NCBI GenBank assembly: GCA_020438485.1
Contig: JAGQUM010000010.1
Location: 1 to 48,502, forward strand
Length of the DNA stretch: 48,502 nt
DNA from: Thermoleophilia bacterium
Lineage (GTDB): Bacteria > Actinomycetota > Thermoleophilia > Miltoncostaeales > Miltoncostaeaceae
Direction of reading: 5' to 3'
In this document: positions 1 to 48,502 of the stretch, piece by piece
How positions within the stretch are numbered: position 1 is the first letter of the stretch
Layout: every line of letters begins with the position of its first letter
Position numbers and translations under genes: made by a program
The notes under the pieces: generated by a model
Databases searched by the model: none
Told to the model about the DNA's origin: nothing
Seen by the model: only the letters and a program-made list of their open reading frames with translations

Positions 1-115
1 CCGCCGGCGCGGACGGCGCGGGCTCGGCCGGCGGCCCCTGGGCGACGGCGGGGCCCGCGGAGATCGCGGCGACCAGGGAGGCGGCCACCATCGACCGCGA
101 TGCGGGGATCGTCAT
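1..115 (-). CDS. N-terminus of a secreted protein (partial, runs off the window start)
   Basis: Only the first 38 codons are present, read leftwards from an ATG at 115. The peptide begins MTIPASRSMVAASLVAAISA and continues through GPAVAQ into a Pro/Ala-rich stretch. This is a classic Sec signal peptide: a short polar start, a hydrophobic Ala/Val core and an AVA-Q-type cleavage site near residue 25. The mature protein is outside the window, so no function can be given. A TACGAT -10 element ends 7 nt before the ATG, which suggests a leaderless message. Confidence 0.6.
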   Translation of the reverse strand, partial: MTIPASRSMVAASLVAAISAGPAVAQGPPAEPAPSAPA

Positions 116-122
116 CGCCCGA

Positions 123-128
123 ATCGTA
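123..128 (-). promoter_or_regulatory. -10 element (TACGAT) for a leaderless transcript
   Basis: TACGAT on the minus strand lies 7 nt upstream of the ATG at 115. This matches the TANNNT plus 6-8 nt plus start-codon geometry repeated across the window. No clear -35 hexamer was seen. Confidence 0.4.
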
Positions 129-176
129 CGCGCACCGCCGGACCGAACGTCCCGCGAGGACTGCCATGCTGAGCCC

Positions 177-1151
177 GTGCACGAGCACCCACACGGCCCG
201 GGCGGGCACCATCACCATCACGACCACGACACGTCCGACCCGCGGGGCAGACGCGCGTTGTCGTGGTCGCTGGGGGTGAACGCGGGCTTCACGGCGCTCC
301 AGGCGGCCGTGGGCCTGGCGGCGGGCTCCGTGGCCCTTCTGGCCGACGCCGGGCACAACCTGTCGGACGTGGCGGGCCTCGCCGTTGCGCTGTGGGCCGC
401 CCGCATCGTGGACCGCCCCGCCACATCGCGACGCACATACGGCTACCGGCGGGCCGAGGTGCTGGCTGCGCTCGCCAACGCCCTGACCGTGGTGTTCATG
501 GCCGGTGTCATCGCGTTCGCCGCCGTCAGGCGCCTCGGGGCCCCCCCGGACGTACCGGGCCTGTGGGTAGCGGTGACGGCCGCCGCGGGCATCGCCGTCA
601 ACGCCGGCAGCGTGGCGCTGATCCACCGCGCCGGGCGCCGCGACGACCTCAATCTGCGGGCCGCCCTGCTCCACCTGGGGGCCGACGCCCTGGCGTCGGC
701 GGGCGTGCTGGCGGCGGGAGTGCTGATCTGGTGGAGGGGCTGGCAGATCGCCGACCCGATCGCCGCGCTCGCGGTGGCCGCCCTGGTCGTGGTCGGATCG
801 TGGGGCATCCTCCGCCACGCTCTGGACGTGCTGCTCGAGTCCGCGCCCTCGCGCATCGACACCGACGCCGTCGGAGCGGCGATGGCCGCCGACCCCGACG
901 TGGAGGCCGTCCACGACCTGCACGTGTGGAGCCTGTCGACCGACTTCACCGCGCTGTCCGCCCACCTCGTGGTGCCCCCCGGCCGGGACTGCCACGGCTG
1001 CCGGCGGCGGGTGGCCGGCATGCTCGAGAAGCGGTTCGGGATCGCCCACTCGACGCTGCAGGTCGAACACCGCCCTCCCCGCCACATCATGCCGGGGCGA
1101 CCGCCGGCCGACTGCCACGCGCCCGTGGATGCCGGCGAAGCGTCACCCTGA
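177..1151 (+). CDS. CDF family divalent metal cation (zinc-type) efflux transporter
   Basis: This 324-residue protein should export Zn2+ or a similar divalent metal from the cytosol in exchange for protons. The N-terminus is His-rich (HHHHHDHD around residues 11-18), as in CzcD/ZitB-type transporters. About six membrane segments follow. The two metal-site HxxxD motifs are visible: ADAGHNLSD in TM2 and HLGADALAS in TM5. A C-terminal ferredoxin-like cytoplasmic domain contains HDLHVWSLS, followed by a Cys/His-bearing tail (CHGCRRR, and a later DCHAP). The GTG start at 177 places the His-rich segment at the extreme N-terminus, as is usual. A CATGCT hexamer ends 6 nt before it and may be a weak -10. 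The gene converges on copA with only 9 bp between them, so this is a metal-resistance neighbourhood. The exact metal cannot be decided from sequence. Confidence 0.9.
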   Translation: MHEHPHGPGGHHHHHDHDTSDPRGRRALSWSLGVNAGFTALQAAVGLAAGSVALLADAGHNLSDVAGLAVALWAARIVDRPATSRRTYGYRRAEVLAALANALTVVFMAGVIAFAAVRRLGAPPDVPGLWVAVTAAAGIAVNAGSVALIHRAGRRDDLNLRAALLHLGADALASAGVLAAGVLIWWRGWQIADPIAALAVAALVVVGSWGILRHALDVLLESAPSRIDTDAVGAAMAADPDVEAVHDLHVWSLSTDFTALSAHLVVPPGRDCHGCRRRVAGMLEKRFGIAHSTLQVEHRPPRHIMPGRPPADCHAPVDAGEASP

Positions 1152-1160
1152 GGCCGGGCG

Positions 1161-3383
1161 TTACTCAGGCGCGTGCCGGCGGGGCCGGAACCCCCTCAGC
1201 CGCAGGGAGTTCGTGACCACGAAGACGCTCGAGAACGCCATCGCCGCGCCGGCGATGACGGGGTTGAGGTAGCCCAGCGCCGCGAGCGGGATGGCCACCA
1301 CGTTGTATGCGAACGCCCAGAACAGGTTGCCCTTGATGGTGGCCAGTGTGCGCCGTGAGAGCGCGATGGCGTCGCCCACGCCGCGCAGGTCCCCGGACAT
1401 CAGCGTGATGTCGGACGCCTCGACCGCCACGTCCGTACCCGTCCCGATGGCGATACCCAGGTCGGCACGCGCCAGCGCGGGGGCGTCGTTGACGCCGTCG
1501 CCCACCATCGCGACCACGTGCCCGGCGCGCTGCAGCCCGACGATCTCCCGGTCCTTGCCGGCCGGCAGCACGTCGGAGATCACCCGGTCGATGCCCACCG
1601 CATCCGCCGCCGTGCGGGCCGCCGCGGCGTTGTCGCCGGTCAGCAGCACGGCGTCGAGGCCCATGCCCCGCAGCGCCGCCACCGCGTCGGCGCTCGAGCG
1701 CTTCGGCTGGTCGCGCACGGCGATGACGCCGCGCACGCGCCCGTCCCACGCCACGCCCACGACCGTGTCGCCGGCCTGCCCCGCGCTGGCCGACGCGGCC
1801 GCGGCCTCGGGGGGCGCGACGGCGCCGCCCTCGGCCAGCCACGCCGGGCGGCCGGCACGCGCAGCGACGCCGTCGACCAGGCCCGACACGCCGCGACCCT
1901 CGTGGTTCGCGAAGCGCTCGACCGCCGCCGGCGCGCCACCCGCCGCCTCCACCACCGCCCTCGCCACGGGGTGCTCCGACGCCGACTCCAGCGCCGCGGC
2001 CACGCGCAGCACGCGCTCGGCCGACTCGCCCGGCATGGGCGTGACGCCCGCCACGTGCATGCGCCCGGTGGTCACGGTGCCGGTCTTGTCCAGCACCACG
2101 GTGTCGATGCGGCGGGTCGATTCCAGCACCTCGGGGCCGCGGATGAGGATGCCCAGCTGCGCGCCGCGCCCCGTGCCCACCATCAGCGCCGTCGGCGTCG
2201 CGAGCCCCAGCGCGCACGGGCACGCGATGATCAGGACGGCGACCGCGGCCGTGAACGCGGCGGTGGCCGACCCCCCGGACAGCATCCACCCCGCGAACGT
2301 GACGACCGCGAACCCGATCACGGCGGGCACGAACACCGCCGACACGCGGTCGGCGAGCCGCTGCACCGAGGCCTTACCCGCCTGTGCCCGCCCCACCAGG
2401 CGGCCGATCTGGGCGAGGGCCGTGTCGGCGCCGACCCGGGTGGCGCGCACCACCAGGCGGCCCGAGACGTTGATCGCGCCGCCCACCACGCGCGCGCCCG
2501 GCCCGACGTCGACCGGCACGCTCTCGCCGGTGATGAGCGCGTTGTCCACCGACGACGCGCCGTCCTCCACGTCGCCGTCGGTCGCGATGCGCTCGCCCGG
2601 GCGCACCACGAAGCGGTCGCCCACGCGCAGCGCCGCCACCGGCACGCGCTCCTCGCGGCCGCGGTCGCCGATCCGGGCGGCGTCCTTCGCGCCACGCTCC
2701 GCCAGCGCCGTCAGGGAACGGCGCGCCGCGCCGGTCGCGCGCCCCTCCAGGTGGCGTCCCAGCAGCACGAGGACGGTCACGAGCGCCGCGACCTCGAGGT
2801 AGATGTGACCGCCGGCAGCGTCGCGCTCCGGCCGCAGGGAGAACTCCATGGTCATACCCCGGTGCCCGGCGTCGAGCAGCAGCATGGCCGCCACCGACCA
2901 CCCCCAGGCCGCCAGCACGCCCACGCTGATCAGCGTGTCCATCGCGGCGCTGCCGTGGCGCAGGTTTCGCCACGCCGCGCGGTGGAACGGCCACGCGCCC
3001 CAGAGGGCGACGGGGGTGGCGAGCACCAGCGCCACCCACTGCCAGTAGTCGAACTGCAGCGCCGGGACCATCGACAGGGCGGCCACCGGCACTCCCAGCG
3101 CCGCGCTGATCCACAGGCGGCGCCCGTTGGCCGCGTGGTCATCGTGCCCCGCGTCGCGACCCCGGCCGGGCAGCAGGGCGCCGTAGCCCGCCGACTCCAC
3201 GGCCTCCACCATCGCCTCGGGCGACGCGACGGCCGGGTCGAAGTGCACGGAGGCGATCTGGGTGCCGTAGTTCACCGACGCGGCCACACCGTCGAGGCGG
3301 TTGAGGCGCTTCTCGACGCGGGCGGCGCACGCCGCGCACGTCATGCCCGTGATGGGCAACTCGATGTCCCGCGTGGCGGTCAC
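1161..3383 (-). CDS. copA: Copper-translocating P1B-type ATPase CopA
   Basis: This 740-residue Cu+-exporting ATPase has the domains in the expected order: an N-terminal HMA metal-binding domain (GMTCAACAARVEK, residues about 14-26), paired membrane helices, the actuator domain with ITGESVPV, the transport-site helix with CPC (IACPCALGLATPTAL), the phosphorylation loop DKTGTVTTG, the nucleotide-binding SEHPVARAV (the HP motif), and the hinge GDGVNDAPALARADL. The open frame continues upstream to 3944, but that extension is Arg-rich antisense of csoR. The GTG at 3383 is preferred because it starts just before the HMA domain and overlaps the copZ stop by 4 bp (GTGA), implying translational coupling. 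It is transcribed with copZ from the divergent copZ/csoR promoter region and should be induced by copper when CsoR releases its operator. Confidence 0.95.
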   Translation of the reverse strand: MTATRDIELPITGMTCAACAARVEKRLNRLDGVAASVNYGTQIASVHFDPAVASPEAMVEAVESAGYGALLPGRGRDAGHDDHAANGRRLWISAALGVPVAALSMVPALQFDYWQWVALVLATPVALWGAWPFHRAAWRNLRHGSAAMDTLISVGVLAAWGWSVAAMLLLDAGHRGMTMEFSLRPERDAAGGHIYLEVAALVTVLVLLGRHLEGRATGAARRSLTALAERGAKDAARIGDRGREERVPVAALRVGDRFVVRPGERIATDGDVEDGASSVDNALITGESVPVDVGPGARVVGGAINVSGRLVVRATRVGADTALAQIGRLVGRAQAGKASVQRLADRVSAVFVPAVIGFAVVTFAGWMLSGGSATAAFTAAVAVLIIACPCALGLATPTALMVGTGRGAQLGILIRGPEVLESTRRIDTVVLDKTGTVTTGRMHVAGVTPMPGESAERVLRVAAALESASEHPVARAVVEAAGGAPAAVERFANHEGRGVSGLVDGVAARAGRPAWLAEGGAVAPPEAAAASASAGQAGDTVVGVAWDGRVRGVIAVRDQPKRSSADAVAALRGMGLDAVLLTGDNAAAARTAADAVGIDRVISDVLPAGKDREIVGLQRAGHVVAMVGDGVNDAPALARADLGIAIGTGTDVAVEASDITLMSGDLRGVGDAIALSRRTLATIKGNLFWAFAYNVVAIPLAALGYLNPVIAGAAMAFSSVFVVTNSLRLRGFRPRRHAPE

Positions 3384-3595
3384 GACCGCCCGGCGACCAC
3401 CCGGTAGCCCGCCTCCTCGACGGCGGCGGCAACGGCGGCGTCGGGCACGGCCTCGCCGCGGACCGTGACGACTCCGCCCTCGAGATCCACGTCCACCGAC
3501 GCGACGCCCTCGACGGCGCCCACCTCCTCGCGGACCGCGGCCACGCAGTGGCCACACGTCATGCCCTCCACCCGATACGTCTGCTCGCCCACCAT
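3380..3595 (-). CDS. copZ: CopZ-like copper chaperone (HMA domain)
   Basis: This 71-residue single HMA-domain protein has the typical length of CopZ. The metal motif GMTCGHCVAAV lies at residues about 11-21 and supplies the two Cu+-binding cysteines. It should bind cytosolic Cu+ and hand it to CopA, whose gene overlaps this one by 4 bp. The open frame extends upstream to 3733, through the operator and into csoR on the other strand. The ATG at 3595 is chosen because it gives the normal family N-terminus and has an AAAGG-type ribosome site upstream. The gene is divergent from csoR, with a 70-bp intergenic region that holds a strong inverted repeat. Confidence 0.88.
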   Translation of the reverse strand: MVGEQTYRVEGMTCGHCVAAVREEVGAVEGVASVDVDLEGGVVTVRGEAVPDAAVAAAVEEAGYRVVAGRS

Positions 3596-3625
3596 CGCCG
3601 CCTTTCCCGTCGGTTCCGCCCGCCC

Positions 3626-3658
3626 AGCATTGCATACCCCCCACCAGTATGCAACGCT
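3626..3658. promoter_or_regulatory. CsoR-type operator inside back-to-back copZ/csoR promoters
   Basis: A perfect 8-bp inverted repeat, TTGCATAC (3630-3637) and GTATGCAA (3647-3654), flanks a C-rich 9-bp centre. This resembles known CsoR operators, which are GC-tract pseudo-palindromes with GTA/TAC ends. Reading right, TTGCAT (3630-3635) is followed after 17 bp by AACGCT (3653-3658). Reading left, TTGCAT (3654-3649) is followed after 17 bp by AATGCT (3631-3626). The dyad therefore spans both -35 to -10 intervals, and one CsoR binding event could shut both directions. The hexamer assignments are inferred. Confidence 0.75.
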
Positions 3659-3665
3659 GGAGGTC

Positions 3666-3989
3666 ATGGGGACCGTGCCACCCGCCGACGATATGCCCGC
3701 CCATCCCCCCGGCCGCGCCGTCTCGCGCGACAAGTCGGCGCTCCTGACGCGCCTTCGCCGGGCGGAGGGTCAGGTGCGGGGCATCGCGGCGATGGTCGAC
3801 GACGACCGGCACTGCGTCGACGTGCTGCAGCAGATCAGCGCGGTGCAGGCGGCGCTCGACAAGGTCGCGCTGTTGCTGGTGGACGACCACGTGCGCGATT
3901 GTCTGGCCGGTGCCGCCGACCCGGCCCAGCGCGATGCCCGGCACGCCGAGCTGATGGCGGCCCTTGCCCGCCTGAGCGCGCGGCGCTAG
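3666..3989 (+). CDS. csoR: CsoR family copper-sensing transcriptional repressor
   Basis: This 107-residue all-helical DUF156/CsoR-family protein contains LLTRLRRAEGQVRGIAAMV, the family N-terminal helix. The Cu+-ligand set C-H-C is present: Cys in DDRHCVDVL, then His and Cys in VDDHVRDCLAG (H-x3-C). Apo-protein should bind the dyad just upstream and release it on binding Cu+, inducing copZ-copA and its own gene. The ATG at 3666 is chosen because the upstream frame runs through the operator. GGAGG ends only 2 nt before it, which is very close for a ribosome site, and an AACGCT hexamer ends 7 nt before it, so the message may instead be leaderless. A related sensor such as RcnR or FrmR is less likely given the copA/copZ partner genes. 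Confidence 0.9.
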   Translation: MGTVPPADDMPAHPPGRAVSRDKSALLTRLRRAEGQVRGIAAMVDDDRHCVDVLQQISAVQAALDKVALLLVDDHVRDCLAGAADPAQRDARHAELMAALARLSARR

Positions 3990-4520
3990 GCGGCAGCGAC
4001 CCGGGCCGCTGCCGCCCGTACCCCGGCGAGCGCGCCGGCCCTCTCCACCGCCGCATTCCGCGTGCTCCGCGCCAGCGAACCGATGGGACCGCGCTGCGTC
4101 CGGAACCCGCCACGCGCCGTAGCAGCGCCTCCTGCGCGGCGTCCTGCGCGTCCGCGGGAGGGCGCGGCACCGTGGCGGCCACTCGCGTCATCCGCGGCAC
4201 GACCCGCCCGGCGAGCGACGCGAACGCGCCCGCGTCGGGCCCGGGCGCGACCGCCACGCGTGTTGCACGTGCTGAGGCGCACGAGGCGGTACAGCGGGCG
4301 GTGGCCGACGGCCGCGGCGACCACCATCAGGCCGCCGGCACGACGCGCGCCACGGCGAGCCAGCCCGGCCCTGCGACGTCGCCGGCGACCCGCACGACGG
4401 CGGCCGCGATCCGCGCGCCCGATCGATGCTTCCGGCGTTGCGCGTCCTCGATGCCCTTTCGGCGTTTCGGCGACGTGGTCGCCCCTCGACGACGCGCGGA
4501 GGCTGTCGAACGGGTACGGG
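3986..4520 (-). pseudogene. Possible frame-broken coding remnant (sigma-70 region 2-like fragment)
   Basis: No intact gene fits here, but minus-strand peptide segments with normal composition occur in successive different frames. They are IEDAQRRKHRSGARIAAAVV leading to LAVARVVPAA and a stop (about 4452-4330), then VGHRPLYRLVRLSTCN (about 4310-4265), then DAGAFASLAGRVVPRMTRVA and ADAQDAAQEALLRR (about 4240-4125), then GPIGSLARSTRNAAVERAGA ending at a TAG at 3986. Between them each frame turns into Arg-rich noise. The third segment resembles the start of an ECF sigma factor (helices before a DAxDAxQEALLR motif). This could be a decayed gene with several frameshifts, or chance. Confidence is low. 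Confidence 0.3.
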
Positions 4521-4580
4521 GGTTAGCTTCGCCGCTTTCGGGGAACGGAACACGCGACCATCCGAACGCGGGAGACCCTC

Positions 4581-4724
4581 GTGAACACCATCCTGTGGAT
4601 CATCGCCGTTATCCTCGTCGTGGCCGGCATCGTGACGATCGTCCGCGGCCAGGTGCTGTGGGGCGCCGTGCTCATCGTCGCCGGGCTGCTCGTGGGTCCG
4701 GGCGGGGTCAGCCTGTTCACCTGA
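4581..4724 (+). CDS. Small GPGG-motif membrane protein
   Basis: This 47-residue protein, too short for most gene finders, starts at GTG 4581, with GGGAG 7 nt upstream as ribosome site. It is almost entirely membrane: one helix at about residues 3-20 (ILWIIAVILVVAGIVTIV), a short polar turn (RGQ), a second helix at about 24-40, then LVGPGGVSLFT. The C-terminal GPGG motif is the signature of a widespread family of tiny actinobacterial membrane proteins of unknown role. A good intrinsic terminator begins 7 nt after its stop, so it is probably a single-gene transcript. The function is not known. Confidence 0.75.
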   Translation: MNTILWIIAVILVVAGIVTIVRGQVLWGAVLIVAGLLVGPGGVSLFT

Positions 4725-4730
4725 CCGATG

Positions 4731-4751
4731 TGCCGCACGGAGCGGCATTTT
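4731..4751 (+). terminator. Intrinsic terminator after the GPGG gene
   Basis: The stem TGCCGC (4731-4736) pairs with GCGGCA (4742-4747) around a 5-nt loop and is followed directly by TTTT (4748-4751). It is one of the few hairpins here with a U-tract. Confidence 0.7.
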
Positions 4752-4755
4752 CGGG

Positions 4756-4787
4756 CCCCCGGGCGCGCGGCGGCGCGCGCCCGGGGG
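4756..4787. terminator. Very strong GC hairpin (14-bp perfect stem)
   Basis: CCCCCGGGCGCGCG (4756-4769) pairs perfectly with 4774-4787 around a GCGG loop. There is no U-tract. It lies directly after the intrinsic terminator and may back it up, or insulate the sigma-factor promoter from upstream reading. Confidence 0.5.
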
Positions 4788-4804
4788 GTAGCCATCGCCT
4801 CAAG

Positions 4805-4849
4805 TGGGACACTAAGATCCCGGTGACGTCTGTCCCATATTGGACGGAC
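4805..4849. promoter_or_regulatory. Operator-like inverted repeats upstream of the sigma gene
   Basis: TGGGACA (4805-4811) and TGTCCCA (4831-4837) form a 7-bp inverted repeat 19 bp apart. GTCTGTCC (4828-4835) and GGACGGAC (4842-4849) form a second, overlapping one with one mismatch around CATATT. CATATT (4836-4841) could be the -10, giving a leader of about 28 nt with GAGG as ribosome site. The regulator is unknown. Confidence 0.35.
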
Positions 4850-4876
4850 GAATGGGTCCAACCAACGAGGTGAACC

Positions 4877-5587
4877 ATGGCTCAGGTGGCGATCCCCATG
4901 AGGACCACCGACAGGACGAGCGACCGGGACGCGATGATCGTGGCGGGCATGCCGCTCGCCCGCGCGCTCGCCCGCCGCTACGAGCACCGCGGCGAACCAC
5001 TCGACGACCTCGAGCAGGCCGCGATGATCGGGCTCATCAAGGCGGTCGACGGGTTCGACCCCGCGCGGGGCGGCGACTTCCGCTCGTTCGCCACGCCCAC
5101 CATTCTCGGCGAGATCCGCCGGCACTTCCGCGACCGGACGTGGTCGATGCGGGTGCCCCGCGGTGTGAAGGAGAACCACGCGCGCGTGGTCGCCGTCACC
5201 GGCGAGCTCACCCAGGCGCTCGGCCGGGCGCCCACCGTGGCCGAGATCGCGGGTGACTGCGACCTCTCCGAGGAGGCCGTGCTGGACGCCGTGGGCGCCC
5301 ACACCGCGTACCGCCCCGACTCGCTGTCGTGGACGGGTCCCGACGACGATGCCGACGAGGTGGACATCGCCGTGGCCGACCCCGGCTATCGCCAGGCCGA
5401 GGCGCGCGCGGACCTCAGCGGCCCGCTGGCGGCGCTGGCCCCGCGCGAGCGGCTCATCATCCACCTGCGCTTCCACCGCGGGCTGGCCCAGTCGGAGATC
5501 GCCGCCATCGTCGGCGTGTCGCAGATGCACGTCTCGCGGCTCATCGCCCGCTCCCTCGAGCGGATGCGCGAGGCCGGGGCGTGGTGA
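4877..5587 (+). CDS. SigB/SigF/SigG-family RNA polymerase sigma factor
   Basis: This 236-residue stress or developmental sigma factor has three regions. Region 2 contains LDDLEQAAMIGLIKAVDGFD and then FRSFATPTILGEIRRHFRDR, the SigF-group core-binding and -10 recognition helices. Region 3 follows (VPRGVKENHARV, then LTQALGRAPTVAEIA). Region 4 contains LAPRERLIIHLRFHRGLAQS with a helix-turn-helix in SEIAAIVGVSQMHVSRLIARS for -35 contact. The ATG at 4877 is preceded by GAGG. The stop overlaps the next gene, whose product resembles the ATPase-fold anti-sigma proteins that pair with this sigma class. The regulon cannot be read here, and no obvious SigF-type promoter was found in the window. Confidence 0.9.
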   Translation: MAQVAIPMRTTDRTSDRDAMIVAGMPLARALARRYEHRGEPLDDLEQAAMIGLIKAVDGFDPARGGDFRSFATPTILGEIRRHFRDRTWSMRVPRGVKENHARVVAVTGELTQALGRAPTVAEIAGDCDLSEEAVLDAVGAHTAYRPDSLSWTGPDDDADEVDIAVADPGYRQAEARADLSGPLAALAPRERLIIHLRFHRGLAQSEIAAIVGVSQMHVSRLIARSLERMREAGAW

Positions 5588-5976
5588 CGATCCCGCCCGC
5601 CCACGCCGTGGCGGACCACCGCGTGGGGCTGCTGCTCGACGTGCGCCCGGGAGCGCTCGCCGCCTCCGTCGCCGCCCGGGTCGCCCGGGCGCTGTCCGCC
5701 CGGGCGGGCTTCACGCTGGACACCGCCGACGACGCCGCGCTGGCCGGGAGGATGCTGGTCCAGGGCGCCGGCGACGCGCCCACCGTGCGGCTGGGCATGT
5801 GCTCGCACGCGCGCGGCGTGCGGATGGAACTCGGGCCGCTGGACGACGCGGACGGCGCCCGCCGCCGGTGCGGTGTGCCGGACGCGGACGCCATGCTGGA
5901 CGCCGTCGCCGACGTGACGGTGGAACGCCGGGACGGGGCCGAGTACCTCGCGGTCGAGATCCGCGAGAGGACGTAA
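5584..5976 (+). CDS. Anti-sigma-like (degenerate RsbW/SpoIIAB-type) protein
   Basis: This 130-residue protein starts at GTG 5584 and overlaps the sigma-factor stop by 4 bp (GTGA); a GTG one codon earlier is also possible. The pattern (a beta strand VGLLLDVRPG, a long helix ASVAARVARALSARAGFT, then an acidic linker and helix DTADDAALAGRMLVQGAG, then strands) resembles the start of the RsbW/SpoIIAB histidine-kinase-like ATPase fold. I do not see a clear N-box or the GxG ATP-lid motifs. The link to sigma control therefore rests mainly on position and a rough topology match. If it is an anti-sigma factor it probably works by binding rather than as a kinase. It could also be an unrelated regulator of the adjacent sigma factor. 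Confidence 0.45.
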   Translation: MTIPPAHAVADHRVGLLLDVRPGALAASVAARVARALSARAGFTLDTADDAALAGRMLVQGAGDAPTVRLGMCSHARGVRMELGPLDDADGARRRCGVPDADAMLDAVADVTVERRDGAEYLAVEIRERT

Positions 5977-5996
5977 TCGTCTGAACCCCTGTGCGG

Positions 5997-6028
5997 CCAT
6001 CCCCCGATGAGGCATCATCGGGGGATGG
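5997..6028 (+). promoter_or_regulatory. Perfect 14-bp hairpin spanning the start codon of the GGDEF-EAL gene
   Basis: CCATCCCCCGATGA (5997-6010) pairs perfectly with TCATCGGGGGATGG (6015-6028) around a GGCA loop. The right arm contains the G-rich ribosome-site candidate and the ATG at 6025. It could terminate the sigma operon (no U-tract) or mask the next start in read-through mRNA. Alternatively CATCAT (6013-6018), 6 nt before the ATG, could be a -10 element of a leaderless message in which the hairpin never forms. Confidence 0.6.
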
Positions 6029-8454
6029 CACCGCGTCCGAATCCCCTCGCCGTGCGCCGCGCCGCCGCGCTGGCGATCTCGGGCGGCCTCGCCGTGGCGG
6101 GACTCATCGGCGCCTCGTTCACCGACGTCGCCCGCCACACGGGAGTCCCCGCGGTCGTCATCGTGGGCGCACTGGTGTGCCTGTTCGCACTGGCCGAGTG
6201 GACCAAGGTACACATCGAGGTCCGCCGCCACGCTCTGTCCGTCTCGCTGGGCGACTTCCCCGTCATCATCGGCGTGTTCACGGTGTCGCCGTGGCTCGTG
6301 CTGGCCGCGAACATCGCGGGCACGGGGGTCGTGCAATTGGCCCGCCGCCTGGAGGGCCACAAGATGGCCTTCAACCTGGGCGTGGGGGCGATGGAGGTCG
6401 GCATCGCAGGCCTGATCTGCACGCTGCTGACGCGCGACGCGGGGGTGGCGTTCTGGGCGGCGGCCATCGTCGCCGTCTTCGTGGTGGGGCTCGTGGGTAC
6501 TGCCGCGGTGCTGACGGTCATCTCGTTCCTCGACGCCCGGCCGACGCGCATGGAGATGGCCGGGATGGCGGCGTCTGTCGCGGCCTCGGGCCTGACGTGC
6601 GCCACGCTCGCGTCCTGGGCGGTGCTCGGGCTGACCGGTGGCTGGTCCGGGATGCTTCTGCTGACGGTCGCGTCCGCCGCGATGTTCCTGGCGTTCCGCT
6701 CGTACGCGCTCCTCGTGCGCGACCGGCGCGACCAGGGAGCGGTGCTCGACGCGGCACGTCGCATGGGCGAGATGGAGGATGAGGACGGCGTCTACGCCCG
6801 GCTGTGCGAGAGCGCGGCCCGGCTGGCCGGGGCCGAGATCTCGCAGGTCTGGCTGGCCGACTCCGGCGAGCAGTTGCCGTGGGAAACCGCCCGGCTGGTG
6901 GCCCACGGGACGCGTGAGCCGGGCGAGCACCAGTGGCTCACCCAGCACGCGTTCCGCGACGCGTTGGTCGTTCCGGTGGAGTTCGACGGCGTCCGCCAGG
7001 GCACGCTGGTGGTGGCCAACCGCCTTGCACGGGCGGGGACGTTCAACACCAACGACCTCAACCTGGTCCACACGCTGGTCACGCACGCGGTGGCGCTGCT
7101 CCGCAACCACACGTTGTCGCACCGCCTGCTGTTCGAGGCGACGCACGACCCCCTGACGGGCCTGCCCAACCGCGCGGCGTTCTCGACGGCCGTTGAGCGG
7201 GTGCTGCTGCGCCGCGACACCGACGACACGCTGTCGGCGGTGCTTCTGGTCGACCTCGACCGCTTCAAGGAGATCAACGACATCCTGGGACACGCGGCGG
7301 GCGACAGGGTGCTGTCGGCGGTGGCCGACCGCCTGGCACGCGCCGTACCCGACGACGCGGTGCTCTCACGCTTCGGCGGCGACGAGTTCGCCGTGCTGCT
7401 GCCCTCGGCGCGCGACGCCCGCGAGGTGGAAGCCCTCGCCACCCGCCTGACGGCGGCGCTCGAGCCGCCGGTCCGCGTTGCGGACTCGGTGATCGACGTC
7501 GCGGCGTCCGTGGGCATCGCCGGCGTCTTCGCGCCCGACATCGACCCCCCGACGCTCATCCGCCATGTGGACATCGCGGTGTCGGCCGCCAAGGCGCGCG
7601 ACGCGTCGTTCGCCTGGTACGCGGCGCGCGACGATCAGGCGGGTCACGAGCGCCTGGGGCTGGCCAGCCAGCTGCGCCGCGCGGTCGAGGACGACGTCAT
7701 CGACGTGCACTTCCAGCCCCAGGTCTCCGTGCTCGACGGACGCGTGGTGGGTTTCGAGGCGCTGGCTCGCTGGAATCCCGTCGGCCGCGGGACGGTACCG
7801 CCGCAGGAATTCATCCCCCTTGCCGATCAGACCGGTCTGATCACCCCGCTGACGAAGCGGGTGCTGACGAGGGCCCTGTCCGAGTGCCTGCGCTGGCCCG
7901 CGGACGTCGGGGTGTCCGTGAACGTGACGGCCCGGCAGCTGAGGGAGCCCGATCTGGCCGACCGCGTGGCGAGGGCGATGAACGAGGTCGGGTTCCCCCC
8001 CGAGAGGCTCACGCTGGAGTTGACCGAGGACAGCGTGATGGGCGCCGGCCAGGACGACCTCACGCCGCTTCACCGCCTCCGCGAGCGGGGCGTGCGCCTG
8101 GCGATCGACGACTTCGGCACGGGGTATTCGTCGTTCGCGTACCTGCGCAGCCTGCCCGTGCACGAGGTGAAGATCGACAAGTCCTTCATGCCCGGCGTGT
8201 CGGGCGACCCCGGGGCGCTGGCCCTTGTGCAGTCGATCGTCGAGGTCACCCATGTGCTGGGCCTCACGTCGGTGGCCGAGGGCGTGGAGGACGACGGCAC
8301 GATGTTCGCCCTGCGCGACGTCGGGTGCGACATCGCCCAGAGCTACCGGATCGCGCGCCCCATGCCGGCCCGTGAGGTCGCCGCGTGGCTGCGGGAGTGG
8401 GGGCTGGCGCACGCGCCGGGCACCGCCGGCAGCCCCGCACCGACGGGCCGCTGA
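6025..8454 (+). CDS. Membrane GGDEF-EAL (diguanylate cyclase/phosphodiesterase) protein with GAF-like domain
   Basis: This c-di-GMP enzyme of about 809 residues has an N-terminal region of about six to eight hydrophobic segments (residues 10-235), then a GAF-like segment (about 245-365). A GGDEF domain follows with RFGGDEFAVLL intact; the inhibitory RxxD site is missing (VPDD stands there). Last is an EAL domain with GFEALARW, NVTARQL, ELTEDSVM, IDDFGTGYSSF, VKIDKSF and AEGVEDD, so phosphodiesterase residues look complete. The usual QGY near the end is QSY. The ATG at 6025 is preferred; an in-frame ATG at 6007 would add six residues, and both lie in a strong hairpin. The N-terminal sensor resembles that of the protein at 42508-45072, sharing an H-x-E-x-RR...S-x-SL-x-D-x-P pattern. 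Which activity dominates is uncertain. Confidence 0.88.
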   Translation: MAPRPNPLAVRRAAALAISGGLAVAGLIGASFTDVARHTGVPAVVIVGALVCLFALAEWTKVHIEVRRHALSVSLGDFPVIIGVFTVSPWLVLAANIAGTGVVQLARRLEGHKMAFNLGVGAMEVGIAGLICTLLTRDAGVAFWAAAIVAVFVVGLVGTAAVLTVISFLDARPTRMEMAGMAASVAASGLTCATLASWAVLGLTGGWSGMLLLTVASAAMFLAFRSYALLVRDRRDQGAVLDAARRMGEMEDEDGVYARLCESAARLAGAEISQVWLADSGEQLPWETARLVAHGTREPGEHQWLTQHAFRDALVVPVEFDGVRQGTLVVANRLARAGTFNTNDLNLVHTLVTHAVALLRNHTLSHRLLFEATHDPLTGLPNRAAFSTAVERVLLRRDTDDTLSAVLLVDLDRFKEINDILGHAAGDRVLSAVADRLARAVPDDAVLSRFGGDEFAVLLPSARDAREVEALATRLTAALEPPVRVADSVIDVAASVGIAGVFAPDIDPPTLIRHVDIAVSAAKARDASFAWYAARDDQAGHERLGLASQLRRAVEDDVIDVHFQPQVSVLDGRVVGFEALARWNPVGRGTVPPQEFIPLADQTGLITPLTKRVLTRALSECLRWPADVGVSVNVTARQLREPDLADRVARAMNEVGFPPERLTLELTEDSVMGAGQDDLTPLHRLRERGVRLAIDDFGTGYSSFAYLRSLPVHEVKIDKSFMPGVSGDPGALALVQSIVEVTHVLGLTSVAEGVEDDGTMFALRDVGCDIAQSYRIARPMPAREVAAWLREWGLAHAPGTAGSPAPTGR

Positions 8455-8457
8455 CGC

Positions 8458-8489
8458 GGTGGGGCGGCGCCACCCGGGTGCCGCCCACC
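8458..8489. terminator. Bidirectional hairpin between convergent genes
   Basis: GGTGGGGCGGC (8458-8468) pairs with GCCGCCCACC (8480-8489) with one bulged G. The loop side carries a further palindrome, CACCCGGGTG (8471-8480). It separates the GGDEF-EAL gene from the convergent ABC permease. There is no U-tract. Confidence 0.45.
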
Positions 8490-8496
8490 CGGCTCG

Positions 8497-9276
8497 CTAC
8501 GAGGACTTCACCTCGGCCCGCATCACCCGCCAGATCCCCAGCAGCAGGGGCAGCAGCACCCAAACGGTGTTCGCGACGGCCAGGTGCGCCCACTCGGCGG
8601 CCCCCATCGTGTGGCCGAACAGCGGTCCCGACGTGGTGTTGAGGTCGAGCCAGCGTGTGATGCTCGCGACACGGTCCCCCCCGATCTGCAGCGCCACCGA
8701 CCAGACCGTGGGCAGCGCGAAGAACGCCACGACGGCCACGGCGGTCGACAGGAACAGCAGGCCGAACGCGACGCCCTGGAGGATCCCCAGCAACTGACCG
8801 ACCAGCAGGTCGTTGGCCTCGCCGGGGCCCAGCGTCCAGCCGCCCGTGCCGACGGCGGCGTACAGCAGCCCACCGAGCCCGATGGAGACGGCCAGCGCGG
8901 CGACGGACACGAGCACGTTGACGACCAGCTTCGCGGCGATCACGCGGCCCCGCCGGGGTTCCAGCGTGAACGTCACGAGACCCGTGCGCTGGCTCCATTC
9001 GGCGGTGACAGCCATGATGCCCAGGACGGGCAGCAGGATGTTCTGGGGCACCGCGGCGAGCCCCAGCAGGTTGTCGAGCGTGCGGTCCCCGCGGTCCATG
9101 ACGACGAGGCCGATGATCATGGTGGCGGCGGTGGCGGCCGCGATGATTCCCAGCAGCCACATCCCCGCGCGTGTGTCCCACAGCTTGCGCAGCTCCACGG
9201 CCATCAGGCGCGGGAACGGCACCTGGGGGTGCCGCGCGGGCGCCGGCACGGCGCGCTCGATGCTCACGGTACTCAT
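8497..9276 (-). CDS. ABC-2 type exporter permease
   Basis: This 259-residue integral membrane protein has about six helices. The N-terminus is cytosolic (VPFPRLMAVELRKLWDTRAG) and is followed by helices in WLLGIIAAATAATMIIGLVV, the NILLPVLGIMAV region and later segments, typical of the NatB/BcrB-like ABC-2 permeases. The longer open frame to 9468 is antisense of the ATPase gene. The ATG at 9276 is chosen because it overlaps the ATPase stop by 4 bp (ATGA). It forms the membrane half of the exporter with the next gene, opposite a two-component system. The likely cargo is a drug, peptide or lipid, but the substrate cannot be named. Confidence 0.85.
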   Translation of the reverse strand: MSTVSIERAVPAPARHPQVPFPRLMAVELRKLWDTRAGMWLLGIIAAATAATMIIGLVVMDRGDRTLDNLLGLAAVPQNILLPVLGIMAVTAEWSQRTGLVTFTLEPRRGRVIAAKLVVNVLVSVAALAVSIGLGGLLYAAVGTGGWTLGPGEANDLLVGQLLGILQGVAFGLLFLSTAVAVVAFFALPTVWSVALQIGGDRVASITRWLDLNTTSGPLFGHTMGAAEWAHLAVANTVWVLLPLLLGIWRVMRAEVKSS

Positions 9277-10193
9277 GCCGCCGCCTCCTCGGTCACGCGC
9301 TCGCGGGCCGTGTCGGCCGTGAGCGTCAGGAACAGTTCCTCCAGGCCGGCGCCGTCGGCGCGGCGCAGCTCGCGCACCGACAGGCCCGCGCCGAACGCCG
9401 CGTCCCCGACGGCGTCGAGGTCGGCGCCCACCGTGAGGCCGCCGTCGGCGACGCGCGCGGCGTCCCATCCGGCGCGGGCCGCGGCCGCCGCCATCGCGGC
9501 GTCGTCGGACGTGCGGACGAACACGCCGCGGCCCGCCAGCATCTCGTCCTTCGTGCCGCTGGCCACGATGCGCCCCCGCCCGATGACGACCAGGCGGTCG
9601 GCGACGGCCTGGACCTCGGCCAGCAGGTGCGACGACAGCAGCACGGCCCCGCCTCGGTCGGCGAAGTCACGCAGGAGGTCGCGCATCCAGCGGATACCGG
9701 CCGGGTCGAGCCCGTTGGCGGGCTCGTCCAGGATCAGGACCGAGGGATCGCCCAGCAGGGCGTGGGCGATGCCCAGCCGCTGGCGCATGCCCAGCGAGTA
9801 GTCGCCCACGCGCCGGCGCCCCTCGGCGCCGCTCAGGCCCACCAGGTCGAGCATCCGGTCGACGCGTGCCGCGGGAAGCCCCATGAGCGTAGCGCCCAGC
9901 GTCAGGACCTCGCGCCCGCTGCGCCCCACGTGCTGGGCCGAGGCGTCCAGCAACACGCCGACCGAGAGGCCCGGATTCCCCAGCTCGGGGTACGCGGCGC
10001 CCAGCACCGCGGACGTGCCGGACGTTGCGGGCGTGAGGCCGACGATCATCCTCATTGTCGTGGACTTGCCGGCGCCGTTCGGGCCGAGGAAGCCCGTGAC
10101 GCTGCCGGGGGGGACCGTGAAGCTCACGTGGTCGACGGCGGTGTGGTCCCCGTAGGTCTTGGTGAGTTCGGTGACGGTGATCATGGGACACAT
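9273..10193 (-). CDS. ABC exporter ATP-binding protein (BcrA/NatA-like)
   Basis: This 306-residue nucleotide-binding subunit shows Walker A GPNGAGKSTT, a Q-loop region, signature YSLGMRQRLGIAHAL, Walker B VLILDEPANGLDP and the H-loop LLSSHLL, in family order. A C-terminal extension of about 90 residues follows. The start is ATG 10193 (MCPMITVTELTKTYG), with GGAG 6 nt upstream; an ATG three codons later is the alternative. It is cotranscribed with the permease and divergent from a NarL-type sensor kinase across 155 bp holding a dyad. This is the common arrangement for cell-envelope stress or antibiotic-detoxification exporters controlled by their neighbouring two-component system. Confidence 0.92.
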   Translation of the reverse strand: MCPMITVTELTKTYGDHTAVDHVSFTVPPGSVTGFLGPNGAGKSTTMRMIVGLTPATSGTSAVLGAAYPELGNPGLSVGVLLDASAQHVGRSGREVLTLGATLMGLPAARVDRMLDLVGLSGAEGRRRVGDYSLGMRQRLGIAHALLGDPSVLILDEPANGLDPAGIRWMRDLLRDFADRGGAVLLSSHLLAEVQAVADRLVVIGRGRIVASGTKDEMLAGRGVFVRTSDDAAMAAAAARAGWDAARVADGGLTVGADLDAVGDAAFGAGLSVRELRRADGAGLEELFLTLTADTARERVTEEAAA

Positions 10194-10274
10194 GGTGCGC
10201 TCCGCCCCCGCCCCGCCGCATCGGCCGCAGGGCGCGGTCGGCGGTGACCGCGGGGGGTGATGCCCGGGCCCGGC

Positions 10275-10292
10275 CATCGACGAAAGTCGATG
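10275..10292. promoter_or_regulatory. Dyad in the exporter/two-component intergenic region
   Basis: CATCGAC (10275-10281) and GTCGATG (10286-10292) form a perfect 7-bp inverted repeat around GAAA. It lies centrally in the 155-bp divergent region, so it is a good candidate operator for the response regulator encoded at 11509-12177. As RNA it would be a GAAA-capped hairpin. Confidence 0.45.
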
Positions 10293-10336
10293 CGCGCCGC
10301 CGCCCGGCGTCCATGGAGCGGGCGGCGAGGCGAGGG

Positions 10337-10342
10337 TACCCT
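10337..10342 (+). promoter_or_regulatory. -10 element (TACCCT), leaderless sensor-kinase transcript
   Basis: TACCCT ends 6 nt before the GTG at 10349. This supports that start over the in-frame ATG at 10313, which lies upstream of this element. Confidence 0.5.
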
Positions 10343-10348
10343 GGTGTC

Positions 10349-11512
10349 GTGACCGGCCCCGAGCACACGCCGTTCCCCGCCCTCACCCGCCGGCAGGAGG
10401 GGGTGCGGCTCGCCGTCGCGGCGCTGGCGGGGCTGTTCATGATGATGGTGACCGGCGGCGCCCCGAACGGCGGGCTCGCCGTACCCGTCGGCACGGACTT
10501 GGCGCTGTGCGCCGCCGCCCTGGTGCTGGTGCACTGGCGGCGCCGCTGGCCCGTCCCCGTGGGCGTCGCGGTGATGGCGCTGAGCGGCGTCTCGACGAGC
10601 GCGTCCGGGCCCGCCTGCCTGGCGCTGGTCTCGGCCGGCACGCGGCGCAGGCGGCCGGAGATCATCGCGGTGGGCGTCACGTCGGTCATCGGCGGAGCGA
10701 TGTACGCGTCCCTCACCACGGGCGGCCCCGACAGGGTCGTCACGATGGTGTTCGGCCTGGTGGTCACCGTCGGCCTGATCGGCTGGGGCATGTACCTCGG
10801 AGAGCGGCGCACGACCGTGGCGTCGCTGCGCGAGCGCGCCGAGCGGGCCGAGCGCGAACGCGACCTGCAGGCGGAGCGCGCCCGCAGCGCCGAGCGGGCC
10901 CGCATCGCCCGCGAGATGCACGACGTGCTGGCCCACCGCATGTCACTGATCGCGATGCACGCGGGTGCCCTGCAGTACCGCGCGGACCTCGCGTCGGACG
11001 AGGTGCGCGACGCGGCCACGCTGGTGCAGACGTCGGCCCACCGGGCGCTGGACGAGCTGCGCCAGGTGCTGGGCGTGCTGCGCGACGAGGGCGCCGCCTC
11101 CGGCCAGGCCGTGCAGCCGCCCCAGCCGACGCTGGCCGACGTGGACGCGCTTGTGCGCGAGGCCCGGGCCGGCGGCATGCGCGTGGACCTCGACGTCTCG
11201 CCCGCCGCGGCGGGCGTGCCCGACACCACGGGCCGCGGCGCGTACCGCATCGTGCAGGAGGCCCTGACGAACGCGCGAAAGCACGCCCCCGGCGCCCGGG
11301 TGCGGGTGCGCATCCGCCGTGACCCGGACGCGCTGACCGTCGACGTGGAGAACCCCCTGGCCGTCGGCGCCACGTCGACGGCCCCCACGCCCGGCGCCGG
11401 GCTTGGCCTGGTGGGCCTGGCCGAGCGCGCGGCCCTGCTGGGGGGGTCGCTGGAGCATGCCGAGTCGGAGGGCACCTTCCGCGTGCGCGCCCGCCTGCCG
11501 GTGGCGGCGTGA
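10349..11512 (+). CDS. NarL/LiaS-type sensor histidine kinase
   Basis: This 387-residue membrane kinase has several N-terminal hydrophobic segments within about residues 17-150. A charged coiled-coil follows (RERAERAERERDLQAERARS), then the HisKA_3 dimerisation helix with the phospho-acceptor His191 in REMHDVLAHRMSLI. The HATPase domain has the N-box ALTNARKHAPGARV and the G-box GAGLGLVGLAERAALLGG. This is the DesK/LiaS/NarX class that phosphorylates LuxR-type regulators. GTG 10349 is chosen because a TACCCT -10 ends 6 nt before it. The stop overlaps the response regulator start by 4 bp. The lack of a large extracellular domain suggests sensing within the membrane, as for cell-wall-antibiotic sensors; the actual signal is unknown. 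Confidence 0.9.
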   Translation: MTGPEHTPFPALTRRQEGVRLAVAALAGLFMMMVTGGAPNGGLAVPVGTDLALCAAALVLVHWRRRWPVPVGVAVMALSGVSTSASGPACLALVSAGTRRRRPEIIAVGVTSVIGGAMYASLTTGGPDRVVTMVFGLVVTVGLIGWGMYLGERRTTVASLRERAERAERERDLQAERARSAERARIAREMHDVLAHRMSLIAMHAGALQYRADLASDEVRDAATLVQTSAHRALDELRQVLGVLRDEGAASGQAVQPPQPTLADVDALVREARAGGMRVDLDVSPAAAGVPDTTGRGAYRIVQEALTNARKHAPGARVRVRIRRDPDALTVDVENPLAVGATSTAPTPGAGLGLVGLAERAALLGGSLEHAESEGTFRVRARLPVAA

Positions 11513-12177
11513 GCCCGGCGGGCGCCCCCATCCGCGTGCTGATCGTGGACGACGACGCGCTGGTGCGCTCGGGCCTTCGCCTCATGCTGGGCGGCGCCGA
11601 CGATGTGGACGTGGTGGGCGAGGCGGGCGACGGCGCCGACGGCGTGCGCGCGGCGGCCGATCTGGCGGCCGACGTGGTGCTGATGGATATCCGCATGCCC
11701 GTGATGGACGGCATCGAGGCCACGCGGCGCATCGCGGAGACCGCCGGCTCCCGCGTGATCGTGCTCACCACGTTCAGCGCCGACGACGACGTGCACCACG
11801 CGCTGGCCGCCGGCGCCGACGGCTACCTGCTGAAGGACACGCCCCCGGCCGACATCGTGGTCGCGATACGCCGCGTGGCGGCCGGCGAGCCCATGCTGTC
11901 GCCGTCGGTCACCGAGACCCTCATCCGCGGCGTCCGCGACGGCCACGGCGCCCACCGCGCACCCGCCGAGGTGCCCGCGTGGGTGGCCGGGATGACCGAG
12001 CGCGAGCGCGACGTGGCCCTCGCCGTCGGCCGCGGCCTGTCGAACGCCGAGATCGCGGACGAGCTGTTCATGAGCGTCGCCACCGTCAAGGCGTACGTCT
12101 CGCGCCTGATGGCGAAGATCGGCGCGGACAACCGCGTCCAGGTCGCCCTGCGGGTTCACGAGGCCGGGCTGCTGTAA
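11509..12177 (+). CDS. NarL/FixJ family response regulator with LuxR HTH
   Basis: This 222-residue regulator is read from a GTG at 11509 that overlaps the kinase stop (GTGA). The receiver domain has acidic residues DDD (in LIVDDDALVR), the phospho-acceptor Asp in VVLMDIRMPVMDG, a switch Thr in VLTTFSADDD and the conserved Lys in LLKDTPP. The C-terminal LuxR helix-turn-helix is at about residues 160-220 (MTERERDVALAVGRGLSNAE, then LFMSVATVKAYVSRLMAKIG). Once phosphorylated by the adjacent kinase it most likely activates the divergent ABC exporter through the dyad at 10275-10292. Confidence 0.93.
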   Translation: MSPAGAPIRVLIVDDDALVRSGLRLMLGGADDVDVVGEAGDGADGVRAAADLAADVVLMDIRMPVMDGIEATRRIAETAGSRVIVLTTFSADDDVHHALAAGADGYLLKDTPPADIVVAIRRVAAGEPMLSPSVTETLIRGVRDGHGAHRAPAEVPAWVAGMTERERDVALAVGRGLSNAEIADELFMSVATVKAYVSRLMAKIGADNRVQVALRVHEAGLL

Positions 12178-12199
12178 CCCGGCCCCGTGGCCCCGGTGG

Positions 12200-12544
12200 T
12201 CAGAACGCGGTGCCCGACCGTGGCGTCGTGGTGGTGCCGCCGCCGGGGGTCTGTTCCTGCTGCGGGGCCGCACCGGATCCCCCGCCGGACCCGCCGTCGC
12301 CCGGGCAGTCCTCCCCCCGCGGTGAGGCCGCGTGCGGAGCGGCGTCGTCGGGGGTGGACGGGGTCGACGGCGTGGTGCTCTGGACCTGCTGCGTCCCCGC
12401 CGGGGCGGACGGCGTGGCGGGGTCGGCCAGCGTGTCGGTCGCCGCCGCGGCCAGTCCGTATCCACCGAGGCCGAGGCCGAGGCACGTGGCCGCCACGGCC
12501 GCGACGCCGCGCGCCGACCGGGGGCGCGTGTCCTGGTTCTCCAT
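12200..12544 (-). CDS. Small secreted or anchored Pro/Thr/Gly-rich protein of unknown function
   Basis: This 114-residue protein has one hydrophobic N-terminal segment (about residues 10-30, GVAAVAATCLGLGLGGYGLA) acting as signal peptide or anchor. The remainder is low-complexity and rich in Ser/Thr/Pro/Gly: TTPSTPSTPDDAAPH, GDGGSGGGSG, PGGGTTTTP. A Cys lies inside the hydrophobic core (AATCLG) but the context is not a good lipobox. ATG 12544 is preferred because AGGTG ends 6 nt upstream; a GTG at 12553 is the alternative. It converges on the response regulator with 22 bp between. It is probably exported with a disordered extracellular tail, and could plausibly belong to the two-component regulon. 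No family was recognised. Confidence 0.55.
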   Translation of the reverse strand: MENQDTRPRSARGVAAVAATCLGLGLGGYGLAAAATDTLADPATPSAPAGTQQVQSTTPSTPSTPDDAAPHAASPRGEDCPGDGGSGGGSGAAPQQEQTPGGGTTTTPRSGTAF

Positions 12545-12693
12545 GTCGTTCACCTTTCGCGTGGCCGCGCACGGGTTCTCCGGCGCGGGATGGCGTGTTC
12601 CGTATGGAGATGGTCCGGGCGGTGGCTGAGACGCGGCTGAGACCCGCGTGCGCGTGCGGTGAGGCCCGCAGGGCGCGGCGGGCGCCGGGTAGG

Positions 12694-12767
12694 CGCGCCC
12701 GGCAGGATTCGAACCTGCGACCCGCGGATTAGAAGTCCGCCGCTCTATCCGGCTGAGCTACGGGCGC
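12694..12767 (-). tRNA. tRNA-Arg (anticodon TCT)
   Basis: The cloverleaf reads on the minus strand from 12767. Acceptor GCGCCCG pairs with CGGGCGC; the D-stem is GCTC/GAGC; the anticodon stem is GCGGA/TCCGC with loop CTTCTAA (anticodon TCT, reading AGA/AGG). The T-arm is GCAGG TTCGAAT CCTGC and the discriminator is G. CCA is not encoded. Confidence 0.95.
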
Positions 12768-12802
12768 TCGCACCCGGGACGTTAGCCCACCCGGCCGCGC
12801 GC

Positions 12803-13216
12803 TCAGAGGTGACGCACCTCGTCGGGCGTGTTCTGCCACGCGTCGTTGAGGCCGTCGGAATACCGGACGGGCGCGGCGATGATCTCCTCCGGGCTCGCGT
12901 CGTCGAGCGTGGACACCTGCACGCTGGCGAACGCCCCGCCCGCCTCCGGGATGTGGCCGCGCGTGAACGTCGCGATGCCGCACGTCGGGCAGAACGCGGT
13001 GGCCACGCGCCCTCCGTGCCACTCGTTGACGCGCTCGGCCAGGGTGTCCTCACCCGCGGTGACGATGAGGTCGGCGGGATCCTCAACCCGGGCGGACCAG
13101 TTCCGCAGCTTGCGGCAGTACGTGCAGTTGCAGCGTCCCGTCCCCTTGGACAGGTCGATCCTGGCCTCGTACGTCACGGCGCCGCAGTGGCAGCTTCCGC
13201 GGTAGGTCTTCAGCAT
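12803..13216 (-). CDS. GFA family (CENP-V/Mss4-like) zinc protein
   Basis: This 137-residue protein belongs to the glutathione-dependent formaldehyde-activating (GFA) fold family, most of whose members have no known reaction. The zinc ligands are visible: GSCHCGAVTY near residue 8, CNCTYCRK near residue 30, and FCPTCGIATF near residue 75. The ATG at 13216 has GGAGG just upstream. Family members often act with glutathione or other thiols, but no mycothiol or formaldehyde gene neighbours it, so a specific substrate is not proposed. It is separated from tRNA-Arg by 35 bp and transcribed in the same direction. Confidence 0.85.
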   Translation of the reverse strand: MLKTYRGSCHCGAVTYEARIDLSKGTGRCNCTYCRKLRNWSARVEDPADLIVTAGEDTLAERVNEWHGGRVATAFCPTCGIATFTRGHIPEAGGAFASVQVSTLDDASPEEIIAAPVRYSDGLNDAWQNTPDEVRHL

Positions 13217-13686
13217 TGCGCTCCTCCCTCGGGTCGCGCCGGCGCCCCGCGGCCGGCGTGGAGGCGGTGGGTGTCGCCGGCGCCGCCCGGCGCCGGTAAC
13301 GGTGTCGTACCCCCGGCCCGGGCGGGCACGCCAGGCACCGCGGGAAAGATCCTGCGAAATCCGTGGATGAGGATCGCCCGGTCACGCGTCATGCGGGTAC
13401 GGACGATCCCCATGGCCGCTCGGGCGGGCGGCGGCCCGCGGTGGGAGGTCCCCGTCGGAAGTGACGCCGCGCTGCCGCGGGAGGCGTTCGTGTCGCCCCT
13501 CGGTGAGCGGCTGGTCCCTCGCCCCCGCCGATCGATGCCGCGGTGAGCGGGCGCTCGCCGCGGGTCGCGTCCGCGGCCGCGCGGGAGGGGCGTTCATCCC
13601 TTCCCCGTCGCGCCGGTAGCCACCCGGAGGGCCGGCGCGCGGCCCGGCCCTTGCCCTTCGCGCGCGATGAGAGCAGGGTTCGGGGA
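13217..13686. other. 470-bp intergenic region without a convincing gene
   Basis: It contains a strong hairpin, CCGGCGCC (13277-13284) with GGCGCCGG (13289-13296). A 67-codon minus-strand frame (13210-13413, starting MGIVRTRMTRDRAILIHGFR) overlaps the GFA start by its stop. Its third-position GC is lower than that of the neighbouring genes and the second half is low complexity, so I do not call it. Promoters for the GFA gene (leftward) and the EF-G-like gene (rightward) should lie here, but no clear hexamers were seen. Confidence 0.5.
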
Positions 13687-15768
13687 ATGAGCACACACAT
13701 CCCCTCCCCCTCACGCCCCGACGAGATCCGCAACGTGGTCCTGGTGGGACCCGGCGAGTCCGGGAAGTCCACGCTGTTCGACCACCTCGTCGCCGCCCGC
13801 ACCCCGGGTCATCGCGCCAAGGACGACCACGCCCGCAGCGTCGGCGTCAACCTGGTGGCGTTCCGCAGCGGCCCCGTCGCCGTGAACCTGCTCGACACGC
13901 CGGGCCACCCCGACTTCGTGGGCGACGTCCGCGCCGGCCTGCGCGCCGCCGACGCCGCGGTCTTCGTGGTGTCGGCCGCCGACGGCATCGACGAGGCCAC
14001 GCGGATGCTGTGGAGGGAGTGCGATGTGCTCGGCATCCCGCGCGCCATCGCCGTGAGCAAGCTCGAGACCCAGCGCAGCGACTTCGCCGCCACCGTGGCC
14101 ACGTGCCAGCGGGCGTTCGGCGACGCGCAGCCCCTCTGCTTCCCGCTGGTCGACGCCGAACGCGTCGCGGGCGTGATCGACCTGCTGTCCCGCGTCATCC
14201 ACACCGGCTCCGGCAAGGGCACCGACCGAGAGCCCACCGCCGAGGAGGCGGAGCTCATCGACGAGTACCGGGGCGCGCTGATCGAGTCGATCATCGAGGA
14301 GTCCGAGGACGAGGCGATGCTCGAGCGTTACCTGTCCGGAGAGGAGATCGACGAGTCCACGCTGGAGGACGACCTCCGCGCCGCCGTCACGACCGGGTCG
14401 TTCTTCCCCATCGTCCCGGTGCACGCCATCGGCGACATCGGCGTGGAGCAGATCCTGTCGCTCATCGAGCACGGCTTCCCGTCGCCCGCCCAAGTGGCCC
14501 TTCCCGTCGTGACCACGCCCGACGGGGGCGGCTTCGGAGAGATCACGTGCGACCCGCACGGTCCACTGGTGGCCGAGGTCATCCGTACGAGCACCGACCA
14601 GTACATCGGCCGCCTGTCGCTGGTGCGCGTGTTCTCGGGCACGCTCGCGCCCGACCAGCCCGTGCACGTCTCGGGGCACCTCGAGCACTTCGTGGGCCAC
14701 ACGCTCGAGGGCCACCCGGGCCACGACTCCGACGACGATCGCGTGGGCACCGTGTCGACGCCCGTCGGCCACGAGACGCACCCCAAGGAGCGGGTCATCG
14801 CGGGCGACATGGCACTGGTGACCAAGCTGGCCCACGCGGAGACCAGCGACACGCTGTCCACGAAGGAGATGCCCGCGCTGGTGGAGCCGTGGGTGCTGCC
14901 CGAGCCACTGCTGCCCGTGGCCATCCACGCCAAGTCGTCCAACGACGAGGAGAAGCTCTCCACCGCCCTTCACCGCCTGGTGGCCGAGGACGTCACGATG
15001 CGCATGGAGCACAACCCCGACACGCATCAGCTGGTGTTGTGGGCCATGGGCCCGTCGCACGTGGACGAGCTGATCGCGCGCCTCAAGGACCGCTTCCACG
15101 TGGAGGTGGAGGTCGAACCGCTGAGGACCGCGCTGCGGGAGACGTTCGTGAAGGCGTGCACGGCCAAGGGCCGCCTGGTGAAGCAATCCGGGGGTCACGG
15201 CCAGTACGCCGTGTGCGACATCGAGATCGAGCCGCTCGAGCGCGGCGCCGGCATCGAATTCGTCGACAAGGTGGTGGGCGGCGCCGTCCCGCGTAAGTTC
15301 ATCCCCTCGGTCGAGAAGGGCGTCCGAGCCCAGCTGGACAGGGGGCTGCTGGCCGGTTACCCGGTGGTGGACGTCCGCGTCACGCTGGTCGACGGCAAGG
15401 CCCACTCGGTGGATTCGTCGGACATGGCGTTTCAGACCGCCGGTGCCCAGGCGCTGCGCGAGGCCGTCACCGATGCCACCGTCGCCCTGCTGGAGCCCAT
15501 CGACGCCGTCGACATCACGGTGGGCGACGAGATGGTGGGCGCCGTGCTGGCCGATCTGCGCGGCCGCCGCGGCCAGGTGGTGGGCACGGAGCCCGCCGAG
15601 ATGGAGGCTCACACCGTCGTGCACGCGGAGGTGCCGCAGCACGAGCTGTCGCGCTACCCCATCGACCTGCGCGCCGTGTCGCACGGCACGGGCACGTTCA
15701 CCCGCACGCTCGTGCGCTACGACTACATGCCGCCCAACCTGGCACGCGAACTCACCGAGCCGGGGTGA
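13687..15768 (+). CDS. Elongation factor G-like GTPase (FusA2/EF-G-II type)
   Basis: This 693-residue protein has the EF-G domain order: G domain (P-loop GPGESGKSTL, G3 DTPGHPDFVG), domain II around residues 300-380, then domains III-V with FVKACTAKGRLVKQSGGHGQ and RGRRGQVVGTEP. It is not canonical EF-G. Switch I has no RGITI motif (ARSVGVNLVAF stands there) and G4 NKxD is SKLE (IAVSKLETQRSD). The divergence is typical of actinobacterial FusA2-type paralogs, whose role in translation or ribosome stress is poorly understood. ATG 13687 gives the normal N-terminus; the frame is open further upstream but without domain content. No ribosomal-protein genes flank it, another argument against the main fusA. 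Confidence 0.85.
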   Translation: MSTHIPSPSRPDEIRNVVLVGPGESGKSTLFDHLVAARTPGHRAKDDHARSVGVNLVAFRSGPVAVNLLDTPGHPDFVGDVRAGLRAADAAVFVVSAADGIDEATRMLWRECDVLGIPRAIAVSKLETQRSDFAATVATCQRAFGDAQPLCFPLVDAERVAGVIDLLSRVIHTGSGKGTDREPTAEEAELIDEYRGALIESIIEESEDEAMLERYLSGEEIDESTLEDDLRAAVTTGSFFPIVPVHAIGDIGVEQILSLIEHGFPSPAQVALPVVTTPDGGGFGEITCDPHGPLVAEVIRTSTDQYIGRLSLVRVFSGTLAPDQPVHVSGHLEHFVGHTLEGHPGHDSDDDRVGTVSTPVGHETHPKERVIAGDMALVTKLAHAETSDTLSTKEMPALVEPWVLPEPLLPVAIHAKSSNDEEKLSTALHRLVAEDVTMRMEHNPDTHQLVLWAMGPSHVDELIARLKDRFHVEVEVEPLRTALRETFVKACTAKGRLVKQSGGHGQYAVCDIEIEPLERGAGIEFVDKVVGGAVPRKFIPSVEKGVRAQLDRGLLAGYPVVDVRVTLVDGKAHSVDSSDMAFQTAGAQALREAVTDATVALLEPIDAVDITVGDEMVGAVLADLRGRRGQVVGTEPAEMEAHTVVHAEVPQHELSRYPIDLRAVSHGTGTFTRTLVRYDYMPPNLARELTEPG

Positions 15769-15776
15769 CCCGCGCG

Positions 15777-15804
15777 GTGGGACGCCCCCACGGGGGCGCC
15801 CCAC
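15777..15804. terminator. Bidirectional hairpin terminator
   Basis: GTGGG-A-CGCCCCC (15777-15789) pairs with GGGGGCG-C-CCCAC (15792-15804) with a single A:C mismatch. It lies exactly between the convergent EF-G-like and choice-of-anchor L genes. Confidence 0.55.
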
Positions 15805-15815
15805 GGCGGCACGGC

Positions 15816-17030
15816 CTAGCGCGCGGGGCCGACCGGCACGCCCGTCAAGCGGCAGTCGGACGCGCCGGAGTTCGGCGTGCCGCGACGCTTGGTCGCGCAC
15901 ACGTACAGCGGCAGCACCCGGCGCCTGGTCACGTCGAGCGTCCGGGTGGGGCGCAGCCGCAACGTGGCGACGCCGTTCTTGTCGGTGGCGCTCTGGACGG
16001 GGCGCACGAGGCCGTTGGGCACGCTGCGGACCCGCACGCGAGCGCCGCGTACCAGGTAGCCACGGCTGTCGGCCACCTGCACGTTCATCCGCGCGCCGCT
16101 GGCCGTGCGAATCCGGGCCGGCGTCACGCGCGGGGGCTTCACCGCGAGCCGGATCGGCATGAACACCTGCGAGTCGGGAATCGACACCCGGTTGCCGGAC
16201 ACCAAGAGGGCCCCCGCCGGCTGGGCCTGGCTGGTGTCGACCGCGACGCCCCGTGTGCAGGGCGTCAACCGCGACAGCTGCAGGCGGTCGATGAGGACGG
16301 CCGAGTCGAAGACCCTGTCGCCCTGATCCAGGATGGTCAGGTAGAGGCGGTGCGGGCCGGGGGTGATCGGCGTGGCCGCCCGCAGGCGGCGTGTGGCCGC
16401 GTCGAACGTGGTGCCTGACGCCTCGGACGGGCTCACCGACAGGTCACCGATCGCGTTCACCGTTATGGGCCTGCCCTGCAGGTCGGCGGCGAAGTTGGCG
16501 GGTGCCTCCAGGTACGGGGCCTGCGTGCGCTCGGCCGTCCAGGTGTTCTGGTCGAGCTCGGCGATGAACGCGTCGTTGTACTGCGAGCCCACCCACTCGG
16601 GGAACTCCTCGGACAGGAAGCGAAACCCGAACGTCAGGCAGCTGGCGGTGGCGGGCACGTTGAGGTCGATGCGCAGGGTCGTGACGTCGCGCGCGCCGCG
16701 GTACCGGGCGGGGCTGAGCTCGGTTCCCGTGAAGCCGTCAGCGTTGGGCTTCAGGATGTCGTTGCTGTTGCCGGTGCTCAGGATGGCGAACCTGTCGCCG
16801 CTGGTCGGGAACTGCCCCAGCGACGTCGTCGAGATCGCCACGGAGTTGCCGCCCCCGGGAATGGTCTCGAACGCCGCACCCGTGACGATATTGGGGTTGT
16901 CCGCGATGGCCCGGGCCACCGCGCGGGCATCCCGGCTGGGCGTCACGGCGGCGGCGCCCACGCCCGCCCCCACCAGGCTCGCGGCGACGCCCGCGCTGAC
17001 CATCCCGCGTCGACTCATCTGATATCCCAT
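15816..17030 (-). CDS. Secreted choice-of-anchor L domain protein, probable Tat or Sec substrate
   Basis: This 404-residue exported protein has an N-terminus with a twin Arg before a hydrophobic Val/Gly/Ala core (MSRRGMVSAGVAASLVGAGV), so export by Tat or Sec is likely. The central domain (about residues 35-260) has the choice-of-anchor L hallmark FRFLSEEFPEWVGSQYNDAF, preceded by NIVTGAAFETIPGGG. It is a beta-rich extracellular module of unknown ligand. The C-terminal part (about 300-375) looks like an Ig-like or carboxypeptidase-regulatory-like fold (RVRSVPNGLVRPVQSATDKN). Two Cys near the end (YVCATKRR and SDCRLTG) could form a disulphide. AGGAG lies 10 nt before the ATG at 17030. It is probably surface-exposed or adhesive; no sortase or PEP anchor is visible. 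Confidence 0.75.
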   Translation of the reverse strand: MGYQMSRRGMVSAGVAASLVGAGVGAAAVTPSRDARAVARAIADNPNIVTGAAFETIPGGGNSVAISTTSLGQFPTSGDRFAILSTGNSNDILKPNADGFTGTELSPARYRGARDVTTLRIDLNVPATASCLTFGFRFLSEEFPEWVGSQYNDAFIAELDQNTWTAERTQAPYLEAPANFAADLQGRPITVNAIGDLSVSPSEASGTTFDAATRRLRAATPITPGPHRLYLTILDQGDRVFDSAVLIDRLQLSRLTPCTRGVAVDTSQAQPAGALLVSGNRVSIPDSQVFMPIRLAVKPPRVTPARIRTASGARMNVQVADSRGYLVRGARVRVRSVPNGLVRPVQSATDKNGVATLRLRPTRTLDVTRRRVLPLYVCATKRRGTPNSGASDCRLTGVPVGPAR

Positions 17031-17133
17031 CGCGGTTATGCTCCTTGTGATCGTTGTTACATAATCTCGGCGTTACCCCGGACGGGTCCCGCCCACACGC
17101 GACCCGACTTCTCTGGAGCTTCGGAGCCGCCCG

Positions 17134-17688
17134 ATGACAGACACCGCCCTGCAGGTCGTGCGCGCCGACATCACCACCCTGGACGTGGACGCCATCGTCA
17201 ACGCCGCCAACGAGACGCTGCTCGGCGGCGGCGGCGTCGACGGGGCCATCCACCGCGTGGCGGGGCCCGGGCTGCTCGAGGAGTGCCGGCAGGTGGGGGG
17301 CTGCCCCACTGGGGAGGCCCGCATCACCGGCGCATACGGCCTGCCCGCGCGCTGGGTTATTCACACCGTCGGCCCCGTGTGGCGCGGCGGCCACCGGGAC
17401 GAGCCGCGGCTGCTGGCGGAGTGCTACCGGGCCAGCCTGTCCCTGGCCGACGCGGCCGGAGCCCGTTCGGTGGCGTTCCCGTGCATCAGCACGGGGGTCT
17501 ACCGCTATCCCGCCGACGCGGCGTGCGACGTGGCTCTGGCGGCGGTCCGCGGCGCCGCGACCCGCGTGGCGCGGGTGCTGTTCTGCTGCTTTCGCGACGA
17601 CGACGTCGCCCGGTACCGGCGCCGGATCGCCGCGTGGGCCGACGGGCCATTGCCCGGTGGCCCGGCCGGGGGTACGTTCGAGGTATGA
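17134..17688 (+). CDS. Macrodomain protein (MacroD/YmdB-type ADP-ribose hydrolase)
   Basis: This 184-residue single macrodomain should remove ADP-ribose from proteins or hydrolyse O-acetyl-ADP-ribose. The ligand-binding elements are complete. [19 protein letters not shown] (residues about 24-42) includes the catalytic-loop Asn and [26 protein letters not shown] is the adenine-side strand, IHTVGPVW follows, and [10 protein letters not shown] (about residue 113) is the diphosphate loop. ATG 17134 follows a GGAG about 15-18 nt upstream. Its stop overlaps the downstream acetyltransferase start by 4 bp (ATGA), so the two are coupled. No ADP-ribosyltransferase toxin is adjacent, so general ADP-ribose housekeeping is likelier than an antitoxin role. 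Confidence 0.92.
17673..17678 (+). promoter_or_regulatory. Possible internal -10 (TACGTT) ahead of the GNAT gene
   Basis: TACGTT ends 6 nt before the ATG at 17685, inside the macrodomain gene. It matches the leaderless geometry seen elsewhere but could be chance. Confidence 0.3.
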
Positions 17689-18194
17689 CCGTCCGCCCCG
17701 TCACCGCACTGGACGCCCCCGCCTGCGCCTCCATCTACGCCCCATCCGTCGAGGGCTCGGCCATCTCGTTCGAGGAGGTGGCGCCCGACGCGCGCGAGAT
17801 GCTGGGGCGCATGGACCACTCCATCGCGTGGCGGGTGGACGAGCGGGACGGCGTGATCGCCGGGTTCGCCTACGCGGGCCGGCATCGGGAGCGTGCGGCG
17901 TACCGCTGGGCCGTGGACGTCGCCGTGTACGTCGACCCGGCCTTCCGCCGCCAGGGCGTGGGACGCGCGCTGTACGCCGACCTGCTGCCCGCCGTCACCA
18001 GGCTCGGCTACTTCCGGGCCTACGCGGGCATCACGCTGCCCAACGCGGCCAGCGTCGGCCTGCACGAGGCGGTCGGCTTCACGCCGGTGGGCGTCTACCG
18101 TCGCGTGGGCTGGAAGCACGGGGCGTGGCACGACGTGGGCTGGTGGGAACTCGACCTGCGCGGTGACGAGGTTCCCCCGGGCGCGGTGGCTTAA
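17685..18194 (+). CDS. GNAT N-acetyltransferase (phosphinothricin/YncA-like)
   Basis: This 169-residue acetyl-CoA-dependent N-acetyltransferase resembles the PAT/YncA group that acetylates amino acids or phosphinothricin-like compounds. It begins [20 protein letters not shown] and has [11 protein letters not shown] near residue 27, typical of that group. Motif A is [20 protein letters not shown] (about 83-102), which binds the pyrophosphate of CoA. The C-terminus [20 protein letters not shown] then [20 protein letters not shown] matches the family closely. It is coupled to the macrodomain gene. An acquired resistance role is possible, but physiological amino-acid acetylation is more common. 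Confidence 0.9.
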
Positions 18195-18565
18195 GGCCGC
18201 GCAGCCGGCGCGGTCCCGTGCGCATCGGCCAACGCCGTCGGGGAGCCCGCCGGCACGGCAACCGCTCGGCGCACCGGGCGGCGACGGCCGTCGCCGCGCC
18301 CACCGCCACGGCAGCGTTGGCCGCGTCCGTGCGGGCGTCCCGTCGGGCGCACCGTCGCCGGCGGAGTGCGCGGTGGCCGGCGCGTTGCACGAGCTGCCGG
18401 CGGCGGCGCGATGGGTGCCGGCTCGCGAGCGACATCGCCCGGGCTCCGCCCCGGCGGATGCCGGTGCAGAGCGCCACCCCGCTCGCGGGCTGCCGAGCGC
18501 TCTGCGGGGCGCGGCCGCGGAAACGTCGCCCCTCGGTGCCGACGCCCACCGGGCCCGTTAACGCC
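18195..18565. other. Intergenic stretch, possibly decayed coding sequence
   Basis: No intact gene is seen. On the plus strand, peptide-like segments change frame: RSAHRAATAVAAPTATAALA (about 18260-18330) and then, in another frame, ECAVAGALHELPAAARWVPA (about 18365-18425). This is weak evidence of a remnant and could be GC-rich noise. Confidence 0.25.
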
Positions 18566-18595
18566 GTCGGGGCGGGCCCGAAGGCCCGCCCCGAC
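18566..18595 (-). terminator. UUCG-capped 13-bp hairpin, terminator of the nitroreductase gene
   Basis: A perfect 13-bp stem (18566-18578 with 18583-18595) has loop CGAA on the plus strand, that is TTCG within C(TTCG)G when read leftward. This ultrastable tetraloop indicates it acts in minus-strand RNA. It begins 26 nt past the nitroreductase stop. Confidence 0.65.
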
Positions 18596-18621
18596 GAGGA
18601 CGCTCGAACGTGCGGGGAGGG

Positions 18622-19635
18622 TTACTCGCCCAGGAACTTCTTGACGTCGAGGCCGTGCTCCTCCATGAGCTTGCGGAACGTGTCCTTCATCTCCTCGGGG
18701 TAGTCGGGGAGGTCGCCGTGCTTGAGGACCTCCTCGGCCCGCTCCTTGATGTTGGGGCCGAAGTCCCAGTCCTCGTCGTTCATGAGGCGCTTGATCTCGC
18801 GCTCGGGCCACGACACCACGCCCGGGTCGCGGTGGAAGCGGGCGGCCAGCTCGTCGACCTGCTCGAAGCGACCGGCGACGGGGGCCTGCTCCTGGATCAT
18901 GCCCTTCTGGCGCAGCGCCTCGTCCACGGCGGGGTCGGGCAACAGCGGCGTGCCGTGCTCGTCCTTGTGGAACAGCTTCTCGTACTTGAGGCGCACGCGC
19001 TGGCCACCGCCGTCGGCGTTCTCGAGCGGATAGCCGACCGCGTGGCCCCACGTGAAGCGGTAGTGCGGCGGCAGGCCGAAGGCCTTCTCGATGCCGCCCG
19101 GCTTACGGCCGAACGCGATGAGGATGGAGTACACGTCCTGCGACACGCCGGCCAGCATGGCCTGCGCGACGGCCTGGCCCGACTCGAAGCGCAGCAGGTT
19201 CTCGGTGCGCTCCGTCGGGAAGCTCATCAGACGCGGCACGGTCTGCGTCATGGTGAACTCGTAGTTCCAGCCGTGGTACTTGGTGAGGGCGCCCGACAGG
19301 GCCAGCGTCGACAGGCCGTCGTTGGCGCGGCCATACCAGGCGTTGAGGTTCGTCAGCCAGAAGATCAGGTGCGAGCTCTGGTTGATGATCTGGACGTTGA
19401 AGCCCGAGACGCACTCCTCGATCTCGTCCCAGATCTCGCAGGTGTCCTTGTCGACGACGATCGCCTCGGTGGCGTTGATGTTGCCCTGGCAGGACGCGAG
19501 GCGCCCCGCCTGCAGCATCGTCTGGATCTTCCAGTCCTCGACCCGCCGGTCCGGATCGAAGTACCGGATGCTTCGACGGTCGCCGATCGCCTTGAGTGTC
19601 GGCTTGTCCGAGATGTCAGAAGCGCTGAGCGACAC
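18622..19635 (-). CDS. Nitroreductase-family flavoprotein, long form with C-terminal extension
   Basis: This 337-residue protein is longer than the usual 170-230 residues. The N-terminal nitroreductase signature is clear (GDRRSIRYFDPDRRVEDWKI, then LQAGRLASCQGNINATEAIV), with the RRSxR FMN-phosphate contact and an NTR core to about residue 215 (WGHAVGYPLENADGGGQRV). A helical, highly charged tail follows, ending HGLDVKKFLGE. It should be a flavin-dependent NAD(P)H reductase or related redox enzyme; the substrate is unknown. Amino-acid usage (many Asn, Gln, Lys, Phe and Tyr) is unlike its Ala/Arg-rich neighbours, which may mean transfer or high expression. The GTG at 19635 has AGGGGG 6 nt upstream. 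A UUCG hairpin ends the transcript. Confidence 0.8.
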   Translation of the reverse strand: MSLSASDISDKPTLKAIGDRRSIRYFDPDRRVEDWKIQTMLQAGRLASCQGNINATEAIVVDKDTCEIWDEIEECVSGFNVQIINQSSHLIFWLTNLNAWYGRANDGLSTLALSGALTKYHGWNYEFTMTQTVPRLMSFPTERTENLLRFESGQAVAQAMLAGVSQDVYSILIAFGRKPGGIEKAFGLPPHYRFTWGHAVGYPLENADGGGQRVRLKYEKLFHKDEHGTPLLPDPAVDEALRQKGMIQEQAPVAGRFEQVDELAARFHRDPGVVSWPEREIKRLMNDEDWDFGPNIKERAEEVLKHGDLPDYPEEMKDTFRKLMEEHGLDVKKFLGE

Positions 19636-19723
19636 GCGGAACCCCCTGATTGGGTGAGTTGTGGTTGCCCCCGAGGGGGCCGGGAAAAGCGGCGACGCGA
19701 GCCCGCACCGCGCCTTCGTTCAC

Positions 19724-19729
19724 TCTATA
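19724..19729 (-). promoter_or_regulatory. -10 element (TATAGA) for the nitroreductase gene
   Basis: TATAGA on the minus strand lies about 90 nt before the GTG at 19635, in an unusually AT-containing patch. The -35 is unclear. The leader of roughly 80 nt contains a GCCCCC/GGGGGC-type small hairpin near 19665. Confidence 0.4.
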
Positions 19730-19777
19730 CAGACTGCGTTGCGGTTGTAGCGATCGATTCGACTGGTGAGACGGGCG

Positions 19778-20455
19778 TCACGCCGCGGGGTCCGCGGCCT
19801 CGCCGCGACCGTGTCCGTAGGCGTCGTCGTGGACGAACGTGCGCCACGGCCGGCCGTTGCGCAGAGCCGGCGGCCGGCCCTCGGGAAACCGCGTCGGGTA
19901 TCCGACGGGGGTCAGCACGACCGGACGGACGTCGTCGGGTATCTCCAGCGCCGCCCGCAGGCGCTGCTCCTCCAACTGCCAGAACGCCGTGGTGGGGCAC
20001 GTGCCGAGCCCCACCGCCCGGGCCGCCAGCATGAGGTTCTCCATGGCGAACGCGACGCTCATCACGTCGTCGAGCGGCCCGGTCTGCGCCATCTCGGGCG
20101 GGTACTCGCGTCGGGGCGTGACGCAACCGAGCACCCACACCGGAACGTGCCGGTACGTCGCCAGCAGCCGCTCGGCGTTGCCCCGGGCCCAGGCCGCGTG
20201 GGCCTCGTCATCCGCCCCCTCGGCACGCGGCCGGTTGATGGCGAAGTAACGCGCGCCGCCGTCGATGACGATCTCGGCCACACGCCGCCCGAGGTCGGGG
20301 TCGCGCACGACCACGAGGTCCCACGCCTGGGCGCCGCTGCCCGTCGGCGCCGCCAGCGCCAGCCTCAGCAACCGGTCGAGCACGTCGTCGGGCACCGGCC
20401 GGTCCGTGTAGTCCCGCACGGCCCTTCGCCCCCGGATCGCCGCCGCAACGTCCAC
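19778..20455 (-). CDS. Nitroreductase family protein (short form)
   Basis: This 225-residue FMN-dependent NAD(P)H oxidoreductase has IRGRRAVRDYTDRPVPDDVL near the N-terminus (the RRAVR FMN contact) and ALAAPTGSGAQAWDLVVV, the canonical second strand. The C-terminal half has ARAVGLGTCPTTAFW and PVVLTPVGYPTRFPEGRP, the family ending. A GTG at 20455 preceded by GGAGG (spacing 5) is chosen over the longer frame from 20524, whose first residues are unstructured and overlap the divergent gene's promoter. Its stop is 142 bp before the long nitroreductase gene, which has its own promoter. Possible roles include quinone, nitroaromatic or deazaflavin-linked reduction. Confidence 0.88.
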   Translation of the reverse strand: MDVAAAIRGRRAVRDYTDRPVPDDVLDRLLRLALAAPTGSGAQAWDLVVVRDPDLGRRVAEIVIDGGARYFAINRPRAEGADDEAHAAWARGNAERLLATYRHVPVWVLGCVTPRREYPPEMAQTGPLDDVMSVAFAMENLMLAARAVGLGTCPTTAFWQLEEQRLRAALEIPDDVRPVVLTPVGYPTRFPEGRPPALRNGRPWRTFVHDDAYGHGRGEAADPAA

Positions 20456-20514
20456 GTTCGCCTCCTCGGTCGCGATGTCCCCGGAAACGGTGGCCGCGCG
20501 CGGCGCCGAACGGG

Positions 20515-20520
20515 TAGGCT
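20515..20520 (+). promoter_or_regulatory. -10 element (TAGGCT), leaderless transcript
   Basis: TAGGCT ends 7 nt before the ATG at 20528, so transcription should begin at or next to the A of the start codon. Confidence 0.55.
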
Positions 20521-20527
20521 GCATCCT

Positions 20528-20887
20528 ATGCCGACTCTTCTCTTCATCACCGTGCCGACCGAGGAAGTCCTCAACAAGGAGGGCAAGGTTCGTTTCCCCG
20601 GTTCGGAGAGGGCCACCGAGCAGCTCAAGGAGGCGGGCTGGGACGTCACCGTCGCCGAGCCCGTGTGGCCCGCCGTGCTCGAGCAGGCCAACGAGCTGAA
20701 GCCCGACGCGATCCTCGTGTCGTGCTACAAGCGCACCCCGCGCAGCCGCGACGCCGCGTCGATGCTGTCGCGCATGCAGGACCGCCCCGTGTACACGGTG
20801 GGCGTGCTGCAGAAGGACGACGCGTTCCGCACCATGGCGCCGGACGTCGAGGTCCTCACCGGCATCAGCAAGCTGCCCCAGTCGTAG
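20528..20887 (+). CDS. Conserved-looking small alpha/beta protein of unknown function
   Basis: This 119-residue protein starts MPTLLFITVPTEEVLNKEGK and has alternating strands and helices: LLFITVP, a helix around ATEQLKEAG, WDVTVAEPVW, a helix VLEQANELK, DAILVSCYKR and PVYTVGVLQ. The layout suggests a small Rossmann or flavodoxin-like fold such as a response-regulator or B12-binding domain, but I see no phospho-acceptor set or cofactor motif. Composition is balanced and the codons are normal for this genome. It appears to be transcribed without a leader and is divergent from the short nitroreductase gene. I do not recognise a named family. Confidence 0.65.
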   Translation: MPTLLFITVPTEEVLNKEGKVRFPGSERATEQLKEAGWDVTVAEPVWPAVLEQANELKPDAILVSCYKRTPRSRDAASMLSRMQDRPVYTVGVLQKDDAFRTMAPDVEVLTGISKLPQS

Positions 20888-20898
20888 GAACCGGGCCG

Positions 20899-20921
20899 CC
20901 CCGGGCGCATCGCGCCCGGGG
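20899..20921. terminator. Hairpin between convergent genes
   Basis: CCCCGGGCGC (20899-20908) pairs perfectly with GCGCCCGGGG (20912-20921) around ATC. It serves the unknown gene at 20528-20887 and mutS2 from opposite sides. There is no U-tract. Confidence 0.55.
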
Positions 20922-20929
20922 CCACGCCG

Positions 20930-23374
20930 TCAGGAACCGCCCGGCTCCGCGTCGCGGCGCTCCAGCACCGCGTACGTGGCCCCGTCGCCGCCCTCGTTGA
21001 GCGGCGCCTCTTCCCAGGCCTCCACCAGCGGGTGGCGCGCGAGTTCCTCGCGGATCGCGGCCCGCAGCGCGCCCGTGCCCTTGCCGTGGATGATGCGCAC
21101 GCGGGCGCGGCCGGTGACCGCCGCGTCGTCCACGGCCTGACGGGCGGCCGCTCGGGCCTCGTCGGCGCGCACGCCCCGCACGTCGATCTCCTCCACCGAG
21201 GTCACCGCCGGGCGGTTCTCGGCCGCGACGACACGCGGGGGATGGGACCGCGCCCGCTCACGCGCCGCGCGCGCCTTCGGGTCGGCCACCAGGCGCGCGA
21301 CGGGCACCTTCAGCCGCAGCCGCTCGCCCTGCACCTCGGCGGTCCCTCCCTCGATGGCCACGACCGTGCCGCGGAACCCCATGTCGGGGTCGCTGACCAC
21401 GTCGCCCACCTCCACCGGGCCGCGATCCTCGCCCATCCTCAGGCCGGCCATGGCCTCGGACACGCGGGCCTGGGCGCGGGACGCGTCGCCCAGCCGCTGG
21501 TCGCGCTGGGCCTCGCGGCGCTTCTCAGCCTGCCCCTGGCCGGCCGTGCGGGTGTGCACCCGAGCGCGGGACGCCTCGGCCTTGCGGGCCGCCGCGATCT
21601 CGCGCCGCAGGCCGTCGAGCTCCTTGGTGAGCGCGGCAAGTTCGGCGCGGGCCTCCTCGCGAGCCCGCTCCCGCTCGGCCTGGGCCTGCTCGCGCTGACG
21701 CGCCACGCGCGCCGCCATATCGGTGCGGTGGGCCTCGGCCTCCTGGTTGGCACGCTCGGCGCGCATGCGCTCCTCGCCCGCTAGGCGCAGCTCGCGCTGG
21801 GCCTGGGCCCGCGCCTGGTTCGCGTCGCGCAGCAGGTCGTCGGCCTCGCGCCGGGCGGGAGCCAGGCCCGCCCGCGCCGCATCCACCACGTCGGCGGGCA
21901 GGCCCAGATCGCGGGCGATGTCCAGTGCGTGCGACGCGCCGGGCTCTCCCACCGCCAGCGTGTACAGGGGACGCAGCGTGGCCGGGTCGATGCCGACGGA
22001 CGCGTTGCGCACCCCGTGCGCGTCGGCCGCCCATGCCTTGAGGGCCGACAGGTGCGTGGTCACGAGCACCAGGGCGCCGCGGCCTAGCAACGCCTCGATG
22101 ACGGCGCGTGCGAGGGGTCCGCCCTCCTCGGGGTCGGTGCCGCCGGCAACCTCGTCCAGCAGCACCAGGCTGCGGGGGCCGACCGCGGCGAGGATGCCGA
22201 CCAGGCGCCGCACGTGCCCCGAGAACGTCGACAGGTTGAGCGCGATGGACTGGTCATCGCCGATGTCGGCCAGCACGTCGTCGAACACCGGCAGCCGCGC
22301 CGACTCGGCCGGCACGCGCAGGCCGCACTGGTGCAGCAGCGCCATCAGGCCGAGGGTCTTGAGGCCCACGGTCTTGCCGCCCGTGTTGGGCCCGCTGACG
22401 ATCAGCGCCCTCACCCCCTCCAGGCGCAGGTCGACGGGCACGACCGCCGCGGGGTCCAGCAGCGGGTGGCGGGCGCGCACCAGGTCGACGGCGGATGCCT
22501 CCGTCACCGGGCAGCCCCGCCACGCGTGCGACAGCTCGCCCCGGGCACGGGCCAGATCGTGCTCGGCCAGCGCGTCCACCAGGTACCGCAGCTCCGCCTC
22601 GTCTGCCGCGACGAACTCGGTGAGCTCGCCGAGGATCCGCTCCGCCTCGGCACCCTCGCGCGCCTCGGCCTCGCGTACGCGGTTGTGGGCCTCGAGCAGC
22701 TCGTACGGCTCCACGAACAGCGTCTGCCCCGTGGCCGACATGCCATGGACGATGCCGGGCACGGCGCCGCGGCTGGAGGCCTTCACGGCCAGCACGGGGC
22801 GGCCGCCGCGCTCCGTGGTGAAGCTCTCCTGTAGGTGCGCGCGCAACCGCGACGACAGGGCGCGGGCCACACCCGACGCATCGGAGCGGGCCGCAGCCAC
22901 CTGGCGACGGGCCGCCGCAAGCTCGGGCGACGCGTCGTCGCGCAGCCCGCCGCGGCGGTCCAGCGCATCCTCCAGCGGAGCGGCCACCCGGGCCAGCGCG
23001 TCAGGGTCGATGGCCTCCAGGCGGGCCGACAGCAGCGGCGCGGCGTCCTCGTGGGCGAGCACGCCGCCGCGCACCTCGCGGCCCACCCGCACCGTGGCGT
23101 CCACCCGCTCGAGCTCCGGCACGCCAAGCGGCTGGCCGCGGACGGCCGCATCGACGAACGGCACCAGGTCGTATGCCCCAGACGGCCCGCTGACGCCGTG
23201 CTCGGCCAGGTACAGGGCCTCCTCGGTCTCCGCCCGCAGCCGGGCCACGTCGTGCGGGTCGGCCGACGGCGCGACGGCCAGCGCCCGCGCGCGCCCCGCG
23301 TCGAACGACGCGAACGCGGCCAGGCGTTCGCGCACGGCGGGCAACTCGAGCAGGTCCTGGGTACGCGTGTCCAC
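20930..23374 (-). CDS. mutS2: MutS2 family ATPase/endonuclease
   Basis: This 814-residue protein has the MutS2 architecture: a MutS core without the mismatch-recognition domain (levers and clamp in about residues 1-290), an ATPase with Walker A VSGPNTGGKTVGLKTLGLMA, LVLLDEVAGGTDPEEGGPLA as Walker B, and THLSALKAWA. A long coiled coil follows (EERMRAERANQEAEAHRTDM), then a C-terminal Smr nuclease domain with VDVRGVRADEAR-like DVRG and RVRIIHGKGTGALR. MutS2 proteins suppress recombination or rescue collided ribosomes, depending on species. GTG 23374 is chosen because the next residues, DTRTQDLLELPAV, match the family start; a TAACAT -10 ends 8 nt before it, suggesting a leaderless message. Confidence 0.94.
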   Translation of the reverse strand: MDTRTQDLLELPAVRERLAAFASFDAGRARALAVAPSADPHDVARLRAETEEALYLAEHGVSGPSGAYDLVPFVDAAVRGQPLGVPELERVDATVRVGREVRGGVLAHEDAAPLLSARLEAIDPDALARVAAPLEDALDRRGGLRDDASPELAAARRQVAAARSDASGVARALSSRLRAHLQESFTTERGGRPVLAVKASSRGAVPGIVHGMSATGQTLFVEPYELLEAHNRVREAEAREGAEAERILGELTEFVAADEAELRYLVDALAEHDLARARGELSHAWRGCPVTEASAVDLVRARHPLLDPAAVVPVDLRLEGVRALIVSGPNTGGKTVGLKTLGLMALLHQCGLRVPAESARLPVFDDVLADIGDDQSIALNLSTFSGHVRRLVGILAAVGPRSLVLLDEVAGGTDPEEGGPLARAVIEALLGRGALVLVTTHLSALKAWAADAHGVRNASVGIDPATLRPLYTLAVGEPGASHALDIARDLGLPADVVDAARAGLAPARREADDLLRDANQARAQAQRELRLAGEERMRAERANQEAEAHRTDMAARVARQREQAQAERERAREEARAELAALTKELDGLRREIAAARKAEASRARVHTRTAGQGQAEKRREAQRDQRLGDASRAQARVSEAMAGLRMGEDRGPVEVGDVVSDPDMGFRGTVVAIEGGTAEVQGERLRLKVPVARLVADPKARAARERARSHPPRVVAAENRPAVTSVEEIDVRGVRADEARAAARQAVDDAAVTGRARVRIIHGKGTGALRAAIREELARHPLVEAWEEAPLNEGGDGATYAVLERRDAEPGGS

Positions 23375-23382
23375 GGCGCCGG

Positions 23383-23400
23383 ATGTTAGTGCGGTAGGTT
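23383..23400. promoter_or_regulatory. Divergent -10 elements (TAACAT leftward, TAGGTT rightward)
   Basis: The 34 bp between mutS2 (GTG 23374) and the small membrane gene (GTG 23409) hold TAACAT (23388-23383, minus) and TAGGTT (23395-23400, plus). Each lies 8 nt from its start codon. The two leaderless promoters must overlap, since each -35 would lie in or beyond the other gene. Confidence 0.45.
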
Positions 23401-23408
23401 GCCGGGGC

Positions 23409-23564
23409 GTGGTCACCATCGGTCTCGTCATCGCGGGCGTCCTCATCGTGGGCGCCGTCCTTCTGGGCCTCGGCATCCTGCTGGGCCTTCACTTCGCGCT
23501 GCCCGACCGCTCGACGCCGCCCGGCGAGCCCACGCCCCACCAGCGCGAGAACCTGCCCTACTAG
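23409..23564 (+). CDS. Small single-pass membrane protein
   Basis: This 51-residue protein starts at GTG 23409 (VVTIGLVIAGVLIVGAVLLG). One long hydrophobic helix spans about residues 2-30, followed by a polar tail LPDRSTPPGEPTPHQRENLP ending in Tyr. A TAGGTT -10 ends 8 nt before the start. The tail rich in Pro, Glu and Arg and the divergent pairing with mutS2 are the only clues. No family was recognised and the function is unknown. Confidence 0.55.
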   Translation: MVTIGLVIAGVLIVGAVLLGLGILLGLHFALPDRSTPPGEPTPHQRENLPY

Positions 23565-23733
23565 CACGGGCGCCCGCAAACGCGCTCGGAATGCGCGCGA
23601 AATGTCCCACAACGCCTTTCCCGGGGCACGCTCCCGGGTTAGGGTGGACGTCGCGTACGCTGATCGCTGCCGTCCCACGGGGGACCCCATCTCGACACAC
23701 GCACCTCAGCCTCCCGGAGGCCGGCGGACGACC

Positions 23734-24654
23734 ATGCGCGACGTCGCGCGGGCGGCCGGCGTCTCGGTTGCAGTGGTGTCGTACTGCTTCAACCACCCCG
23801 AACGCGTCGCGTCCGTCACGCGCGAGCGCGTGCTGGCCACCGCCCGGTCGCTGGACTACACGGGCGCCAACGCCGCCGCGCGCGCGCTGAGGACGGGCCG
23901 CACGGGCGTGATCGGGCTGGTCTGCGGCCGCGAGAACCGCTCGCCGCTGGACGACCTGCCCGACATCCAGATCGCGCGCGGCGTGGCCAACGTGTGCACG
24001 CAGGAGGGCCTCAGCCTGCTGCTGGCGCCCCGGACGGGCAGCCCCATGGACGGGCTGATCGTCGTGGGCGACCACCCCGACCCCCCCCTTCACCCCGTCG
24101 TGTACATCCACGACGCCGCCGGCCGGGGCGACGCGCCCCACGTCGCGTGCGACCTCGACACCGGCATCCGGGACGTGGCGTCGCTGCTCACCGCCCTCGG
24201 CCACCGCAGCATCGCCGTGCTGGGGTATCCCGGTGACGGTGAGCGCCGGGCCGCCGCGGCGCGGCACCTGGGCACGGCCGACGCGCTCACCGTCTACGAG
24301 GCCACCAGCCGCCGGCACTCCGAGGGCCACCTGGCCGCGCGGGCCGCACTCGCCGCGCCCGCGCGCCCCACGGCCGTCATCGGGCTGAGCGGCGACCTGG
24401 CGTCCGGCGCGTTCGACCTGTGCCTGCGCCTCGGCCTGAGGGTCCCCGGCGACGTCTCGGTGGTGGGCGTCGACGACACGCCGGACGCGGCCGCACTGGG
24501 CATCACCAGCGTCGCCGTCCCCCACCGCGAGACGGGCGAGATCGCCATGGGGCTGCTGCGTGCCGCGCTGCGCGGCCAGCCCGCTCCCCGCGTGCCGCGC
24601 CTACCCGCGCCGCTCATCGTGCGCGCGTCGACGGGTCCCGTGGCGGGATCGTAG
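23734..24654 (+). CDS. LacI family transcriptional regulator
   Basis: This 306-residue DNA-binding regulator has an N-terminal helix-turn-helix (MRDVARAAGVSVAVVSYCFN) and the hinge helix NAAARALRTGRTGVIGLV. A periplasmic-binding-protein-like sensor domain of about 245 residues follows, ending SVVGVDDTPDAAALGITSVA with the usual PHRETGEIAMGLL. The domain is shorter than usual in its first half (DDLPDIQIARGVANVCTQEG). ATG 23734 is chosen because it starts at the helix-turn-helix, with GGAGG at 23716-23720 and GGA nearer; the longer frame from 23602 adds an unrelated 44-residue tail. TAGGGT at 23640-23645 may be the -10, giving a leader of about 80 nt. It converges on, and overlaps by 41 bp, the SulP gene. 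No adjacent sugar operon reveals its effector. Confidence 0.88.
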   Translation: MRDVARAAGVSVAVVSYCFNHPERVASVTRERVLATARSLDYTGANAAARALRTGRTGVIGLVCGRENRSPLDDLPDIQIARGVANVCTQEGLSLLLAPRTGSPMDGLIVVGDHPDPPLHPVVYIHDAAGRGDAPHVACDLDTGIRDVASLLTALGHRSIAVLGYPGDGERRAAAARHLGTADALTVYEATSRRHSEGHLAARAALAAPARPTAVIGLSGDLASGAFDLCLRLGLRVPGDVSVVGVDDTPDAAALGITSVAVPHRETGEIAMGLLRAALRGQPAPRVPRLPAPLIVRASTGPVAGS

Positions 24655-26344
24655 GCGCCGGGGGACCCTCCAGCACGCCGCGCCCCTGAAGCGTGCGCCT
24701 GGCGCCGGAGATGGCCTCGGGCGTGGTGGCGAACAGGCGCCCGGCACCCTCCAAGTGGTCCAGCAGGCCGACGGCGTCGAGCGCGCGCCGGTGCGCCGGC
24801 CGCACGCCGGACGCCAGGACGGCGATCCCGCGGTGCTCCAGTCGCTCCACGGCGTCGCGCAGCACCAGCGCGCCGGTGCCATCGATGGCCGACACGCGCC
24901 CCAGCCGGAGGATCACGACGTGCACCGACGGGACCTCGGTGAGGCCCATCAGGAAGCGGTGGGCGGCGGTGAAGAACAGCGGGCCGTCCAGGCGGTAGGC
25001 CACGATGTGCTCCTCCAGCAGGGCGCGCTCCTCGGCGGCGTGGTCGCGGGTGTCGAGCGCGACCGGCGCCGCGCCGGCGGCACGGGTCACCTGGTGCAGC
25101 GCCAGCGCGCCCGCGATGACGAGCCCGAGGATCACGGCGGTCACCAGGTCGAGGGCCAGCGTCGCGGTGGCCGTCAGCACCAGCACCACGGCGTCCGCGC
25201 GGGTGGCCCGCACCAGGACCGAGACGGCGCCCACGTCGACCATCCTCACCGCCGTTGCGATCAGCACGCCGGCCAGGGCCGCCAGGGGGATCTCGGACAC
25301 GAGCGGCGCGGCGACCAGCATGACGGCCGCCAGCACCACGGAGTGGAACAGGGCCGCCAGCCGCGACGACGCGCCGGAGCGCACGTTCACGGCCGTGCGG
25401 GCGATCGCGGCCGTGGCGGGCACCCCGCCGAACATGGGCGCGGCGATGTTGGCGAGCCCCTGCCCGAACAGCTCGCGGTCGGGATCGTGGCGCTGCCCCA
25501 CGGTCATGCCGTCGGCGACCGTCGCCGACAGCAGGCTCTCGAGCGCGGCGAGCGCGGCCACGGCGCCGGCCGCCGTCGCGAGTTCGGGGACGTCGCCCCA
25601 CCGGAAGAAGCCCAGCGACGGCGCGGGAAGGGTCGAGGGGAGCTCGCCGATGCCCGCGACCTCCAGGCCCAGCGCCTTCGCGGCGACGGTGGCCAGCACC
25701 ACGGCCACGATGGAGAACGGGAACGCGGACCGCCAGCGGGCGCCCAGCAGGATGAACAGCGCCACGGCCCCGGCGAGCGCGGGCGCGGCGACCACTGGTT
25801 CGGCGGCGAACGCCGTGACGGAGCCCCACGCCGCCTCGGGGACGCGCTCGCCCCCGTGGGAGCGCACGCCCAGCGCGGCGGGCACCTGCTGCAGCAGGAT
25901 CACGCCGGCGATGCCGGCCGTGAAGCCCTCCACGACGGGCGCCGGGATGTAGCGCACGAGCCCCCCGACGCCGGAGACGGCCAGCACCACCAGGACGGCC
26001 CCGGCCAGCACCCCCACGGTCATCACTCCGCCGGCCCCGTGGCTCTGCATGATCGGCACGAGGATCACCGTCATCGCGCCGGTCGGGCCGGACACCTGCA
26101 GGTTGGAGCCCCCGAACACGGCGGCCACCGCGCCCGCCACGACGGCCGTGATGAGCCCCGCCGACGCGCCCATGCCGGACGCGGCGCCGAACCCCAGCGC
26201 CAGCGGCAGCGCCACGACGGCGACCGTGAGGCCCGCGATCAGGTCGCGGCCCGGCGAGCGGCGGGAGGCCCGCAGGTCGGCCCGGCCGGGCACAAACCCC
26301 CGCAGGCGGTGGAGGAGTCCCCCGCGGGGATCGGCGACGGTCAC
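24614..26344 (-). CDS. SulP family inorganic anion transporter with STAS domain
   Basis: This 576-residue transporter of the SLC26/SulP family (sulfate, bicarbonate or another anion) starts at GTG 26344. The transmembrane part (about residues 30-425) begins RDLIAGLTVAVVALPLALGF and contains the family motif regions FGGSNLQVSGPTGAMTVILV and LFGQGLANIAAPMFGGVPAT. The C-terminal cytoplasmic STAS domain (about 445-550) includes HVVILRLGRVSAIDGTGALV. It overlaps the convergent LacI gene by 41 bp. Upstream, TTGACT-16 bp-AATTAT ends 6 nt before the GTG with an ATTGCA/TGCAAT dyad in the spacer, indicating its own regulated, leaderless promoter in addition to read-through from DUF808. The ArsR regulator in the cluster is the obvious controller. 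Confidence 0.92.
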   Translation of the reverse strand: MTVADPRGGLLHRLRGFVPGRADLRASRRSPGRDLIAGLTVAVVALPLALGFGAASGMGASAGLITAVVAGAVAAVFGGSNLQVSGPTGAMTVILVPIMQSHGAGGVMTVGVLAGAVLVVLAVSGVGGLVRYIPAPVVEGFTAGIAGVILLQQVPAALGVRSHGGERVPEAAWGSVTAFAAEPVVAAPALAGAVALFILLGARWRSAFPFSIVAVVLATVAAKALGLEVAGIGELPSTLPAPSLGFFRWGDVPELATAAGAVAALAALESLLSATVADGMTVGQRHDPDRELFGQGLANIAAPMFGGVPATAAIARTAVNVRSGASSRLAALFHSVVLAAVMLVAAPLVSEIPLAALAGVLIATAVRMVDVGAVSVLVRATRADAVVLVLTATATLALDLVTAVILGLVIAGALALHQVTRAAGAAPVALDTRDHAAEERALLEEHIVAYRLDGPLFFTAAHRFLMGLTEVPSVHVVILRLGRVSAIDGTGALVLRDAVERLEHRGIAVLASGVRPAHRRALDAVGLLDHLEGAGRLFATTPEAISGARRTLQGRGVLEGPPAPTIPPRDPSTRAR

Positions 26345-26350
26345 CGATTT

Positions 26351-26378
26351 ATAATTGCATATGTTTGCAATCAGTCAA
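26351..26378 (-). promoter_or_regulatory. Regulated promoter of the SulP gene with central dyad
   Basis: On the minus strand -35 TTGACT (26378-26373), a 16-bp spacer, -10 AATTAT (26356-26351), 6 nt, then GTG 26344. ATTGCA and TGCAAT form an inverted repeat within and next to the spacer (about 26371-26354). This is one of the few AT-rich patches in the window. Confidence 0.65.
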
Positions 26379-26413
26379 CCGCATGGTGCCCCCGGCCCGG
26401 GGGACGGGCGACC

Positions 26414-27355
26414 CTAGTGGGCGGCGGCCGTACGGCGGGGCACGAGGTGCAGCGCGGCGACGATCACCGCGCCCACCGCCAAACCCACCACGGCCGAGAT
26501 GCCCGTGTTGACCAACCACCCCGCGACGCCGCCCAGGGCGCCCGCGGCCTCGTGCACGGCGTGCTCGGCGTCGTGCACCAGCCCGTAGGGCAGGCCCCAG
26601 CCCAGGTCGTCGGCCCCCACGAGCAGGATGTGGCCGCCCACCCACAGCATCGCGACAGTGCCCACGATCGCGAGCCCGGCCAGCAGGGCGGGCATGCCCC
26701 GGACCAGGCCCCCGCCCAGGCGGCGGGCGGCCGCCGAGGACGACCGCGCCAGGCGCAGGCCGATGTCGTCCATCTTCACGATCAGCGCGACCACCCCGTA
26801 GACGCCGAGCGTGATGGCGATCGCCACGATCAGCAGCGTGACGGCGCGGGTGAGAAACGGCTCCTTGGCCACCTCGTTGAGCGCGATCACCATGATCTCG
26901 GACGAGAGGATGAAGTCGGTGCGGATGGCCCCGGACGCCATCGCCTCCTCCTGCTCGGCACCCTGGGTGACCACCGGTTCGTCGTGGGCGCCGGGTTCGT
27001 GCGCGACCTTCTCCCAGAGCTTCTCGGCCCCCTCGAAACACAGGTACGCGCCGCCCAGCATGAGAAGCGGCGTGAGCAGCCACGGCAGGAACTCGCTGAG
27101 CAGCAGGGCCGCGGGGAGGATGAACAGGATCTTGTTGCGCAGCGAGCCCACCGCGATGCGCCGGATCAGGGGCAGTTCCCGGTCGGGCGTGAAGCCCGTG
27201 ACGTAGCGGGGCGTGACGGCCGTGTCGTCCACGACGACGCCCGCGGCCTTGGCGCTGGCGCGCCCGGCGGCGGCCGCGACGTCGTCCGTCGACGCGGCCG
27301 CCATCTTGGCCATGGCCGCGACGTCGTCGAGCAGCGCGGCGAGCCCGCCGCTCAC
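26414..27355 (-). CDS. DUF808 (YedI-like) membrane protein
   Basis: This 313-residue inner-membrane protein of the DUF808/YedI family starts SGGLAALLDDVAAMAKMAAA followed by TDDVAAAAGRASAKAAGVVV, the family signature. The conserved middle VTPRYVTGFTPDRELPLI comes next, then five or so membrane helices (LRNKILFILPAALLLSEFLP, then VTLLIVAIAITLGVYGVV and others). The GTG at 27355 has GGGAGG 5 nt upstream. It lies 51 bp after the ArsR gene and 69 bp before SulP, all in the same direction. The family's function is unknown; placement with an ArsR regulator and an anion transporter hints at membrane homeostasis or transport. Confidence 0.9.
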   Translation of the reverse strand: MSGGLAALLDDVAAMAKMAAASTDDVAAAAGRASAKAAGVVVDDTAVTPRYVTGFTPDRELPLIRRIAVGSLRNKILFILPAALLLSEFLPWLLTPLLMLGGAYLCFEGAEKLWEKVAHEPGAHDEPVVTQGAEQEEAMASGAIRTDFILSSEIMVIALNEVAKEPFLTRAVTLLIVAIAITLGVYGVVALIVKMDDIGLRLARSSSAAARRLGGGLVRGMPALLAGLAIVGTVAMLWVGGHILLVGADDLGWGLPYGLVHDAEHAVHEAAGALGGVAGWLVNTGISAVVGLAVGAVIVAALHLVPRRTAAAH

Positions 27356-27406
27356 CGCATCCTCCCGCCACGGGCGGACACGGCGAGCACGCGCGCCGTC
27401 ATCGGC

Positions 27407-27766
27407 CTAGTCCCCGTGGGGTCCCTCGGACTCCAGCGCGTCCTTCAGGGCGATCCGGTCGTTGAGCAGCTCGCGCAGCACGCGCCGGGCGGCCAGCATC
27501 ATCTCGGCAACCCTCTCGCCCGCCAGCTCGTACGTGACGGCGGCGCCCTCCCGGCGCGACGTCACGATGCCGGAGCGCCGCAGCACGGCGAGCTGCTGGG
27601 ACAGGCTGGACGGGATGATCTGGATCTCCTCCAGCAGCTCCCGGACCGTGCGCGGCGACTCCGACAGCAGTTCCAGCACGCGGATGCGCACCGGATGGCC
27701 GAGCGTGCGAAAGAGCTCGGCCTTCGCCTGGTAGAGGGGGATCGGCGTCTGCGAGGGATACGGCAC
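27407..27766 (-). CDS. ArsR/SmtB family transcriptional regulator
   Basis: This 119-residue winged-helix regulator has QAKAELFRTLGHPVRIRVLE as its first helices, then TVRELLEEIQIIPSSLSQQL with recognition helix SSLSQQLAVLRRSGIVTSRR, and a wing REGAAVTYELA. No metal-binding Cys or His cluster (CxCxxC or alpha-5 DxHxxxH) is visible, so it is probably not a classical metal sensor; the ligand may be a redox, sulfur or other small-molecule cue. GTG 27766 is chosen over the upstream TTG 27784 because TTGACA-16 bp-AAGTCT ends 6 nt before it, the same geometry as the SulP promoter. It probably represses itself, DUF808 and SulP. Confidence 0.85.
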   Translation of the reverse strand: MPYPSQTPIPLYQAKAELFRTLGHPVRIRVLELLSESPRTVRELLEEIQIIPSSLSQQLAVLRRSGIVTSRREGAAVTYELAGERVAEMMLAARRVLRELLNDRIALKDALESEGPHGD

Positions 27767-27772
27767 GGTTGC

Positions 27773-27800
27773 AGACTTGCACAAATCTATACGTTGTCAA
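27773..27800 (-). promoter_or_regulatory. Promoter of the ArsR gene, same geometry as the SulP promoter
   Basis: On the minus strand -35 TTGACA (27800-27795), a 16-bp spacer, -10 AAGTCT (27778-27773), 6 nt, then GTG 27766. TGCAA-type half-sites (TGTGCAA and TCTGCAA) overlap the -10 and downstream side. The -35 lies 11 bp before the stop of the upstream typA gene ends. Confidence 0.6.
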
Positions 27801-27811
27801 CGGCGGGCCGC

Positions 27812-29647
<1,836 letters not shown>

Positions 29648-29742
29648 GAAAGAGTTCTCCGGGGGGTTCGGGATGCGGGCGGGGCACGCCCGGCGCCAGG
29701 GTAACGCCTGCGCGCACCGGGGGCCGCGCGGGACCGGTCGGA

Positions 29743-29748
29743 TAGGAT
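29743..29748 (+). promoter_or_regulatory. -10 element (TAGGAT), leaderless transcript
   Basis: TAGGAT ends 6 nt before the GTG at 29755, fitting the leaderless pattern. Confidence 0.5.
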
Positions 29749-29754
29749 CGGGGG

Positions 29755-30075
29755 GTGTCCGTCGACCGCGATCACGCCGCCGCGCGGGCGGCCCGCGCCC
29801 AGGCATTGCTGGAGGCGGTCGAGGCGGACAACGCGTCACTCGCCGCCGCCCTCGAGAGGGCGAGCGCCGCGCACGAGCGCGCGGCGGAGCTGGGCGCGTA
29901 CTACAGGCGCGACTGGATCCTCGACCATGAGGGCGCCGACGCTCTGGGTGCCGCGGCACCGACGGCGGTGAGCAGCCAGGACGCCGTGTGGAACGCGCTC
30001 ACCGAACGCGACCGGCTGACGCGGGCCTGGCTGGCCTGGGTGGCGGACGCGCTGGCCCCGGCACCGGGCGACTGA
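29755..30075 (+). CDS. DUF4298-like small helical protein
   Basis: This 106-residue acidic helical protein has a long first helix ARAARAQALLEAVEADNASL, ALERASAAHERAAELGAYYR continuing it, then RDWILDHE, and a final segment SSQDAVWNALTERDRLTRAW. The YY-x-x-DW-x-x-D and the late QDAVWN-L pattern recall DUF4298 proteins of other bacteria (a YYGS-DW-type motif followed by S-E-DAVWNLL). That match is from memory and moderate. The GTG start is supported by a TAGGAT -10 6 nt upstream. The function of the family is unknown. Confidence 0.6.
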   Translation: MSVDRDHAAARAARAQALLEAVEADNASLAAALERASAAHERAAELGAYYRRDWILDHEGADALGAAAPTAVSSQDAVWNALTERDRLTRAWLAWVADALAPAPGD

Positions 30076-30340
30076 CGGCGCGATCGGCCGTCGGCGGCCA
30101 CCGCCGACAGCCCCCGGCAGATCGCGGTCGTCACGGTGCGGGGAGCCCCGCGGGGTCCGTGGCCGACCACGTGGCGGGACTGCCGGCGAGCTGGTCGACC
30201 GGCTCGACGTGTGCAACGCGGCCCTCCAGCCCGTCGCCTTCACGCGTCGGGGTCCTCCCGATCCCCCGCGCGGCCGTGGCGGCCATCGGCGCACCGCGCC
30301 CGGGCACCGCCCGCAGGGTAGGCTGGCCCGCGATGCCCGC
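30076..30340. other. 265-bp intergenic region with hairpin, -10 element and mini-ORF
   Basis: A perfect 8-bp hairpin, GTCGGCGG/CCGCCGAC (30090-30108), follows the DUF4298-like gene. A 51-residue minus-strand frame (30131-30286, ending DQLAGSPATWSATDPAGLPA-P) has normal composition but no ribosome site or known family, so it is not called. At the right end TAGGCT (30319-30324) precedes ATG 30333, which opens a three-codon ORF (Met-Pro-Ala) whose TGA overlaps the phosphatase GTG. Confidence 0.45.
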
Positions 30341-32062
30341 GTGACCGACGCATTCCCCGAGCTGGCCGTCCCCGAGGACGGCGAAACCCCCGACGGCGCC
30401 CCGGACATCCTGGTGGGCCCCGTACAGCGCTACCGCGACACCCGCGGCGCGGTGACGCTGTTCCTCGAGGTCAGCCGCCCGTGCCAGGTGGAGGTGCGCA
30501 CGCTCGGGCCCGACCCCGCGTCGTCCCGGTGCCGCACCTGGACGGTGCACGATCACCACTACGCCCTCGTCGGCCTGCGAGGTGTCGCGCCCGACCGCGC
30601 CGTGCCCTACGAGGTGCTGCTGGACGACACCGTGGTGTGGCCCGACCCCAACGGCACCGACCCGCCCAGCGTCTTCGCGCCTGCGCCCGTGGGCGACACG
30701 CTGCGCCTGGCGTTCGGCTCGTGCCGGGAGCTCGGGCCGTACGACGACGCGGGCCTGGACGCGTGGGGCGCCGACGCGCTCGTGGCGCTCGCCAACCGCC
30801 TGCGGACGACGCCTCACGATCAGTGGCCCCACCTCATCCTGCACTTGGGCGACCAGGTGTACGCCGACGAGCCCGCCCCCGAGATGGTGGAGAGGCTGCG
30901 CGAACTGCACGCGGACGCCCCCGAGGACGTCCGCGAGGAGATCCAGAACTTCGAGGAGTACACGTGGCTGTACCACACCACGTGGATGCACCCCGACGTG
31001 CGGTGGCTGCTGTCGACGGTGCCCAGCGCGATGATCCTCGACGACCACGACCTGCGCGACGACTGGAACACGTCGGTGTCGTGGCGGCGCGAGATGCAGC
31101 GCCGGCCGTGGTGGCGCGACCGCGTGGTGGGCGGCCTCGGCACGTACTGGATCTACCAGCACCTGGGCAACCTGTCGCTCGACGACATCGAGGCGGACCC
31201 GCTGGTGCGCACCGTCACCACGGGGACGCCCGAGGAGGCCGGCCGCGCGCTGGACGCCTTCGCGGAGCGGGCCGACGCCGAGCCCGACTCCGCGCGCTGG
31301 TCGTTCGCCCGCGAGCTGGGGCCGTCGCGGCTGGTGGTGGTGGACTCGCGCTGTTCCCGCGTGCTCGATCCCCCGGAACGGCGCGCGATGGTCGACGACG
31401 TGGAGTGGGCCTGGTTGCGCGAGAAGGCGCTGGCCCAGCCCATGCCGCGGCACCTGCTGATCGGCAGCACGCTGCCGGTGTTCATGCCGTACGGGGTGCA
31501 CCACATCGAGGGCTGGAACGAGGCCGTCGCGACGGGCGTGTGGGGCCGGATGCTGAAGACGCCCGGGGAGAGGATCCGCCAGGCGATCGACCTGGAGCAC
31601 TGGGCCGCGTACCGCCGCTCGTTCGGCGCGATGGTCGACCTGCTGCGTGATCTCACCCAGCGCGCCGATGCGCCCGCGAGCATCCTCATCATGTCCGGCG
31701 ACGTGCACTTCTCGTACACGTCACGCGCCGAGCTCACCGACGCCGACCACCCCCGCACGACCATCCACCAGCTGGTGCAGTCGCCCATGCGCAACGCGCT
31801 GCCCAAGGTCATGATCGCGGGGTTCCGCATCCTCCAGACGCGCGCCGCCGCCCACATCCTGCGTCCCCTGGCACGCCTGGCCCGGGTGAAGGACCCCGAG
31901 GTCCGCTGGGTGTTCGACGGGCCGCTGACGTTCGAGAACGGCGTGATGACCGTGATGCTGGACGGCGAAGATGCGGCGGTCGCCGTGGACCGCGCCCGCG
32001 TGCGCGACGGCCGGGAGTACCTGGTGCGCACGGACGTGAAGAGGCTGACGGCGCGGGGCTGA
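30341..32062 (+). CDS. PhoD-like alkaline phosphatase family protein
   Basis: This 573-residue metallophosphatase of the PhoD type shows its binuclear-metal motifs in order: LRLAFGSCRELGP, HLILHLGDQVYADEP (GDQ plus the Y-D/E site), SAMILDDHDLRDDWN (the DDHD motif), LVVVDSRCSR and LIMSGDVHFSYTSRA (GDVH). It has an N-terminal beta domain of about 130 residues. I see no signal peptide at the chosen GTG 30341, which is unusual for PhoD and suggests a cytosolic or unconventionally located phosphodiesterase or phosphatase acting on phosphate esters. The in-frame region upstream is Arg/Pro-rich noise. The GTG overlaps the stop of a three-codon mini-ORF that begins 8 nt after a TAGGCT -10, so translation may begin by reinitiation. 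Confidence 0.88.
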   Translation: MTDAFPELAVPEDGETPDGAPDILVGPVQRYRDTRGAVTLFLEVSRPCQVEVRTLGPDPASSRCRTWTVHDHHYALVGLRGVAPDRAVPYEVLLDDTVVWPDPNGTDPPSVFAPAPVGDTLRLAFGSCRELGPYDDAGLDAWGADALVALANRLRTTPHDQWPHLILHLGDQVYADEPAPEMVERLRELHADAPEDVREEIQNFEEYTWLYHTTWMHPDVRWLLSTVPSAMILDDHDLRDDWNTSVSWRREMQRRPWWRDRVVGGLGTYWIYQHLGNLSLDDIEADPLVRTVTTGTPEEAGRALDAFAERADAEPDSARWSFARELGPSRLVVVDSRCSRVLDPPERRAMVDDVEWAWLREKALAQPMPRHLLIGSTLPVFMPYGVHHIEGWNEAVATGVWGRMLKTPGERIRQAIDLEHWAAYRRSFGAMVDLLRDLTQRADAPASILIMSGDVHFSYTSRAELTDADHPRTTIHQLVQSPMRNALPKVMIAGFRILQTRAAAHILRPLARLARVKDPEVRWVFDGPLTFENGVMTVMLDGEDAAVAVDRARVRDGREYLVRTDVKRLTARG

Positions 32063-32118
32063 GGCCACCGGCGCGCATCGGGCGCGCGGGCCGAGCCCGT
32101 CCCCGGGGCCGCGGCGCG

Positions 32119-32124
32119 TAGGGT
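32119..32124 (+). promoter_or_regulatory. -10 element (TAGGGT), leaderless transcript
   Basis: TAGGGT ends 6 nt before the ATG at 32131. Confidence 0.5.
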
Positions 32125-32130
32125 CGGGGC

Positions 32131-32634
32131 ATGACGAGCGAGGGGTGGTACCGCGCCGCCATGGCCCTGGGGCTGGTGCACGCGGCGGCCAGCGCGTACT
32201 GGGCGGCCGGCGGCGACGCCCTGCTGGCGACGGTCGGGCAGTGGGCCGTGCGGCTGCGCGACGAGCACTCCGCCCTGACCCTGGCGGTCGGCCTCGGGGC
32301 GGTGGCGGCGGCCAAGGCCGCGGCCGCGGTGGTGCCGTGGTGGAACCACCGCGGCCGCCTGCCCCGCCCTGGGCTCTGGCGTGGCCTGGCCTGGGCGGGC
32401 GCCGGGGTGCTCGTCGTCTACGGCGCCGCCAACATCGCCGGCGCGGTGATCGGCCTGACTGGCCTGGCGGGCGAGCCGGGCGACCGGGCCGCGCTGTGGG
32501 GGCACGCGGCGTTGTGGGATCCCCTGTTCCTGCTGTGGGGGCTCGCGCTGGCCGCCGCGCTGGTGACCGAGCGTCGGGAGTCCGCGGCGCTCACTCGCCC
32601 GGCGCGTTCACCAGGAAGTCGGCCACCGCCGTGA
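32131..32634 (+). CDS. DUF3995-like four-helix membrane protein
   Basis: This 167-residue integral membrane protein has its first helix in YRAAMALGLVHAAASAYWAA with the H-x6-YW pattern of the DUF3995 family, then LTLAVGLGAVAAAKAAAAVV, WAGAGVLVVYGAANIAGAVI and LWDPLFLLWGLALAAALVTE. It ends in a basic/Pro tail. Start ATG 32131 is supported by a TAGGGT -10 6 nt upstream. Its last 44 bases overlap the end of the convergent truncated hemoglobin gene, so that part of the tail is likely not conserved. Function unknown. Confidence 0.7.
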   Translation: MTSEGWYRAAMALGLVHAAASAYWAAGGDALLATVGQWAVRLRDEHSALTLAVGLGAVAAAKAAAAVVPWWNHRGRLPRPGLWRGLAWAGAGVLVVYGAANIAGAVIGLTGLAGEPGDRAALWGHAALWDPLFLLWGLALAAALVTERRESAALTRPARSPGSRPPP

Positions 32635-32980
32635 AGTAGTCGCGGATGGGCGCGTCCAGCTCCGGTGCCAGCGCGCGCGCGTCCAGCGCGGCGAGCATGT
32701 GACGCAACCAGCGGTCGCGCTGGTCGGCGTCGATCACGAAGGGGGCGTGCCGCATCCGCAGCCGTGGGTGCCCGCGCCGCTCCGAGTACGTCGCCGGGCC
32801 GCCGAAGTACTGCTCCAGGAACATCCTCAGCCGGTCGGCGGCGGGCCCCAGGTCCTCCTCCGGGTACAGCGCCCGCAGCGGCGGATCGCCCGCCACGCCG
32901 CGGTAGAAGTCGTCCACGAGCGCACGAAACGTCTCGCGCCCGCCCACCGCGTCGTACAGCGTCGTCTCGTCGTCGTCCAC
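32591..32980 (-). CDS. glbO: Group II truncated hemoglobin (trHbO/GlbO type)
   Basis: This 129-residue heme protein of the 2-on-2 globin fold, group II, begins TLYDAVGGRETFRALVDDFY with the B10-type Tyr. It then has LRALYPEEDLGPAADRLRMF and LEQYFGGPATYSERRGHPRL, where Tyr in QYFGGP is the CD1 position and the GGP turn is diagnostic. The proximal His is in RMRHAPF, and RDRWLRHMLAAL supplies the conserved G8 Trp. Roles of the family include O2 or NO chemistry and electron transfer. GTG 32980 is chosen because TAGCCT ends 7 nt before it (leaderless). It is divergent from the APP1-type phosphatase. Confidence 0.93.
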   Translation of the reverse strand: MDDDETTLYDAVGGRETFRALVDDFYRGVAGDPPLRALYPEEDLGPAADRLRMFLEQYFGGPATYSERRGHPRLRMRHAPFVIDADQRDRWLRHMLAALDARALAPELDAPIRDYFTAVADFLVNAPGE

Positions 32981-32987
32981 GCCGGCG

Positions 32988-33025
32988 AGGCTACGCAACC
33001 GCGGGCGGGGCGGGCCCGGTAGCCT
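32988..33025. promoter_or_regulatory. Divergent -10 elements between glbO and the APP1-type gene
   Basis: On the minus strand TAGCCT (32993-32988) ends 7 nt before the glbO GTG. On the plus strand TAGCCT (33020-33025) precedes a 35-nt leader with a GGGGA site before ATG 33061. The two promoters share the 80-bp gap. Confidence 0.45.
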
Positions 33026-33060
33026 GGCGCGGTCGCGACACGAACCACGAACGGGGACCA

Positions 33061-34230
33061 ATGGACGACGGAGCGGTGCTGCTCAGGTGCCTCATCAACG
33101 GGCACACCGACCGCGAGGAGGAGGCCCGTATCCTGGACCTGCTGCGCGACGCGCCCGCCGGCCGCCTGAACGCCATGCTCGCCGGGGTGGACGTCGAGGA
33201 GCTGGTGGAGTCGGTCGACGACCGCCTGATCGGGCCCGACAACCGCACGCGGCTGCTGGACCTGCTGTGCCACCGGCGCGTGGGAGAGCTGACCACCGAG
33301 AGCCTGGCGAACGTCCTGCACGCGGTGCAGGCCGGGCCCACCGGCCGGCAGAAGGAGGCGGCCGCGCGGGCGATCGTGCTGTCGCAGCGTGGAGAGGCCC
33401 TGACGCGCCTCAAGGAGGCGGCCGACGCGCACGCCGACGGCCACGACCTGGAGGGCCTCGTGTTCTCCGACATCGACGACGACGCGATCCGCCGCGACAT
33501 CCTCGCCCACATCGCCGCCGAGGCCGCGCCCCTGGGCACGCTGGGCGTGAAGGTGCTGTCGGACATCGACGACACGGTGTTCGCCGTGCTTCACGAGACG
33601 CGCTACCCCAAGGGCACGCTCATCCCCGGGGCCCTGGCGTTCTACGACGCGCTCGACGCGGGTCCCGCCGCGGCGCCCATCGCCCGCACCCACGTGACGT
33701 TCGTGACCGCGCGTCCGGGCGACGTGTTCGGCCTCGTCGAGAAGTTCACCCTGCGCAGCCTGCGCAAGGCCGGCATCGACCGTGCCAGTGTGCTCACGGG
33801 CGCGTTCGGCGCCCTGCTCGACAAGGGCGACATGGCCGACAAGAAGCTCCAGAACGTGGCCCACATGCGGGCCCTGTTTCCCGAGTACGAGACCGTGTTC
33901 GTGGGCGACAGCGGCCAGGCGGACCCCATCGTCGGGGCGAGGATGGTGGCCGACCACGGCGAGCTCGTGCGGGCCGTGTTCATCCACGACGTCGTGGCCA
34001 CCCCGGCGGCGGAGCGCGCGGCGCAGGCCGCGAAGGGACTGGCGTACATCGACACGTTCGTGGGTGCCGCGGCGATTGCCCACGGGCGCGGGCTCATCTC
34101 TCCCGGCGGGCTCGCCGGCGTTATCGCCGAGACCCGGGACGGCCTCGACCGGGTGGAGTGGTCGAGCCCCGAGCAGGAGAGCGCCATGCGGGCGCTGGTG
34201 GAGCGCGACATCGCGGTCGCCGAGGGCTGA
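33061..34230 (+). CDS. APP1-type phosphatase (DUF2183, HAD-like phosphatidate phosphatase family)
   Basis: This 389-residue protein has an N-terminal helical half (about residues 1-155) rich in Leu/Asp/Glu/Arg that I do not recognise. The C-terminal catalytic domain resembles yeast APP1: KVLSDIDDTVFAVL (the DxDxT nucleophile motif, near residue 165), THVTFVTARPGDVFGL, then a Lys-containing segment SVLTGAFGALLDKGDMADKK, and ETVFVGDSGQADPIVG (the GDSGQ-DP motif). It should be a Mg2+-dependent phosphatase, possibly of phosphatidic acid or a related phosphoester. No signal peptide is seen. The start at ATG 33061 follows a GGGGA. It is convergent with cobS, with a shared hairpin. Confidence 0.82.
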   Translation: MDDGAVLLRCLINGHTDREEEARILDLLRDAPAGRLNAMLAGVDVEELVESVDDRLIGPDNRTRLLDLLCHRRVGELTTESLANVLHAVQAGPTGRQKEAAARAIVLSQRGEALTRLKEAADAHADGHDLEGLVFSDIDDDAIRRDILAHIAAEAAPLGTLGVKVLSDIDDTVFAVLHETRYPKGTLIPGALAFYDALDAGPAAAPIARTHVTFVTARPGDVFGLVEKFTLRSLRKAGIDRASVLTGAFGALLDKGDMADKKLQNVAHMRALFPEYETVFVGDSGQADPIVGARMVADHGELVRAVFIHDVVATPAAERAAQAAKGLAYIDTFVGAAAIAHGRGLISPGGLAGVIAETRDGLDRVEWSSPEQESAMRALVERDIAVAEG

Positions 34231-34234
34231 TCGC

Positions 34235-34268
34235 GGCGGCCGCGGACGCCTACACGACCGCGGCCGCC
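34235..34268. terminator. Bidirectional 11-bp perfect hairpin
   Basis: GGCGGCCGCGG (34235-34245) pairs perfectly with CCGCGGCCGCC (34258-34268) around a 12-nt loop containing the cobS stop codon. It should serve the APP1-type gene and the B12 operon from opposite sides. Confidence 0.5.
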
Positions 34269-34996
34269 CCCGCGAGCGCCGCGATCTCCGCGAGCTGGTT
34301 CGTGGCGCCGTAGGCGTCGCCCGTGACACCCCCGAACGCGCGTCTCCACCACAGACCCGTCAGCAGCGCGGCCAGCGCCGCGCCCGCCGGCGCGCAGGCC
34401 GCTGCCTGCGGTGCCACGCACCAGAGCACCGGCGTGGAGATCACGAGTGCCGCACCCGTGCCGAGCGCGACAGCGCGCGCGTCGGCGCGCACGACGCCGG
34501 CTGCGAGGCCGTCCCCGCGCGCCGGCGGCACCCACCGTGCCAACGGCAGCGTCGACCACCGGCCCAGAACGTGCCCGGCCACCAGCAACGCACACGCCTG
34601 TCCCCCGCCCAGCGGCGCGAGTACGGCCACCCGCGCGGCGACGCTGAACACGAGCGCGAGGGTGCCGAACGCCCCGATGCGCGAATCGCGCATGACCTCC
34701 AGCCTCCGGCCGCGGTCGAGGGGCCCGAGCCCGTCGAACGTGTCGGCCAGGCCGTCCTCGTGAAACGCACCCGTCACAAGCGGGCCGGCCGCGCACGCCG
34801 CGACCGTCGCGAACAGCGGCCCCACCGGGTCGGCGGCCCACCGCACGACGGCCGCAAGCAGACCCACCGTGAGACCGACGACGGGAAACCACGCCAGGCC
34901 TCCCCACGGATCGCGGCCGCCGGCGGCGCGTGACGGCAGGGGCAGGCGGGTGAGGAACAGGTGCGCGGCGATCAGCGAACCGAGCGCCCCCCTCAC
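34250..34996 (-). CDS. cobS: Adenosylcobinamide-GDP ribazoletransferase (cobalamin 5'-phosphate synthase) CobS
   Basis: This 248-residue membrane enzyme joins adenosylcobinamide-GDP to alpha-ribazole (phosphate) in the last steps of B12 nucleotide-loop assembly. It is recognised by AAHLFLTRLPLP at the start, GAFHEDGLADTFDGLG (the acidic catalytic motif, near residue 77), EVMRDSRIGAFGTLAL, and GDAYGATNQLAEI near the end, with several membrane helices between. GTG 34996 overlaps the cobT stop by 4 bp. It is the last gene of the riboswitch-controlled B12 operon. No alpha-ribazole-phosphate phosphatase (CobC) is in the window. Confidence 0.93.
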   Translation of the reverse strand: MRGALGSLIAAHLFLTRLPLPSRAAGGRDPWGGLAWFPVVGLTVGLLAAVVRWAADPVGPLFATVAACAAGPLVTGAFHEDGLADTFDGLGPLDRGRRLEVMRDSRIGAFGTLALVFSVAARVAVLAPLGGGQACALLVAGHVLGRWSTLPLARWVPPARGDGLAAGVVRADARAVALGTGAALVISTPVLWCVAPQAAACAPAGAALAALLTGLWWRRAFGGVTGDAYGATNQLAEIAALAGAAAVV

Positions 34997-36036
34997 CCGG
35001 CCACCTCGTCCAGACGCGCCATGTCACGCAGCAGCGTCGACGCCGCACGGATCGCCGGTACGGCGAGCAGGGCGCCCGTCCCCTCCCCCAGACGCATCTC
35101 GAGGTCGAGCACGGGCTGAAGGCCGAGGTGGTCGAGCGCGAGGGCCGCGGCGGGCTCGTGCGACCGATGGCCGGCGATCAGATACCCGTGCACCGCGGGC
35201 ACCATCCGCACGGCGCACATCGCCGCCGCGCCAGCGTTGACGCCGTCGAGCACCGCGGGTACCCGGGCGGCGGCACACGCCGTGATCGCACCCGCGATAG
35301 CCGCGTGCTCCAGCCCGCCGAGGCACATCAGCACGTCGCGGGCCGCCCGGGACCGGTGAAGCTCCAGCGCCGCCCGCACGACATGCTCCTTGCGCCGCAC
35401 GAAACGGCTTCCGGACGCGCCCGGCCCCACGGCGGCCCGAGGGTCTGCTCCGCAGAGCGCCGCGACGACGGCGGCCGCCGACGTCGTGTTCCCGATGCCC
35501 ATGTCGCCCACGCACACCAGGTCGGCGCCGCCGGCGATGACCGCGCGGGCGGCGTCCGCACCCGCCGCGAGCGCCGCACCCGCCTGGGCAGGGCTCATCG
35601 CCGGGCCATCCAGCATGTCGCTGGTGCCGTCGGCGACGCGCGCGTGCGTCACGCCGGGGTGCGGCGTCACCGGGGTGGCGACCCCCACATCGACGACGGT
35701 CACCGAGGCGCCCACGACCCGCGCGATCGCGTTGCAGGCCGCCCGTCCCGCCACGATCTGACCGACCATCGCCGCGGTGACCTCTCGCGGCCAGCGCGAC
35801 ACCCCCCGGGACACCACCCCGTGGTCGGCGGCGAACACCAGCGCCGCCGGGCGGTTCAGCGCCGGGGGCGTCGCACAGCCCGCGATCGCCGCCAGGCGCG
35901 CCGCGAGGTCCTCGAGGCGGCCGAGGCTCCCCGGAGGCTTGGCGAGGGCATCCAGCTCCCGGCGGGCACGGTCCCCGGCGGCGGCGTCCACGGGCGTCAC
36001 GGCCGGAAGGCCGGGCCACCCGCCGCCTCGGTTCAC
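34993..36036 (-). CDS. cobT: Nicotinate-nucleotide-dimethylbenzimidazole phosphoribosyltransferase CobT
   Basis: This 347-residue enzyme makes alpha-ribazole 5'-phosphate from dimethylbenzimidazole and nicotinate mononucleotide. Family motifs are present: LAKPPGSLGRLEDLA near the N-terminus, AADHGVVSRGVSRWP, CVGDMGIGNTTSAAAVVAAL, LMCLGGLEHAAIAGA, and the catalytic Glu in LEMRLGEGTGALLA. GTG 36036 is used because it overlaps the cobU stop (GTGA); the longer frame is antisense noise. It overlaps cobS downstream. It depends on imported or self-made lower ligand; no bluB is visible. Confidence 0.94.
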   Translation of the reverse strand: MNRGGGWPGLPAVTPVDAAAGDRARRELDALAKPPGSLGRLEDLAARLAAIAGCATPPALNRPAALVFAADHGVVSRGVSRWPREVTAAMVGQIVAGRAACNAIARVVGASVTVVDVGVATPVTPHPGVTHARVADGTSDMLDGPAMSPAQAGAALAAGADAARAVIAGGADLVCVGDMGIGNTTSAAAVVAALCGADPRAAVGPGASGSRFVRRKEHVVRAALELHRSRAARDVLMCLGGLEHAAIAGAITACAAARVPAVLDGVNAGAAAMCAVRMVPAVHGYLIAGHRSHEPAAALALDHLGLQPVLDLEMRLGEGTGALLAVPAIRAASTLLRDMARLDEVAG

Positions 36037-36566
36037 CCCGGGCACGCGGGCGGCCCCAGCTCGAGGACCCGGCCGGCCACGACCAGAAGCGCCCGGTCGG
36101 CCGCCATCGACCACGCGCGGTTGACCCACCCATGGGCCTCGCGAAACCCGGCGCCGAGCCCCGTGGCAGGCACGACGCCCATGCCCACCTCGTTGGTGAC
36201 GGCGATGACGCCGGCCGTACGCGCGCGGGCGGCCTCCACGACCCGATCCGCGCGCCCGCGGATGGCGCCGGCGTCCACCCCGGCGAGCATCAGGTTCGCG
36301 GTCCAGAGCGTCAGGCAGTCGACCATCACGATGTGGGCGGGGTCGGCCCCGGCGATCGCCCCGGCGAGTTCGAGAGGCTCCTCGATCGTCACCCACCCGG
36401 CGGGCCGGTCGGCCCTGTGGCGCGCGATGCGACGACGCATGTCCTCATCCCCGGCCGTCGCGGTCGCCACCAGGGTGACGGGCCGTCCGTCCGCGGCGGC
36501 TAGGCGCTGGGCGAGCTCCGACTTGCCCGCCCGGGCGCCACCCAAGAGCAGCACGATTCCGCTCAC
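36033..36566 (-). CDS. cobU: Adenosylcobinamide kinase/guanylyltransferase CobU
   Basis: This 177-residue bifunctional enzyme phosphorylates adenosylcobinamide and transfers GMP to it. The P-loop is GGARAGKSELAQ (residues 9-20), then TATAGDEDMRRRIARHRADR containing the guanylylated His, a Walker B-like VMVDCLTLWTANLML, and AVTNEVGMGVVPATGLGAGF. It is read from a GTG overlapping the BtuD-like stop by 4 bp and overlaps cobT. With cobT and cobS it completes the nucleotide-loop pathway that lets the cell salvage imported cobinamide. Confidence 0.94.
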   Translation of the reverse strand: MSGIVLLLGGARAGKSELAQRLAAADGRPVTLVATATAGDEDMRRRIARHRADRPAGWVTIEEPLELAGAIAGADPAHIVMVDCLTLWTANLMLAGVDAGAIRGRADRVVEAARARTAGVIAVTNEVGMGVVPATGLGAGFREAHGWVNRAWSMAADRALLVVAGRVLELGPPACPG

Positions 36567-37333
36567 CGTGGCCCGCGCGACGGCACGACCGCCATGTGCC
36601 CGTCGCCGTCGGTCAGCACGCGCAGGGATCCGCGGTAGTGCTGCGACAGCAGGTCCTCACGGAGGACCTCGGCGGCCGCGCCCTCGGCCACCACGACGCC
36701 CTCACCGAGCAGCACCACGTGGTCGGCGAACGCCGCGGCGAGCCCGAGGTCGTGGGTGGCGCTCACCACGGTGAGGTCGTCGGCCCGCAAACCGTCGATG
36801 AGCTCCATCACATGAAGCTGACGCCCCACGTCGAGCGCCGAAGTGGGCTCGTCGAGCAGCAGCAGCTCGGGCTGCTGGGCCAGGGCGCGTGCCACCACCG
36901 CCCGCTGCCACTCCCCACCGCTGAGCGTCGTCACGAGGCGCGTGGCCAGGTGCGTCAGCTCCAGCCTCTCCAGGCACTCGGCGGCGACCCGGCGGTCAGC
37001 CGCACCCTCACCCCCGAAGTACGACACGTACGGGGTGCGTCCCAGGCTGACGTAGTGCGCCAGCACCATTCCGGCCGGGGCGACGGGTTGCTGCTCGACC
37101 ACCGCGATGCGCTGGGCGCGCCGGCGACGCCCCATGCCCCGCACGGGGACCCCGCCGATCTCCACCGTGCCGGCATCCACCCGACCGCTCGCGAGCGCGC
37201 GCAGCAGCGTGGTCTTGCCCGCCCCGTTGGGCCCGATCAGGGCGCACCACGCCCCCCGCTCGACATCCAGGCTCACCTCGTGCAGGACGTCCCGGCCGCC
37301 GCGTCGCACCCGCACGTCGCGTACCTGGATCAC
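36563..37333 (-). CDS. btuD: B12-type ABC transporter ATP-binding protein (BtuD/FecE family)
   Basis: This 256-residue nucleotide-binding subunit has Walker A LIGPNGAGKTTLLRAL, Q-loop VVEQQPVAP, signature TLSGGEWQRAVVARAL, Walker B LLLLDEPTSALDVG and the H-loop VSATHDLGLA. The FecE/BtuD group also serves siderophores, but the riboswitch and cob genes in the same operon make corrinoids the cargo. GTG 37333 overlaps the permease stop (GTGA), and its own stop overlaps cobU. It powers import by the permease at 37330-38418. Confidence 0.9.
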   Translation of the reverse strand: MIQVRDVRVRRGGRDVLHEVSLDVERGAWCALIGPNGAGKTTLLRALASGRVDAGTVEIGGVPVRGMGRRRRAQRIAVVEQQPVAPAGMVLAHYVSLGRTPYVSYFGGEGAADRRVAAECLERLELTHLATRLVTTLSGGEWQRAVVARALAQQPELLLLDEPTSALDVGRQLHVMELIDGLRADDLTVVSATHDLGLAAAFADHVVLLGEGVVVAEGAAAEVLREDLLSQHYRGSLRVLTDGDGHMAVVPSRGPR

Positions 37334-38418
37334 GGCGTCGCACCGCCCCGCGAGGCCCTCAGCACAAGCGCGAAGGCGGGCGCGCCGATGAGCGCGGTGA
37401 CCACCCCGATGGGCAGTTCGGCGGGTTCCATGACGGTGCGGGCGACCAGGTCGCAGGCCACGAGGAACGCGGCGCCCGCGACGGCGGACAGGGGCAGGAG
37501 GGCTCGGTGGCCGCGCACACCACACAGCCGCACGGCGTGGGGGACCACGATGCCCACGAAACCGATGAGTCCGCTCACGGCAACGGCCGCGGCGGTCGCC
37601 ATCGTCACGCAGACCACCACCACCCCCCGCACGCGCCCCGCGTTCACGCCCAGGCTCTCGGCGGCGTCGTCTCCCAGCGCCAGCACATCCAGGAGCCGGC
37701 CGTGCGCCAGCACCACGACGGCCGCGAGGAGGACGTACGGGAGGATGACCCGCACCTCCGTCCACCCCGAGGTCGACAGGCGGCCGAGGATCCATCCGTA
37801 CACCTGCTGCAGCGTCTCGTCGTGCGACTGCTGCACGAACGTCTGCAGTGCGGTGAGAAACGACGCGACCGCGACGCCGCCGAGTATCAGCGTCGTGGAC
37901 GTGCGCCCCTCACCGAACGAACGCCCCACGACCAGGGCCAGCGCCACCGCGACCAGTCCGCCCGCGAACGCGAAGACCGGCAGCGATGCCTGCCCCGCGA
38001 TGGAGAGGCCCGGGGCGTACACGATCGACACCGTCGCCCCGAGCCCCGCGCCCGCCGCGACCCCGAGCAGGTACGGGTCGGCCAGCGGGTTGCGGAACGT
38101 TCCCTGGTACGCGGCACCGCCCAGCGCGAGCGTCGCGCCGACGAGCGCCCCGAGGACGACCCGGGGCATCCGCAGCTGCCACAGCACGTCGTGCTGCTGG
38201 GCCGTCAGGCCGGAATCGACCGAGACGAACGGCAGCCCGTCGAGCACGTCCCGCACGATCGCGCCGGCGGGAATGGGCAGAGGCCCCATCAGCAGGGCCG
38301 CCAGCATGGCGGCGCCGAGCACCGCCATGCCAGCGAGGGCGCTCAGCCCGAAGGCCAGCGTCGGGCGACCGGCGACCCCCACCGGGACGGCGTCCCGCCC
38401 GTGGGCGTCGCCGGTCAC
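37330..38418 (-). CDS. btuC: B12-type ABC transporter permease (BtuC/FecCD family)
   Basis: This 362-residue FecCD-family permease has about ten membrane helices. Family landmarks are LRMPRVVLGALVGATLALGG near residue 82, AAYQGTFRNPLADPYLLGVA (the FecCD motif NPLADPxLLG), AESLGVNAGRVRG (coupling helix region), and GLIGFVGIVVPHAVRLCGVR. The GTG at 38418 gives a short cytosolic N-terminus. It lies 7 bp after btuF and overlaps btuD by 4 bp. It is the membrane channel for corrinoid uptake. Confidence 0.92.
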   Translation of the reverse strand: MTGDAHGRDAVPVGVAGRPTLAFGLSALAGMAVLGAAMLAALLMGPLPIPAGAIVRDVLDGLPFVSVDSGLTAQQHDVLWQLRMPRVVLGALVGATLALGGAAYQGTFRNPLADPYLLGVAAGAGLGATVSIVYAPGLSIAGQASLPVFAFAGGLVAVALALVVGRSFGEGRTSTTLILGGVAVASFLTALQTFVQQSHDETLQQVYGWILGRLSTSGWTEVRVILPYVLLAAVVVLAHGRLLDVLALGDDAAESLGVNAGRVRGVVVVCVTMATAAAVAVSGLIGFVGIVVPHAVRLCGVRGHRALLPLSAVAGAAFLVACDLVARTVMEPAELPIGVVTALIGAPAFALVLRASRGGATP

Positions 38419-38425
38419 AGAAGCC

Positions 38426-39268
38426 CTACGAAGACCGCAGCGCGGCCGCCACCTGACGGGCGAACACCACCACGCGGGGCCCCCAGCGGGACGCGACGTC
38501 GGCGTTCACCGTGCGCACATCGCCGTTCTTCACCGCCGCGATGCCGCCCCAGCCCGGACGGGCCGCGACCGTCGCCGGGCTCTCGCCGAACGCGCCGTCC
38601 GCCAGGAAGATGAACGACGGGTTCGAGGCGATTACGCCCTCGGCCGACATCTGCGGGTATCCGGAGCCGTCGTCCGCCCCGTCCGCAACGTTGCGCAACC
38701 CGAACATGCGGTAGATCTGTCCGATGAACGTGCGCGACGTGGCGGTGTAGAGCGTGTTGTCGAGCTCGTGGAAGTACGACTTCCCGCGCGCGGAGCGCGG
38801 CGCGCTCTTCACGGCGGCCGCCAGCCCGGACCGGATGCGGACCACGGTCTTGGCAGCGGCCTTCTGCCGGCACGTGACCGCGCCGAGCGCCCTGATCTGA
38901 CGGTAGCTCTGGCCGAGGTTCTTGGCCGACGGCTGGCTGATCACACGGACCTTCGCCGCCCGCAGGCCGCCGACGACGTTGTTGGTGTTGTAGGCGACGA
39001 CGACGACGGACGGCCTGTACTTCAGGATCGCCTCGACGTTCGGCGTGAAGCCGGATAGCTTCGTGCGGGGCGCCGTCCGCGGGTAGTTCGACTGGTCGTC
39101 CACCGCGACGACGTTCTTACCCGCACCGATGGCGAACAGCATCTCGGTACCCGTCGGCGACAGCGAAACGATGCGGGCGGGCGGGCGGCACGCCGCCTGC
39201 GCGGCGGCGGGGACGAGCGCGGCCGCGCAGGCGGCCACGGCAGCACGGGAACGGACACTTCTCAACAA
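38426..39268 (-). CDS. btuF: Corrinoid-binding ABC transporter substrate-binding protein (BtuF-like)
   Basis: This exported solute-binding protein of about 280 residues has a signal peptide (RSRAAVAACAAALVPAAAQA then ACRPP). The mature protein contains RIVSLSPTGTEMLFAIGAG, VAVDDQSNYPRTA and a helix-linked two-lobe BtuF/FepB fold to the end. Cys follows the signal (QAAC) but the -3 position is Gln, so the lipobox is imperfect. The GTG at 39277 lies in the hairpin with its GGAGG only one base away. The TTG at 39268, 9 nt after GGAGG, is therefore preferred; both are in frame. It is the first gene of the riboswitch operon and captures B12 or cobinamide for BtuC/BtuD. Confidence 0.85.
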   Translation of the reverse strand: MLRSVRSRAAVAACAAALVPAAAQAACRPPARIVSLSPTGTEMLFAIGAGKNVVAVDDQSNYPRTAPRTKLSGFTPNVEAILKYRPSVVVVAYNTNNVVGGLRAAKVRVISQPSAKNLGQSYRQIRALGAVTCRQKAAAKTVVRIRSGLAAAVKSAPRSARGKSYFHELDNTLYTATSRTFIGQIYRMFGLRNVADGADDGSGYPQMSAEGVIASNPSFIFLADGAFGESPATVAARPGWGGIAAVKNGDVRTVNADVASRWGPRVVVFARQVAAALRSS

Positions 39269-39273
39269 CGGAA

Positions 39274-39296
39274 TCACCCTCCGGTTCGGAGGGTGA
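39274..39296 (-). promoter_or_regulatory. Expression-platform hairpin of the cobalamin riboswitch (hides the btuF ribosome site)
   Basis: TCACCCTCCG (39296-39287 in RNA order) pairs perfectly with CGGAGGGTGA (39283-39274) around AAC. The right arm is the Shine-Dalgarno GGAGG and the GTG. There is no U-tract, so control is probably by blocking translation initiation. Confidence 0.65.
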
Positions 39297-39462
39297 AAGG
39301 AAGCTCGGGGGGCGGGACGGTTCCCGCCGACGAGCAGCCCTTCACCCGAGGACCACGACGTCGCAAGGAGGCAGGCGACCTGGCTCGTCCCCCGGGCGGG
39401 GGCATCACAGTTGCGGGACAGCGCCGGGATCGCACCGGCTTCGCTGACGCTCCTCACTCACC
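39297..39462 (-). ncRNA. Cobalamin (B12) riboswitch
   Basis: The minus strand carries the conserved core: GAAGCCGGTGCGATCCCGGC (about 39443-39424), then GCTGTCCCGCAACTGTGA (the B12 box with CCCGCNACTGTGA, about 39422-39405), a GC-rich hairpin, then AGCCAGGTCGCCTGCC. This is the standard cobalamin aptamer order. It stands directly before the B12 uptake/salvage operon, so adenosylcobalamin (or a related corrinoid) should repress btuF-C-D-cobU-T-S. The outer limits are approximate. Confidence 0.92.
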
Positions 39463-39518
39463 CCGGCCGGCGGCCGCGGCGCCGCGATCATCGCACACGC
39501 ACCCGGATGGCGCCGGGG

Positions 39519-39564
39519 TAGGCTGGGCCGCATGCCGCACCCCCCGATCCCCCGCCGCTCGTGA
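39519..39564 (+). promoter_or_regulatory. -10 element and ten-codon leader ORF before tetR
   Basis: TAGGCT (39519-39524) ends 7 nt before ATG 39532. That ATG opens a ten-codon frame (MPHPPIPRRS) whose TGA at 39562-39564 overlaps the tetR GTG (39561) by 4 bp. The tetR start itself has no ribosome site, so translation may begin on a leaderless leader peptide and then reinitiate. Confidence 0.45.
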
Positions 39565-40148
39565 CGCCCCGCGGCCGGCGTCCGGCGGGCGGCGACACGC
39601 GCGGCGCCATCGCCGCGGCGGCCCGCGAGGAGTTCGCCGACCGCGGCTACGACGGCACCAGCATGCGCGCGGTGGCGCGGCGCGCAGGTGTCGACCCAGC
39701 CCTCGTGCACCACTACTTCGACGGCAAGCCCGCGCTGTTCGCGGCGGCCATGGACCTGCCGGTGTCGCCGTCGGCCCTGGTGGCGGGCATCCTCGAGGGC
39801 GACCCAGCGTGTCTCGGCGAGCGCCTCGCCCAGACGTTCCTCCGGGCCTGGGACGACCCGGCGAACACCCCCCACATCGTGGCGATGCTGCGAGCCGGCA
39901 TGACCCACGACGCCGCGGGACGGATGCTGCGCGAGTTCCTCACGACGGAGGTGTTCGGTCCCGTCGCCCGGGCGGCGCGGCCGGACGACGACCCTTCGGT
40001 GCCGCTGCGCGCCGGGCTTGCCGCGGCGCAGATGATCGGCCTCGCGACCCTGAGGTACGCCGTCCCCCACCCCCCGGTGGCCGACGCGCCCGCCGACGAG
40101 GTGGCCCGGCGCGTGGGACCGGTGTTGCAGCAGCACCTGACGGAGTGA
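39561..40148 (+). CDS. TetR family transcriptional regulator
   Basis: This 195-residue regulator has an N-terminal helix-turn-helix: IAAAAREEFADRGYDGTSMR, then AVARRAGVDPALVHHYFDGK, the classic TetR DNA-binding domain at residues about 15-60. The C-terminal ligand domain has VAMLRAGMTHDAAGRMLREF and VGPVLQQHLTE, typical of TetR_C actinobacterial drug-exporter regulators. It lies 48 bp before an ABC exporter, whose promoter holds a near-perfect palindrome, so it most likely represses the exporter. The GTG start overlaps the stop of a leader ORF (see 39519-39564). The inducer is unknown. Confidence 0.9.
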   Translation: MTPRGRRPAGGDTRGAIAAAAREEFADRGYDGTSMRAVARRAGVDPALVHHYFDGKPALFAAAMDLPVSPSALVAGILEGDPACLGERLAQTFLRAWDDPANTPHIVAMLRAGMTHDAAGRMLREFLTTEVFGPVARAARPDDDPSVPLRAGLAAAQMIGLATLRYAVPHPPVADAPADEVARRVGPVLQQHLTE

Positions 40149-40160
40149 CGCCCCGGCGTC

Positions 40161-40190
40161 TTTACACGGCCGCGCACGCCGGACTATATT
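40161..40190 (+). promoter_or_regulatory. Promoter of the ABC exporter (TTTACA-18-TATATT), leaderless
   Basis: TTTACA (40161-40166), an 18-bp spacer, and TATATT (40185-40190) are followed after 6 nt by the ATG at 40197. This is the closest match to a sigma-70 consensus promoter in the window. Confidence 0.75.
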
Positions 40191-40206
40191 CATCGCATGA
40201 TGAATA
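40187..40206. promoter_or_regulatory. Probable TetR operator overlapping -10 and start codon
   Basis: TATTCATC (40187-40194) and GATGAATA (40199-40206) form a perfect 8-bp inverted repeat around GCAT. It covers the end of the -10 and the ATG, so bound repressor would block RNA polymerase. The tetR gene just upstream is the likely binder. Confidence 0.7.
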
Positions 40207-40925
40207 ACGACATCGCGATCACCGCCCGGGGACTCGACGTCCACCGCGGCGGCGCCCACGTACTGCGGGGCATCACGCTCGACGTGCCCCGCGGATCCGT
40301 GGTGGGCCTCCTTGGACCCAGCGGCAGCGGCAAGTCGACGCTCATCCGCGCGGTGGTGGGCGTCCAGCGCAACGTGACCGGCGATCTCACCGTGCTGGGA
40401 GTCCCGGCCGGCACCCCCGCCCTGCGCCGGCGGGTGGGGTACGTGACGCAGGCGCCCAGCGTGTACGACGACCTCAGCGTCCACGCCAACGTCGCGTACT
40501 TCGGCCGGATGGTGGGCGCCCCGGCCGCGCGTGCCGCCGAGTCCATCGCCGAGGTGGGCCTGGCCGACAAGGCCCGCGCCCGCGTCGCCGACCTCTCGGG
40601 CGGCCAACGCTCGCGCGTGTCGCTGGCCTCCGCCCTGGTGGGCGAGCCCGAGCTGCTCGTGCTTGACGAGCCCACCGTCGGGCTGGACCCCGTGCTGCGC
40701 CGCGACCTGTGGGCGATGTTCCACCGGATCGCCGCCCGGGGGCGCACGCTGCTGGTGTCGAGCCACGTCATGGACGAGGCCACCCGCTGCGACCGCCTGC
40801 TGCTGCTCCGCGACGGGCGGCTGGTGGCCGACACCACGCCGGCCGACCTGATGCGCGACACGGGTGCGACCGACGCCGAGGCCGCGTTCCTCGCGCTCAT
40901 CGACCGGGCGGAGGTGGCGCCGTGA
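40197..40925 (+). CDS. ABC exporter ATP-binding protein
   Basis: This 242-residue nucleotide-binding subunit of the drug-exporter (DrrA/NodI-like) group has Walker A LLGPSGSGKSTLIRAV, Q-loop GYVTQAPSVY, signature ADLSGGQRSRVSLASALVG, Walker B LLVLDEPTVGLDP and the H-loop VSSHVMDEA. The ATG at 40197 is followed by a second ATG; the first sits 6 nt after TATATT. Its stop overlaps the permease start by 4 bp. With that permease it forms an ABC-2 exporter under probable TetR control. The substrate is unknown. Confidence 0.92.
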   Translation: MMNNDIAITARGLDVHRGGAHVLRGITLDVPRGSVVGLLGPSGSGKSTLIRAVVGVQRNVTGDLTVLGVPAGTPALRRRVGYVTQAPSVYDDLSVHANVAYFGRMVGAPAARAAESIAEVGLADKARARVADLSGGQRSRVSLASALVGEPELLVLDEPTVGLDPVLRRDLWAMFHRIAARGRTLLVSSHVMDEATRCDRLLLLRDGRLVADTTPADLMRDTGATDAEAAFLALIDRAEVAP

Positions 40926-41656
40926 ACCCGCGCCTGGTCGCCGCCACGGCCGCGCGCGTGCTGCGCCAGCTGCGCGCCGACCACCGCACCGTCGCGCTGC
41001 TCGTGGTCGTGCCGTGTGTGCTCATCGGCCTGCTCTCGTGGGTCTACAACGGGACACCCGTGTTCGACCGCATCGGCGCCGCGCTGCTGGGCGTGTTCCC
41101 CTTCACGGTCATGTTCGTCGTCACGTCGGTCGCGACACTGCGCGAGCGCGCGTCGGGGACGCTGGAGCGCCTGCTCACCACCCCGATGGCGAAGGCCGAC
41201 TTCATGTTCGGCTACGCGCTGGCCTTCGGGCTGGCGGCCGTCGTCCAAGCCCTCATCGCCACCGGCTTCGCGGTGTACGTCGCGGGCCTCGACGTGCGCG
41301 GCCCCCTGTGGGCCCTGGTCGTCGTGGCCGTCGCCGACGCCGTGCTGGGCAGCGCGCTGGGATTGCTGGCCAGCGGATTCGCCAACTCGGAGTTCCAGGC
41401 CGTGCAGTTCATGCCCGCCGTGGTCCTGCCGCAGTTCCTGCTGTGCGGACTGATCCTGCCCCGCGACCAACTGCCGTCGGTGCTGCAGGGCGTCTCGGAC
41501 GTCCTGCCCCTGTCGTTCGCGGTCGACGCCATGCAGGCCGTCGCGGCGCGCACCGATCCCTGGGGCGACGTGGGTCCCGACATGGGGGTCATCGCGGTCT
41601 GGATCGTGGGCGCGCTGCTGCTGGGCAGCCTGACGCTGCGGCGCCGCACCGAGTAG
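40922..41656 (+). CDS. ABC-2 type exporter permease
   Basis: This 244-residue permease of the ABC-2/DrrB family is read from GTG 40922 (GTGA overlap with the ATPase gene). Helices include TVALLVVVPCVLIGLLSWVY, a long segment TVMFVVTSVATLRERASGTL with the RERxxGTLERLL motif, and ALAFGLAAVVQALIATGFAV. The ending FQAVQFMPAVVLPQFLLCGL then PLSFAVDAMQAV is typical of daunorubicin-type exporters. It forms the membrane half with the upstream ATPase, probably extruding a drug or lipid-like molecule. Confidence 0.9.
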   Translation: MNPRLVAATAARVLRQLRADHRTVALLVVVPCVLIGLLSWVYNGTPVFDRIGAALLGVFPFTVMFVVTSVATLRERASGTLERLLTTPMAKADFMFGYALAFGLAAVVQALIATGFAVYVAGLDVRGPLWALVVVAVADAVLGSALGLLASGFANSEFQAVQFMPAVVLPQFLLCGLILPRDQLPSVLQGVSDVLPLSFAVDAMQAVAARTDPWGDVGPDMGVIAVWIVGALLLGSLTLRRRTE

Positions 41657-41659
41657 CGG

Positions 41660-42355
41660 TTACGGCGCCGTCGATGTCGGCGGCGCCGCCTCGGGGGCCG
41701 GGGATGCCTGCGGCGCGGGCGCCGGCGCCGGGGCCGTTGGCGTGGGCGTGGCGGGGGCCTGGGGTGCGGCGGCCGGGGCCGGCGCGTCGGTGGCCGCGGC
41801 GGGCGCCGTGGTGGTGGACGGTCCCGCGGCGGGCGCCACCACGTCGGCGCCGCCGGTGGTGGTCGGTCTGTCCCGCTCCGGCGTGGTGGAGGCGTGGGGC
41901 GCCGCGGGGGACGGAGACGACGAGAACAGCGTCGTGCGCCGCGACGACACCATCGACGAGCCGCTGACGAGCTCGGGGACGGTGATCAGCGCGACGGCAA
42001 GCAGCGTGGCGACGGCCGCGGTCAGCGCGACGACGCGCGCGTGCAGGCGCCTGCGCGGACGGGCGGGCCCCTGCCCGGCCGCCCCCTCCACCTCGACGGG
42101 CTCGGCGGCGGCGGTGCGGGCCTGCGGGCGGGGCATCCGTTCCACGGCGCGGTTCGCGGGCTGCTTCACCAACTCCTTGGCGAACAGGAACACCACGGGG
42201 CCGAGGGCGGCGCCCAGCAGGCTGCCCGCCGCCCCGAAGTACGACAGGGCGAGGGCCGCGGCCACTCCCCCGCTGGCGGAGGCAAGGACGTTGGGTGCGG
42301 AGAATTCGGGGTTTCGGAACACGTGGTGCACCATAGGTCCAGTTCTCGGCGTCAT
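41660..42355 (-). CDS. Membrane protein with long Pro/Ala/Thr-rich tail, unknown function
   Basis: This 231-residue protein has an N-terminal segment with a hydrophobic stretch (about residues 25-55, GGVAAALALSYFGAAGSLLG, then AALGPVVFLFAKELV), a basic loop (QARTAAAEPVEVEGAAGQGP then RPRRRLHARV), and a second helix about 105-128 (VVALTAAVATLLAVALITVP). A low-complexity tail follows (TTAPAAATDAPAPAAAPQAP and TPTPTAPAPAPAPQ), presumably outside the membrane and disordered. It could be a cell-wall-spanning spacer. ATG 42355 is chosen; ATG 42334 (MVHHVFRNPEF) is possible. It converges on the ABC permease with 3 bp between. No family was recognised. Confidence 0.6.
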   Translation of the reverse strand: MTPRTGPMVHHVFRNPEFSAPNVLASASGGVAAALALSYFGAAGSLLGAALGPVVFLFAKELVKQPANRAVERMPRPQARTAAAEPVEVEGAAGQGPARPRRRLHARVVALTAAVATLLAVALITVPELVSGSSMVSSRRTTLFSSSPSPAAPHASTTPERDRPTTTGGADVVAPAAGPSTTTAPAAATDAPAPAAAPQAPATPTPTAPAPAPAPQASPAPEAAPPTSTAP

Positions 42356-42410
42356 GTGCCGAGTACGTCGGGACGGCACACACCGGCCGGGGCCCCCGCG
42401 AGCATGTGGG

Positions 42411-42445
42411 GCGCGCGACCGGTCTGCCGAAGGTGTGTCGCGCGC
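42411..42445. repeat. Inverted repeat upstream of the second GGDEF-EAL gene
   Basis: GCGCGCGAC (42411-42419) and GTCGCGCGC (42437-42445) form a perfect 9-bp inverted repeat with a 17-bp centre. It sits in the region between the divergent membrane-protein and GGDEF-EAL genes and may be an operator or a leader hairpin. Confidence 0.35.
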
Positions 42446-42507
42446 TGTGACTGTGCTACTTCGTGGGGTACCGCCCGATCAGGGCGCAGGAACGACCAGG
42501 GTTGACC

Positions 42508-45072
42508 GTGCTCAAACAGTTGGCGAGTGCTCGCGGCGGGGGGCGACCCCGCCTGTCCGGCGTCCACGCCGTGTGGGCGCTCAACGCGGCCATCGCGCTC
42601 GCGTGCGGGCTGCTGCTGGCCGGGCCCGTCCGCCACTACGCGCCGGTCGTCCCCGACACCATCCCGTGGTGGGGCATCGCGGCGTTCATCGCGATCACCG
42701 AGCGCTGGCCCGTTCACCTGGAGTTCCGGCGCAGCGCCCACTCCTTCTCGCTGACCGACATCCCCGTCACGCTGGCGCTGCTGTTCCTCAGCGGCGTCGA
42801 GGGGCCTCTGGCCGTGGCCCTCGGCGGCGGCGTCGCGCTGGCGCTGCGCCGGCTGCCGCCCCTCAAGTTCGTGTTCAACCTGGCGCAGTTCACGTGCGCG
42901 GCGGCCGTCGGCTACGTCGTGATGCACATGATCGCGGGCCACGAACCCGGTTTCGGGCCCACCGTGTGGGTCGCGACGCTGCTCGCGCTGCAGATCGGCG
43001 GCGTGTTCACCATCGTCGCCCTGTCCTGCGCGATGTGGCTGGTGGAGGGGTCGCTCAGCCGCGACGAGATCCGCCAGATGTTCACGATGGACGCCGCGGT
43101 GACGGCCACGAACACCAGCCTCGCGCTGGTGCTGGCGGTCATCATCGTGGTCGAGCCCGCCGCGGCCCCGATCCTGTTGATCCCCATCGTCATCGCGTTC
43201 GTGGCGTATCGCCAGTACGTCGCGGAGCGGCAGCGGCACGAGAAGCTGCAGTTCCTGTACGAGGCCAACCGCGGCCTGGCGGACTCGCGCGACGAGGTCG
43301 CCCACGCCCTCGTGGGGCTCCTGCGCCGGGCGCTCGAGGCGTATCGCTCCGAGCAGGCCGAGGTGCTGCTGTTCTCGGCGGAGGACGACAACCCGCCGCT
43401 TCGCACCAGCCTCGGGGCGGGTGACGAGGAGCACATGGTGCCCGCCGATCCGGCGGGCGCGCAGGCACTGCGCGACCTGCTGGCCGAGCACGGCCGCCCG
43501 CTGATCCTCGAGGAGCCCTTCCCCCCGTCGGTGCGCGCATACCTGACCCAGCGCGGCATCCGTCACGCCATGGTCGCCGAACTGCGGGGCGAGCAGCGCC
43601 AGGTGGGGCTGCTCGTGCTGGCCAACCGCACCGGGTTCGCCCGCCGGTTCACCGACGACGACGTCGCGCTGTTCGAGACGCTGGCCGGCAACGCCAGCGC
43701 CGCGCTGCAGTACGACCGGCTCGAGCAGGCCGTGTCGGATCTGCGCGACCTGCAGGAGAGGCTTCACCATCAGGCCTACCACGACCCGCTGACGGGCCTG
43801 GCGAACCGCGCGCTGTTCCACCAGCACGTCGAGCGGGCCGTGGCCACGGGCAGGGGCACCGGCGTGCTGTTCATCGACCTCGATGACTTCAAGGCCGTCA
43901 ACGACACGCTGGGGCATGCCGTCGGCGACCGGCTGCTGCGCGCCGCGGCCCGTCGCCTGGCCGGGTGCGTGCGGGGTGACGACGTGGTGGCGCGGCTGGG
44001 CGGCGACGAGTTCGCCGTGCTGTGCATGGACGACCACGACGTGGAGGCCATCGGCGTGGGGATCGCCGAGCGTGTGTTGGAGGCGTTCCAGGTGCCCCTC
44101 GCGGTCGCCGCCCACGTGCTGCCGGTGGCGCTCAGCATCGGCATCGCCACCAACCGTCACAGCGACGGGGGCGTGGATCCCCTGCTGCGCGACGCCGACC
44201 TCGCGATGTACCAGGCCAAGGAGTCGGGCAAGGGGCGGTTCGCCCTGTTCAACCCGGAGATGCGCGAGGCGCTCCTGGGCCGGATGGGCCTGCGAGCCGA
44301 ACTGGAGGGGGCCATCGCGAACGACGCGCTGACGGTGCACTTCCAGCCCATCTTCGACATGGAGACCGGGCAAACCGTGGCCGCCGAGGCCCTGGTGCGC
44401 TGGGACCACCCCACCCGCGGCCTGCTGGCGCCGCCGAGCTTCATCCCCCTGGCCGAGGAGACCGGCCTCATCGTGCCGCTGGGCCGGCGCGTGCTGGAGC
44501 ACTCGTGCCGCGAGGGCAGCGCGTGGGCGGATGCCGGCGTGCCCATCGACGTGCACGTGAACCTGTCGGCGCGGGAACTGGAGGACGAGGCCCTCGCCGA
44601 CACCGTCGCCGAGGTGCTGAACGAGACGGACCTGGCGCCCGCGCGGCTCGTCCTGGAGATCACCGAGAGCCTGCTGATGCGCGATCCCGAGCGAGGGGTC
44701 ACGACGCTGGCCGACCTCCGGGCCCTGGGTGTGCGTCTGGCGCTGGACGATTTCGGCACCGGGTACTCGTCTTTGAGCTACCTGCGGACACTTCCCCTGG
44801 ACGTGCTGAAGATCGCGAAGGAGTTCGTGGTGGGCATCGCGGACAACCCCGAGGACGCGGCGTTCGTGCGGCTCATCGTCGACCTGGCGGACACCATCGG
44901 CCTGACGGTGGTGGCCGAGGGCGTCGAGACCGACACGCAGCTGCGGACCCTGCAGGAGCTGCGGTGCGACCAGGGGCAGGGCTTCCTCTACGCCGTGCCG
45001 GTGCCGGTCAGCGAGTGGGACACGCAGGGCGGCCGCAGGGCCCTGCGCGAGCGCTCCTTCAGCGATTTGTAA
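42508..45072 (+). CDS. Membrane GGDEF-EAL protein with altered EAL active site
   Basis: This c-di-GMP-turnover protein of about 854 residues has about eight N-terminal membrane segments (residues 20-245), a GAF-like region (about 265-405), a GGDEF domain with RLGGDEFAVL and an intact inhibitory RxxD (RGDD, five residues before GGDEF), and an EAL domain. AAEALVRW, NLSARELE, LEITESLLM, ALDDFGTGYSSL and AEGVETDT are present, but the KID motif reads LKIAKEFV. That Asp contributes to metal-ion catalysis in studied EAL enzymes, so phosphodiesterase activity is doubtful and net cyclase activity likely. GTG 42508 with AGGG upstream is preferred; GTG 42463 would add 15 residues. The gene ends 57 bp before a c-di-GMP riboswitch. 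Confidence 0.88.
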   Translation: MLKQLASARGGGRPRLSGVHAVWALNAAIALACGLLLAGPVRHYAPVVPDTIPWWGIAAFIAITERWPVHLEFRRSAHSFSLTDIPVTLALLFLSGVEGPLAVALGGGVALALRRLPPLKFVFNLAQFTCAAAVGYVVMHMIAGHEPGFGPTVWVATLLALQIGGVFTIVALSCAMWLVEGSLSRDEIRQMFTMDAAVTATNTSLALVLAVIIVVEPAAAPILLIPIVIAFVAYRQYVAERQRHEKLQFLYEANRGLADSRDEVAHALVGLLRRALEAYRSEQAEVLLFSAEDDNPPLRTSLGAGDEEHMVPADPAGAQALRDLLAEHGRPLILEEPFPPSVRAYLTQRGIRHAMVAELRGEQRQVGLLVLANRTGFARRFTDDDVALFETLAGNASAALQYDRLEQAVSDLRDLQERLHHQAYHDPLTGLANRALFHQHVERAVATGRGTGVLFIDLDDFKAVNDTLGHAVGDRLLRAAARRLAGCVRGDDVVARLGGDEFAVLCMDDHDVEAIGVGIAERVLEAFQVPLAVAAHVLPVALSIGIATNRHSDGGVDPLLRDADLAMYQAKESGKGRFALFNPEMREALLGRMGLRAELEGAIANDALTVHFQPIFDMETGQTVAAEALVRWDHPTRGLLAPPSFIPLAEETGLIVPLGRRVLEHSCREGSAWADAGVPIDVHVNLSARELEDEALADTVAEVLNETDLAPARLVLEITESLLMRDPERGVTTLADLRALGVRLALDDFGTGYSSLSYLRTLPLDVLKIAKEFVVGIADNPEDAAFVRLIVDLADTIGLTVVAEGVETDTQLRTLQELRCDQGQGFLYAVPVPVSEWDTQGGRRALRERSFSDL

Positions 45073-45108
45073 AGACGCGCACGATGGGTGTGCCCGGCCC
45101 TCAAGTGG

Positions 45109-45123
45109 GGCGGGGTTCCCGCC
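45109..45123 (+). terminator. Hairpin at the start of the riboswitch leader
   Basis: GGCGGG (45109-45114) pairs with CCCGCC (45118-45123) around GTT, 37 nt after the GGDEF-EAL stop. It may end that transcript or be an outer stem of the riboswitch leader. Confidence 0.3.
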
Positions 45124-45129
45124 GAGGAG

Positions 45130-45235
45130 GGACGTGCTGCGTAAGGGGCAAACCCGCCGCGAGGCGGGGACGCAAAGCCAGGGATCTCTCCGGAGACCGC
45201 CCGGCCGCAGGCGGCGCACCGGAGTGAATCCTTCC
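45130..45235 (+). ncRNA. Cyclic di-GMP-I (GEMM) riboswitch
   Basis: The conserved GEMM core is present: GGGGCAAACC (45145-45154), a P2 hairpin CCCGCC-GCGA-GGCGGG capped by a GNRA tetraloop (45153-45168), then GGACGCAAAGCCA (45168-45180). A second stem region rich in CTCCGG/CCGGAG follows and ends near an ACCGGAG (45218-45224). The GGCAAACC plus GACGCAAAGCC pair and the GNRA loop are hallmarks of c-di-GMP-I aptamers. It directly precedes the first subtilase gene (GTG 45249), so it should sense c-di-GMP made by GGDEF proteins such as the upstream one. Whether the ligand turns expression on or off, and whether control is at transcription or translation, is not visible. Confidence 0.88.
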
Positions 45236-45248
45236 CTTGGGAGCCTGT

Positions 45249-46790
45249 GTGCCTGGAATCCGCCCCCGTCGTTCCCCCGTCGTCGCCGCCGCGCTCGCCT
45301 GCACCGGGGCGCTGGCCGCGTCACCGGCGCTCGCCGCACCCTCCTCAACCGGCGCGGGCGTCGAGACGATCGTCCAGATGAATCCCGGCACCACGCCCGC
45401 GCAGGGTCGCGCGGTCGTCGCGCGCCACGGCGGGAGCGTGATCGGCGAGGTCCCGATCATCCACGGCCTCGTCGCCCGCGTCCCGTCCCCCCGGCTGGCC
45501 GGGCTGCGCCGCGAGGCCGCGATCCGGGCCGCCACCCGCAACGGCCGCGTGGCCGCCACGGCGGGGGTGAGCACCAGGAACCTCCGGACGGCCTACCCTC
45601 TGACCGTGGACGCGCCGGTCGCGTGGAGCCCCGCCTGGGGCTCCGTCACGGGCAGGGGTGTCGGCGTGGCGGTGATCGACACCGGCGTCGACGGCGGCAT
45701 CGTCGACTTCCAGCGCTCGTCCTGGGATCGCCAGTCCCGGGTCGTGGCCGCCGTGCGGACCAACCCCAACGCCACGACCGTCGACGACGAGTACGGCCAC
45801 GGCACGCACGTCGCCGGGATCATCGCCGGCAACGGCAACAACCGCACCGACGCGTTCGCGGGCCGCTACGTCGGCATCGCCCCCAGGGCCAACCTGGTCT
45901 CGGTGAAGGTGTCCGACGATCAGGGGATCGCGACAGTGCTCGACGTGATCTACGGGCTGCAGTTCGCCGTGGACATGAAGGACAGGTACAACATCCGGGT
46001 CATCAACATGTCGCTCACGTCGACCGTGGCGGGGCCGGCGTCGACCGACCCGCTGAACGCGGCGACCGAGGAGGCCTGGAACCGCGGCATCGTCGTGGTC
46101 GCCGCGGCCGGGAACAGGGGTTCGGGCGACGGCGCCGTCGACTACGCCCCCGGAAACGACCCGTTCGTCATCACGGTGGGCGCGACGGACGACCAGGACA
46201 CGAGCACCCGCAGCGACGACACCGTCGCCTCGTGGTCCAGCGCGGGGACGACGCAGGAAGGGGTGGCGAAGCCCGAGATCTACGCGCCGGGGGCGCACAT
46301 GGTCTCGACGCTCGCCCCGGGCAGCGACTTCACCCGCACGTGCCCGACGTGCGTCGTCGACGACCAGTACATCCGTGCGGGCGGCACGTCCATGTCGGCG
46401 CCGGTGGTCTCGGGCATCGTCGCGCTGATGCTCGAGCGGCGCCCGTGGCTGACGCCGAACCAGGTGAAGGGCACGCTGATCGCCACGTCCGAGCGGGTGG
46501 CGGACGACGCGGTTCCCGAGGCCGACGCGGCCCGGGCCGTCTACGCGTCCGGCGTCTACTCGTCCAATCGGGAGCTGGCGCCGAACGCGTTGATCGACCC
46601 CGCCACCGGAGGTGTCGATCCCGCCCGCTCATCGTGGAGCCGGTCCTCGTGGAGCAGCGCGCCCGACCCGAACGCCGGCTGGTCCCGGTCGTCGTGGAGC
46701 TGTGAGTGCTCGCTGAACCCCGACGGCAGCGTCGACCCCACGTGGTCGAGCTGGAGCCGGTCCTCCTGGTCCACGTCGTGGTCGAAGTAG
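45249..46790 (+). CDS. Secreted S8 (subtilisin-like) protease with Trp-Ser repeat tail, copy 1
   Basis: This 513-residue exported protease has a signal peptide (RRSPVVAAALACTGALAASP then ALAA), a short inhibitor-like propeptide (about residues 37-110), and a subtilisin domain with catalytic Asp144 (VAVIDTGVDG), His184 (EYGHGTHVAGIIAGNG) and Ser381 (GGTSMSAPVVSG). The last 58 residues are a repeat tail: WSRSSWSS, WSRSSWSCECSL and TWSSWSRSSWSTSWSK, with a CxCSL-x-P-DGSVDP block between. GTG 45249 has GGGAG 5 nt upstream; a TTG at 45237 is an unlikely alternative. It follows the c-di-GMP riboswitch and lies 28 bp before its paralog, so both are probably cotranscribed. Substrates are unknown. Confidence 0.9.
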   Translation: MPGIRPRRSPVVAAALACTGALAASPALAAPSSTGAGVETIVQMNPGTTPAQGRAVVARHGGSVIGEVPIIHGLVARVPSPRLAGLRREAAIRAATRNGRVAATAGVSTRNLRTAYPLTVDAPVAWSPAWGSVTGRGVGVAVIDTGVDGGIVDFQRSSWDRQSRVVAAVRTNPNATTVDDEYGHGTHVAGIIAGNGNNRTDAFAGRYVGIAPRANLVSVKVSDDQGIATVLDVIYGLQFAVDMKDRYNIRVINMSLTSTVAGPASTDPLNAATEEAWNRGIVVVAAAGNRGSGDGAVDYAPGNDPFVITVGATDDQDTSTRSDDTVASWSSAGTTQEGVAKPEIYAPGAHMVSTLAPGSDFTRTCPTCVVDDQYIRAGGTSMSAPVVSGIVALMLERRPWLTPNQVKGTLIATSERVADDAVPEADAARAVYASGVYSSNRELAPNALIDPATGGVDPARSSWSRSSWSSAPDPNAGWSRSSWSCECSLNPDGSVDPTWSSWSRSSWSTSWSK

Positions 46791-46818
46791 CCCGCGGCGC
46801 CACGGGAACGGGCCCCCG

Positions 46819-48414
46819 ATGACCCCTCGCCGCCGCGCGACCCTGTCCGTCGCCGCCGCCGTGGGCGCTCTCGCCGCCGCCACCGCGCCCGGCACGGCCG
46901 CCGCGGCCACCGAGTCGATCGTCCTCATGGCGCCCGGCGTCTCGCCCGTCGCCGCGCGGCACGTCATCGCCGCCTCGGGCGGCACCATCACCCGGCGCGT
47001 GCCCATGATCAACGCGTACGGCGTGCGCGCGTCGGCCGCCGCCACCGCCGGCCTCGCCCGCGCGGGCGGCGTGCGGAGCGTGACGCCGAACGTCGCGTGG
47101 CGGCCCGCCGGCGCCACGACCAGGCCCGCGCCGGCATCCGGGACGGCCGGCATTGCGGCGAAGTCCGCGCCCGCCCCCAGCCCGACGGCGACCTCGCCGC
47201 TGGTCACGTCGTTCAACGAGTCGCTCTCGACGCCCGCCGCGTGGACCTCGGCGTACAGGGCCACCGGCAAGGGGGTGGGTGTCGCGGTCATCGACACCGG
47301 CGTCGCCGGAGGCGTCCCCGATTTCCGCACCTCGCGCACGGACCCCACGTCGCGCGTCGTCGCGTCGGTCGTGACGAACCCGCATGCCACCACGGCCACC
47401 GACGCCTACGGTCACGGCACCCACGTCGCGGGTCTCATCGCCGGCAACGGCAGCGCCCGCCCATTCGGGGATCCGCTCGCCGGGAGGTATTCCGGCACGG
47501 CGCCCGAGGCCCAGATCGTCTCGGTCAAGGCCTCCGACGACCATGGCAACGCCACGCTGCTCGACGTCATCTACGGCCTTCAGTTCGTCGTTGACAACAG
47601 GGCCGCGTACAACATCCGCGTCGTCAACCTCAGCCTCGAGTCGTCCGCTCCACAGCCGTACCGCGTGGACCCGCTCGACGCGGCGGTGGAGGCCGCGTGG
47701 CGCAGGGGCATCGTGGTCGTCGCCGCCGCCGGCAACCGCGGGACGGCGACCGACGCCGTCATGTACGCCCCGGGCAACGACCCCTACGTGCTGAGCGTGG
47801 GCGCCGTCGACGACAGGGGTACCAAGTCCCCGAGCGATGACACGCTGGCCACGTGGTCCAGCCGCGGCGTCACGCAGGACGGGGTGAGAAAGCCGGAGGT
47901 GCTGGCGCCCGGTGCGCGGATGGTGAGCGTGCTCGCCCCCGGCAGTGACTTCGCGACGCTGTGCCCGTCGTGCGTGGTCTCGGGCCAGTACATCCGCATC
48001 GGCGGCACGTCGATGTCGGCGGCCGTCGCGTCCGGCGTCGTGGCCGACATCCTCCAGGCGCACCCCACGTGGACTCCCGACCAGGTGAAGGCCGCGATCG
48101 TGGGGACGACCCGGACCGTGGCGGGGACCGGACCCGAGATCTCCGCGACCGCAGCGATCAAGGCCGACCCCGACAAGCTGCCGAGGGTGAACGTGGGCCT
48201 GACCGCGAGCACGCTGCTGGACGCGTCCGGTTCCATCGACTGGACCAGGGCGTCGTGGAGCAGGGCGTCGTGGAGCAGGGCCGCCGACCCGCTGCGGGCG
48301 TCGTGGAGCCGGGCCTCCTGGAGCTGCGCGTGCTCGCTCGACGCGTCCGGAGCGGTGGACCCCGCCCGCGCCTCGTGGAGCCGGGCGTCGTGGAGCGCCG
48401 CCTGGGACAAGTAG
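46819..48414 (+). CDS. Secreted S8 (subtilisin-like) protease with Trp-Ser repeat tail, copy 2
   Basis: This 531-residue paralog has the same order as copy 1: a signal peptide (RRRATLSVAAAVGALAAATA then PGTAAAA), a propeptide and Pro/Ala-rich linker (PAPASGTAGIAAKSAPAPSP), and a subtilisin domain with Asp159 (VAVIDTGVAG), His199 (AYGHGTHVAGLIAGNG) and Ser398 (GGTSMSAAVASG). The tail (about residues 473-531) is RASWSRASWSRAAD, LRASWSRASWSCACSL and ARASWSRASWSAAWDK. It differs from copy 1 by R-A for R-S and by a longer propeptide linker. It is probably expressed from the same riboswitch-controlled transcript. A GC hairpin follows its stop. Confidence 0.9.
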   Translation: MTPRRRATLSVAAAVGALAAATAPGTAAAATESIVLMAPGVSPVAARHVIAASGGTITRRVPMINAYGVRASAAATAGLARAGGVRSVTPNVAWRPAGATTRPAPASGTAGIAAKSAPAPSPTATSPLVTSFNESLSTPAAWTSAYRATGKGVGVAVIDTGVAGGVPDFRTSRTDPTSRVVASVVTNPHATTATDAYGHGTHVAGLIAGNGSARPFGDPLAGRYSGTAPEAQIVSVKASDDHGNATLLDVIYGLQFVVDNRAAYNIRVVNLSLESSAPQPYRVDPLDAAVEAAWRRGIVVVAAAGNRGTATDAVMYAPGNDPYVLSVGAVDDRGTKSPSDDTLATWSSRGVTQDGVRKPEVLAPGARMVSVLAPGSDFATLCPSCVVSGQYIRIGGTSMSAAVASGVVADILQAHPTWTPDQVKAAIVGTTRTVAGTGPEISATAAIKADPDKLPRVNVGLTASTLLDASGSIDWTRASWSRASWSRAADPLRASWSRASWSCACSLDASGAVDPARASWSRASWSAAWDK

Positions 48415-48423
48415 GGCCTCGGA

Positions 48424-48449
48424 GGGGGAGGGGCGTGCGCCCCGCCCCC
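48424..48449 (+). terminator. Hairpin after the subtilase pair
   Basis: GGGGG-A-GGGGC (48424-48434) pairs with GCCCC-G-CCCCC (48439-48449) with a single A:G mismatch around GTGC. There is no U-tract. It separates the protease operon from the convergent tRNA. Confidence 0.5.
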
Positions 48450-48460
48450 CTGCCCGGGAG

Positions 48461-48502
48461 AGCCGGCGAGGGGACTCGAACCCCTGACCTGCTGCTTACA
48501 AG
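48461..48502 (-). tRNA. tRNA-Thr (anticodon TGT), 3' part, cut by the window end
   Basis: The minus strand shows loop CTTGTAA (anticodon TGT, reading ACA) at the window edge, the 3' side of its stem, a short variable region AGGTC, T-arm AGGGG TTCGAGT CCCCT and acceptor 3' strand CGCCGGC plus discriminator T. The 5' half is outside the window. Confidence 0.85.

What the first reader, a model, noticed from the sequence alone, without database searches (positions are those of the whole stretch)
42508..48414. Self-contained c-di-GMP circuit: GGDEF-EAL enzyme, c-di-GMP-I riboswitch and tandem secreted proteases
The order is a membrane GGDEF-EAL gene, then within 60 bp a GEMM aptamer (GGCAAACC, GNRA-capped P2, GACGCAAAGCC), then two exported subtilases on what looks like one transcript. 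Seen in sequence: the motifs and the spacing. Known: GEMM-I RNAs bind c-di-GMP and control surface or motility genes in other bacteria. Inferred: a local switch in which c-di-GMP controls protease secretion, perhaps remodelling biofilm or surface proteins. I know of no described actinobacterial system pairing this riboswitch with Trp-Ser-tailed subtilases.
Basis: partly seen in the sequence, partly recalled or inferred. Interest (0 to 1): 0.85.

Follow-up and report, generated by a model that had tools for sequence, protein, structure and literature searches.

The report
c-di-GMP riboswitch before secreted proteases
A little-studied soil and water bacterium carries a real RNA sensor for the signal c-di-GMP in front of two exported proteases; related bacteria keep the pairing, and the same signal may also act on the promoter through a protein switch, so one signal could control the gene twice.

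Summary
Window 45137-45212 holds a c-di-GMP-I riboswitch aptamer (Rfam 52.0 bits, cut-off 35) that keeps the three ligand-contact bases. It lies 61 nt after an intact GGDEF-EAL gene and 37 nt before two exported subtilases. The structure is supported by strong covariation in 60 relatives from the class (Thermoleophilia).

The arrangement is conserved in the sister genome. The riboswitch-subtilase pairing recurs in two further lineages, including Solirubrobacter soli, always with Trp-every-5 C-terminal tails. In the class most such riboswitches precede exported proteins or pilins.

"Self-contained circuit" is not supported: the genome has at least nine GGDEF-EAL genes.

New here: class aptamers are preceded by WhiG/sigma-28-type promoters at 90 times the background density. 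The window genome encodes WhiG and single-motif RsiG, whose homologues form a c-di-GMP-dependent sigma/anti-sigma pair. So c-di-GMP may act on this mRNA twice, at promoter and leader. The window's own promoter is a weak match, and its aptamer P1 junction departs from the norm. Ligand binding, switch direction and protease targets are untested. Closest precedent: the C. difficile class I riboswitch controlling protease ZmpI. Verdict: new variant of a known kind.

The parts
42508..45072 (+). GGDEF-EAL protein, 854 aa: about 5 N-terminal TM-like segments, GAF, GGDEF with I-site RGDD, EAL with EALVRW/DDFGTG; both domains look intact
   Evidence: Pfam; motifs and TM-like segments; 69% homologue at the same place in G011
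45100..45128 (+). WhiG/sigma-28-like promoter: CTCAAG 45100-45105, GCCGAG 45121-45126 (degenerate -10)
   Evidence: class promoter pattern; site ranks 10th in both strands of the window with a PWM trained without the own family; homologous site in G011 scores 17.0 bits
45134..45140 (+). 5' strand of P1 (GUGCUGC), pairs with 45211-45217 (GCGGCGC), 7 bp incl. 2 G-U
45137..45212 (+). c-di-GMP-I riboswitch aptamer; ligand-site equivalents G20=45147, A47=45174, C92=45208
   Evidence: Rfam RF01051 52.0 bits; alignment A1; contact residues PMC4744006, PMC3764141
45206..45212 (+). CGCAGGC: may pair with GCCUGUG 45243-45249 over the start codon, or within P1; candidate expression platform
   Evidence: folding (pair probability about 0.3, depends on assumed ends)
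45239..45243 (+). Shine-Dalgarno GGGAG for the first subtilase
   Evidence: sequence; equivalent AGGAG before TTG in G011
45249..46790 (+). SubA: exported S8 subtilase, 513 aa: signal peptide, I9-like prodomain fold (36-102), catalytic D144/H184/S381, C-terminal Trp-pentad tail
   Evidence: Pfam; alignment A3; model
46819..48414 (+). SubB: second exported S8 subtilase, 531 aa, Trp-pentad tail (WSRAS)
   Evidence: Pfam; 55% identical to SubA

Best explanation
The leader of a two-gene operon of exported, Trp-pentad-tailed subtilases carries a c-di-GMP-I riboswitch. Shown: a significant covariance score, conserved ligand-contact bases, covariation in the class, conserved gene order in the sister genome, and the same riboswitch-subtilase pairing in two other lineages. 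Inferred: transcription starts about 10 nt before the aptamer from a WhiG-type promoter; c-di-GMP binding forms P1 and thereby changes access to the Shine-Dalgarno/start region, so translation of the proteases follows the cell's c-di-GMP level. Also inferred: c-di-GMP acts a second time on the same transcription unit, because RsiG holds WhiG when c-di-GMP is high. The adjacent GGDEF-EAL enzyme is one of several contributors to the pool and may couple locally. Direction (ON or OFF) is unresolved.
For: Rfam score. Covariation: 96.3% of cells paired, 16 pairs changed on both sides, score 0.472 against 0.200 shuffled, 0 of 500. Ligand bases kept (PMC4744006). Order kept in G011. Subtilase directly 3' of the aptamer in a second family, f2, in Solirubrobacter soli and S. 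pratensis and in four genus-g81 genomes by coordinates (cmscan on two of them). 15 of 69 downstream proteins surveyed are S8, most others pilins, glycosidase-like, CAP or other exported proteins. Promoter element 2.70/kb upstream of aptamers against 0.030/kb elsewhere, -35 at a fixed spacing of 19-21. WhiG equivalog and RsiG PF22802 in the genome. In Chloroflexi genomes that carry the riboswitch, all 13 full-length (one partly degraded) GGDEF-EAL homologues have an aptamer 3' of them, against 0 of 17 domain-only ones.
Against: No binding, expression or TSS data. The window aptamer alone among 60 has A instead of C after C92, and with G011 has G instead of the near-invariant A at column 9; a 5-bp helix CUGCG/CGCAG can trap C92. 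The window's -10 (GCCGAG) is degenerate: with -35 TCAA it has 3 mismatches to TAAA/GCCGATAA, beyond the 2 allowed in PMC8325347. Folding gives conflicting directions. 15 full-length GGDEF-EAL homologues in other Actinomycetota have no riboswitch nearby. Close SubA relatives in G213, G329 and G384 showed no riboswitch at Rfam's cut-off in the flanks held.
Confidence: 0.66

Rival explanations
1. The window's aptamer is decaying: the junction change next to C92 weakens or abolishes ligand binding, and the subtilases are now controlled only at the promoter.
For: Only sequence of 60 with A at column 81; shares a rare G at column 9; score 52 against roughly 60-83 for the class hits listed. Competing 5-bp helix uses C92. 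No riboswitch found near several subtilase relatives.
Against: G20, A47, C92 kept; P2, P1b and P3 core kept; a 7-bp P1 is still available in a shifted register; the sister genome keeps CC with a 5-bp P1.
Confidence: 0.17
2. The aptamer is intercistronic in one long GGDEF-EAL-subtilase transcript, with no promoter of its own; the enzyme and its output are co-expressed.
For: 61-nt gap, same strand, conserved in G011; no canonical terminator found; weak -10 in the window. In Chloroflexi the same kind of GGDEF-EAL also precedes an aptamer on the same strand.
Against: WhiG-type element at the homologous place in G011 (17.0 bits) and G009 (15.9 bits); the class pattern puts the start just before the aptamer; a GGCGGG-GTT-CCCGCC hairpin lies in the gap.
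Confidence: 0.22
3. The RNA senses another cyclic dinucleotide, such as 3',3'-cGAMP.
For: Variants of this RNA class with altered ligand specificity are known (own knowledge); some relatives (L075, L085, L228) carry A at position 20.
Against: The window has G20 and A47, the c-di-GMP pattern; the genome is rich in GGDEF/EAL enzymes.
Confidence: 0.05

Closest known systems
C. difficile Cdi-1-12 class I riboswitch upstream of ZmpI/PPEP-1 (PMC6200980, PMC6366702)
   Same: c-di-GMP-I aptamer in the leader of an exported protease thought to act on surface proteins
   Different: Zinc metalloprotease, not subtilase; transcription-terminating OFF switch; Firmicute; no WhiG/RsiG layer
V. cholerae Vc1 upstream of gbpA (PMC4744006)
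   Same: c-di-GMP-I riboswitch of an exported protein; c-di-GMP acts at both promoter and leader
   Different: Chitin-binding protein; ON switch; promoter effect not through WhiG-RsiG
RsiG-(c-di-GMP)-WhiG switch of Rubrobacter and Streptomyces (PMC8325347)
   Same: Same sigma and single-motif anti-sigma families encoded here; flagellar-type promoter consensus; pili and GGDEF/EAL genes among targets
   Different: No riboswitch is described as part of that regulon in the passages read; proteases not named as targets there
Mycosin (TIGR03921) and other S8 subtilases
   Same: Catalytic domain; best NCBIfam profile of both proteases
   Different: Scores 138-140 against cut-off 279; Trp-pentad tail

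Membership tests
c-di-GMP-I riboswitch (RF01051) | Covariance-model score above gathering cut-off | tested here: met
   52.0 vs 35 bits
c-di-GMP-I riboswitch (RF01051) | Ligand-contact bases G20, A47, C92 | tested here: met
   45147 G, 45174 A, 45208 C (PMC4744006)
c-di-GMP-I riboswitch (RF01051) | P2/P3 fold supported by covariation in relatives | tested here: met
c-di-GMP-I riboswitch (RF01051) | P1 closing the ligand site in the usual register | tested here: inconclusive
   7-bp P1 only in a register shifted by 2; C after C92 replaced by A
c-di-GMP-I riboswitch (RF01051) | Binds c-di-GMP and alters expression | not testable with these tools
   needs in-line probing or reporter assay
c-di-GMP-I-GGC variant (RF03167) | G at position 47 and score above cut-off | tested here: not met
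   A47; 56.8 vs 59 bits
Peptidase S8 subtilase | Domain score and Asp/His/Ser triad | tested here: met
   181.7 and 167.3 bits vs 21.8; D144, H184, S381 invariant in A3
Mycosin TIGR03921 | Curated score cut-off | tested here: not met
   139.7 and 137.7 vs 278.75
RsiG-WhiG switch (genome level) | WhiG-type sigma and RsiG with E(X)3S(X)2R(X)3[QH](X)3D | tested here: met
   PRK06288 346.9 vs 343; PF22802 68.0 vs 27; EREVSMQRRLLHGRMD; PDB 7lq3 E=4e-8
WhiG promoter (this locus) | TAAA-N15-GCCGATAA with at most 2 mismatches | tested here: not met
   3 mismatches in the window and in G011 by that published criterion; PWM of the class ranks the site 10th in the window

The most novel reading that the evidence does not exclude
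Across Thermoleophilia, c-di-GMP controls an exoprotein regulon (subtilases with Trp-pentad tails, pilins, glycosidase-like and CAP proteins) twice on the same transcription unit: RsiG-(c-di-GMP)-WhiG at the promoter and a c-di-GMP-I riboswitch in the leader starting a few nucleotides downstream. Depending on switch polarity this gives either a sharpened OFF response or a band-pass response to one ligand.
Probability: 0.42. Interest if true: 0.8.

Novelty: new variant of a known kind. Interest (0 to 1): 0.62.

Why it matters
c-di-GMP riboswitches are known mostly from Firmicutes and Proteobacteria. Here they are frequent in a deep actinobacterial class (164 of 399 genomes sampled), point to exported proteases, pilins and glycosidase-like proteins, and sit behind promoters of the type read by WhiG, a sigma factor whose anti-sigma RsiG is itself c-di-GMP-dependent. 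If both layers work, one second messenger gates the same mRNA twice, a logic that can be tested directly in a cultured strain such as Solirubrobacter soli. It also gives a first regulatory clue for a family of subtilases with an unexplained Trp-every-five-residues tail.

Tried and rejected
(1) 'Self-contained circuit': rejected; at least nine GGDEF-EAL matches in the genome. (2) c-di-GMP-I-GGC variant: rejected, A47 present, score under cut-off. (3) Switch direction from folding: three attempts conflict; in the class 6 of 23 leaders lose and 3 gain SD access when the bound fold is imposed. Not used. (4) Trp tail structure: AlphaFold2 model has pLDDT under 50 for 442-513; no fold claim, no fold search run. 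(5) Named-genome scan with the protease found no relatives; replaced by an aptamer DNA pattern. (6) First RsiG motif scan with Gln failed; with His allowed it found the gene. (7) GGDEF-EAL/riboswitch linkage as a universal rule: rejected, 0 of 15 full-length homologues in other Actinomycetota. (8) Sigma-70 promoter and intrinsic terminator scans: nothing. (9) First promoter regex used too narrow a spacing (9 of 89); corrected by aligning on the -10.
Full report
Observation. The three claimed elements are present. Rfam's c-di-GMP-I model matches 45137-45212 on the + strand with 52.0 bits (cut-off 35), and this is the only copy in the 2.58 Mb assembly. The upstream gene (42508-45072) encodes TM-like segments, GAF, GGDEF and EAL with RGDD I-site, GGDEF, EALVRW and DDFGTG motifs kept. 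Two S8 proteases follow at 45249-46790 and 46819-48414. The first start codon is best placed at GTG 45249, with GGGAG 45239-45243; the sister genome has AGGAG before TTG at the equivalent place.

The RNA. In an alignment of 60 aptamers from the same class the P1b/P2/P3 structure is paired in 96.3% of cells; 16 of 21 pairs show changes on both sides; the covariation score is 0.472 against 0.200 in shuffles, none of 500 reaching it, and slid structures fall to about 30-44%. The three bases that contact c-di-GMP in Vc2 (G20, A47, C92; PMC4744006) are G 45147, A 45174 and C 45208. Two departures need mention: column 9 is G (57 of 60 have A; G011 shares the G), and the base after C92 is A in the window alone (59 of 60 have C). 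In Vc2 that C pairs with G14 in P1 (PMC3764141). The window can still close P1 with seven pairs, 45134-45140 with 45211-45217, in a shifted register; a rival helix CUGCG/CGCAG would use C92 itself. The second Rfam model, c-di-GMP-I-GGC, scores 56.8 under its cut-off of 59, and its defining G47 is absent.

Where it comes from. Matching contig lengths tie the sister genome G011 to the MAG KLAP93, and f2 genome G092 to an 'uncultured Thermoleophilia' record. The class is therefore Thermoleophilia. The order holds only 42 sampled genomes, of which three have the riboswitch. In the class 164 of 399 genomes have it, up to ten copies each.

Conservation of the arrangement. G011 keeps GGDEF-EAL (69%), aptamer and one subtilase (65%); SubB is absent there and pgi follows. 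G009, another genus of the family, has the aptamer before a small exported protein, then a GGDEF/HD-type gene. Subtilases directly follow the aptamer in family f2, in Solirubrobacter soli and S. pratensis (50-51% to SubA), and in genus g81, where four genomes each have one subtilase paralogue with an aptamer just 5' of it by coordinates (cmscan confirms two). Relatives without one at the Rfam cut-off exist (G213, G329, G384 and the second g81 paralogues), so the link is common but not fixed.

The proteases. Both carry signal peptides and the Asp/His/Ser triad (D144, H184, S381 of SubA). A low-depth AlphaFold2 model (mean pLDDT 62) is confident only in parts; residues 36-102 fold as a beta-alpha-beta-beta-alpha-beta prodomain of the I9 type (my reading of the element order). 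The tails repeat Trp every five residues: W-S-R-[SA]-S in the window and G011, W-[ST]-[RK]-S-[ST] in Solirubrobacter, and up to a dozen W-T-K-[FY]-A units in f2. The tail is not modelled with confidence. Both proteases resemble mycosins most among NCBIfam models but are far under that cut-off.

What the riboswitches control in the class. A Pfam scan of 69 first downstream proteins gave 15 subtilases, 9 prepilin-type N-termini, 5 GHL15 and 4 GH26 glycosidase-like proteins, 4 CAP proteins, 3 GGDEF proteins and one flagellin, plus two flavin oxidoreductases. The set was chosen from high-scoring aptamers and readable ORFs, so the proportions are not unbiased.

GGDEF-EAL linkage. In Chloroflexi genomes picked because they hold the aptamer, all 13 full-length homologues of the window's GGDEF-EAL (one of them partly degraded) have an aptamer 3' on the same strand, against 0 of 17 domain-only homologues. 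Three of the thirteen (L222, L223, L228) do not match the search pattern and are confirmed by cmscan, so they are not products of the selection. In other Actinomycetota 0 of 15 full-length homologues have one. The pairing thus recurs in two phyla but is not general. In the window genome nine GGDEF-EAL matches at E<=1e-60 exist, so the circuit is not self-contained.

A second c-di-GMP layer. Looking for the promoter, I found that class aptamers are preceded by an element like the flagellar/WhiG promoter. YCGATA occurs in 40 of 89 upstream stretches against 3.4 in shuffles. When sequences are aligned only on the -10, a -35 T[AC]A[AG] appears at 19-21 nt upstream in 26 cases among 55 sequences, against 0-2 at any other spacing. 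The full element has a density of 2.70/kb in the 90 nt before aptamers and 0.030/kb elsewhere in the same loci. With a weight matrix trained without the own family, the homologous sites score 17.0 bits in G011 and 15.9 in G009; the window site (CTCAAG 45100, GCCGAG 45121) scores 12.4 and ranks tenth over both strands of the window. By the published two-mismatch rule (PMC8325347) both genus sites fail by one. The genome encodes a sigma factor over the WhiG equivalog cut-off (346.9 vs 343) whose nearest solved relatives are 6pfj/6pfv, and an 87-aa protein over the Pfam RsiG cut-off (68 vs 27) with one motif EREVSMQRRLLHGRMD and similarity to Rubrobacter RsiG in 7lq2-7lq4 (E about 4e-8). PMC8325347 shows that single-motif RsiG of Rubrobacter and Thermoleophilia binds c-di-GMP and WhiG, and that pili and GGDEF/EAL genes are likely targets. 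The one g12 genome tested, from a genus without riboswitches, has no WhiG over the cut-off. The double control of one transcription unit by one ligand is my inference; no paper in the library joins c-di-GMP riboswitches with WhiG promoters beyond two that merely mention both terms.

Direction. Imposing the bound fold lowers predicted SD access in five of six window constructs but raises SD and start access in G011; over 23 class leaders 6 fall and 3 rise. In both genus members the P1 3' side can pair with the SD/start region, which would favour an ON switch; C. difficile class I switches are mostly OFF and V. cholerae Vc1 is ON (PMC6200980, PMC4744006). I leave it open.

Verdict. A real c-di-GMP-I riboswitch with a conserved exported-protease target, known in principle from C. 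difficile ZmpI, but with a new target family and, class-wide, a likely second c-di-GMP-dependent layer at the promoter. New variant of a known kind.

Noticed in passing
L225:4813 region, L226, L229, L230, L231 and others (Chloroflexi): After GGDEF-EAL and (in most) a membrane-protein ORF, the c-di-GMP-I aptamer is followed by a conserved micro-ORF of about 29-38 aa (VKANLARFTWALMLLASLALTVGAGMRWY-like). A riboswitch-controlled microprotein seems undescribed.
   Followed up: partly
L075, L085, L228 aptamers: A instead of G at the position of G20, a change associated elsewhere with cGAMP-type GEMM variants.
   Followed up: no
upstream of class aptamers (89 stretches): WhiG/sigma-28-type promoter element CT[AC]AAG-N15-GCCGATA, 90-fold enriched; used in the report.
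   Followed up: yes
L067, L068, L070, L071: In family f11 the aptamer precedes an NADH:flavin oxidoreductase, an unusual non-exported target.
   Followed up: no
L037, L040, L047, L053, L059, L080, L147, L155, L157, L175; L035:7283-7900: A family of about 200-250 aa exported proteins ending in [YF][IV]DP.. repeatedly follows the aptamer; no Pfam name established.
   Followed up: partly
window 39379-39439 -: Cobalamin riboswitch aptamer, 35.6 bits, just over the cut-off.
   Followed up: no
window 6913-8376 + and 5000-5572 +: A second GGDEF-EAL gene (43%) and a sigma-70-family stretch (101 bits, under the FliA/WhiG cut-off) in the same contig.
   Followed up: no
window 48460-48502 -: 3' part of a tRNA (reads as tRNA-Thr, TGT, by eye) at the contig end, 45 nt after SubB; cut off, so not called by ARAGORN.
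   Followed up: no
L131 (Chloroflexi): Three aptamer cores within 1.2 kb, at 1776, 2328 and 2954 of the reversed locus.
   Followed up: no
window 45111-45125: Perfect hairpin GGCGGG-GTT-CCCGCC without T-tract between GGDEF-EAL and aptamer; overlaps the promoter-like -10.
   Followed up: partly

Follow-up and report, generated by a model that had tools for sequence, protein, structure and literature searches.

Two adjacent S8 subtilase genes at the end of a contig from a Thermoleophilia bacterium encode proteins that finish in tryptophan-rich C-terminal tails, raising the question of what such a tail is, how widely it occurs, and under which control the proteases that carry it are made. The window, i.e., the whole stretch of 48,502 nucleotides that was analysed, is a complete contig (G000:C47), one of the 91 that make up a genome of 2.58 Mb. 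Its last 6 kb carries, all on the + strand, a GGDEF-EAL gene, a c-di-GMP-I riboswitch, subtilase 1 and subtilase 2. The first gene (42463–45072, + strand) encodes a protein with a membrane N-terminus followed by GAF, GGDEF and EAL domains (Pfam E-values of 6.3e-8 for GAF_2, 1.9e-40 for GGDEF and 5.2e-72 for EAL), whose predicted role is the synthesis or breakdown of c-di-GMP and whose translation retains intact GGDEF and EAL motifs as well as the RxxD I-site. In the leader of subtilase 1 lies a predicted c-di-GMP-I riboswitch aptamer (RF01051; 45137–45212, + strand), scoring 52.0 bits in cmscan (E-value of 2.2e-7, with a gathering cut-off of 35 bits). It was overlooked in the initial annotation, as was the GGDEF-EAL gene ahead of it, and is the only RF01051 match found in this genome.

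Subtilase 1 (45237–46790, + strand) and subtilase 2 (46819–48414, + strand) are separated by 28 bp and share the same architecture, i.e., an N-terminus that looks like a signal peptide, a propeptide, a catalytic domain (PF00082, E-values of 2.7e-53 and 6.1e-49, respectively) and the Trp-rich tail (W-tail). The listed start of subtilase 1 is a TTG, with a GTG at 45249, preceded by GGGAG, as a possible alternative. The two proteins are 54–55% identical, and subtilase 2 branches outside the pair formed by subtilase 1 and its counterpart in a congener. An alignment showed the S8 active site to be complete in both, with D148, H188, S385 and the oxyanion N293 invariant (residues listed for subtilase 1). 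Among the 10 S8 matches of this genome, the tail was found only on the pair of this operon, as far as full C-termini were read. The nearest NCBIfam model, that of the type VII mycosins (TIGR03921), was considered and rejected, since the pair scored 139.7 and 137.7 bits against a cut-off of 278.75. PF00082 and TIGR03921 subtilases resemble the window pair in catalytic domain, triad and export with a propeptide, but no model covers the C-terminal Trp array.

Two further features of the window were noted in passing. A cobalamin riboswitch (39379–39439, – strand; 35.6 bits) appears ordinary, with an apparent vitamin B12 uptake ABC transporter and cobT behind it on the – strand, as judged from their translations. 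At the contig end (48461–48502, – strand), the apparent 3′ half of a tRNA gene was recognised by eye, which receives no ARAGORN call because the gene is cut.

Tail 1 (46617–46787, + strand; DPARSSWSRSSWSSAPDPNAGWSRSSWSCECSLNPDGSVDPTWSSWSRSSWSTSWSK) comprises 57 residues with 8 Trp, and tail 2 (48238–48411, + strand; DWTRASWSRASWSRAADPLRASWSRASWSCACSLDASGAVDPARASWSRASWSAAWDK) comprises 58 residues with 7 Trp. The initial annotation had described both as three WSR[SA]SWS blocks with a C-x-C-S-L segment and a W-[SD]-K end, and all of these elements are indeed present. The equal block spacing it had reported holds between blocks 2 and 3 (Trp–Trp distance of 19 in both tails) but not between blocks 1 and 2 (10 in tail 1 vs. 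11 in tail 2). When both tails were aligned with their homologs, a five-member subgroup consisting of the window pair, the protein of the congener G001 and two proteins of genome G160 was found to share six Trp, one Cys, one Ala, an Asp-Pro ahead of the last block and two Ser following Trp as fully conserved columns, while Ser, Thr and Ala interchange elsewhere. The Cys pair (C-E-C at 46701–46709 in tail 1 and C-A-C at 48325–48333 in tail 2, both on the + strand) has an invariant first Cys within this subgroup; the second is always present and moves by one residue, giving either CxC or CxxC (CGTC and CAAC in G160). Four of the five members (the window pair at 45237–48414, L011 and L035) have a separate CPxC motif just ahead of the active-site Ser. 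The remaining one, G160b, lacks CPxC yet retains the tail Cys pair, indicating that the two Cys pairs are independent.

Taken singly, each window tail is weak evidence for a periodic pattern, since 4.5% (tail 1) and 1.7% (tail 2) of shuffled sequences contained at least three Trp pairs at a spacing of 5. Decisive for the pattern is the Trp spacing across the family. In 68 distinct tails of related subtilases, 794 Trp–Trp pairs lie at a distance of 5 (vs. 5 pairs at a distance of 6), 748 at 10 and 672 at 15. No other distance up to 15 accounts for more than 26 pairs. Between the tryptophans, the four positions vary freely, with entropies of 2.95–3.51 bits. Of the selection that had been suggested on both Trp and Ser, only the part concerning Trp therefore stands: Ser occupies the position before Trp in 38% of cases over the 68 tails, and spacers devoid of Ser (KFK, GGQ, ARR) occur in related tails. 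Likewise, the WSRxSWS block does not persist as a unit, the real unit being a Trp period of five (or six) residues. The window tails are a shortened, interrupted and sparse form of a much wider Trp-repeat feature.

At the DNA level, tail 1 and the tail of the congener differ by 15 synonymous and 15 replacement codon changes with the six core Trp retained, and the Ser codons in the window tails are mixed, showing that these tails are not recent DNA copies. The many synonymous differences further indicate that their likeness is maintained at the protein level. With Tandem Repeats Finder (TRF), tail 1 gave no array and tail 2 nothing but short 15-base ones.

Arrays in the wider class range from 2 to about 37 Trp pairs, with period-5 units as different as WSRSS, WADAS, WTKFK, WTKYA, WTSAN, WSATD, WGSVN, WDGRV, WSGNT, WAARQ, WTGAR and WTGGQ, and with a composition around Trp of the type [ASVT]-[SAND]-W-[STAG]-x. 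Period-6 tails, with units such as VWGDAA, NNIVWG, ALWSDA, AASWSS and NAATWN, occur in Acidobacteriota, Armatimonadota, some Gammaproteobacteria MAGs (metagenome-assembled genomes) and two members of the class to which the window belongs. The suggestion that similar tails may exist in other actinobacterial subtilases was borne out in relatives, but the trait is not exclusively actinobacterial, since records bearing the labels Chloroflexota, Acidobacteriota, Armatimonadota and Gammaproteobacteria contain W-tails too. To our knowledge, tails of the GNSWSGNSW type in actinobacterial S8 records have no function assigned. Neither was a function found for the tail here, and the open-access literature (subscription papers being outside the scope of the search) yielded no paper on such Trp tails or on a c-di-GMP riboswitch before a subtilase.

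In 149 genomes of the class, the DNA was scanned for six TGG codons spaced 15 bases apart, and 30 loci were read by eye. Thirteen contained the array in frame within a recognisable exported protein, which was an S8 subtilase in 12; the remaining loci were out-of-frame or DNA-repeat artefacts, together with one chance-looking match in a membrane protein. The thirteenth locus (L124, G078:C7, at about 974–1141 in its contig) carries its period-5 array (WSPSE/WSASQ) amid a long protein for which Pfam gave neither an S8 nor any other match, and which is likely not a subtilase and possibly an example of the repeat being used elsewhere. As a separate observation, an Anaerolineae MAG (L047) holds four tandem S8 genes, three of which end in WGSVN tails and the fourth of which is incomplete at the sequence end; one of these genes has a MAM-like N-terminal region. 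A scan of genome contigs with a single protein as query returned no match, and a scan with a profile returned matches mostly in other phyla, since its patterns correspond to catalytic motifs.

The distribution of the tails was set against a maximum-likelihood tree built from 145 S8 domains (a quick build with SH-aLRT support and no bootstrap). The sampled sequences are those similar to the window or to five catalytic domains, and they do not amount to an exhaustive census. All 39 period-5 (W5) and all 24 period-6 (W6) proteins fell into one clade of 71 with an SH-aLRT support of 99, outside of which were 74 untailed domains, including the placed S8 paralogues of the same genomes. The eight clade members scored as untailed are mostly truncated or carry a degenerate tail or another repeat (L053, L075). 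The tail label changes 10 times along the tree, vs. 55 times with shuffled labels. Both window subtilases have a C-terminal Trp period and are placed within this clade. The two genes encode subtilases with complete active sites, predicted to be exported, that belong to a single S8 clade marked by a C-terminal Trp-repeat array (usually W-x-x-x-x, sometimes of period 6). Within the clade the two periods are intermixed: the period-5 group of family f2 has period-6 proteins around it, and two proteins of period 6 are found among period-5 ones, so that the Trp repeat appears to be older than its period.

Domain libraries gave little to assign the tail to. Compared with Pfam, NCBIfam and the PDB, the window tails matched nothing beyond chance. 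The only Pfam hit for tail 1, with the pentapeptide models included, was DUF5122 at an E-value of 0.14, and when the tail profile and three regular tails were searched against the PDB, all hits remained at chance level (best E-values of 0.014–0.8, with QnrB1 and IcmE among the hits). The tail is neither absent from all homologs nor matched to a characterised domain, the two outcomes for which it had been checked. Among 41 tails, Pentapeptide_4 matched six, Pentapeptide_2 matched four (1e-20 at best; a Pentapeptide_2 match in a separate scan had 3e-14) and Hexapep matched one. The latter match (1.5e-16) apparently corresponds to a same-clade S8 subtilase from a Blastocatellia MAG (L075) with a Trp-less IGDGVL hexapeptide-repeat tail. 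Together, these matches favour a solenoid-like repeat. The occurrence of periods 5 and 6 within one clade speaks against one rigid fold. The hexapeptide repeats of left-handed beta-helices (PF00132) have the period of 6 in common with part of the clade, and the L075 tail stands in the same place as the W-tails; nevertheless, L075 is the only match among the scanned tails, and the scanned W6 tails do not match.

The riboswitch, in turn, recurs beyond the window. The congener has a single RF01051 match as well (L008; 53.3 bits), in the same place between a GGDEF-EAL gene and a subtilase, and in G160 (L011) a c-di-GMP-I riboswitch precedes a W-tailed subtilase. In family f2 of the class, the riboswitch stands directly before a subtilase in 12 of the 13 riboswitch regions read; eight of these subtilases carry a terminal W5 array, the tail is short or degenerate in another two, and contig ends truncate the last two. 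The same arrangement with a period-6 (W6) tail was found in an Armatimonadota MAG (L041). A comparison of riboswitch and subtilase positions over 246 genomes of the phylum yielded, outside the genus of the window and among the matches listed, one more pair sharing a stretch, in G241. There (L253, G241:C277), the riboswitch is followed by a CheY-like receiver gene that overlaps the start of the W-tailed subtilase, in what appears to be a riboswitch–response regulator–protease operon. G160, L041 and G241 thereby extend the arrangement to three additional lineages.

In a sample that was not chosen by riboswitch, one lay near the subtilase in 7 of the 81 proteins with a tail, so that most W-tailed subtilases lack it, and in 1 of the 74 without (p-value of 0.065). 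The single case without a tail is L028, which belongs to the f2 part of the clade and has a degenerate tail. These counts suggest that the link is recurrent but lineage-bound and not a trait of the tail itself. A general association between tail and riboswitch is weak, and we do not infer c-di-GMP control from the tail. Other c-di-GMP-I riboswitches of the class precede prepilin-like or type IV pilus genes, a prepilin peptidase gene, a GGDEF gene, and genes for a glycosyl hydrolase and Ig-domain exported proteins. Since these are mostly surface-function genes, c-di-GMP seems to control surface functions here. The riboswitch and the upstream GGDEF-EAL gene favour a surface or lifestyle role for the window pair. 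In the leader of subtilase 1, no intrinsic terminator or terminator-like site was found, and free folding of this GC-rich RNA was uninformative (z of +2.0).

We tentatively favour, without rating it quite at an even chance, that the window pair are exported subtilases under c-di-GMP control that are kept at the cell envelope or matrix by the Trp-repeat array. The tail would adopt a self-contained short-repeat fold, probably stacked like a beta-solenoid with one Trp per strand or turn, and the Cys pair would pin the shortened version present in the five-member subgroup. The array could then hold the protease on the envelope or extracellular matrix, by way of a glycan or a surface protein; we infer that binding of the tail to the cell wall or carbohydrate, as had been proposed initially, is one such possibility. 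The neighbouring GGDEF-EAL enzyme would make or remove c-di-GMP which, through the riboswitch, would set the amount of protease that reaches the surface, and surface proteins may be cut when cells switch between free and attached life. A comparable arrangement is known from Clostridioides difficile, where the secreted protease PPEP-1 (ZmpI) is under a class I c-di-GMP riboswitch and releases surface adhesins (PMC11477304). An exported protease behind a c-di-GMP-I riboswitch is all that both systems have in common, PPEP-1 being an unrelated metalloprotease and not an S8 enzyme, with known substrates and no Trp tail; by this analogy, it is a precedent for the regulatory logic and not a relative.

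Other readings of the tail have to be weighed against this one. The array might be a self-assembly module, in which either Trp "stickers" set at even intervals between small polar residues or stacked short solenoids cause the protease to oligomerise or gel in the matrix. The even Trp spacing with freely changing spacers, the very variable array length and the presence of either period within one clade would all fit such a module. We nevertheless regard it as rather unlikely, as the short, interrupted window tails with their conserved Cys pair have the look of a compact fold and not of a sticker chain.

The location of the tail at or near the extreme C-terminus of most members, directly after the catalytic domain, could also point to a maturation or export device, i.e., a C-terminal pro-region aiding secretion or folding, or a cleaved sorting signal. 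In several members (L014–L016, L011), however, 30–60 further residues follow the array, and no hydrophobic segment or basic cluster as in known C-terminal sorting signals is present. Moreover, NCBIfam, which has CTERM models, gave no significant match, JDVT-CTERM (E-value of 0.1) falling below the cut-off, so that such a device seems unlikely.

A third reading, that the tail is a plain member of the pentapeptide repeats (an Rfr quadrilateral beta-helix with a central Trp) serving as a spacer or protein-binding rod, draws on the shared period of 5, on the Pentapeptide_2 and Pentapeptide_4 matches above, and on a composition around Trp that resembles the repeat with Leu or Phe swapped for Trp. 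Compared with the known pentapeptide repeats (PF00805, PF01469, PF13599; cf. QnrB and PPE-MPTR), whose models several clade tails reach, the W-tails have Trp instead of Leu/Phe or small residues, some bulky i-2 residues and some arrays of period 6. The pentapeptide core of a central Leu or Phe with a small i-2 residue was not found, the central residue being Trp; the Phe or Tyr two residues before Trp in f2 tails (KFKWT, KYAWT), a residue that the narrow Rfr core would be expected not to accommodate, makes a standard pentapeptide helix doubtful. Period 5 is strict in most relatives but interrupted in the window tails (gaps of 10/11 and 19). The window tails match no pentapeptide model and close relatives in sister groups have period 6, and we regard this reading as quite improbable. 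Finally, neutral low-complexity expansion through DNA slippage, to which the differing array lengths and the DNA repeats in some arrays (e.g., tail 2) might be ascribed, is disfavoured and very improbable, because the spacers turn over completely while Trp and period remain, synonymous codons are mixed, tails are confined to one clade, and the in-frame arrays in exported proteins were S8 in 12 of 13 loci.

Returning to retention of an exported protease by its Trp array, the broader proposition, which we regard as evenly balanced, is that an undescribed Trp-ladder domain of period 5 or 6, with no other constraint on its sequence, defines a multi-phylum clade of secreted subtilases and attaches them either to an extracellular polymer or to one another, with direct control by a c-di-GMP riboswitch in some lineages. 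A known enzyme family would then include a clade-defining repeat domain that has apparently not been described previously. The tail is invisible to current domain libraries, and W-tailed proteins are probably annotated as S8 peptidases only. One fixed residue in five, over many arrays and several phyla, is an unusual sequence constraint, and the complete turnover of spacers together with the switch of period inside one clade offers a test case for aromatic-ladder folding or binding. The riboswitch provides a first handle on when a W-tailed protease is made, and, in parallel to PPEP-1 of C. difficile, the question of which substrates a c-di-GMP-switched subtilase may cut becomes directly testable.
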